Shown here: one piece after another, positions 1 to 35,416 of the stretch
How positions within the stretch are numbered: position 1 is the stretch's first letter
Layout: the number at the start of each line of letters is the position of its first letter
Source: Granulicella sp.
Lineage (GTDB): Bacteria; Acidobacteriota; Terriglobia; Terriglobales; Acidobacteriaceae
NCBI GenBank assembly: GCA_027365345.1
Contig: DAHXNO010000077.1
Coordinates: forward strand, 1-35,416
DNA length: 35,416 nt
Direction of reading: 5' to 3'
The notes under the pieces: model-generated
The model's database searches: none
What the model saw: the letters and a program-made list of their open reading frames with translations, nothing else
What the model was told of the DNA's origin: nothing
Position numbers and translations under genes: made by a program

Positions 1-1481
1 GCTATCCGGATCGATCCTTCGCCACCCGCCACCCTATCGAGTACCCTCTGTGGATCGACCGCGAGCGCGCCGGCTTCTCCGCCTGGTATGAACTCTTTCC
101 CCGCTCCACCTCACCCATCCCCAACCAGCATGGAACCCTGCGCGATGCGGCCGCGCTGGTCCCGCAGATAGCCTCCATGGGCTTCGACGTGCTCTACCTT
201 CCGCCCATCCATCCCATCGGCACAACCTTCCGCAAGGGCCGCAACAACTCCACCACCCCTGACGCGGACGACGTCGGCAGCCCCTGGGCCATCGGCAACA
301 GCAGCCTCGGAGGCGACCACGGTGACGGAGGCCACACCTCCATCCATCCCGACCTTGGCACGTTCGCTGACTTCGACCACCTGATCCAAACCGTGCAAGC
401 GCACCACATGGAGCTGGCCCTCGATATCGCCTTCCAATGCAGCCCGGACCACCCCTGGGTCAAGGAGCATCCCGCATGGTTCAATCACCGCCCGGACGGC
501 AGCATCCAGTACGCAGAGAATCCCCCCAAAAAGTATCAGGACATCTACCCGCTGAACTTCGAATCCACCGACTGGCGCGGCCTCTGGGATGAGCTCTACA
601 ACGTCTTCATGTTCTGGATCGACCGCGGCGTCCGCATCTTTCGCGTGGACAATCCCCACACCAAGCCTTTTCCCTTCTGGGAGTGGTGCATCGCGGAGAT
701 TCACAAATCCACGCCGGAGGCCATCTTTCTCTCCGAAGCCTTCACCCGCCCCCACCTCATGTACACCCTGGCCAAGGGCGGCTACACCCAGTCGTACACG
801 TACTTCACCTGGCGCACCACCAAGCAGGAGCTACAGACTTACTTTGAAGAGATCTGCAATCCGCCGGTCTCCACCTTCTTCCGCCCCAACCTCTGGCCGA
901 ACACTCCAGACATCCTTCACGCCCAGTTTCAGGTGGAAGACATCGACCATCGCCGCGCCATCTTCCGGCAGAGGATCGTCCTGGCCACCACACTCTCCTC
1001 CAACTACGGCATCTATGGCCCGGCCTACGAACTTCTGGAGGGTCGTCCGGCCAAGCCCGCGCCGGGCAAAACCTCCAGCGAAGAATACCTGGACAGCGAA
1101 AAGTATCAGATCCGGCAGTGGGACCGCTCGGCGCCCCACTCCATCGCGCCCTTCCTCACAGAGCTCAACCGGATCCGCCGCGCCCATCCCGCGCTGCAAC
1201 ACAACCAGGCTCTGTGCTTCCACAACATCCCCAACGACCAACTCCTTGCGTACTCCAAGTCCTTCGCCGGCAACACTCTCCTGGTGATCGTCAACCTTGA
1301 CCCGTTGCACGAGCAAAGCGGAGTTCTGGACCTCAACATGCCTGCCCTGAACCTTCCCTGGCAGTGCAGCTTTGACGTTCAGGATCTCCTCACCGGAGCC
1401 ATCTACCACTGGCGCGATCAATGGAACTACGTGGCTCTCACGCCCTCGGCCACCGCCCACATCTTTCTCATTCTTCCCTGA
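1..1481 (+). CDS. glgE: GlgE, alpha-1,4-glucan:maltose-1-phosphate maltosyltransferase (5' end cut by window)
   Basis: The reading frame is open from base 3, so the start lies upstream; 492 codons plus stop are visible of a protein that is normally about 650-700 residues. GlgE is a cytoplasmic GH13 enzyme that transfers maltosyl units from maltose-1-phosphate to alpha-1,4-glucan chains, the last chain-building step of the trehalose-to-glucan route (TreS, Mak, GlgE, GlgB). Visible hallmarks are FSAWYELFPRS, GFDVLYLPPIHPIG followed by FRKGRNN, the nucleophile region IFRVDNPHTKP (Asp codon at 648-650) and the acid/base region FLSEAFTRP (Glu codon at 735-737). The IFRVDNPHTKP and FRKGRNN motifs are typical of GlgE and separate it from ordinary amylases. 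The rest of the pathway would be expected upstream, outside the window. The gene ends only 23 bases before an alpha-glucosidase relic. Confidence 0.93.
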   Translation, partial: YPDRSFATRHPIEYPLWIDRERAGFSAWYELFPRSTSPIPNQHGTLRDAAALVPQIASMGFDVLYLPPIHPIGTTFRKGRNNSTTPDADDVGSPWAIGNSSLGGDHGDGGHTSIHPDLGTFADFDHLIQTVQAHHMELALDIAFQCSPDHPWVKEHPAWFNHRPDGSIQYAENPPKKYQDIYPLNFESTDWRGLWDELYNVFMFWIDRGVRIFRVDNPHTKPFPFWEWCIAEIHKSTPEAIFLSEAFTRPHLMYTLAKGGYTQSYTYFTWRTTKQELQTYFEEICNPPVSTFFRPNLWPNTPDILHAQFQVEDIDHRRAIFRQRIVLATTLSSNYGIYGPAYELLEGRPAKPAPGKTSSEEYLDSEKYQIRQWDRSAPHSIAPFLTELNRIRRAHPALQHNQALCFHNIPNDQLLAYSKSFAGNTLLVIVNLDPLHEQSGVLDLNMPALNLPWQCSFDVQDLLTGAIYHWRDQWNYVALTPSATAHIFLILP

Positions 1482-1504
1482 CGAGCCGTAAAACCCCGGC
1501 ACGC

Positions 1505-1694
1505 CAGAATCGAAAATTCACACCGCTCGCTCGCACACTCCTCATCCCTTCTTCAACGGCCCTCTTCCTGTCTACAGCTCTCGGTCCTGCGCAAACGCAG
1601 ACCCAGCCCTACACCCTATCCCCGGTGGCAGCAAGCCATTGGCTATCCCATCTATCCGTGCAGCTTTCAGCACACCAACAAACCCGGACGAATC
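1505..1694 (+). pseudogene. Decayed 5' fragment of a secreted GH13 alpha-glucosidase (relic of the gene at 3188)
   Basis: This stretch aligns with the first ~190 bases of the intact alpha-glucosidase gene at 3188. It covers the signal-peptide region and the first barrel strand. By hand count about 78 of the first 102 bases match (roughly 76%), and similarity continues through the part encoding WWQHAIVYEIYPRSF. The ATG has become CAG, a deletion of about 5 bases near 1627-1635 shifts the frame, and the similarity stops at the 3' end of the reverse-strand antiporter gene. It therefore cannot be expressed as the original protein. It most likely records a former tandem paralogue or partial duplication directly downstream of glgE. 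No other part of the gene was found between here and 3188. Confidence 0.8.
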
Positions 1695-1696
1695 GC

Positions 1697-2947
1697 TTAA
1701 CCCGATGAAGCAGACGAGCTGCCCTCGGCTTGTTTCGCCCGCACCGTCGCAACCAGTCCCAACCCATTGGTAAGCAAAATAAGAGCGAACGTGAGCGACG
1801 GAAGAAACATCAGCTCCTTTGGCTTTGCCTGAATCACCTCCAACGCCAGAACGGCTGTAATCAATCCGCGAGGAATGAGTACCGTCGCCAATTCAAGTTC
1901 ATGCGACTTGCGCCCTCGCCACACAACTCGGCTCATCTGGACCGACAAAGCCCGAGCGGCCAGGATGACCAGCAAAAGTCCAATGCTCGGAAGCAACTGC
2001 CGCCTCAGCCCTCGAAACTGAATCATGGCTCCCAGAAGTACAAAGAAAAAGCTCCTGACCAGAAAGGCCAGCTCCGAGTGAAATGACAGGATTTGAATGC
2101 CCTCATTGACGGAATTGAATTCCAATTCAAGTCCACGCAAAACGCTATCCGGCCCCAGAAGATTGGCGAGTGTTGCGCCAAATACCATCACAGCAAACAG
2201 ATCGCTGCCGCCCACGGCGTGCGTGCCAGAGAACACGATCAGCAGCGCGCCAAAGGACAAAGCCTGCCAGAATCTGTGATCCAGGATCTTACGCAGTAAC
2301 CGCGACCAGAGGAAGCCCGTCCCAACGCCAATAACAAATCCCACCAGAAAGTGAAAGACGGACTGCAACACCATCCCGCCCAGGATGGCTTGGCCGCTGC
2401 TGCGGCTCGCCACTCCCTCGGCAACCAGGCTCAGCAGCACGCCGACGACGAGCGCCCCAAGGCCGTCGCCAAAGGCGGATTCAATAACCAGCGTCGTCTT
2501 TAGTTCGGGCCCCAGATTCATCTGCTCCAGCATGGGCAAGACAATCGACCCGCTCATACATGCCAGCGCTGCACCTGCCAGCAGAGAGGCCATGCGGCCC
2601 ATCCCAAGCACATGTGCACAGAAAAGATGTACGCCCTCCATTGTCAGCGCATAGCTGAGCACAGCCAGAACACTACCGGCGGCAAACTGCTTGCGCGCAT
2701 GCCGGATATCCAGCTCCAAACCCGCTGAAAACAGAATCAAAATGAGCGCTAGCGTCCCAACTCCGCGCGCCACCTCGGGAAATCGTCCCGCATCGATCCA
2801 GTGAAGCCCGGGACCCAAAGCAATTCCGCAAAGCAGCAGAACCACAACGTCCGGCACGTGCGTGCGATAGGCAAAGCGGTTCGCCAGATACGCCAGTACG
2901 AGCAACCCGCCCAGTAGTCCCCAGAAATTGGTCAGCGTGATGGACAT
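1697..2947 (-). CDS. Monovalent cation:proton antiporter (CPA family), membrane domain only
   Basis: A 416-residue hydrophobic protein with about a dozen predicted membrane segments from its first residues (LLGGLLVLAYLANRF, VVVLLLCGIALGPGLHWI) to the C-terminus. Typical CPA exchanger features are the GIALGPG turn, ILILFSAGLELDI, and the mid-protein VIESAFGDGLGALVVG segment, where the acidic residues of the ion site are expected. Such proteins swap Na+ or K+ for protons across the inner membrane and serve pH or ion homeostasis. No TrkA-N/RCK regulatory domain follows the membrane domain, unlike full-length Kef proteins. The gene sits alone on the reverse strand, wedged between an alpha-glucosidase relic and the intact alpha-glucosidase, which suggests it was inserted there. 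The start is the ATG at 2947; the ribosome site is weak. Ion specificity cannot be read from the sequence. Confidence 0.88.
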   Translation of the reverse strand: MSITLTNFWGLLGGLLVLAYLANRFAYRTHVPDVVVLLLCGIALGPGLHWIDAGRFPEVARGVGTLALILILFSAGLELDIRHARKQFAAGSVLAVLSYALTMEGVHLFCAHVLGMGRMASLLAGAALACMSGSIVLPMLEQMNLGPELKTTLVIESAFGDGLGALVVGVLLSLVAEGVASRSSGQAILGGMVLQSVFHFLVGFVIGVGTGFLWSRLLRKILDHRFWQALSFGALLIVFSGTHAVGGSDLFAVMVFGATLANLLGPDSVLRGLELEFNSVNEGIQILSFHSELAFLVRSFFFVLLGAMIQFRGLRRQLLPSIGLLLVILAARALSVQMSRVVWRGRKSHELELATVLIPRGLITAVLALEVIQAKPKELMFLPSLTFALILLTNGLGLVATVRAKQAEGSSSASSG

Positions 2948-2957
2948 CCCGTCTTTA

Positions 2958-2970
2958 GAGTAAATTACTC
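2958..2970. promoter_or_regulatory. Perfect 13-base palindrome just upstream of the antiporter start
   Basis: GAGTAAATTACTC is a perfect 6+1+6 inverted repeat in an AT-rich island, 11 bases upstream of the antiporter ATG. Its size and position fit an operator for a dimeric regulator or a feature at the transcription start. No regulator is identified. Confidence 0.35.
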
Positions 2971-3083
2971 ATTCCCGTGGACGACGTTTGCCGCCCCGCC
3001 CTCGCGTAGTCGACTCGGCCCTGGCCAACAACAACCGCATCCTTCCGATAGCGCTCAAAGATTACTTCTAAGCGCGCAACGAC

Positions 3084-3127
3084 ATTCTCAAGCCTGCGTA
3101 GCGGTATCCTTAAGCCTGCGCAGGCGT
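3084..3127. repeat. Two tandem imperfect 22-base repeats upstream of the alpha-glucosidase gene
   Basis: Units 3084-3105 and 3106-3127 match at 17 of 22 positions by hand count and share the core AAGCCTGCG at exactly two helical turns. A weaker third resemblance (TTCTAAGCGCG) lies just before, at about 3066-3076. The block ends 60 bases before the alpha-glucosidase ATG, so a repeated binding site for a regulator is plausible. This is inference from position and spacing only. Confidence 0.4.
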
Positions 3128-3187
3128 CTAGCCATTCACCCCACATCCCATGGCTGCGCAAGTTACAACACTGGGGCTCAACTATCT

Positions 3188-4933
3188 ATGGACCGCAAAT
3201 TCACACCGCTCGCACGTACCCTTCTTCTCCTCTCTTCAGCAGCCATCTTCCTGCCTGCGGCCCTCGGCCAGGCGCAATCGCAGACCCAGATCCACACCCA
3301 AGCTACCCCTTGGTGGCAGCACGCCATCGTCTATGAGATCTATCCGCGCAGCTTTCAAGACACAAACGGAGACGGCATCGGAGACATCCCTGGAATCATC
3401 CAGAGGCTCGACTACCTCCAGCAACTGGGTGTCAACGCCATCTGGCTCACGCCCATCTACCCATCGCCCCAAAAGGACTTTGGCTACGACATCTCCAACT
3501 ATGAAGCGATCGATCCCATGTACGGAACCATGGCTGACTTCGATCGCCTTCTCTCCGCAGCCAAGGCGCATCACATCCGCGTGCTGATGGATATGGTCCT
3601 GAACCATACCTCCGATCAGTCTGCATGGTTCAAAGAAAGCCGCAGCTCCCGCAACAATCCCAAGCGCGACTGGTACATCTGGCGCGATGGCAAGGGACCC
3701 GGAATCCCTCCCAACAACTGGGAAAGCGCCTTCGGAGGCTCTGCCTGGACCTACGATCCAACCACCAGACAGTGGTACTACCACGCCTTCCTCGCCGCCC
3801 AGCCTGACCTCAACTGGCGCAACCCGCAGGTGCAAAAGGCGATGTTCGATGTCTGCCGCTTCTGGTTGAACAAGGGAGTCGCCGGCTTCCGCCTGGACGC
3901 CGTCCCCAACCTCTTTGAAGATCCCGAACTGCGCGATGAGCAGGTGCTACCCGGCAAAAACGCCTACGGCGACCCCAATCTTAACCCCGACCGCACCGAA
4001 GATCTTCCTGAGGTTCACGCCGTCATGCGCTCCCTGCGCAAACTTGTAGACAGCTATCCCGGCGACCGCGTGCTCATCGGCGAGACCTATCTGCCCAATA
4101 TCAAAGATCAGCTCGCCTGGTACGGCGGAGCCCGGCATGATGAATTGCAGTTACCCATGGATATGCAGGTCGGCTTTATCAACCGGCTGGACGCCTCCAC
4201 CTTCCGCGAGAAGATCGATCAGGCGGAGACCCAGCTCGACGGAGCCATGCCGCTCTTTGTCTTCGATAATCACGACAATCCACGCAGTTGGAACCGCTAC
4301 GGAGACGGCATCCACAACCAGGCCATCGCGCGCATCATCGCCACCATCCTGCTCACCACCCGCTCGGCCGACCTCATGTACTACGGACAGGAGATCGGCA
4401 TGACCACCACGCCTCCTGCGTCGCTCGCTCAAGTACGCGATCCCGCCGCCCTCCGTGGATGGCCGGCCTACAAGGGACGCGACGGAGAAAGAACCCCGAT
4501 GCAATGGACCAGCGGAAAAGATGCCGGCTTCAGCACCGCGGCTGCTACCTGGCTCCCTATTCCAGCCAGCTACAAGCAGGTAAACGTAGCCGCGGAGTCT
4601 GCCCAGCCCGGCTCTCTGCTCAACTGGTACAAGCGCCTCATCGCCCTGCGTAGCCAGATCCCAGCTCTCTATCGCGGAAACAACATCATGGTCGATCGAT
4701 CCGACCCCAATGTTCTGTCCTATCTCCGTCAGCTCCCCGGCCAGGCTAATGCCGTTCTGGTTGCCATCAACTTCACCGCTCAACCCCACACCGTCTCCTA
4801 TCACCTCCGCGACCAGGGCATCAAAACCTCTACGGCGCACGCTTTGCTTCGAGACCAGGCCGTGGATCAAACGGTCAACCTGCACCACCTAACCCTGCCA
4901 CCCTTTGCGGTCTTCATCGGTCAAATCCCGTAG
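3188..4933 (+). CDS. Secreted GH13 alpha-glucosidase (oligo-glucosidase type)
   Basis: A 581-residue protein that hydrolyses terminal alpha-glucosidic bonds in malto-oligosaccharides or related glucosides. The N-terminus (RKFTPLARTLLLLSSAAIF, then LPAALG before QAQ) is a signal peptide, so it should act outside the inner membrane. WWQHAIVYEIYPRSFQDTNG opens the catalytic barrel. The catalytic triad is visible: nucleophile Asp237 in GFRLDAVPNLF, acid/base Glu299 in VLIGETYLP, and Asp363 in FDNHDNP. A beta-sheet C-terminal domain ends the protein. The length is normal for alpha-glucosidases. It lies just upstream of a secreted GH65 enzyme on the same strand, which suggests joint use of glucose disaccharides. 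Exact linkage preference (maltose, isomaltose, trehalose) cannot be decided; trehalose synthase is less likely because of the export signal. Confidence 0.9.
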   Translation: MDRKFTPLARTLLLLSSAAIFLPAALGQAQSQTQIHTQATPWWQHAIVYEIYPRSFQDTNGDGIGDIPGIIQRLDYLQQLGVNAIWLTPIYPSPQKDFGYDISNYEAIDPMYGTMADFDRLLSAAKAHHIRVLMDMVLNHTSDQSAWFKESRSSRNNPKRDWYIWRDGKGPGIPPNNWESAFGGSAWTYDPTTRQWYYHAFLAAQPDLNWRNPQVQKAMFDVCRFWLNKGVAGFRLDAVPNLFEDPELRDEQVLPGKNAYGDPNLNPDRTEDLPEVHAVMRSLRKLVDSYPGDRVLIGETYLPNIKDQLAWYGGARHDELQLPMDMQVGFINRLDASTFREKIDQAETQLDGAMPLFVFDNHDNPRSWNRYGDGIHNQAIARIIATILLTTRSADLMYYGQEIGMTTTPPASLAQVRDPAALRGWPAYKGRDGERTPMQWTSGKDAGFSTAAATWLPIPASYKQVNVAAESAQPGSLLNWYKRLIALRSQIPALYRGNNIMVDRSDPNVLSYLRQLPGQANAVLVAINFTAQPHTVSYHLRDQGIKTSTAHALLRDQAVDQTVNLHHLTLPPFAVFIGQIP

Positions 4934-5012
4934 CGCCGATGGAACCTCCGGACCCCGCTCCGCTGAAACCAGAAGCGGAAACGCATCTCTCCTGCTTCAG
5001 AAAGAGGTTGTC

Positions 5013-7508
5013 GTGCGAACGTCCAAAGCCACAGAGTGGCTGTGCGGCCAGGAACCAAACCAGTCTCTCCGGCGCGGATCTCTGCAATCCTCCTTCCTGA
5101 CGCTCACCGCCGTCCTGCTCCTGCTGCTGCTCCACGTCCGTCCGGCCCTTGCCGGCGCAGCAAGCACGGCTCCGATTGCCACTCGCTCGGACACAACCCA
5201 TCCTGCGGCAGCAAACCAAACCCCTTCCCCCGACAGCCATGCACACGCTACGCCGACTGCGGAGGACTCCTGGGTGTTCTCCAACAACGTCTATCAGCCG
5301 TTGAACTTCCTTCAGCAACCCTTCATCGGCAACGGCTATCTCGGCCTGCGCATCCCCGCCCTGGGAGCCGGCTATCAGGGAACAAACCTCGGCAAATCCG
5401 GCTTCCCCCTGGAGAATGATCGCTACACCTCCGCGCTCGTCGCTGGAGTCTATGCCAACATGCGAGGCTCGGATTTCATCGCTTCTCTACCCAACTGGTC
5501 CCAGATGGACCTCTCCATCTCCCAAAAGATCCTCAACCCCTATACCCCTCCCAGCCAGATCAGCCACTACCGCCAGACCCTGGATATGCGCACCGGCGTC
5601 GTCACCACATCCCTGCTCTGGACCCCCTCGCCCGGACGAGCAACTTGGGTTCGCTATACGGTTCTGGCCAACCGCGCCCACATGCACCTCGGCGAAGTCC
5701 AGCTCTGCTTCCGTCCGGCATGGAGCGGCTTTCTCACCCTCAACGCCTCGCTCAACGGCCACGGCGCGCAGCGGATCACCGCCTCCTCACGGGCCATCGA
5801 CCTCGCCGCCGACTCTGCCACGCTCACCCTCAAGACCCCCGGCCGCGGCACAGTCGTCGTCGAACAACAGATCCTGCTCCCCGGTAAAGGAGTCATCCCA
5901 TCCCGCCGCGCCGCGCTCGCTCCCGCAGCCGAGTCGGCCACCGCCGGAGTGCAATGGGTCATCCCCGTCACCGCCGGCCACACCTACCAGATCCTCAAGT
6001 ACGTCGGCATCTCCACCTCCAACGACCCCGGCTCGCCCGCCGCAGTCGCGGACCACACCACACGCGCCGCCGCGCGCAGCGGATGGCCCGCGCTCCTCGC
6101 CGCGCAACAGGCCGCCTGGGCGGCGCTGTGGAGCGGCGACATCATCACCCCCGGCAAGCCCAGCCTGCAGGACGCCATCCACGCGTCGTTTTACCTCCTC
6201 TACTCCAGCATCCGCGCAGGCCTGCACTGGAGCATCCCTCCCGCCGGCCTCTCCAGTGACAACTACGGCGGCGAGATCTTCTGGGATGCGGACACCTGGA
6301 TCTTCCCTTCTCTCTTGGCCTTCCATCCGAATCTTGCCCGGCCCATCGTGGACTTCCGCTACTACACTCTGGCCGCCGCCCGGGCCAACGCCCGTCGGGC
6401 CGCCTACAGCGGCGCCATGTGGGCCTGGGATAACGGACCCAGCGGCTCCTGCGGCGGGCTGGCGCCATGCTCCCACTACGAGGACCACCTTCAGTCAGAC
6501 ATAGCACTTGCCCAATGGCAGTACTACCAGGCCACTGGCGACCGAAGCTGGCTGGCCAGCCGCGGCTACCCCGTCATCCAGGCGGTAGCGCAGTTCTGGA
6601 TCAGCCGCGTCACCCTCGGTCCCGACCACAAATACCACATCAACGACGTCACCGGCCCCGACGAGTTCACAGATCACGTCAACGACGACGCAGCCACTAA
6701 CGCCGGAGCCGCCATCGCGCTGCTCGACGCCACCCTCGCTGCCCAGGCGCTCGGCCGCCAGCCAGACCCCCAATGGGCTCGCGTCGCCGCTGCCATCTCC
6801 ATCCCCGTCGACCCTGACGGCACGCACCCCGAGTATCAGGGATACACCCATCAGCCCATCAAACAGGCGGATGCCATTCTGATGACCTACCCCATCGGCT
6901 ATTTAACCGATGCCCACTCTGCCCGCCTGGACCTTGAGCGCTATACAGCAGTCACCGATCCCGGAGGCCCCGCCATGACCGCCTCTGTCGAAGGCATCAT
7001 CGCGGACCAACTGCGAACAGCCTCAAGCCCAAACTCCTCCGACCTCGAATACACCCTGCTCCAGCAGGCCTACCAGCCCTTCATCCGTGGAGCCTTCCAC
7101 CAGTTTCTGGAGACCCGATACCTGGTCCCCTCTGCGCGGCAAGGCCCACCCTGCTTCGACTTTGCTACCGGGGCCGGCGGATTCCTGCAGATGTTTCCCT
7201 TTGGCTTTGCCGGCTTGCGCTGGTCACCCTCCGCCCTGCTTCTAGCCCCCAACCTCCCACCACAACTCAGCGCAGGCATCCTCCTGCGCGGCATTCGCTA
7301 CCAGGGCAGATCTCTATCCATCGCCATCCAGCCGCACACCACTACCATCACCCTCCTCCACGGACCGCCGATCAACCTAGGCACTCCGCCTGGAATTCCC
7401 GGCGGCAGCCAGGTATTGGCGCCGCAGCACCCAGCGCGCCTCCCGACCTTCTCACCCACTCCTCCATCGGAGCCCCTCCCGCAGCCGTCCCAGACTGGCA
7501 GCCGCTGA
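5013..7508 (+). CDS. Secreted GH65 glycoside hydrolase, acid-trehalase-like
   Basis: I chose the GTG at 5013 because AAAGAGG ends 5 bases before it; the open frame runs further up to a TTG at 4905, inside the previous gene. The 831-residue product has a basic N-terminus, a leucine-rich core (FLTLTAVLLLLLLHV) and an ALA cleavage site, so it is exported. An N-terminal beta-sandwich (FIGNGYLGLRIP) is followed by the (alpha/alpha)6 barrel with GGEIFWDADTWIFPSLL and the family signature TGPDEFTDHVNDD, where Glu551 is the expected general acid. GH65 contains phosphorylases for trehalose, maltose and kojibiose, and hydrolases such as yeast acid trehalase. The export signal favours a hydrolase, since phosphorolysis outside the cell would waste the sugar phosphate. 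The substrate is inferred to be trehalose or another alpha-glucoside. Confidence 0.87.
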   Translation: MRTSKATEWLCGQEPNQSLRRGSLQSSFLTLTAVLLLLLLHVRPALAGAASTAPIATRSDTTHPAAANQTPSPDSHAHATPTAEDSWVFSNNVYQPLNFLQQPFIGNGYLGLRIPALGAGYQGTNLGKSGFPLENDRYTSALVAGVYANMRGSDFIASLPNWSQMDLSISQKILNPYTPPSQISHYRQTLDMRTGVVTTSLLWTPSPGRATWVRYTVLANRAHMHLGEVQLCFRPAWSGFLTLNASLNGHGAQRITASSRAIDLAADSATLTLKTPGRGTVVVEQQILLPGKGVIPSRRAALAPAAESATAGVQWVIPVTAGHTYQILKYVGISTSNDPGSPAAVADHTTRAAARSGWPALLAAQQAAWAALWSGDIITPGKPSLQDAIHASFYLLYSSIRAGLHWSIPPAGLSSDNYGGEIFWDADTWIFPSLLAFHPNLARPIVDFRYYTLAAARANARRAAYSGAMWAWDNGPSGSCGGLAPCSHYEDHLQSDIALAQWQYYQATGDRSWLASRGYPVIQAVAQFWISRVTLGPDHKYHINDVTGPDEFTDHVNDDAATNAGAAIALLDATLAAQALGRQPDPQWARVAAAISIPVDPDGTHPEYQGYTHQPIKQADAILMTYPIGYLTDAHSARLDLERYTAVTDPGGPAMTASVEGIIADQLRTASSPNSSDLEYTLLQQAYQPFIRGAFHQFLETRYLVPSARQGPPCFDFATGAGGFLQMFPFGFAGLRWSPSALLLAPNLPPQLSAGILLRGIRYQGRSLSIAIQPHTTTITLLHGPPINLGTPPGIPGGSQVLAPQHPARLPTFSPTPPSEPLPQPSQTGSR

Positions 7509-7577
7509 TCCGGCCCACCGCACGCCTACCCATCGCGGAGAAGATCACCCCACGCAACCCTCCGTGCAGCTGATCCT

Positions 7578-8402
7578 TTACCCTCGACCATCCGTAACGT
7601 ACGTCTGTTCCCTCCGCTCCCATGCCTCCATCACAGCCGCCACCAGACTAGCCAGATTCGACTCCACCGCCTCCGCATCCGGCGGAAGCGCAAAGTCGCG
7701 CAAAGTCTGTGAGGTAATTGGACCAATCGAGATACGCATTACTCCCTGCGGAAGCATCAGGCTCGCGGCCTCCAGCAAAGCAAGAAGGTTGGTTACGCTG
7801 GAACTGCTGGTAAAGGCAATCGCATCCGGCCAGCGCTCTTGCGCAGAGAAGAGCTCACCAATCGCCGCCATGGAATCGGCAGGGATCACGTTGCGGTAGA
7901 CTGGCACAACCGTGACCTCGGCCCCGGCTGCGCGAAGCGTATCCGGCAGAACCTCGCGCGCCTCCTCGGCACGCAGCAGAAGCAGACGCGACGGAGACCC
8001 ATCCGGTTGCACCGCATAGGGCAGCAACTCTTCCGCCAGCGACTCAGCCACAGCCTGCCGAGGAACCAGGTCCACTCGCAAGCCGGCAGCTTCCACGGCT
8101 CGCGCCGTGGCCGGGCCAATCGCCGCCACCTTCACTCCGGAAGGGAGCCCGGCGCAAAGCATCAAGCCAACACCCGCCAGGTGGCGTCCCAGGAACTCCA
8201 CGGCGTTCGCGCTGGTGAACAGCAGCCAGTGGAACGTCCCCAGACGCTCCCATGCCTCGTCCAGCGGAGCCAGGCTGCTAGGCTCCACCAGTTCGATCGT
8301 GGGGATCACAACCGGCTCAGCCCCCGCGGCAAAGAGTAAGTCAGCCAGCAAGGAGGCCTGCCGGGAAGCACGGGTGACAAGCACGCGAGGAGATCGGATC
8401 AT
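7578..8402 (-). CDS. hemD: Uroporphyrinogen-III synthase
   Basis: A 274-residue cytoplasmic enzyme that closes hydroxymethylbilane with inversion of ring D to give uroporphyrinogen III, the branch point for haem, sirohaem and cobalamin. The family is poorly conserved, but the two-lobe pattern is clear: it opens with SPRVLVTRASRQ, has LLFTSANAVEFL in the first lobe, KVAAIGPATARAV at the hinge and AIAFTSSSSVTNLL with ISIGPITSQTL in the second lobe. I chose the ATG at 8402 because it places the core strand VLVTRA right after the start; in-frame starts exist further up (ATG at 8429, and the frame reaches 8483) and add only a poorly conserved tail. No other haem gene is next to it. It is convergent with the GH65 gene. 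Confidence 0.88.
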   Translation of the reverse strand: MIRSPRVLVTRASRQASLLADLLFAAGAEPVVIPTIELVEPSSLAPLDEAWERLGTFHWLLFTSANAVEFLGRHLAGVGLMLCAGLPSGVKVAAIGPATARAVEAAGLRVDLVPRQAVAESLAEELLPYAVQPDGSPSRLLLLRAEEAREVLPDTLRAAGAEVTVVPVYRNVIPADSMAAIGELFSAQERWPDAIAFTSSSSVTNLLALLEAASLMLPQGVMRISIGPITSQTLRDFALPPDAEAVESNLASLVAAVMEAWERREQTYVTDGRG

Positions 8403-8570
8403 AGATCGGTTCCAGCTAGCATCCAGCATACCGCTCCAAGGCTTCGCAAGCTCTCCATCCCACGGCCAACACGGCTCACGCACCTTGTCCCAGCCAGATG
8501 CGGCTCAAAATACAACCTACTCACAAAGCGGTCCGGCCAACCCATCCGGCCAGCCCCTCCTGTACAGCAG

Positions 8571-8590
8571 AAAAGGCCGGGTGCCCGGCC
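8571..8590 (-). terminator. Intrinsic terminator of the alpha-mannosidase gene
   Basis: Read on the reverse strand, GGCCGGGCACCCGGCC is followed directly by TTTT. This is a 6-7 bp all-GC stem with a tiny loop and a short U-tract, about 30 bases past the GH38 stop codon. Confidence 0.75.
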
Positions 8591-8619
8591 ACTCTCCTGC
8601 TCCCATTCCGGATCACCTC

Positions 8620-11600
8620 TTACTGTCCCGCCTGCGCGGTCTTGACCGGATAACCAACCTCCAAGGTCAAGATCTCGTAGGGCTTGATCGGAACCGTCAC
8701 GATGTCATCTCTCAACGGCAGGTGCTCCGCGCCAGGGATGGGATCTTCCATCATGTTGGTCTCAACCGCGTACCTGGCGCCAGCGGGAACGTGCAGCTTC
8801 ACCTCTGTCGCCTTGCCTGCCCACTCGTACATGCGGAAGATCAGCGCATCCGCGTCCTCTGCCTTCTTCACCGCGCTCAGTGTCACATTCGGGCTCGCCA
8901 CAGACACAAACGAGTGGCTGGCCGGCATCTCTCCGCTGTGCGCAAAAACCTGTTCGGCCAGGATCGGCGTGTTGAACTCATAGCCGCGGCGCACCGTAAG
9001 CGCCTGCCGCCAGCTACCGGTATGCGGGTAGATCTCGTACGTAAAACGCTGCATGCCGCGGTCCGCGTTCGGATCAGGACTCATCGGAGAACGCAGCAGC
9101 GTGATGCGCAGCATATTTCCAATAGCGTCATAACCGTACTTGCTGTTGTTCAGGATGGAGACCCCCGCGGCCTCATCCCCCAGATCCGCCCAGCGTAACG
9201 CCGGAACCTCAAACCTCGCCTTCTCCCAGCTATTGTTTCGGGTGGTGGGGCGCTCAATGTTTCCAAAGGGAATCTCATAGGTGGCATAATCGCTGCTGTG
9301 CGCCAGCGGAAACGCCGCCTTCAGCAGGATATGGGTCTCATGCCAATCCACCGTGTTGGCCACCCGCACCACATCAGCATCCGCGTCGAGCGAGATCTCC
9401 TGGGTAAAGTGCGACTTGTCCCAGCTTCGCTCAATGCGAATCGTCTTGCGCAGCGGACCATTCTCGCTCACCGCAATCGAGTCCAGAGCCGTAATCGGCG
9501 TCGCATGGTCCAGCGTGCCATAGTCGATGTTCCATGCGTCATACTGCTTCGGCTTGTCCACAAAGGTCTCAAGCTCGTTGCCGCAGGCGTTGGCCGCAAG
9601 GTACTGGATACCTCCAGTCGTCAGGCTCGTGATGCAGCCGCTGTGCTTGTCGATCACCAGTTTCAGGTGCGCATTAGCCAGCGTGTAGTCGGCGGCTGTT
9701 TCATGCAGCGCAAGGTGGCTCGCCACAGCCCCCGCCGGGCCAGCCTCCGCATGCAGCACCGTATAACCCAGCGCTGGAATATCGCGGACGTTCGCCAATA
9801 CGGTGAACTGGTGAGTCGTCGCGTCCTTGGAAACCATCTGCGTAAGCAAGGGGCGGTTGTTCGCGTCCAGCACTCTCACGCTGGCTGCCGCCACCGGAAG
9901 CTGGAAGCTCAACTTCACCGTCTCTGCCCGCGGCCAGGCCATCGTGTTGTAAAGCAAAATCGGCGCAGAGTCCTCGGCATGCGCACTTGGAAACGTGTCA
10001 ATCCGAGCATCCAGGGTGCCCAGCGCGCTCCGGTCGATGTTGTGGTCCGCGTTGTAGATCTGGGTAAAGTCCTTGGCCGCGTCGCGATAGATCACCCCAA
10101 TCCCGGAGCCCGCCGCCAAATCGTGAAACTCGTTGAAGGTGATCTTCTCCCAGTTGGTGTTCAGGATCTCATCTGGATACGCATCACCGTCCAGCCACGC
10201 CAGCGACGCCAGCTTCTCCGCGTTGAGCGTGGCCGTCTCGCTGTGTCGGATATTGCGCTTCTGGGCCGCCTGCGTCGTATACACGCCGCGGTGAAACTCC
10301 AGATAGAGCTCGTCCTTCCATGTAGGAATCCCAATCTCTCCATCCGGACCCGCCGGCGGAGCCGTGTAGCCCTTGGCGATCGAGGCGTAGTTCCACGTCG
10401 GAGAATCCGGATTCAGATGCTTCTCCACGTGGTCAAAATAGCTCTGGACCGTGCTGAAGCGCATTGCCGGAACCGCCGAATCCGCCTTGGCGCTCAACGC
10501 CATCCAGTGTTCTCCCTGATCCAGCATGTCGCGCGTGGGACCACCGCCATGGTCGCCCACGCCAAACAGATCCAGTTGTTCTGAGGTGCCCGGATTGCGT
10601 TGCGCAGACTCGGCAAAGTCAGCCGCGATGCGCGCCGGATTCAGATTCAGGTGAACGTAGTCCGTGGGAAAGTAGGTAAGCACTTTGGAACCATCCGGTG
10701 ACTCCCACCAGAAAAGCCGGAAGGGTAACTGGTTGGTGTCGTTCCAGTGCATCTTCTGGGTCACAAAGTAGTCCAGGCCGCTGCGCTTGTAGATCTGCGG
10801 CAACTGCCAGTTATACCCAAAGCTGTCCGGATTCCATCCAATCCGTGCTGTAACCCCGTACTCCTTTTTGAAGAACCGCTGCCCCACCAAAAGCTGGCGA
10901 ACCTGACTCTCCCCGCTCGGGATGTTCAGGTCCGGCTCTACCCACATACCCCCCACCACCTCCCAGCGTCCCTCCTTGATCCGCTCCCGGATCTGATCAT
11001 TGATCTCCGGATACTTGTCCGCCATCCACTCGTAATACTGCGCCGCAGACTGCGTATAGACGTAGCCCGGATACTCATTCATGAGCTGCAGCGCCGTGCT
11101 GAAGGTGCGCCGGACCGCGTCCACCGTCTCCGAACGAGGCCACAACCAGGCTGCGTCGATGTGCGCATTGCCGTCCTCATCCATCGTCACTTGCTGCAAC
11201 AAGGGATGCAGGGTAGACAGGATCTGCTGAGCCTTGCGCAGCGAGGCATCAAAGGCGCTCTGGTCCGCTTTCTTCAGAGCCTCCGTATCGATCGCGGCAA
11301 TCGCCTCTTCCACCACCGGCAAACGATCCGCACTCGGCTTGGGCAACGCAGGCAGCAGGTTGGCCGCCGTAATGCACTGGATGCGGATGTCCTGCGGATT
11401 CGGACGCGCGCTGGAGACCGGGTCGTCCGGGTTCGGCTCCACCCGCAGTTCAACCCCCCGGAACCGCTTGACATCCACCGTGTGCAGCAGCTTCACCGCT
11501 ACCAGGATCTTCTCTCCGGGCAGCGCCGGAGCAAATAATACGATCGGTTCCAGATCATCGCCCAGCGCAACTCGCCGGCCATTGAAATAGATGATCTCCG

Positions 11601-12027
11601 GCATCGGTCCATTCGCGTCCGCCCGGAACTGAAACCAGATCCTCGATCCGGTGATGTCGTAGCCGTGCAGCGTCCGCGGAACCTCGATCACGCGCCGGTA
11701 CCAGACCGCCTCCTGCGGAGCCTCCGTGTGCGGACCCACCAGCGGCCACCCGGAATCATCCAGCGTCGGCGACTCGCCATGCGGCACATCCCCTGCATGG
11801 TAACGCCACTCGCCCGCCGGAAGCTCCGTCAGGGTCGCCAGCACATGCAGTTTGGCCACCGCGTCTGGCGAAAGATCCTTTAGCTCCCGCTTGGGCGTAA
11901 ACGACTGCCCATGCAGGACTGCCGCCGGGAAGAAAAACACTGCAACAACAAGCAGCGCGAAGATAGAGGATTCAGCGAAGCGATCGGAGCGGAGTCGGCA
12001 TGACATAGCTGAAATCTTAGCAAACAT
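8620..12027 (-). CDS. Secreted GH38 alpha-mannosidase
   Basis: A large (1135-residue) exported enzyme expected to release mannose from alpha-mannosides such as glycan or polysaccharide side chains. The start taken is the ATG at 12027; an in-frame ATG at 12006 is an alternative, and a TTG at 12033 is less likely. A basic N-terminus, a hydrophobic core (SSIFALLVVAVFFFPAAVL) and HGQSF form the signal peptide. A galactose-binding-like N-terminal beta domain (AVWYRRVIEVP, IIYFNGRRVALG) precedes the GH38 barrel. There GNAHIDAAWLWP gives the metal-binding His and Asp, and WNPDSFGYNWQLPQI carries the nucleophile Asp401. FGVGDHGGGPTRDM gives further active-site residues. Long C-terminal beta domains follow. 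It stands alone on the reverse strand with its own terminator. Confidence 0.92.
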   Translation of the reverse strand: MFAKISAMSCRLRSDRFAESSIFALLVVAVFFFPAAVLHGQSFTPKRELKDLSPDAVAKLHVLATLTELPAGEWRYHAGDVPHGESPTLDDSGWPLVGPHTEAPQEAVWYRRVIEVPRTLHGYDITGSRIWFQFRADANGPMPEIIYFNGRRVALGDDLEPIVLFAPALPGEKILVAVKLLHTVDVKRFRGVELRVEPNPDDPVSSARPNPQDIRIQCITAANLLPALPKPSADRLPVVEEAIAAIDTEALKKADQSAFDASLRKAQQILSTLHPLLQQVTMDEDGNAHIDAAWLWPRSETVDAVRRTFSTALQLMNEYPGYVYTQSAAQYYEWMADKYPEINDQIRERIKEGRWEVVGGMWVEPDLNIPSGESQVRQLLVGQRFFKKEYGVTARIGWNPDSFGYNWQLPQIYKRSGLDYFVTQKMHWNDTNQLPFRLFWWESPDGSKVLTYFPTDYVHLNLNPARIAADFAESAQRNPGTSEQLDLFGVGDHGGGPTRDMLDQGEHWMALSAKADSAVPAMRFSTVQSYFDHVEKHLNPDSPTWNYASIAKGYTAPPAGPDGEIGIPTWKDELYLEFHRGVYTTQAAQKRNIRHSETATLNAEKLASLAWLDGDAYPDEILNTNWEKITFNEFHDLAAGSGIGVIYRDAAKDFTQIYNADHNIDRSALGTLDARIDTFPSAHAEDSAPILLYNTMAWPRAETVKLSFQLPVAAASVRVLDANNRPLLTQMVSKDATTHQFTVLANVRDIPALGYTVLHAEAGPAGAVASHLALHETAADYTLANAHLKLVIDKHSGCITSLTTGGIQYLAANACGNELETFVDKPKQYDAWNIDYGTLDHATPITALDSIAVSENGPLRKTIRIERSWDKSHFTQEISLDADADVVRVANTVDWHETHILLKAAFPLAHSSDYATYEIPFGNIERPTTRNNSWEKARFEVPALRWADLGDEAAGVSILNNSKYGYDAIGNMLRITLLRSPMSPDPNADRGMQRFTYEIYPHTGSWRQALTVRRGYEFNTPILAEQVFAHSGEMPASHSFVSVASPNVTLSAVKKAEDADALIFRMYEWAGKATEVKLHVPAGARYAVETNMMEDPIPGAEHLPLRDDIVTVPIKPYEILTLEVGYPVKTAQAGQ

Positions 12028-12251
12028 ACCCAAATGCTGGACAAGCGCTGGACTCCAACAGCAGCAGATCGTGCTCAGAAAACAAGGACCAAGCGCTCGA
12101 ATTCAGTGCATCGGGGCCCACCCACGCAACCTATCCCCGCGCATCGCCAGCCCCTCCAATTTTCGCCCGTACAAACTCCTGCCGCCGGCATACCCCCGCC
12201 AAAGCATCCCGCCGCCTGCGCAGCCGCGGCTAGAACGTCGCACGCCGCTCT

Positions 12252-13688
12252 CTAGACCCTCGCTTGCGTCTTCTTCGCCGCGGCCCCACCCCTGCGGGGC
12301 CGCGCAACATGCTGCCGCTTCAGCAGGCTCCAGTCCCGCTCCGTCTTGTCCGCATAGGCGCGGGCAAAGCCGAGGACAGCCTGATCAAACCGATCCGACA
12401 CGCCCAAATAGGCGGCAATGGCCACCGGATCACCGGCTCGAGCGTGGCCCCGCGAAAGCACCTCACCGCAAACGTCCGCATAGCCCATCAGCGAAGCTGG
12501 GGTCAGAGCGTTCAAATCAAGCCCTGCCTTGTGATCGTTGAGCTGGCGCACCAGATAATCTCGTCCCTCCAGACTGGTGTAGCCAAGCAAAGGGTCGGAG
12601 GTAAGCTGCATCGCTCGCTGCCCATCCATCACCCGATGTCCCTGATGGCTGTGGCCTGAACCCTGCGGAAGATACGCGGCATAGGCTGAAGCCGTCTCCT
12701 GCTTGATCTGCAGAAACAGCGGGTCCGTGCCATGCGGACGGCTCAGCCCCTCGAAGTACACCACATAGTCGCGCAGACCCACCGATCCGGTCCCAACCAC
12801 TTTGAAGGCTACATCTTGTGGGCAGTACTGCTTCAGAAAGTGCTGCCGCTCCGGTTGCAGGGTCAGCGCATAGGGCTCCAGCGCGGCCAGAACCGCACCC
12901 GCTTCTCGAGCGTTCAAGCGCTCCAGCAGCGGGGGATTGGAGCGAAAGACTCTCCCTGGCGCAACCACAGGGGCCCGCTTCCGCGCGGATCCTTGCTCCA
13001 GTCCTTCACAGCCGGAACCGTTCGTCTCGGGCTCGGTCAGCGACTCCAGAATCTTCCCCGGCGTCGATCGCATCGCCTGCGCAAGAATCTCGGGCACGGG
13101 CTCTCTCCGCGCCAACCGGTGAATCTGGTAGTGCGCCAACTCAAGTACCGGCATCGCCGCAAACCGGTGCATCCAGCTTCGGTACTGTCCCAGAAAATGC
13201 AGCACCGCATCATGCCGTGCGCTGCGCTTGATTGCGGCCTCCCTGCCGGCCAGGATCAGGCTGGCGGCCATCCGCTTCACGTCGTACTCAAACGGGCCGT
13301 GAATCGTCTCATCGAAGTCATTGATGTCGAAGACCAGCCGTCCATCCATGGCGGCAAAGGCGCCAAGATTCAGTACATGCGCATCGCCGCAAAGCTGCGT
13401 CGAAATCCCGCTGTGGGGGTGGCTGGCCAGATCGCCCGCCATGATAGGAACCGCGCCACGAAAGAACCCAAATGGGCTGGCGGCCATCCGCTCGTACTTC
13501 ACCGGAATCAGATCCGCAACCCGGCCCTGCATCGAAGCGCTCAGCAGCGCAAGCGGATCCTGCGGGCAGGCTGCCAACCTCAGGCGCGCCTGCTCGCTGC
13601 GCGGCAGATGCTTGCGCGCGCGCAAACCCAGCGCCCGCCTGTCGCGGAAGGTCAGCGGCGTCCTTGAAGGCTTCCACAAGCGCGTCAT
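12252..13688 (-). CDS. DUF2252 family protein
   Basis: A 478-residue cytoplasmic protein with the classic DUF2252 pattern: KYERMAASPFGFFRGAV, ISTQLCGDAHVLNLGAF, LVFDINDFDETIHGPFEYD and VKRMAASL. No signal peptide is present. The C-terminus is basic and alanine-rich (ARPRRGGAAAKKTQARV). The CGDAHVLNLG and FDINDFDE pair resembles the HGDxxxxN catalytic loop and the DFD metal site of aminoglycoside-phosphotransferase-like kinases, so a small-molecule kinase fold is a reasonable inference, but no substrate is known to me. It is divergent from the Crp/Fnr gene with about 500 bases between them. Confidence 0.88.
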   Translation of the reverse strand: MTRLWKPSRTPLTFRDRRALGLRARKHLPRSEQARLRLAACPQDPLALLSASMQGRVADLIPVKYERMAASPFGFFRGAVPIMAGDLASHPHSGISTQLCGDAHVLNLGAFAAMDGRLVFDINDFDETIHGPFEYDVKRMAASLILAGREAAIKRSARHDAVLHFLGQYRSWMHRFAAMPVLELAHYQIHRLARREPVPEILAQAMRSTPGKILESLTEPETNGSGCEGLEQGSARKRAPVVAPGRVFRSNPPLLERLNAREAGAVLAALEPYALTLQPERQHFLKQYCPQDVAFKVVGTGSVGLRDYVVYFEGLSRPHGTDPLFLQIKQETASAYAAYLPQGSGHSHQGHRVMDGQRAMQLTSDPLLGYTSLEGRDYLVRQLNDHKAGLDLNALTPASLMGYADVCGEVLSRGHARAGDPVAIAAYLGVSDRFDQAVLGFARAYADKTERDWSLLKRQHVARPRRGGAAAKKTQARV

Positions 13689-14188
13689 ACCCCCATCCTA
13701 GCCCTCTGCCGCTGCATTCTTTAAGCGCCGCGGCATCGCTCCTCTGTCCGCAAAAGGGAAAGGAGTGCAGAGCAGTTCTGCCCGCTCCGGAGCCGCCCTC
13801 CCAACCCGCGTGCCCCTCCCTGATCCATGCCATGGGTCCGTCAAGAATTCACACCCAAACCTCCCAACTGCTCCCACCGCACCATGAAGACCCCTCTGAC
13901 CGTTCCATTCTGTAGAAAAGAGACTGTTCCAGTCGCCATTGGAGTGTATAAGCTAGAAATGCGGCTCTCGTATGCGAGTGAACGATAGCATGGCCATCAT
14001 TGCCCGGCGCTAGACGCAATCCCATGGCCTCGCTTGGTCAGCGCTCTCTCATGGAGGCGAGATCGGTCCTGGATCACAACGGGCGAACCATGCCCGTCTC
14101 GGCCCCGAAACCCCTCTGCATCGCCCGTATCGCCAGTCCCGTATCGCCAGTGTAGATCCATCCTGAACCGCCGAAACAAGGATCGAAC
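13689..14188. other. 500-base intergenic region between divergent DUF2252 and crp/fnr genes
   Basis: No convincing gene is seen. A TATAAG hexamer at 13947-13952 is a possible -10 element for forward transcription but lacks a good -35. The right part holds a perfect 14-base tandem repeat (14124-14151). The ribosome site of the regulator (AAGGA, six bases before the ATG at 14189) is clear. The length leaves room for two promoters and operators. Confidence 0.5.
14124..14151. repeat. Perfect tandem duplication of a 14-base unit upstream of crp/fnr gene
   Basis: CCCGTATCGCCAGT occurs twice back to back with no mismatch, ending 37 bases before the regulator start. It may be a replication-slippage product in the 5' leader, or a repeated binding site. 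Confidence 0.7.
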
Positions 14189-14884
14189 ATGTCCCCCATC
14201 ACTGGAAATCTTCTCCTCGATGCCCTCTCGCCTGCGTTGCAGGCAGAGATCCTCTCCCTCGGCCGCACCATCGACTTGCCCACCCGAACCGTGCTCCGCG
14301 AACAGGACGAAAGATCCGCCTACGCCTATTTTTTCTATAGTGGAGTCGCATCCCAGGTCGTCACCATGGCGGAGGGCGGCAGCGCGGAGGTCGGCCTCAC
14401 TGGACACGAAGGCCTGGTAGGCGCAACCGATCTGCTTGGACCCACGCCGACGCCTTCACAGTCCAGCATGCTCATGCCTGGCTCTGCGCTCAGAATCCGC
14501 TGCGAACACCTCTGCCCACTCTTTCTGAACAACAGCGAGTTGCGCGGCCGCATTCTGGAGTTCCTCCAGCAGCAGAGCATCGCGCTCGAACAGACCTCGG
14601 CTTGCAACAGACTGCATCAAGCTGAGCCACGTCTCATCCGCTGGCTGCTCATGTGCCATGACCGCTCCCGCCTGAACACCATGTCCCTCACCCAGGAGTT
14701 CATGGCGAATATGCTCGGCGCCCGCCGCACCACCGTCACCCTGGTGGCCAACTCGCTGCAGGAACGTGGCTTGATCAGCTATCGTCGCGGCAAGGTCACC
14801 CTCCTCGCGCACCAGGAACTGGAACACGCGGCCTGCCACTGCTATCGCGTCTGTCAACGCGCCCTGCGCAACCTCTACCAATAA
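14189..14884 (+). CDS. Crp/Fnr family transcriptional regulator
   Basis: A 231-residue protein with an N-terminal cyclic-nucleotide-binding-like beta barrel (TVLREQDERSAYAYFFYSGV, VGLTGHEGLVG), a dimer helix, and a C-terminal winged helix-turn-helix (LTQEFMANMLGARRTTVTLV, then LQERGLISYRRGKVTLL). It lacks the spaced N-terminal cysteines of the Fnr iron-sulphur cluster, and the PGEALLGELAL-type phosphate cassette of true Crp is not preserved, so the ligand is unknown. An AAGGA site six bases before the ATG supports the start. deoC and the ALDH16 gene follow on the same strand 167 bases later, so they are possible targets. This short form of regulator is common in Acidobacteriota from what I know of the group. 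Confidence 0.9.
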   Translation: MSPITGNLLLDALSPALQAEILSLGRTIDLPTRTVLREQDERSAYAYFFYSGVASQVVTMAEGGSAEVGLTGHEGLVGATDLLGPTPTPSQSSMLMPGSALRIRCEHLCPLFLNNSELRGRILEFLQQQSIALEQTSACNRLHQAEPRLIRWLLMCHDRSRLNTMSLTQEFMANMLGARRTTVTLVANSLQERGLISYRRGKVTLLAHQELEHAACHCYRVCQRALRNLYQ

Positions 14885-15051
14885 TCAGGCCGGCAGCAGC
14901 TCCCGATTTCTGCGCACAGTTGCTCCCGCCAACGCTCGCCATCCTCCGCGTTGAACCGCGGCCAACCTTCTCTGCGGTATACACTGGGATTCACCACGCG
15001 GCCTGCCATTCCTTGGCGGGCCGGACTGTTTGCGCACGGTCGGAGATCGTC

Positions 15052-16089
15052 ATGGAGACCAGAATCGAAGCCAGTCAATACAGCGCCGAGCACCGCCGAC
15101 GCAACCCACTTCCTCAGCCCGTTACGCTCTACGGTCGGGAACTCGCATCCAATCAGCGCATTCCACTGAACCTCGATTGGGTAGAGGAGGTGCGCGTCAA
15201 CACCAGCGCCGTCGAGCGCCGCGCTGCCACTCTCCCCACGCGCCGCAGCGTCAAAAAGGAGTGGCAAGCCGCATGGCTCCTGCGCGCCATCGCCTGCATG
15301 GACCTCACCACCCTCAGCGGAGACGACACCGCCGAGCGAGTTCGCCGACTCTGCGCCAAGGCCCGCAGGCCGCTCCAGGACCATCTCTTGAAAGCCCTCG
15401 GAGGGCAAGACCTTCCCCTCCACGTCGGCGCGGTCTGCGTCTACCACGCCTTTGTGGAGACTGCCGTCAAGGCCCTGGAGGGCTCCGGCATTCCGGTCGC
15501 CGCCGTCTCTGCCGGCTTCCCTGCCGGCCTCTCGCCGCTGGAGACCCGCGTAACCGAGGTTCGCCGCTCCGTCGAATCCGGAGCCGGCGAGATCGACATC
15601 GTCATCACCCGCGCCCATGTCTTCAATGGAGAGTGGAACGCGCTCTACGACGAGGTGGCCGCATTCAAGCAAGCCTGCGGCCCCGCCCACTTAAAGGTCA
15701 TCCTCGGAACCGGCGACCTGCTCACCCTGCGCAACGTCGCCCGCGCCAGTTGGGTCGCCATGATGGCCGGGGCCGACTTCATCAAAACCAGCACCGGCAA
15801 GGAGCCCGTCAACGCAACCCTGCCCGTAAGCCTGGTTATGATCCGTGCACTGCGAGAGTACGCCGAGCGTACCGGCATGGCGGTAGGCTTCAAACCCGCC
15901 GGCGGCATCAAAACCGCCAAACAATCGCTGGACTGGCTGGCAACCATCAAGGATGAGTTGGGACGCTCCTGGCTGGAACCCTCCCTCTTCCGCTTCGGAG
16001 CCAGCTCCCTGCTGGCGGATATCGAACGCCAACTGGAACACTTCGTCACGGGCAGATACTCGGCGGCCTACCGCCACCCAATCGCATAA
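15052..16089 (+). CDS. deoC: Deoxyribose-phosphate aldolase
   Basis: Cytoplasmic class I aldolase that cleaves 2-deoxyribose-5-phosphate to acetaldehyde and glyceraldehyde-3-phosphate in deoxynucleoside breakdown. The start is the ATG at 15052, with GGAG seven bases upstream; the frame is open further up but looks non-coding there. The 345-residue product is longer than the usual 220-260 because of an N-terminal extension of about 70 residues. The barrel shows CMDLTTL, VCVYHAFV, AAVSAGFPAG and EIDIVI, the Schiff-base Lys245 in DFIKTSTGK and the second lysine, Lys281, in GFKPAGGIKT. It is followed 84 bases later by an aldehyde dehydrogenase that could consume its acetaldehyde. Confidence 0.93.
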   Translation: METRIEASQYSAEHRRRNPLPQPVTLYGRELASNQRIPLNLDWVEEVRVNTSAVERRAATLPTRRSVKKEWQAAWLLRAIACMDLTTLSGDDTAERVRRLCAKARRPLQDHLLKALGGQDLPLHVGAVCVYHAFVETAVKALEGSGIPVAAVSAGFPAGLSPLETRVTEVRRSVESGAGEIDIVITRAHVFNGEWNALYDEVAAFKQACGPAHLKVILGTGDLLTLRNVARASWVAMMAGADFIKTSTGKEPVNATLPVSLVMIRALREYAERTGMAVGFKPAGGIKTAKQSLDWLATIKDELGRSWLEPSLFRFGASSLLADIERQLEHFVTGRYSAAYRHPIA

Positions 16090-16173
16090 TCAGCCGGCCA
16101 CTCAGGGAAACAAAACAGGAACCACCGAGCGGCCAGACAACGCCTTCTGCGCGTGCAGAAAAGAGGAAAGAAG

Positions 16174-18597
16174 ATGGCAAGCAGCATTGCGGAGAAGTTT
16201 GAGACCATGGAGTACGGTCCCGCCCCGGAGGACGCCAGCGAGGTCCTTCGCTGGCTCGACACCCACCAGCGCCGCTTCGGCCATTTCATCAACGGCGCTT
16301 GGACCCCGCCAGACTCTCCGTCCAGCGACGACAGCTTCCATCCCTTTCCGGTAACCAATCCAGCCACCGGCGAACCTCTGGCCACGGTAGCCTGCGCCGG
16401 CCCCGCAGAGGTTGACCTCGCCGTCCAGGCCGCGCACTCCGCCCTCCCCGGCTGGCAGGCGCTCACTGGCCATCAGCGCGCTCGCTATCTCTACGCCCTC
16501 GCCCGTCAGGTGCAGAAGCACTCCCGCCGCTTGGCCGTGCTTGAAACGCTGGACAACGGCAAGAGCATCCGCGAGTCGCGCGATATCGACATCCCCCTCG
16601 TGGCCCGCCACTTCTACCACCACGCCGGCTGGGCGCAGTTGCTGGACGCAGAGTTTCCCGGCTACGCCCCGGTCGGCGTCGTCGGCCAGATCATTCCCTG
16701 GAACTTCCCTCTTCTCATGTTCGCTTGGAAGGTCGCGCCCGCGCTCGCGGCTGGCTGCACCGTCGTCATCAAGCCGGCGGAGTACACCCCACTCACCGCT
16801 CTGGCCATGGCGGAGATCGCCGCCGAAGTTGGCCTTCCCCAAGGCGTGCTCAACGTCATCGCTGGCGACGGCAGAACCGGCGCAGCCATCGTCTCCCATC
16901 CCGGCATCGATAAGATCGCCTTCACCGGTTCTACTGAGGTCGGGCGCATCATCCGCAAAACCACCGCCAACACCCGCAAAAAGCTCTCCCTTGAGCTGGG
17001 CGGCAAAGGCCCCTTCGTCGTCTTCGACGACGCCGATCTGGACTCCGCCGTGGAGGGCCTCGTCGACGGCATCTGGTTCAACCAAGGTCAGGTCTGCTGC
17101 GCCGGCTCGCGTCTGCTCGTTCAGGAGCGCGTCGCAGAACGGCTCTATGACAAGCTCCGCGCTCGTATGCAAACCCTGCGCGTGGGCTCGCCCATGGACA
17201 AGGCCATCGACATCGGAGCCATCGTCGACCAGGTCCAGTATGACCGCATCGCCTCCCTCGTTCAAACCGGCGTTCACGAAGGCGCAACCTGCTACCAGCC
17301 GCAGACTCCCTTGCCCGAGCGCGGCTTCTTCTTCCCCCCCACACTGCTCACCAACGTCTCTCCCGCCGCCACAGTCGCCCAGCAGGAGATCTTTGGCCCT
17401 GTGCTGGTCGCCATGACCTTCCGCACCCCTGCGGAGGCCGTCGAACTGGCCAACAACACCACCTATGGCCTCGCCGCCAGCGTATGGAGTGAGAACATCA
17501 ACCTCGCCCTCGACGTAGCCTCCCAGATCAAGGCTGGCGTCGTCTGGGTCAATGCCATCAACCTCTTCGACGCCGCCTCTGGCTTCGGCGGATACCGCGA
17601 GTCCGGCTACGGTCGCGAGGGAGGCAGCGAGGGTATGCTGGAGTACCTCGAGCCCCGCTGGCTCCACGCGCAGAGAACCTCCTCCACTCCAGCCGCAGCC
17701 CAGCCCGACGCTCCCGCAGACCCTCCCTCCCAGGACATTGCCGAGGTTGGCGAGCCGACCATCGATCGCACCGTCAAGCAGTACATCGGCGGCAAGCAGG
17801 CGCGCCCGGACTCCGGCTACAGCTTTCCCATCCACGATCGCCTCGGCCGCCTCGTGGGCCAGGCCCCTCTGGGCAACCGCAAAGATATTCGCAACGCCGT
17901 GGAGGCGGCCTGGGCCGCAACCAAGTGGGCCAAAACCTCAGCCCATGGCCGTGCCCAGGTGCTCTACTTTATCGCTGAAAATCTCGCCCAGCGGCGAACC
18001 GAAATCAGCGCCAGGCTGGCCGCCTTCGTCGCCCCCGAACAAGCCGCCCTGGAGCTGGATTCCTGCATCGAACGGACCTTCGCCTATGCCGCCTGGGCGG
18101 ATAAGTTTGAAGGCTCGGTGCACAACCCCCCGGCCCGCATGGTCACCCTGGCCATGAAGGAGCCCGTAGGCGTCATCGCCATCCTTGCGCCTGACCAGGC
18201 CCCGCTGCTCAGCCTGCTCTCGCTCGTCCTGCCCGCCATCGCCATGGGCAACACCGTGGTCGCCGTTCCCAGCCCCAGCGCCGCCACCCTGATGGGCGAG
18301 CTCTACCAGGTCCTTGACACCAGCGACCTCCCCGGAGGCGTCGTCAACCTGGTCGCCGGCAACCCCACCGAACTCGGCAAGACGCTGGCCGAGCACGATG
18401 GGATCGACGCCATCTGGAGCTTCCGCGATGCAGCCACAGCCACCATGGCCAAGGCCGCCTCCATCGGCAACCTCAAGCAGGTCTTCACCCCTCACGGATA
18501 TCTCATCGACTGGTTTGACCCCACCCAATCCCAAGGCCGCTGGTTTCTCCACCACGCCACTCAGGTCAAGAACATCTGGATCCCCTACGGAGAGTAG
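16174..18597 (+). CDS. ALDH16-type aldehyde dehydrogenase with a second, inactive ALDH domain
   Basis: The start is the ATG at 16174 with AAGAGG seven bases before it, giving 807 residues. Residues ~25-500 form a complete NAD(P)-dependent aldehyde dehydrogenase: Asn177 in IPWNFPL, the FTGSTEVGRII coenzyme loop, Glu274 in LELGGKGP and the nucleophile Cys308 in GQVCCAGSR. A linker rich in Ala, Pro and Ser leads to a second ALDH-like region (from YIGGKQARPDSGYSF to the end). It keeps the coenzyme-domain pattern but has no LELGG glutamate and no catalytic cysteine, and it stops where the catalytic domain should begin. This matches the ALDH16 family, where the second domain is structural. Position after deoC suggests oxidation of acetaldehyde to acetate, though the substrate is inferred. 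Confidence 0.9.
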   Translation: MASSIAEKFETMEYGPAPEDASEVLRWLDTHQRRFGHFINGAWTPPDSPSSDDSFHPFPVTNPATGEPLATVACAGPAEVDLAVQAAHSALPGWQALTGHQRARYLYALARQVQKHSRRLAVLETLDNGKSIRESRDIDIPLVARHFYHHAGWAQLLDAEFPGYAPVGVVGQIIPWNFPLLMFAWKVAPALAAGCTVVIKPAEYTPLTALAMAEIAAEVGLPQGVLNVIAGDGRTGAAIVSHPGIDKIAFTGSTEVGRIIRKTTANTRKKLSLELGGKGPFVVFDDADLDSAVEGLVDGIWFNQGQVCCAGSRLLVQERVAERLYDKLRARMQTLRVGSPMDKAIDIGAIVDQVQYDRIASLVQTGVHEGATCYQPQTPLPERGFFFPPTLLTNVSPAATVAQQEIFGPVLVAMTFRTPAEAVELANNTTYGLAASVWSENINLALDVASQIKAGVVWVNAINLFDAASGFGGYRESGYGREGGSEGMLEYLEPRWLHAQRTSSTPAAAQPDAPADPPSQDIAEVGEPTIDRTVKQYIGGKQARPDSGYSFPIHDRLGRLVGQAPLGNRKDIRNAVEAAWAATKWAKTSAHGRAQVLYFIAENLAQRRTEISARLAAFVAPEQAALELDSCIERTFAYAAWADKFEGSVHNPPARMVTLAMKEPVGVIAILAPDQAPLLSLLSLVLPAIAMGNTVVAVPSPSAATLMGELYQVLDTSDLPGGVVNLVAGNPTELGKTLAEHDGIDAIWSFRDAATATMAKAASIGNLKQVFTPHGYLIDWFDPTQSQGRWFLHHATQVKNIWIPYGE

Positions 18598-18711
18598 CCC
18601 CAACCTTCCCCACCCATCCCTCTGCTTCCTGCCTCGCCCGGCCCACGTCAGCCGGTGGCGTTGCGCGCTCGGCCCGCTCCACTCTCCAACCGCCGTCCCC
18701 GCGCAGTCGCT

Positions 18712-19704
18712 CTACCGGCGCATTCTGGGGTCGGCCAGCGCGTACACCGAATCCGTCACCAGGTTCACCAGCGCATAGGAAAGCCCAATCGCCAGAATGC
18801 ACCCCTGCACTAGCGCATAGTCTCGATTGGAGATCGCCGTCAGCGTCAGCCGTCCCAACCCTGGCCACGCAAAGATCGTCTCGGTAACAATCGCCCCCGC
18901 CAGCAGCGAACCAAACTGCAACCCAACCACCGTCAGCACCGGATTCAACGCATTGCGCAGCGCATGCCGATACACCACCACATTCTCCGGCAATCCCTTG
19001 GCCCGCGCTGTCCGGATGTAGTCCTGCCCCAGCTCCTCCAGCATGGAGGTGCGGATCATCCGGGTCAGAATCGCCGCCAGCCCGGAACCCAGCGTAATCG
19101 CCGGTAACACCAGATGACGTAGAAGATCACCCACGCCCACGCCCGCCCCAGAGACAGGAAACCACCCTGCATCAATGGAGAACACCAGAATCAAAATCGG
19201 TCCCAGGGCAAAGTTCGGTATAGACAATCCAACCAGGCTGGCGAATCCTACCGTCTGGTCCGGCCAACGGTCAGCCCTTCGCGCTGAAAGCACTCCGGCT
19301 GGAACCGCCAGCCCTACCCCAATCAGCGCAGCCGCCAGCGCCAGCGCCAGGGTATACGGATAGCGCTGCAGAATCAGGTGCATCACCGAATCATGCAATC
19401 GCAGCGACTGCCCCAGATCACCATGCAGCAGCCCCTTCCAGTAGTGCATATACTGCGTCCCCAGCGGTTGGTCCAGACCATAGGCGTGGCGCAATCCCGC
19501 GATATCGGCAGCGGTCGCTCCATCGCCCAGCATCTGCACAATCGGATCGCCCGGCACCAGATGAATCATCAGAAACACCACCGTCACCACCACCCACAGC
19601 ACCGGCAGCGTCGTCGCCAGCCGCCATAGGATCCTGCGTACCGCCGCCTGGCTCGGACTACGCTGTGCCATCCGTTCCTCACCGGATGTTGGCTTGTCTC
19701 TCAT
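18712..19704 (-). CDS. Orphan DppB/OppB-type ABC transporter permease
   Basis: A 330-residue inner-membrane permease of the dipeptide/oligopeptide/nickel family. The first membrane segment and VFLMIHLVPGDPIVQMLG are the family N-terminal signature. The YGLDQPLGTQYMHYWKGLL loop, the EAA-type coupling loop (DYIRTARAKGLPENVVVYRH, RNALNP) and the last segments with FAWPGLGRLTLTAI complete the pattern. The ATG at 19704 overlaps the stop of the CorC gene as ATGA and has AGGAG eight bases upstream, so translation is coupled. The usual partners (DppC-type permease, ATPases, binding protein) are absent from the window; downstream is the convergent ALDH gene. It may work with subunits encoded elsewhere. 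Confidence 0.9.
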   Translation of the reverse strand: MRDKPTSGEERMAQRSPSQAAVRRILWRLATTLPVLWVVVTVVFLMIHLVPGDPIVQMLGDGATAADIAGLRHAYGLDQPLGTQYMHYWKGLLHGDLGQSLRLHDSVMHLILQRYPYTLALALAAALIGVGLAVPAGVLSARRADRWPDQTVGFASLVGLSIPNFALGPILILVFSIDAGWFPVSGAGVGVGDLLRHLVLPAITLGSGLAAILTRMIRTSMLEELGQDYIRTARAKGLPENVVVYRHALRNALNPVLTVVGLQFGSLLAGAIVTETIFAWPGLGRLTLTAISNRDYALVQGCILAIGLSYALVNLVTDSVYALADPRMRR

Positions 19705-21221
19705 CCCCTCTTCTCCTGCGCTTCCGTTCCGCCATGGGCGCCGCGCCTCGGCATCAACCCTCCACTCGCCCCTCCGTCAACTCGCGAAACACGCACCGGC
19801 AGCCCGGTTTGGGCGCTCAAGCCCGCAACCGGGCCGGCAACCGGGTCGGCATGCGGCCCTCCAATCGGGTCAACCCGCACCTGCGCAATTCGTTGATTCT
19901 CCATCCTCACCACGCGGAAACGACGGCCATGGAAGTCCACCCACTCCCCTTCCACCGGGATATGGCCCAGCTTCACCAGCAGAAAACCAGCCAGCGTCTC
20001 CACCCCGTAGGCGCGCGGAAACTTCCAATGCAGTTGCGTTACCAGATCGCGCAGACTCGCCGTGCCATCCAGCAGCAACCCTCCACCGGAGGCTGGCAGC
20101 GGCAGATTCCGCCCCGTGTCAAACTCATCCTCCATCTCCCCCACCACCTGTTCCAGCACATCCTCCGCAGTCACCAATCCCAGCGTCGAGCCGAACTCGT
20201 CCACCACAATGGCTATCTGTCTGCGCCGCTCCTTGAACTCCTGTAACAGCTCTGACACCCGTTTGGTCTCGGGAATCACCAGCACGTCCCGCATCACCTG
20301 CCGCATCGTCACCCCGGATGCGCTGCGGTTTCCCAAACCATGCGCCACACTGCGGAAGTGCATCAGCCGGGAGATGTCCTTGGAGTAAACCACTCCAATA
20401 ATGTAGTCGCGTCCCTTCTCCGGATCGTAGATTGGAATCCTCGAGTGCTGCTCCTCCACAATCCTCGCACTGGCCTGCTCCAGCCCCACATCCGCCGCCA
20501 AAGAAAAGATCTTCCCGCGCGGGGTCATAATCTCATTCACCACCACCTCGTCGAGCTCAATGGCGCGATGGATCATCTCCTCTTGGAAAGGCGGCAATAG
20601 CCCCATCCTTCGGGTCTCCGTCGCCAGCAGCTTCAACTCCTCCGGAGAGTGGGCAGAGGTCTCTCCTCGCAACGGCGCATCAAAAGACCGCAGAACCATC
20701 TCGGCCGACCGGTTCATCAAGCTCACCGCCGGTCGCGTCATCCTCAGAAAGAAGTCCATCGGCCCCGCAATCGCCAGGGCGATCCGCTCCGCGCGCTGCA
20801 GCGCCAATGACTTGGGCACCAGCTCACCCAGCAGCACCTCAAAGTAGGTGATGATCGCAAAGGCCAGCACCACAGCGATCGTGTGCGCATAGAAAACGGC
20901 ATGCAAGTGCATGCCCGGCAGCCGGCCAAACCACCCGATGCGCGTCAGTCCGCCCAGAACCGCGCCCGCCAGCACCGGCTCTCCCAATCCACCCAGCGCC
21001 AGGCTCGCCATCGTCACGCCAAACTGTACTGCGGGCAGAAACTTGTCCAGCTCCTGCTTCAGCCGCAGCGCGGTTCGAGCTCCCGGACGGTTCTCCGCAA
21101 TCAGTTGTTCGATCCGCGTCTCCCGGACGCTGACAATGGCAAACTCCGCAGCCACAAAAAAGCTATTCGCCAGAATGAAGAAGGCGATCAGACTCCCGTG
21201 AACAAGACTCCACTCCAGCAT
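19701..21221 (-). CDS. CorC/HlyC family protein (DUF21-CBS pair-CorC_HlyC)
   Basis: A 506-residue membrane protein taken from the ATG at 21221, which puts the first hydrophobic segment (LIAFFILANSFFVAAEFAIV) close to the start. The DUF21/CNNM membrane domain includes RETRIEQLIAENRPGA and FEVLLGELVPKSLALQ. It is followed by a CBS pair (EIMTPRGKIFSL; SRIPIYDPEKGRDYIIGVV; VIPETKRVSELLQEF; IAIVVDEFGSTLGLVTAEDV) and the CorC_HlyC domain (DGTASLRDL). Family members are linked to Mg2+/Co2+ efflux or tolerance. The C-terminal ~60 residues are Gly/Pro/Ala-rich and probably disordered. Its stop overlaps the start of a DppB-type permease, an unusual partner. Confidence 0.9.
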   Translation of the reverse strand: MLEWSLVHGSLIAFFILANSFFVAAEFAIVSVRETRIEQLIAENRPGARTALRLKQELDKFLPAVQFGVTMASLALGGLGEPVLAGAVLGGLTRIGWFGRLPGMHLHAVFYAHTIAVVLAFAIITYFEVLLGELVPKSLALQRAERIALAIAGPMDFFLRMTRPAVSLMNRSAEMVLRSFDAPLRGETSAHSPEELKLLATETRRMGLLPPFQEEMIHRAIELDEVVVNEIMTPRGKIFSLAADVGLEQASARIVEEQHSRIPIYDPEKGRDYIIGVVYSKDISRLMHFRSVAHGLGNRSASGVTMRQVMRDVLVIPETKRVSELLQEFKERRRQIAIVVDEFGSTLGLVTAEDVLEQVVGEMEDEFDTGRNLPLPASGGGLLLDGTASLRDLVTQLHWKFPRAYGVETLAGFLLVKLGHIPVEGEWVDFHGRRFRVVRMENQRIAQVRVDPIGGPHADPVAGPVAGLSAQTGLPVRVSRVDGGASGGLMPRRGAHGGTEAQEKRG

Positions 21222-21660
21222 GGTCGGGCTACCCGGCTCTCCTGCATGCGTCCATGGAAGAGCGCATCTCCACGCCATCTTCCTTCAAGAGAATGGTACC
21301 GCGATCATGCATCTGCGCTTCGGGCGCAGCCTGGCGCCTGCTCAGCGCAGCGAACAGCCTCCAAGACCACCCCGCCGTCAAAGCCGGCTTCAATTCGGCA
21401 TTCCTATGCCGTGCTCCGCCAACTTGCCCTCGCAACGCAGCCAGCCCGCATCACAAACTCCCGCTAGGCCCTCCGGCTCAACCAGCCAGACTCACAGTAG
21501 CCTTCAAAACCAGCGGATCGATGCTCACACAACCGTCTTGCAGACCCAATCAAGCCAAAAACAGATAAGCCACGGCAAGCCCAACCAGCCCGCTCCATGC
21601 AACCGGCCCGTTGCTCACTCCTACACAAGAAGGCGCATCAGCAACCCTCGCTACATCATC
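21222..21660. other. Gene-free stretch upstream of corC-like gene
   Basis: Several open frames cross here on both strands, but none has a family resemblance, normal residue composition or ribosome site, so I see no gene. A small hairpin (CGGCAT-TCCT-ATGCCG, 21396-21411) is present. The region must hold the promoter of the reverse-strand CorC gene, but I could not pick one out. Confidence 0.45.
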
Positions 21661-21678
21661 AGCTTGTCGGCACAAGCT
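21661..21678 (-). terminator. Hairpin immediately after trxA
   Basis: AGCTTGT-CGGC-ACAAGCT is a perfect 7-bp stem with a 4-base loop, two bases past the trxA stop codon. There is no U-tract after it on the reverse strand, so it is either a weak terminator or an mRNA 3'-end stabiliser. Confidence 0.5.
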
Positions 21679-21680
21679 CT

Positions 21681-22013
21681 TTAGGCAAGAACCCGCTTCA
21701 GGCTCGCTTCGATCGTATCCTTGGGAACGAACCCGACGATCTGTTCGGCAACCTTCCCGCCCTTGAAGATCAGCAGCGACGGAATCCCGCGAATGCCATA
21801 GCGGCCGGGCGTCAGATTGTTCTTATCGACGTCCATCTTCATCACTTTCAGCTTGCCGTTATACTGCTCAGCCACCGCCTCCACCACAGGAGCCACCGCG
21901 CGGCAGGGACCACACCAAGCGGCCCAGAAATCTACCAGTACCGGCATATCCGACTGCAGAACCTTCTGTTCGAACTCCCCGTCGTTCACCTCAGACACAA
22001 ACTGACCAGCCAT
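21681..22013 (-). CDS. trxA: Thioredoxin
   Basis: A 110-residue cytoplasmic disulfide reductase with the active site WCGPC (Cys34 and Cys37) after VLVDFWAA, and the cis-proline loop GIRGIPSLLIF. The length is that of a standard thioredoxin. The ATG at 22013 has a strong GGAGAGGAG ribosome site; the frame is open far upstream but that part is antisense-like overlap with the thrB region. It follows thrC and thrB on the same strand with a 125-base gap, so it may have its own promoter. A hairpin sits right after the stop. Confidence 0.96.
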   Translation of the reverse strand: MAGQFVSEVNDGEFEQKVLQSDMPVLVDFWAAWCGPCRAVAPVVEAVAEQYNGKLKVMKMDVDKNNLTPGRYGIRGIPSLLIFKGGKVAEQIVGFVPKDTIEASLKRVLA

Positions 22014-22138
22014 ACGAACTCCTCTCCTTTGGGACTCTTCCTGGCCTGCCACGCTTCGTCGGCAGCATAAGCCAGTCTCAAATCCCTTACCATCATAGAT
22101 GCCAGACAGTCGAAAATGATTCCAACCCGCCCCACCCC

Positions 22139-23134
22139 CTACAGAAAGCTCCTCTCCGCTCCGCTCCCAACCCGTATCGGCAATAGCTCTACATCGGGTC
22201 CAACCACTCCCTGAATCAGCGTCTCCGCCTCCAATAACGTCGCATGCTCTGACAAAAACACCAGCACAGAAGGTCCTGCACCGCTCAGGGCGACCCCCGC
22301 AATCTCCCGCTCCCTCATCAGCGGAAGCATCGTCTTCAGCAGCGGACAGGCCTCTTGCCGGTAGGGCTGATGCATCCTGTCCTGCATCGCCGTTCCCAGC
22401 AGGTCCAGCCGTCCCTGCGCAAACGCAGCCACCAGCAGCGCCGCCCGCTGCACATTGAAGATCGCGTCCGCCTTCGAGTAGCCCTCCGGCAGCAGCGCCC
22501 TGGCCTGCCGCGTCGTCAGGCTCGTTGCGGGCACCGCCAGCAGCATCTCCCACATCCGCGTGCTTCCGGAGATCTGCGCCAGGCTCTGAACAAAATGTTG
22601 TGCGCTGTTCTGCACAAAATGTTGACCGAACGCTGCCACCTGCACACTCTCTCCGCTCACCGCGGCCACCGTAAACCCTCCGTACCAGCAAGCGGTCACA
22701 TTATCCGGATGCCCCTCCCTCCGGCAGGCCTCCGCCACGATCCCCGCATCACTCCAATCCAACCCTCCAAAGTGATCGGCCAGCGCCACCCCGGCCAGCA
22801 AAGCCGCTGCGCTCGATCCGCAGCCCATCCCCAGCGGAATCTCGTTATGCACCTTCAGGTGCAGCGGCGCCACCTTGGCCCCGGCTCGTTCCAACACCTC
22901 ACGATAGGTCTCCAGAATCAGGTTGTCTTCCACCCCTCCACAGCGCTCCGCGTCTCTCCCTGTGGCCTGGATCTGGAACCCTGCCGCCGCCTGCGCCTCA
23001 ACCGTCAGCCGCATCGATAGCGCCAATCCCACCGCGTCGAAACCCGGCCCCAGATTGGCCGATGTCGCAGGCAGAGAGATTCGCACCCCTCGCCTCTGTC
23101 TTCCCTGGCTCAAACCCACCCCAACCGCGCTCAC
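22139..23134 (-). CDS. thrB: Homoserine kinase
   Basis: A GHMP-family kinase that phosphorylates homoserine to O-phosphohomoserine in threonine synthesis. Signature parts are RISLPATSANLGPGFDAVGL at the N-terminus, the ATP-binding loop IPLGMGCGSSAAALLAG, RREGHPDNVTA, and the C-terminal GVALSGAGPSVLVF. Translation may begin at the GTG at 23134, whose GTGA overlaps the thrC stop. A GTG at 23086 is an equally good start: it has AGAGG six bases upstream and sits exactly where the family core begins. An 8-residue tandem repeat (QHFVQNSA, QHFVQSLA) lies in the middle and looks like a local duplication in a variable loop. Confidence 0.93.
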   Translation of the reverse strand: MSAVGVGLSQGRQRRGVRISLPATSANLGPGFDAVGLALSMRLTVEAQAAAGFQIQATGRDAERCGGVEDNLILETYREVLERAGAKVAPLHLKVHNEIPLGMGCGSSAAALLAGVALADHFGGLDWSDAGIVAEACRREGHPDNVTACWYGGFTVAAVSGESVQVAAFGQHFVQNSAQHFVQSLAQISGSTRMWEMLLAVPATSLTTRQARALLPEGYSKADAIFNVQRAALLVAAFAQGRLDLLGTAMQDRMHQPYRQEACPLLKTMLPLMREREIAGVALSGAGPSVLVFLSEHATLLEAETLIQGVVGPDVELLPIRVGSGAERSFL

Positions 23135-24552
23135 GCTGGCCCCAGCGCCGATGGCTGCGCATCGAGCACTCGCAGCACAGCATCCGCATCGGCGTCCAGC
23201 ACCATCGGAGCGCGCCGCAACCGGGCGTGCTCCGCCAACTCGGCGGAGCCGGCGCTCTCCATCTCCGCCTCGCTCAGCAACTCGCCCAAGTGGTACTTGA
23301 TCGTGTAGTCGGAGTCCTTCAACGTATGCCCCGTCAGCAGCAGCACCACCGTCTCCTCCCTGCCCACTCGCCCATCGGCTGCCAGCTTCTTCAGCCCCGC
23401 CAGCGTCACTGCGGAGGCCGGCTCGCAGCCGATCCCTTCAGCCCCAATCTCAGCCTTGGCCAGCGCAATCTCCCGCTCCGATACCTGCTCACACCATCCC
23501 CCCGTCCAGGCCAGCGTCCGCACCGCCTTCTTCCAGGAAGCCGGGTTGCCAATCTGAATCGCCGACGCACGCGTCTTTGCAACCACCGGCTCCAGCGCCG
23601 CTCCGCCGTTTGCCTGCAAGCTTCGGTACAACGGATTGGCGCCCTCCGCCTGAATCACGCTGATCTTCGGAGCCTGATGCACCAGACCCAGATGCATCAT
23701 CTCAGCAAAGCCCTTACCCAGCGCAGAGCAGTTGGCCAGGTTGCCGCCGGGCACAATCACATGCTGCGGAGCCTGCCAGTCGCACTGCTCCATCATCTCG
23801 AACGCCGGCGTCTTCTGCCCCTCCAGCCGATAAGGATTCACGGAGTTCAGCAGATACACCGGGGCTCTCTTCACCACCTCACCCAGCACCCTCACGCAAC
23901 CATCAAAGTCTGTCCGCAACTGCAGCGTCGTCGATCCGTAGTCCATCGCCTGCGACAGCTTGCCCCACGCGATCTTTCCCTCCGGAATCAGCACCAGGCT
24001 GCGCACTCCGGCCCGGGCCGCATAGGCCGCCATCGCTGCGGACGTATTTCCCGTCGAAGCGCACGCTACCCACTCAAAGCCGCTGGCCACCGCCACGGAA
24101 AGGGCCGCTGTCATACCCGTGTCCTTGAAGGATCCAGTCGGATTCATCCCCTGATGCTTGGCCAGCAGCCAGTTCAACCCCAAAGCCGCAGCCGTCCTGG
24201 GCATCTCATACAGCGGCGTATTGCCCTCCCGCAGCGTGATCACCCGCTCCTCAGCCACAATCGGCAACAGATCCCGAAACCTCCACACCCCGCTCTGGTC
24301 CACACCCAGCGTTGAGGTCCTTCGCTCCTGCCACAGATAACGCAGCGCACTGGCATTGGGCAGGTTCCTGGTCCCCGGCTGGCCGGCCATCGAACCGCCT
24401 CCCACCGCTCCCTGCGCAGCGCTCTCGCTCCACGGATACTCCACCTCAAACAGATCGTCGCAGCTGCGGCATCTAAAATTGCTCTGTGCTTGCTCTGCGG
24501 CAATCCGGTCGCCGCATCCCGTGCATCGAAGGATGTGTGATGAAGGCTTCAT
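23131..24552 (-). CDS. thrC: Threonine synthase
   Basis: A PLP enzyme that converts O-phosphohomoserine to threonine. The 473-residue protein begins with a zinc-ribbon-like segment with cysteines at 10, 13, 28 and 31 (CTGCG, CRSCDD), common in the plant-like class of threonine synthases. The PLP lysine is Lys143 in GMNPTGSFKDTGM, followed by CASTGNTSAAMAAYAARAG and the phosphate-binding PGGNLANCSALGKG. The ATG at 24552 is fixed by the cysteine ribbon, which begins nine residues later. It forms an operon with thrB (4-base overlap). Its first 13 bases overlap the divergent modA gene. Confidence 0.94.
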   Translation of the reverse strand: MKPSSHILRCTGCGDRIAAEQAQSNFRCRSCDDLFEVEYPWSESAAQGAVGGGSMAGQPGTRNLPNASALRYLWQERRTSTLGVDQSGVWRFRDLLPIVAEERVITLREGNTPLYEMPRTAAALGLNWLLAKHQGMNPTGSFKDTGMTAALSVAVASGFEWVACASTGNTSAAMAAYAARAGVRSLVLIPEGKIAWGKLSQAMDYGSTTLQLRTDFDGCVRVLGEVVKRAPVYLLNSVNPYRLEGQKTPAFEMMEQCDWQAPQHVIVPGGNLANCSALGKGFAEMMHLGLVHQAPKISVIQAEGANPLYRSLQANGGAALEPVVAKTRASAIQIGNPASWKKAVRTLAWTGGWCEQVSEREIALAKAEIGAEGIGCEPASAVTLAGLKKLAADGRVGREETVVLLLTGHTLKDSDYTIKYHLGELLSEAEMESAGSAELAEHARLRRAPMVLDADADAVLRVLDAQPSALGPA

Positions 24553-25379
24553 ACTTTTCTCTAGCCTACCGTAAAGCCGCCTCCGCCCGGAATCAGCCCA
24601 TACTCACTCTGGCCTTCGCCTCTCTCACGCTCTTGCTGTTCTCCGCCGTCTCCAGCGCACAAACCCCGCGCGACTCCGCCCCAAAGCCGCTGCGCATCGC
24701 TGCCGCAGCTGACCTGGAACCAGTTCTACCCAAGCTCGAAGCGCAGTACCAGCAGGCTACCGGCGTCCGGATCATCGCCTCCTTCGCCTCCTCCGCAACC
24801 CTCACCCAGCAGATCCTCAACGGCGATCCTCAGGACCTCTTCCTCTCCGCCGACGCCGCGCATCCCCAAATCCTGGTCAACGCGGGGCTCAGCGATGAAT
24901 CCAGCCCGACACCCTATGCTCGCGGCGTTCTCGTGCTCTGGGCGCGCCGCGACTCGCCCGCCCAGCCCATCTCACTCCACTCCCTTACCAACCCCAGGGT
25001 CCACAAGATCGCCATCGCCAACGGACGGCACGCTCCCTACGGCATCGCCGCCGATCAGGCCCTCGCATCTCTGCACCTCTACTCTCAGCTCGCCGCCAAA
25101 CTCGTCATCGCAGAAAACATCGGGCAGACAGCGGAGTTTGCCGAGTCCGGCAACGCCCAGGCCGCGCTCATCTCCCTCACCATTGCCAACTCGACCCACG
25201 CTCGCGCTATCGGCTCCTTCGTCCGGATTCCCGCCGCAAGCTACCAGCCCATTCGCCAGTGCGCGGTCATTCTCAAATCCTCCCCAAACCAGACAGAAGC
25301 TCAGCGCTTTCTCCACTGGCTCACCAGCCAGAAGATCCAGCAGAGCCTTCCCAGCCTGGGCCTCGACCCGGCAAACTAA
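24540..25379 (+). CDS. modA: Molybdate ABC transporter substrate-binding protein
   Basis: A 279-residue periplasmic binding protein for molybdate or tungstate. The signal peptide (ILTLAFASLTLLLFSAVSSAQ) leads to the ModA fold: PLRIAAAADLEPVLPKLEAQ, IIASFASSATLTQQILNG, LFLSADAAHP, IAIANGRHAPYGIAA and the terminal RFLHWLTS. The ATG at 24540 has AAGGA six bases upstream. A GTG at 24486 would extend the protein by 18 residues but spoils the short basic signal-peptide start. The gene begins inside the divergent thrC gene. modB and modC follow. Confidence 0.92.
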   Translation: MKASYFSLAYRKAASARNQPILTLAFASLTLLLFSAVSSAQTPRDSAPKPLRIAAAADLEPVLPKLEAQYQQATGVRIIASFASSATLTQQILNGDPQDLFLSADAAHPQILVNAGLSDESSPTPYARGVLVLWARRDSPAQPISLHSLTNPRVHKIAIANGRHAPYGIAADQALASLHLYSQLAAKLVIAENIGQTAEFAESGNAQAALISLTIANSTHARAIGSFVRIPAASYQPIRQCAVILKSSPNQTEAQRFLHWLTSQKIQQSLPSLGLDPAN

Positions 25380-25500
25380 CCCCGGCGAGCCCGCCCCCTC
25401 CTCCCACGCCCCACCATCCTGTCGGCCATTTCCCCAGCAAGAAGCCAACAGGCATAGCCTTACCCCTGTACCGGAACTCAGGGTCTAGACTGACACCACC

Positions 25501-26166
25501 ATGGACTTTGCCGCCCTCGGTCTCACGCTTCGCCTGGCCAGCCTCACCACGCTTCTGCTTCTTCTGCTCGCCACGCCGCTGGCTGCCTGGATCGCAGCCG
25601 GGCGCGGCGCGGCGCGGCGCATGGCGCAGGCTGCGGTGGCGTTGCCCCTCGTCCTTCCGCCCACCGTCCTCGGCTTCTATCTCCTCGTCGGCCTGGGCCC
25701 GGCAACGGCTCTGGGCCGGACCCTCATCACCCTCCTCGGGCACCCTCTGGCCTTCACCTTCTCTGGCCTGCTCATCGGCTCCATCATCTACAGCCTGCCC
25801 TTCGCCGTGCAGCCGCTGGTGGTCGCCTTCTCCTCCATCGACCGCCCCACCGTCGAGGTCGCTCAGGTCCTCGGCGCCTCGCCCTCGACCGTCTTCCGCC
25901 GCATCACCTTCCCTCTCTCTCGCGCCGCCTACGTCACCGCCGCCGTCCTCACCTTCGCTCACACCGTCGGAGAGTTCGGCGTCGTGCTCATGGTCGGCGG
26001 AGACATCCCCGGCGTCACCCGCACCCTCTCCATCGCCATCTTTGACCAGGTGCAGGAGCTGCGCTACTCAGACGCCAACCTCACCGCCGCGGCTTTGGCC
26101 GCCATCTCCTTCCTTGCGCTGCTCGTCGTCTACGGGCGCGGAAGCCGGAGGGCTGAGCTTGCCTGA
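25501..26166 (+). CDS. modB: Molybdate ABC transporter permease
   Basis: A 221-residue inner-membrane protein with about five or six segments. The family pattern is complete: LPLVLPPTVLGFYLLVGLG near the N-terminus, GSIIYSLPFAVQPL, the coupling loop EVAQVLGASPSTVFRRITFP that touches the ATPase, and FAHTVGEFGVVLMVGG. It is 121 bases after modA and overlaps modC by eight bases. No obvious ribosome site precedes the ATG at 25501. Confidence 0.94.
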   Translation: MDFAALGLTLRLASLTTLLLLLLATPLAAWIAAGRGAARRMAQAAVALPLVLPPTVLGFYLLVGLGPATALGRTLITLLGHPLAFTFSGLLIGSIIYSLPFAVQPLVVAFSSIDRPTVEVAQVLGASPSTVFRRITFPLSRAAYVTAAVLTFAHTVGEFGVVLMVGGDIPGVTRTLSIAIFDQVQELRYSDANLTAAALAAISFLALLVVYGRGSRRAELA

Positions 26167-27022
26167 CCTTCTACCATCCCACCGCCCATCAGCCCCGGCG
26201 CCCGCGCAAACACCGCCAGAGCCACTAGGAAGCCAGCCCGCCGCCCAGCCAGACGCCCCACTCTACCGGCTTCGGCTCAACACCCATGTCGGCGCTCTCC
26301 ATCTCAACCTCGAACTCACCCTTACCTCCGGCTGGACCGTCATCTTCGGACCCTCCGGAAGCGGCAAGAGCACCATCCTGCGGGCCATCTGCGGTCTTCT
26401 TGACCAACCTTCGCGCCCTGTCGGCATCTTCAACCTCTTTGCCCGCACCACAGGCGCCGGCGCCCCACCCCCAACGGACCTCCAGCTTCACCGCGCCCCT
26501 CCGCACCTCCGCCAGTTGGCCTACGCTCCGCAGGGCGCTGTCCTGTTTCCGCACATGTCCGTCCGCCAGAACATCGCCTTCCCCACCCAGGCTCGGCGCG
26601 GCTCTTCTGCCAGCCGCCAATCCCCAGAAGAGCCCGGCGCCAGCGCAGCCATCATCGATCAGGCGATCCAGTGCTTCCAACTTCAGGCGCTGGCCGAGCG
26701 CAGACCGGCCGATCTCTCCGGAGGCGAACGCCAGCGCGTGAACCTCGCCCGAGCCTTCGCCGTCCCCCATCCCCGCCTCATCCTGCTGGACGAACCCTTC
26801 ACCGGCATCGACCGCGCTCTGCGTGACGCCTTGCTCCCGCGCATGCAGCAACTCGCCCATCAACTCTGCACTCCGGTACTCTCCGTCACTCACGATGTCG
26901 AGGAGGCTTTGCTGCTGCGCGCCCAGGTGATTCGCCTTGAACAGGGACGAATCATCGACCAGGGCCCTGCCTCTCGCGTCCTCGCCGAGGAGCGCTCCCG
27001 CATGCTCCAGATCCTGCTGTAG
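26159..27022 (+). CDS. modC: Molybdate ABC transporter ATP-binding protein
   Basis: ATPase of the ModABC importer. Walker A GPSGSGKST (residues ~64-72), Q-loop LAYAPQGAVLFPHMSV, signature LSGGERQRVNLARA, Walker B LILLDEPF and switch VTHDVEEAL are all present. No ATG lies ahead of Walker A in this frame. The best start is the TTG at 26159, six bases after GGAGGG, giving 287 residues with a proline-rich leader of about 30 residues. The start overlaps the end of modB by eight bases, so the two are coupled. The protein ends just past the ATPase domain and lacks the C-terminal TOBE molybdate-sensing domain of longer ModC proteins. Confidence 0.9.
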   Translation: MPDLLPSHRPSAPAPAQTPPEPLGSQPAAQPDAPLYRLRLNTHVGALHLNLELTLTSGWTVIFGPSGSGKSTILRAICGLLDQPSRPVGIFNLFARTTGAGAPPPTDLQLHRAPPHLRQLAYAPQGAVLFPHMSVRQNIAFPTQARRGSSASRQSPEEPGASAAIIDQAIQCFQLQALAERRPADLSGGERQRVNLARAFAVPHPRLILLDEPFTGIDRALRDALLPRMQQLAHQLCTPVLSVTHDVEEALLLRAQVIRLEQGRIIDQGPASRVLAEERSRMLQILL

Positions 27023-27129
27023 CGCAGCCTCGACGCGGCCCCATCCCACCCCGGACCCCCACCTCCAACCCCGCCAACCCGAGCGCATCTCCTTTGGCCG
27101 CCGACGCCCAGCCAGCCACGCAAGACTCC

Positions 27130-28173
27130 TCACCCCAGCAACACCGGCTCGCGCTCCAGCGTAATACCAAAGCGATCCTTCACTCCAGCCACAATCTGCG
27201 CCTGCAACCTCTCAATATCGGCACACATCGCCCCCCCCCGATTCGTCAAAGCCAGCGTATGCCGCGTGGAGATCCCCGCCGGCCCATCCCCAAACCCCTT
27301 CACAAACCCCGCCCGCTCCAGCAGCCAAGCCGCCGGAATCTTGATCTGCCCCATCCCCGCCGGCCAGCTCGGAACCGCTTCCGGCTGCACCCCGGCCCCT
27401 GCGGCCACTGCCGCCAGGTGCTCCAAACCCACAACCGGATTCTTGAAGAACGACCCCGCGCTTCGGCAGTCCGCATCTCCCTCCACCAGCAGCATTCCTT
27501 TCTCTCGCCGTATCTCCCGCACGGTCGCGGCCACGGCCGCCAAACTCAACTCCTCCCGCCCACCCAACCGGCGCTCCAGATCCGCATAGCGAAGGTTCGG
27601 CCTTCCTCCCGGCCGCAGCCGGAACCTCACTCGGGTCACAATATACCGCTCCGGCTCATCGCTGTTGAACACGCTCTGCCGATAGCGAAACCGGCACTCT
27701 GCCTTATCCAGCCGAACCCAATCCTTGCTCCTCCGATCGAAGGCCCGCACCCACTCAATCGTCTCAGACACCTCCTGCCCATAGGCGCCAACGTTCTGCA
27801 CCGGAGTTCCTCCCACAGACCCCGGAATCCCCGCCAGGCACTCTACACCGGCCATCCCCTGCCCCACGGCCATCTCCACAAACACGTCCCACACCTCCCC
27901 TGCGCCCACCTCAAAGCAGCCGTCTCCGCAGGCCTCCACGCCCATCACTCCCATCTTCAGCACCAGACCGTCGAATCCCTCATCCCGCACCAGAAGATTG
28001 CTTCCCCCTCCCAGAATGAAAAGCCGCAGCCCTCGCTCTTCCGCCCACGCCACCCCCTCGGCAACCTGGCGCTCGGTCTCCGCAACCGCAAAGTAGCGCG
28101 CTGCTCCGCCAATCCCAAACGTAGTCAGCGGAGCCAGCGGTATCTGTCCCTCAACCTGCAACCCTATCGGCAC
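27130..28173 (-). CDS. murB: UDP-N-acetylenolpyruvoylglucosamine reductase
   Basis: FAD enzyme that makes UDP-N-acetylmuramate, an early cytoplasmic step of peptidoglycan synthesis. The 347-residue protein opens with LAPLTTFGIGGAARYF, has the FAD-binding LFILGGGSNLLVRDEGF and AGIPGSVGGTPVQNVGAYGQ, and the proton-donor serine motif CRSAGSFFKNP. The RFRYRQSVFNSDEPERYIVT insert and the length point to the E. coli-like type I enzyme. The start is a GTG at 28173; no in-frame ATG is near. It stands alone, convergent with modC and divergent from the bacilliredoxin gene. Confidence 0.95.
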   Translation of the reverse strand: MPIGLQVEGQIPLAPLTTFGIGGAARYFAVAETERQVAEGVAWAEERGLRLFILGGGSNLLVRDEGFDGLVLKMGVMGVEACGDGCFEVGAGEVWDVFVEMAVGQGMAGVECLAGIPGSVGGTPVQNVGAYGQEVSETIEWVRAFDRRSKDWVRLDKAECRFRYRQSVFNSDEPERYIVTRVRFRLRPGGRPNLRYADLERRLGGREELSLAAVAATVREIRREKGMLLVEGDADCRSAGSFFKNPVVGLEHLAAVAAGAGVQPEAVPSWPAGMGQIKIPAAWLLERAGFVKGFGDGPAGISTRHTLALTNRGGAMCADIERLQAQIVAGVKDRFGITLEREPVLLG

Positions 28174-28344
28174 GCTATGAGACTACATCAGCCCGCCCAT
28201 CCAGCCATCAACCAGCCTGCAGATCCGCCCAGCAGACTTTCCCCCCACCCATCCCATCTGGTGCGACTCTTCTGCTACCAGTACAATCCCATCAGGGACG
28301 TTCTTCGCAGGAAGCTCACCCACTAGCAGCCAGGAGGCAACACC

Positions 28345-28770
28345 ATGTACCCAGAGATCATGCTCATCCCCATGCGCGAGGAACTCACCACAGCCGGTAT
28401 CACAGAAGCTCGAACCGCAGCCGAGGTGGACGCAGCTCTGGCCAAGCCCGGAACCACCATGGTCGTCGTCAACTCCGTCTGCGGCTGCGCCGCGGGCAAG
28501 ATGCGTCCCGGCGTCCGCCTCGCCCTCCAGCATGGCCAGACGCCTGACCGCACCATCAGCGTCTTCGCCGGCCAGGACCGCGAAGCCACCGAGCGCGCCC
28601 GCAGCTACTTCCAGGGTCACCCTCCCACCTCACCGGCTGTGGCCATCCTTCGCGACGGCCAGTTGATCTACCTGCTGCAACGCTCCGCCATTGAGAACTC
28701 CACTGCTCCGGCCATCGCCCAGGAACTCACCCGCGCCTTCGACACCTACTGCGCCGCCTCAACCGTGTAG
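28345..28770 (+). CDS. Bacilliredoxin (BrxA/BrxB, YphP/YqiW family)
   Basis: A 141-residue small thiol protein of the DUF1094 family. It opens with MYPEIMLIPMREEL and carries the unusual C-G-C active site (Cys46 and Cys48 in SVCGCAAGKMRPG), followed by the family's TPDRTISVFAGQDREAT and PPTSPAVAILRDG. In Firmicutes, BrxA and BrxB remove bacillithiol from oxidised proteins; here the physiological thiol is unknown. AGGAGG lies seven bases before the ATG, a near-ideal ribosome site, so high translation is likely. The next gene on the same strand is 189 bases away. Confidence 0.93.
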   Translation: MYPEIMLIPMREELTTAGITEARTAAEVDAALAKPGTTMVVVNSVCGCAAGKMRPGVRLALQHGQTPDRTISVFAGQDREATERARSYFQGHPPTSPAVAILRDGQLIYLLQRSAIENSTAPAIAQELTRAFDTYCAASTV

Positions 28771-28959
28771 CCGTAGCCAAGCCTTAACCGCAGCCAACCC
28801 AATCCCAGCCGACTCACCTCTTTCCGCCCCGCGCCCGCGGGCGCTGCCGGAGATCCCCGTCCAGCTCCACCCCACCCGGCAACTCCGCCCCCTGCCGCAG
28901 CCGAAGGCCCATTTTCGCTCTTGGCTAAACGATCTCTTCGATCTGCCGATAGGTAGATC

Positions 28960-29952
28960 ATGTCTGATCTCCATCGGGTACCCAATCCATCTCCGACCGT
29001 AAATCTTCCATCTCCGGAGATGAATCCGCAGCCGCCGGCCCCGGCGCTCTGGCTGGATGGAGCCAGCGCCGTCATCACCCAGTTGCGCGGCCAGATCCGC
29101 CGCGTCGCTCCGTACTTCCGGACGGCCTTGCTCACCGGCGAGCGCGGTTGTGGAGAAGAAGCTGCCGCCCGTCTCCTGCACCAGTTCTCGCCCGTCAAAG
29201 ATCGTCCCTTCGTCATCCTCACCTCCACAGAGGCGGAGCGCCTTCTCAGCAGGCCGGATGCGCACAACACCCTGGCCGGCAAAGGGATGTGCTATCTCCC
29301 CCGCCCGGAGCGCATTCCACGCAGCGCCCAGAATGTGCTCTTGCACCTGGTACGCAAGTTTGGCCCCCAGGCGCCGCGGATCGTCGCCTTTGCCGAGCGC
29401 GGCCTGCGCCCGCTGGTCAGCGCCAACAGTTTCTCCGCGGAGCTGGCAGACTGCCTCGGAGCTCTGCGCATCGTCATCCCACCCCTTCGCGACCGCCGCG
29501 AAGATGTTCCTCAACTCCTCACCCAAATTCTGGATGGCATGGCCTCTCAGGCCGGAACCTCCTCGCCCCAGCTCTCTCCCAATCTGCTTGAAGCCGCCCG
29601 TCGGCTCCCCTGGCCCGGTAACCTTCCCCAACTCTATGCCACTGCGGAAGGCCTCTTCCAACGCGGCGCTCTGCTGGAAGGCGAAGCCGTCCTTGAAGCC
29701 TCTGACCTGGAATCCGTCCTCGGCAGCGCGCCCCAGCCTACGCCAAACCAGCGCCGCGAGACCCGCATGATGCGTCTCCAGGACGTCATCCAGGAGCACA
29801 TTCGCTCGGTCTTGCTGGCCTGCAACGGCAATAAGCTGCGCACCGCGGAGGTCCTGGGCATCAGCCGCTCCACCCTCTACCGCATGCTGGATGCCTCCGC
29901 CAAGTCGCATCCTGAAGCCATCCTCCCCACCCCGCTGGATCGCGCTGGCTGA
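28960..29952 (+). CDS. Degenerate NtrC-like protein with Fis-type DNA-binding domain
   Basis: A 330-residue protein laid out like the AAA+ and Fis parts of a sigma-54 activator, but with the ATPase worn away. LLTGERGCGEEAAA stands where the Walker A GESGTGKE should be (Lys replaced by Glu). The segment that should carry GAFTGA is missing. Walker B is GMCYLPRPE instead of GTLFLDEI, and sensor II is WPGNLPQL instead of WPGNVREL. The fold-defining IVIPPLRDRREDVPQLL remains. The C-terminal helix-turn-helix is intact: LLACNGNKLRTAEVLGISRSTLYRMLD. It therefore probably binds DNA but should not hydrolyse ATP or activate sigma-54. An AGG precedes the ATG at 28960. No response-regulator domain is present. 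Confidence 0.85.
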   Translation: MSDLHRVPNPSPTVNLPSPEMNPQPPAPALWLDGASAVITQLRGQIRRVAPYFRTALLTGERGCGEEAAARLLHQFSPVKDRPFVILTSTEAERLLSRPDAHNTLAGKGMCYLPRPERIPRSAQNVLLHLVRKFGPQAPRIVAFAERGLRPLVSANSFSAELADCLGALRIVIPPLRDRREDVPQLLTQILDGMASQAGTSSPQLSPNLLEAARRLPWPGNLPQLYATAEGLFQRGALLEGEAVLEASDLESVLGSAPQPTPNQRRETRMMRLQDVIQEHIRSVLLACNGNKLRTAEVLGISRSTLYRMLDASAKSHPEAILPTPLDRAG

Positions 29953-30059
29953 GCGGAATCTCCTTCTCGCCGATCCACCGAATTTCGCAGCCAGGAAGGC
30001 ACTGGCAGCCTGGGAACCGCAGCGCCCCGCCCGCTCCAACCTGCGCTTCCCCTATCCCC

Positions 30060-32513
30060 TTATCTCTGCGCCTGCTCTACCGGAGCCACCCGTGGCCTCA
30101 CCCCGTTGACACCCTCGGCATAGCGCGCAATCCCCCGATACAAGCTCTCCGCCACCCGCTCCCGATACTGCGGCGTCTCCAGCTCCGCCGCGCTCTTGGG
30201 ATTGGTCACAAACCCAATCTCCGCCAGAATCGACGGCATGTTCGCTCCAATCAGCACCACAAACGGAGCCTTCTTCACCCCTCGATTCCTCAGCCCCGGG
30301 TTTCCTTTACGCTGCCCCGCATACAGTGACGCATCCACATCTGCGGCCAGCTCCCGGCTCTCGTCGATCTTGTCCTGCAGTGCGATCTTCTTCACCAGAT
30401 CGCTCAGCTCATGCACACTCTGGGTAGATACGGCATTCTCGCGCGAGGCCACCATCATCGCCTCCGGATCGCTGGTGAAGTTCAGGTAGTACACCTCCAC
30501 CCCGCTTACGCCCGGGTCTCGCGAACTGTTGGCATGCACGCTGATAAACAGATCCGCCTGCGCCTTGTTGGCAATCGCGGTTCGTGTCTCCAGTGGCACA
30601 AACGTGTCGTCGTCGCGGGTGTACACCACATCGGCGCCCAGCCGTTCCTGCAACAACTTGCCCAGCCGCAGCGCCACATCCAGCACCACATCCTTCTCTT
30701 CGATCCCGCCCACACCCAGCGTTCCGGAGTCGTGCCCGCCATGCCCCGCGTCAATCACAATCCGGTCGATCTTCAACCCCAGGGTGCGCATCAGTGACGT
30801 CTCCCCACCGCTCGTAGGCGGCGGCACAGGAGCCGGCGCGCCTCTCACCTCTGCCACTGCCGGAGCCGTATCTGGCGCAGCAACTGCATGCCTCGTCTTG
30901 AACCTTGACCCTTGCCTCGGCGCCATGCCCAGCTCTCGGCTCGTCTCGGCGATCGGCTTCGACGTGGGCTGGCGCGTCGCCTCCACCATCCCCGGCTGCT
31001 CGCTAACATCCGCAACCTCGGCATCGCTCTCCGCCAGGCTCGCGCCCGCGGTATCCGGCGCAGGTCTCGCCAAGCTGCGCCTTTGCGCCATCACCACCCG
31101 TGGCCGCGCTCCGGCCCCGCTCTCGCCCGGCTGCGGCAGCCCAAAGCTCGCTCTCCCATCCGTCACCGGCATCGCTGGCAGGCTGGACACCTCCATTCCC
31201 CTACCACTCCCCGCCGCTCCCAATGCGTTCTCACCCTGCGTCTCGGCCGCCAAACCTGCCGCCAAACCTCCACCCGCCTGCGTCGCCGCCGAATCCGCCC
31301 CCGCTCCTCCCGCCGAATCCGGCGTCTGGCTCACCTGCTGGCCGCCCGGATCGCCGTGGATATCGATGATCAACCGGTACGGATTCGGCAGGCAAAACGC
31401 CGAATACGCCGTCACCTGATGAACATCCAGCACCACCCGGGTCACATCGTTCTTGAACTGCGCCGCCCGAACCCTCTTGAGAAACCCATCATCGGTCACC
31501 GTAATGCTCTTGCCCACCAACGCGTTGCCCAGCCGCGCATGTTCCAGGTCAAAAAAGATCCGGTCAGGATGCTCCACCCGCGCGGCCTCGTACTTCACCA
31601 CCTCTCCCGGCGCTACGTTCAGGTCGATCGCCACTCGCGTATAGCTGGCCGTTGACCAGTGCCGAATCCCGGTCACCACCTCCAGCGGCCCACTCGCCGC
31701 TCCCGTCGCCCCTTGCCCCTGCGTTGCGCTCGTGTCTGCCAGCCTCGCGCCCATCCCTGCCGCCGTCCCGCTCTCGCGCAGCCCCACCCTCGCTGCGCCC
31801 GCGCCATCCGATCCGGACTTCGGAACGGAAGCCTCCGAGCTCTTCTCCCTTCCATCCTCCATCGAATCGGAAGCGGCTGGCAGCATCTCGGCAACCCCCT
31901 TCGCACCCTCCGTCTCTCCTCCGCCAGCCGCCGCACTACCGCTTCGCTCCGCCTGCGGATAATCCTCCGCCAGCTCCGCTCGAATCTTCTTCTCCTCTGC
32001 CGCGTCGCCTGCTCCCGGCGCAGCCTCCGATCCCAACAGCTTCAGCGCCCGCTCCAACGCCACCGGAGCCAATCTGTCTCCGGGATAGGCCTTGGCCAGA
32101 TACTCATACTGCCCCACTGCGGCTGCCAGGCTCTTGGCATCGTGCAGCTCGCGTCCCCGCTCGGCAAACAACTCGGCCACCGCCTCCACCGCTGCGGCCG
32201 CATGTTCACCCCCGGGGTCGCCGCGATAGATCACACGAAACTCATTCATCACATGCTCATAGGCCTCGCGAGTATGCATCCTCACCGGCTCAGCCTCAAA
32301 CTGCCGCCGCACCTGTAACGCCTCTTTCCAGGCGGAAGCGGACCCTCCCCCGGAGCTTTCGACGGCCAAGCGCACCCCGGCCCCGCTCGCAGCCCATCCC
32401 GTGGCCGCTCCCACACCTCCCACACACAACCCCAAAAGCGCAAAAACCACCAACCCCCGGCGGCTGGCACCCCCCCCACCACCCTGACTATTACCGCTCC
32501 GCAAGGGATCCAT
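30060..32513 (-). CDS. N-acetylmuramoyl-L-alanine amidase with AMIN domain
   Basis: An 817-residue exported cell-wall hydrolase that cleaves the bond between muramic acid and L-alanine. The ATG at 32513 is followed by a basic patch and a hydrophobic segment (RRGLVVFALLGLCVGGVGAA). Next come a TPR-like helical region (~60-165), a long low-complexity stretch, an AMIN domain that targets the enzyme to the envelope (~278-390, VVTGIRHWSTASYTRVAID), a second disordered stretch and the amidase_3 domain (~580-805). Zinc ligands are His591 (DAGHGGHDSG), Glu606 (GIEEKD) and His660 (SVHANS); the catalytic Glu765 is in LAEIGFVTN. It lies 88 bases after alaS on the same strand. The open frame continues upstream into alaS, but that part looks antisense-like. 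Confidence 0.92.
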   Translation of the reverse strand: MDPLRSGNSQGGGGGASRRGLVVFALLGLCVGGVGAATGWAASGAGVRLAVESSGGGSASAWKEALQVRRQFEAEPVRMHTREAYEHVMNEFRVIYRGDPGGEHAAAAVEAVAELFAERGRELHDAKSLAAAVGQYEYLAKAYPGDRLAPVALERALKLLGSEAAPGAGDAAEEKKIRAELAEDYPQAERSGSAAAGGGETEGAKGVAEMLPAASDSMEDGREKSSEASVPKSGSDGAGAARVGLRESGTAAGMGARLADTSATQGQGATGAASGPLEVVTGIRHWSTASYTRVAIDLNVAPGEVVKYEAARVEHPDRIFFDLEHARLGNALVGKSITVTDDGFLKRVRAAQFKNDVTRVVLDVHQVTAYSAFCLPNPYRLIIDIHGDPGGQQVSQTPDSAGGAGADSAATQAGGGLAAGLAAETQGENALGAAGSGRGMEVSSLPAMPVTDGRASFGLPQPGESGAGARPRVVMAQRRSLARPAPDTAGASLAESDAEVADVSEQPGMVEATRQPTSKPIAETSRELGMAPRQGSRFKTRHAVAAPDTAPAVAEVRGAPAPVPPPTSGGETSLMRTLGLKIDRIVIDAGHGGHDSGTLGVGGIEEKDVVLDVALRLGKLLQERLGADVVYTRDDDTFVPLETRTAIANKAQADLFISVHANSSRDPGVSGVEVYYLNFTSDPEAMMVASRENAVSTQSVHELSDLVKKIALQDKIDESRELAADVDASLYAGQRKGNPGLRNRGVKKAPFVVLIGANMPSILAEIGFVTNPKSAAELETPQYRERVAESLYRGIARYAEGVNGVRPRVAPVEQAQR

Positions 32514-32601
32514 ACCCTCAAGTGTAAGGTTCCACCCCTGCTCCACCTGCCTGTGAATCCGCCAGAGGTACCGCGTCGAATACCTCGCCGTCTCCGTCCT
32601 T

Positions 32602-35391
32602 TTACAACAACTCCCCCACCACATCCTTGGCCCCGGCCAGCGCCGCGTCCAGCCCGGCAGCATCGCTTCCACCAGCCTCGGCCAGGTCCGGCCTTCCACC
32701 GCCCTTGCCGCCGACCTTGGCCGCAATCGCGCCCACAATCTTGCCCGCCTGCACCCTCCCGGTCAGGTCCTTGCTCACGCCCACAATCAGGTTCACTCGC
32801 CCCTCCGCATTGGCCGCGCCCAGCACCACCACGCCGCTGCCCAGCTTTCCGCGCAGCTCATCCACCAGGTTCCGCATCTGCGCCTTTGCCTCTGGCGAAG
32901 CCCCCAGCGCATCCACCCTCTGCGCCAGCACCTTCACTCCCTTCACCTCCACGGCCAAAGCTACCCCATCGGCCGCGGCCGCGCTGGCAGACTTCATCCG
33001 CAACCCCTCCAGTTCCTTGCGCAGCCTCCTCATCTCCTCCTCCAGGGCGTTTATCCTGGCCCGCAGAGCTTCGCCACTCACCTCACCCCCACCCACAAAC
33101 TGGCCCGCCGCCCTCGCTACCTCCGCATCCCGCCGGAACACGCCCAGTGCTCCCATCCCGGTCACAGCCTCCACCCGGCGCACCCCACTGGCCACGGCCC
33201 CTTCGCCCAGTAGCTTCAACACCCCAATCTCTCCGGTCGCCCCGGTATGCGTTCCTCCGCACAGCTCCGTGGAAAAGTCTCCAATCTTCACCACCCTCAC
33301 CTTGTCTCCATACTTCTCGCCAAACAGGGCCATGGCTCCCAGCTCATGCACCGCCACATCAATCGGCACATCCACCAGCGTCTCCACCGGGGTATTCTTC
33401 AGCACCTGCGCATTCACCATGCTTTCAATCTCTTCCATCTCCTGCTCGGCCACGCCGGTAAAGTGGCTAAAGTCGAATCGCAACCGCGTCCGGTCATTCA
33501 ACGAACCCGCCTGCTTCACATGCGTACCCAGTACCTGCCGCAAAGCCGCATGCAGCAGATGCGTTCCAGTATGGTTGCGCATCACAGCCTGACGAACGGC
33601 CGGGTCTACCACCGCATCCACCAGATCGCCCACCGCCAGGGTCTGCTTCGCCACCACCTGATGCGCATACACCCCCTGCACCGGCTTCCTGCACCCGCGC
33701 ACCTCAGCCACCACGGACTGGTGATCGCTCGCATAAAACCAGCCCACATCTCCCACCTGTCCACCGGAATCCGCATAGAAGCTCGTAGCATCCAGCACCA
33801 CCTCGCCCGCCTCGCCGGCGCCGAGCGCAGGCACGCCCACGCCATCCTTCACCAACGCCAGCACCTTGGCGCCCTCCACCCGCAGCGACGTGTACCCCTC
33901 AAACTCCGTCTTCGCCAGCTCCCTGTAGACCGGCGCGGCCGTCTTCTGCGACCCACCCTTCCAGGAGGCCCGCGCCCGCGCCTGCTCCTCTTCTTTGGCC
34001 CGGTCAAATCCGGCTGTATCAAAATCCAGGCCGGCATCTCTCGCCGCATCCACCATAAAGTCCAGCGGCAGGCCAAAGGTCTCGTAGAGGTGGAAGCCCT
34101 CCCGCCCCTCGATCCTCAGCCCCTTCTCAACCTCCTGCTCTGCGGAAGCGCTCCCGGCCTCACCCGCCATCCCAGCCGCGGCCAGCCGTTTCGCGGCGAT
34201 AAGCTGGTCCAGTTGTCCAGATCCAATCTCCATCACCCGTGCAAACTGCTCTTCCTCCGCCAGCACCACCTTGGCAACCCGCTCCGCGCTCTCCTTCAGC
34301 TCGGGATACGCAGACTGCATCTCATCGCGAACCGCCCCCACCATGGCGTGCAGAAACGGCTTCTCCTGCCCCAGCAGCCGCCCATGCCGAATGCCGCGGC
34401 GCAGAATCTTGCGCAGCACATAGCCTCGTCCGTCGTTCCCCGGCATCACCCCATCGGAGATCAGGAACGTCGCCGCCCGCGCGTGGTCGGCGATAATCCG
34501 CAGCGACGCGGCGCCCTTCTCGTCGCTCACCGCCAGTTCCCCGATCCGCTCGCTGGCCAACCCACCTCCGCCAAACTCCACCAGATCCGCGGCTCTTTGG
34601 ATCAGCGGCGTAAACAGATCGCTCTCGTAGTTGCTCAGCTTGCCTTGCAACACGCATGCCACCCGCTCCAATCCCATCCCTGTATCAATGGAGGGCTTGG
34701 GCAGCGGCGTCAGCACTCCATCGCTGCTGCGGTCAAACTGCATGAACACCAGGTTCCAGATCTCCATATAGCGCTGATCGTCCTCGGGAAAAGGACGGTC
34801 CTCTCCAGTCTCGCTGGCCTCCAACCCCAGGTCGATGAAGATCTCCGAACACGGGCCGCACGGGCCCGTATCGCCCATCTGCCAGAAGTTGTCTTTCATC
34901 CCCATGGCGAAGATGCGCTCCTTGGGAACGCCCACCTCCATCCACAACCGCTCGGCCTCGTCGTCCCGTGGCACCGCCCCAACCCCTTCAAACACGGTCA
35001 CATACAGCCTGTCCTTGTCGATCCCGAACCACTCCGGGCTGGTCAGCAGCTCCCAGGCAAAGGCGATCGCATCCTTCTTGAAATAATCGCCAAAGCTGAA
35101 GTTTCCCAGCATCTCAAAGAAGGTATGGTGCCGCCGCGTAAATCCCACATTCTCCAGGTCATTATGTTTACCCCCGGCGCGTACGCACTTCTGGCTGCTC
35201 GCGGCCCGGCAGTACTCCCGCGTCTCCGCTCCCAGAAAGACGTCTTTGAACTGATTCATCCCCGCATTGGTAAACAACAGCGTCGGATCGTTAGCCGGCT
35301 TCAAGCTGGACGAATGCACCCTGCGATGACCTTTGCCCTCGAAAAACCTCAAAAACTCTTCCCGAATCTCATTCCCTGACAAGTAGCGCAT
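32602..35391 (-). CDS. alaS: Alanyl-tRNA synthetase
   Basis: Complete 929-residue class II synthetase that charges tRNA-Ala. It opens with [20 protein letters not shown] and has motif 1 ([15 protein letters not shown]), motif 2 ([20 protein letters not shown]) and motif 3 ([15 protein letters not shown]) of the catalytic core. [12 protein letters not shown] binds the adenylate site. The editing domain carries the zinc residues [11 protein letters not shown] and CGGTHTG. The C-Ala domain ends in [15 protein letters not shown] short Ala/Gly/Glu-rich insert (around [20 protein letters not shown]) sits between the tRNA-recognition and editing parts. The ATG at 35391 lies 25 bases from the window end, so its promoter is outside. 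The amidase gene follows. Confidence 0.97.
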
Positions 35392-35416
35392 AGATTTTTT
35401 CAGTCTATCAGCGCCC

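Follow-up and report, generated by a model that had tools for sequence, protein, structure and literature searches.

PspF has a receiver-less layout in which an AAA+ domain is followed by a helix-turn-helix (HTH), and TyrR and DhaR carry ligand-sensing N-terminal domains. Loss of the GAFTGA motif removes the known sigma-54 contact of such proteins, and combined loss of the Walker A lysine and the sensor II arginine should abolish nucleotide binding. To our knowledge, the described GAFTGA-less relatives of bEBPs all keep a sensory domain, and most keep a usable P-loop. Established GAFTGA-less relatives include TyrR, DhaR, and HupR (available text of PMC3162934), and further non-canonical relatives without GAFTGA are the NtrC proteins of R. 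capsulatus and Caulobacter as well as VpsR (available text of PMC10274813). According to the same text of PMC10274813, R. capsulatus NtrC and VpsR act at sigma-70 promoters, and Caulobacter carrying NtrC K178A does not grow in defined medium.

We analyzed a stretch of 35,416 nucleotides of Granulicella sp. (assembly GCA_027365345.1, contig DAHXNO010000077.1), referred to here in its full length as the window; the genome that it comes from is G000. At positions 28960 to 29952 of the + strand, on which all features of the window lie unless noted otherwise, it encodes a degenerate bEBP-like regulator of 330 amino acids with an ATG start. Like R. capsulatus NtrC and HupR, this protein belongs to the NtrC family, has a deleted or changed L1 loop, and would be independent of sigma-54, a property that is predicted in our case (available text of PMC10274813 and PMC3162934). 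R. capsulatus NtrC undergoes phosphorylation and depends on ATP binding (available text of PMC10274813), whereas the window protein has neither a receiver nor the Walker A lysine and sensor II arginine. VpsR of Vibrio cholerae is also a GAFTGA-less relative acting at sigma-70 promoters and is reportedly ATP independent (available text of PMC10274813); the likeness is one of description and fold only (structure 7v2b scores a Z of 20.8 against the window-protein model), and VpsR differs in keeping its aspartyl phosphorylation site (same text) and in binding c-di-GMP (title of 7v2b). TyrR and DhaR of E. coli are likewise bEBP descendants without sigma-54 contact (available text of PMC3162934), whereas the window protein has only an N-terminal tail of about 30 amino acids. 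The layout of PspF resembles that of three intact orthologues described below, and PspF scores a Z of about 20.5 against the window-protein model but is an active sigma-54 ATPase. FleQ and FlbD are NtrC-family regulators of flagellar hierarchies that are able to repress (for FlbD, available text of PMC3930126). They have intact motifs and control early and middle genes, whereas the window gene has a putative promoter of the late, FliA type and persists where flagella are absent. As read from its sequence, what is new about the window protein relative to the known GAFTGA-less relatives is the absence of a sensory domain, the loss of the nucleotide-binding residues, and the FliA-type promoter. 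No such protein in Acidobacteria was found in a literature search limited largely to papers outside subscription.

The regulator keeps an AAA+ and HTH frame and has lost its ATPase motifs

The reality of the open reading frame is supported by its coding-like GC3 pattern. Pfam assigned residues 34 to 176 to Sigma54_activ_2 (9.5e-14), residues 177 to 263 to AAA_lid_14 (7.6e-11), and residues 278 to 308 to HTH_8 (1.2e-8), and it found no domain before residue 34 that would represent an N-terminal sensory or receiver domain. Among the NCBIfam matches listed (25 of 30), all were to NtrC-family or Fis models, and each was far under its own cut-off. The AAA+ alpha/beta core, also seen in the structure model, is thereby placed at 29059 to 29487, the lid at 29488 to 29748, and the Fis-type HTH, with the recognition helix ISRSTLYR, at 29791 to 29883. 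AlphaFold2, run with a 24-row alignment, predicted a bEBP-like AAA+ core (mean pLDDT 82, pTM 0.68), with residues 1 to 25 falling below a pLDDT of 50. Foldseek and VIA-align put residues 27 to 258 of the model with NtrC-family AAA+ domains. The Z values were 22.0 for NtrC1 (1ny5), 21.7 for NtrX, 21.1 for FlrC, 20.8 for VpsR, and 20.7 for FleQ; values within 1 of each other were treated as tied, so that no single structure counts as closest. Descent from the NtrC family, judged by the presence of an AAA+ core, a lid, and a Fis HTH, was borne out by Pfam, the model, and the tree.

The window protein was aligned with intact relatives. The Walker A motif GExGxGK has become GERGCGE, with the lysine replaced by glutamate (P-loop remnant GERGCGEE, residues 60 to 67, 29137 to 29160), and the L1/GAFTGA segment has undergone a deletion, beyond point mutation (about residues 88 to 108, 29221 to 29283). 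Walker B has changed from LFLDE to CYLPR, with P and R at both acid positions (former Walker B strand GMCYLPRPE, residues 109 to 117, 29284 to 29310). Sensor I has changed from ATN to AFAE, losing its asparagine, and sensor II from WPGNVREL to WPGNLPQL, losing its arginine (residues 218 to 225, 29611 to 29634). Such a protein would be expected to be unable to bind nucleotides. The first-pass annotation of this gene had listed the Walker A lysine, the Walker B acids, GAFTGA, and the sensor II arginine as lost, a list that the alignment bears out and to which the sensor I asparagine is added. Its statement that the outline of the AAA core and the Fis HTH are kept agrees with the Pfam matches, the AlphaFold2 core, and the conservation of the recognition helix given below. 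Its wording that all ATPase motifs were stripped away went too far, however, since a P-loop frame remains (E61, G63, and G65 are invariant in 24 of 24 aligned sequences), the arginine-finger motif LRDRREDVP is kept (residues 176 to 184, 29485 to 29511), and 9 of 22 orthologues in the genus, the window's not among the nine, are still acidic at the second Walker B position (E in five, D in four).

The degenerate state is conserved within the genus

Of the 28 genomes of the genus (Granulicella-like), 22 contain an orthologue by protein search, in each case without an internal stop. The Walker A lysine, GAFTGA, the sensor I asparagine, and the sensor II arginine are lost in every one of them, and losses common to the whole set are not due to chance. 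At the Walker A lysine position, E occurs in 13 orthologues, A in four, V and T in two each, and D in one. The first Walker B aspartate is absent throughout (one orthologue has Glu). In the arginine finger (LRxR..D), the second arginine and the aspartate are present in 22/22 and the first arginine in 21/22.

The dN/dS of the gene (NG86) was 0.076 to 0.124 in the six pairs among the four closest genomes (L001 to L004), similar to the values for brx (0.042 to 0.153) and murB (0.088 to 0.151) in the same genomes. Within these four, the stretch that was once the P-loop (residues 55 to 75) had a dN of 0 to 0.045, and the N-terminal 30 residues were looser (dN/dS 0.17 to 0.70). More distant pairs gave a dN/dS of 0.13 to 0.27, at high dS. 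Within the genus, mean pairwise identity was highest in the HTH (0.80), followed by the strand and P-loop stretch (residues 49 to 75; 0.71) and the part from the sensor I strand to the arginine finger (0.60); in the tails, the linker, the lid, and the former L1 and Walker B stretches it was 0.24 to 0.39. By these measures, the catalytic residues are less constrained than DNA binding and the frame formed by the P-loop and the arginine finger. The first-pass annotation had proposed homologues and dN/dS as a way to tell a conserved family from a single decaying gene, and both speak, at the level of sequence, for a conserved family under purifying selection.

Relatives outside the genus hold intact and intermediate forms

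Family and order searches with alignments yielded 40 further regions. A family member was present in 39 of them, and the remaining one, L187, encodes a longer, GAFTGA-containing protein that was classed as canonical. The family set comprised 63 sequences from 17 genera, 22 in the genus and 41 outside it. GAFTGA and the sensor I asparagine were present in only three of the 63 (L172 to L174). The Walker A lysine was found in 41/41 sequences outside the genus and in 0/22 inside, and the sensor II arginine in 40/41 and 0/22, respectively. Outside the genus, 38 sequences are without GAFTGA, and five of these keep the second Walker B acid. The sequence SRSTLYR of the recognition helix was identical in all 63 family members, and the preceding isoleucine was found in 61.

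The intact orthologues (Pfam domains confirmed for L173 and L174) all lie directly after brx, a gene of the bacilliredoxin BrxA/BrxB family that is also the conserved upstream neighbor in the window (28345 to 28770). DUF885 and proC follow behind L173 and L174, with one extra frame between in L174. Because of this common context, the intact and dead forms share one locus. In the IQ-TREE phylogeny, the genus formed a single clade (100/100); several inner branches outside the genus were weak, and the root was set at the midpoint. The changes needed on this tree were one for GAFTGA, one for the Walker A lysine, two for the sensor II arginine, three for Walker B, and two for sensor I. Intermediates exist among the Acidobacteriaceae relatives, in which GAFTGA and the sensor I asparagine are gone and Walker A and sensor II are kept. 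Together, the change counts and these extant forms suggest an order in which the sigma-54 contact and sensor I were lost first and the nucleotide-binding residues last, the latter in this genus only.

A sigma-28 (FliA)-type promoter-like element precedes the gene

The published sigma-28 consensus is TAAAGTTT-n11-GCCGATAA (available text of PMC2859248). In the window, a pattern match at 28926 to 28951 marks a putative sigma-28-type promoter with the -35 octamer TAAACGAT (28926 to 28933) and the -10 octamer GCCGATAG (28945 to 28952), which ends 7 nt before the ATG. Over 28926 to 28952, 5/8 and 7/8 bases agree with the consensus, at exact n11 spacing. This flagellar-type element was out of reach of the first-pass annotation. 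The pattern [CT]A[AT]-N15-17-GCCGAT[AG] was found upstream of the gene in 68 of 91 family loci from 17 genera. The 68 loci come from 13 genera and, because they are related, do not represent 68 independent events; the other 23 miss the strict pattern. In control runs on the same 91 loci, shuffled sequences gave a mean of 0.6 matches (200 runs, maximum 4), the reversed pattern gave 1, and the opposite strand gave 2. GCCGAT[AG] alone lies upstream in 85/91 loci. GCCGAT[AG] occurs exactly once in 79 loci, and in these the match to TAAAGTTT peaked at n11 (4.78 of 8 bases versus at most 3.44 at 12 other spacers), and the consensus of the eight bases at spacer 11 was TCATGTTT.

In 14 of the 22 genus loci, CCGATA begins 14 nt ahead of the start codon, and in 3 more the distance is 16 nt. 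Inspection by eye of the interval between brx and the gene showed, in many genus loci that were not counted, a terminator-like hairpin and then GCCGATA right before the ATG. Transcription usually starts 6 to 7 nt past the -10 box. Since the -10 octamer ends 7 nt before the ATG, the mRNA of the gene would be leaderless or near-leaderless, a claim that is less sure, as is the start codon itself, because constraint on the first 30 residues is weak.

The element also precedes two flgM genes (Pfam FlgM), as TAAAGTCT-n11-GCCGATG in L267 and as TAAAGTTT-n11-GCCGATG in L260, and one fliA gene (L264) is preceded by a weaker match to the pattern. In the 21 fliA and flagellar loci scanned, no such promoter was found before the flgM of L264 or before other flagellar genes. 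In G000, the strict pattern had 26 matches and its reversed control 12. Just two genes clearly follow an intergenic match: the regulator and a gene for a secreted CAP-domain protein (L236, 1546 to 2319, G000:C112), which lies about 20 nt after TAAAGTAA-n11-GCCGATA. The CAP-domain gene is a possible second member of the putative sigma-28 regulon.

The -10 box of the window is spanned by an inverted repeat, GATCT-N10-AGATC (28940 to 28959), that occurs only in the four closest genomes and could be a candidate operator or a product of chance. Gapped-palindrome counts, made on upstream windows that were partly coding DNA and with single-base shuffles, found no family-wide upstream palindrome. Those found were clade specific, namely, this repeat in L001 to L004 and GCCGA-N11-TCGGC in 10 loci.

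A FliA-type sigma factor is kept in genomes without flhA matches

G000 encodes a FliA/WhiG-type sigma factor (C180:11671-12333; 237.7 bits versus a cut-off of 189.6), and a genome search gave no FlhA/FHIPEP match in G000. The sigma factor lies outside any flagellar cluster (L263, G000:C180, 11599 to 12663, - strand). The adjacent gene encodes a sigma-54 activator for which the receiver match was weak and no HTH match was obtained; PNPase and a dienelactone hydrolase are encoded nearby, and flagellar genes are not. A crude pattern detected no flgM in 20 kb around this fliA.

Within the genus, fliA was detected in 20 of the 22 genomes that have the gene (in G001 as a partial match below the cut-off) and in three of six gene-negative genomes (G010, G017, and G026). 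The fliA-less genomes G002, G009, and G022, which are 99 to 100% complete, are also without the gene; they may be one clade and reflect one event. The gene is present without a fliA match in G008 and G023 (each 84% complete), and the -10 box of G008 is imperfect too. G017 has fliA and flhA but not the gene. flhA was found in one of the six gene-negative genomes and in just 12 of the 22 gene-positive ones, which ruled out flagella as the partner of the gene. Of the 10 gene-positive genomes that gave no flhA match, 8 thus keep fliA. In a sample of 300 genomes of the family, fliA was found in 77/87 gene-positive and 109/213 gene-negative genomes (Fisher p 3e-10, a value that ignores kinship and uses a post hoc cut-off, E <=2.2e-66 with A1); in this comparison, some true orthologues are counted as negative and at most nine fliA candidates per genome were scored. 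Ten of the 87 gene-positive genomes had no fliA match, and four of these are 97 to 99% complete.

FlgM-like anti-sigma factors lie shortly after orphan-type fliA genes in L260 (2479 to 2817) and L264 (17107 to 17382). The L260 copy belongs to G015 and has the TAAAGTTT-n11-GCCGATG promoter although G015 has no flhA match.

Proposed function and alternative explanations

We consider it probable that the protein is a nucleotide-independent, sigma-54-independent DNA-binding regulator that is expressed via a FliA-type sigma factor. It would descend from a receiver-less sigma-54 activator of PspF-like layout (AAA+, then Fis HTH) and would have lost sigma-54 use, ATP hydrolysis, and, in this genus, nucleotide binding too. 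The gene would be transcribed by FliA from the sigma-28/FliA-type promoter; because this promoter lies just before the start codon, the activity of the regulator would probably be set by FliA-dependent expression and not by phosphorylation or ATP. The AAA+ core would be kept as a rigid, nucleotide-free scaffold, probably holding the HTH as a dimer or oligomer, and the regulator would act at promoters that are used by RNA polymerase with the housekeeping sigma factor or FliA. A repressor or architectural role seems more likely than an activator; the preference for a repressor is a guess, made because no activation surface is visible.

The first-pass annotation had offered two readings, a sigma-54-independent regulator and an anti-activator. 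The former fits best with the absence of GAFTGA and of nucleotide-binding residues, the near-frozen HTH, and purifying selection. The latter, in which the protein would occupy the enhancers of canonical sigma-54 activators, or block those activators, and so damp sigma-54 promoters, is unlikely. G000 does contain rpoN and eleven other Sigma54_activat matches of at least 142 bits, a sigma-54 activator adjoins its fliA, and the regulator has kept its DNA-binding part and lost its activation parts; if this reading were true, it would amount to FliA-to-sigma-54 feedback. However, among the 12 other HTH_8 matches in G000, none of the nine C-termini that were read shares SRSTLYR as ISRSTLYR (the nearest is LSRSTLWR), and no HTH match was obtained for the activator adjoining fliA. 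FlgR of H. pylori, an activator without a DNA-binding domain, works enhancer-free (available text of PMC3930126); because an activator of this type needs no enhancer, an HTH-less one would present no site to compete for. The same HTH-less protein beside fliA could serve as the partner in a mixed AAA+ ring, to which the regulator, as a pseudo-subunit, would lend its arginine finger in trans while adding DNA binding to a canonical activator. The second arginine of LRxR and the following aspartate are kept in 22/22 orthologues despite the lost Walker A lysine, sensor I, and sensor II. LRxR may be structural as well, though, and subunits without GAFTGA would weaken the ring, and we find such an arrangement quite improbable.

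The GCCGATA element might be another conserved signal, used by a different sigma factor or as an operator, instead of a FliA promoter. The gene persists with the GCCGATG form in genomes without a fliA match (L119, L125, L128, and L151), and the element is missing from most flagellar genes scanned. We nevertheless give this explanation a low probability, as the two-part consensus with its exact n11 spacer equals the published sigma-28 consensus and the same element precedes two flgM genes. That the gene is a decaying pseudogene of an activator is hardly credible. Simple decay, according to the first-pass annotation, would be recognized by intact homologues combined with relaxed selection; intact orthologues do exist (L172 to L174), and four genus genomes have no gene between brx and proC, but selection shows no relaxation here. 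With a dN/dS of about 0.1, internal stops in 0/22 orthologues, and an HTH identity of 0.80 within the genus, decay was ruled out by the selection and conservation data.

The regulator proposed above could also be placed in a wider and more tentative scheme, which may well prove wrong, as a flagellar relic. Flagella-less Acidobacteriaceae would keep a FliA-type sigma factor at least partly to transcribe a nucleotide-free pseudo-bEBP, whose mRNA would be near-leaderless in this genus. An ATP-driven activator would have become an expression-controlled repressor by ordered loss (GAFTGA and sensor I, then most Walker B acids, and lastly nucleotide binding), with its DNA specificity unchanged. In one syntenic gene, stepwise forms link an intact sigma-54 activator to a protein devoid of nucleotide-binding residues, with the recognition helix nearly frozen, and the role of an AAA+ scaffold without ATP therefore becomes testable through orthologue swaps. 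The promoter would tie the gene to FliA in flagella-less organisms, offering a manageable system in which a flagellar-type sigma factor would have been retained for another use.

Genomic neighborhood

Within the genus, brx adjoins the gene in 22/22 loci, and murB (27130 to 28173, - strand), divergent from brx, lies beyond it in 20/22. On the 3' side, proC is found in 17/22 loci (proC and ctaA families by Pfam); the contigs of L031, L033, and L039 end after the gene, and the window and L046 carry other genes there. Where the 17 relatives have proC, the window instead carries amiC and alaS (29953 to 35391), a local rearrangement. In G002, G009, G017, and G022, brx is followed by proC with no gene between. 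Neither the gene nor brx was found in the genus genomes G010 and G026, where the absence of the gene may reflect an assembly gap, since brx is missing as well.

In one group of genera, brx, DUF885, proC, and ctaA are recurrent partners of the gene. In another genus (L169, L170, L171, and L191), the orthologue lies directly upstream of msrP-msrQ, a periplasmic methionine sulfoxide reductase (families verified on L170 only). In several genera (L158, L175, L178, L180, L181, L185, and others), genes for an HlyD-type adaptor and an ABC ATPase are followed by the orthologue; a divergent GWxTD-domain gene lies beyond, as in L158, on which the families were verified, and a DUF885 gene, often with proC, lies downstream. 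An oxidative-stress role suggested by the neighbors was dropped because the neighbors differ by genus, with HlyD-ABC or msrPQ beside the gene in other genera, and because no DUF885, proC, or ctaA follows the gene in the window. Near ctaA, L034 (10052 to 10387, - strand) and 13 similar loci encode a small protein, without a Pfam match, that carries HGTKVAARDT-like repeats.
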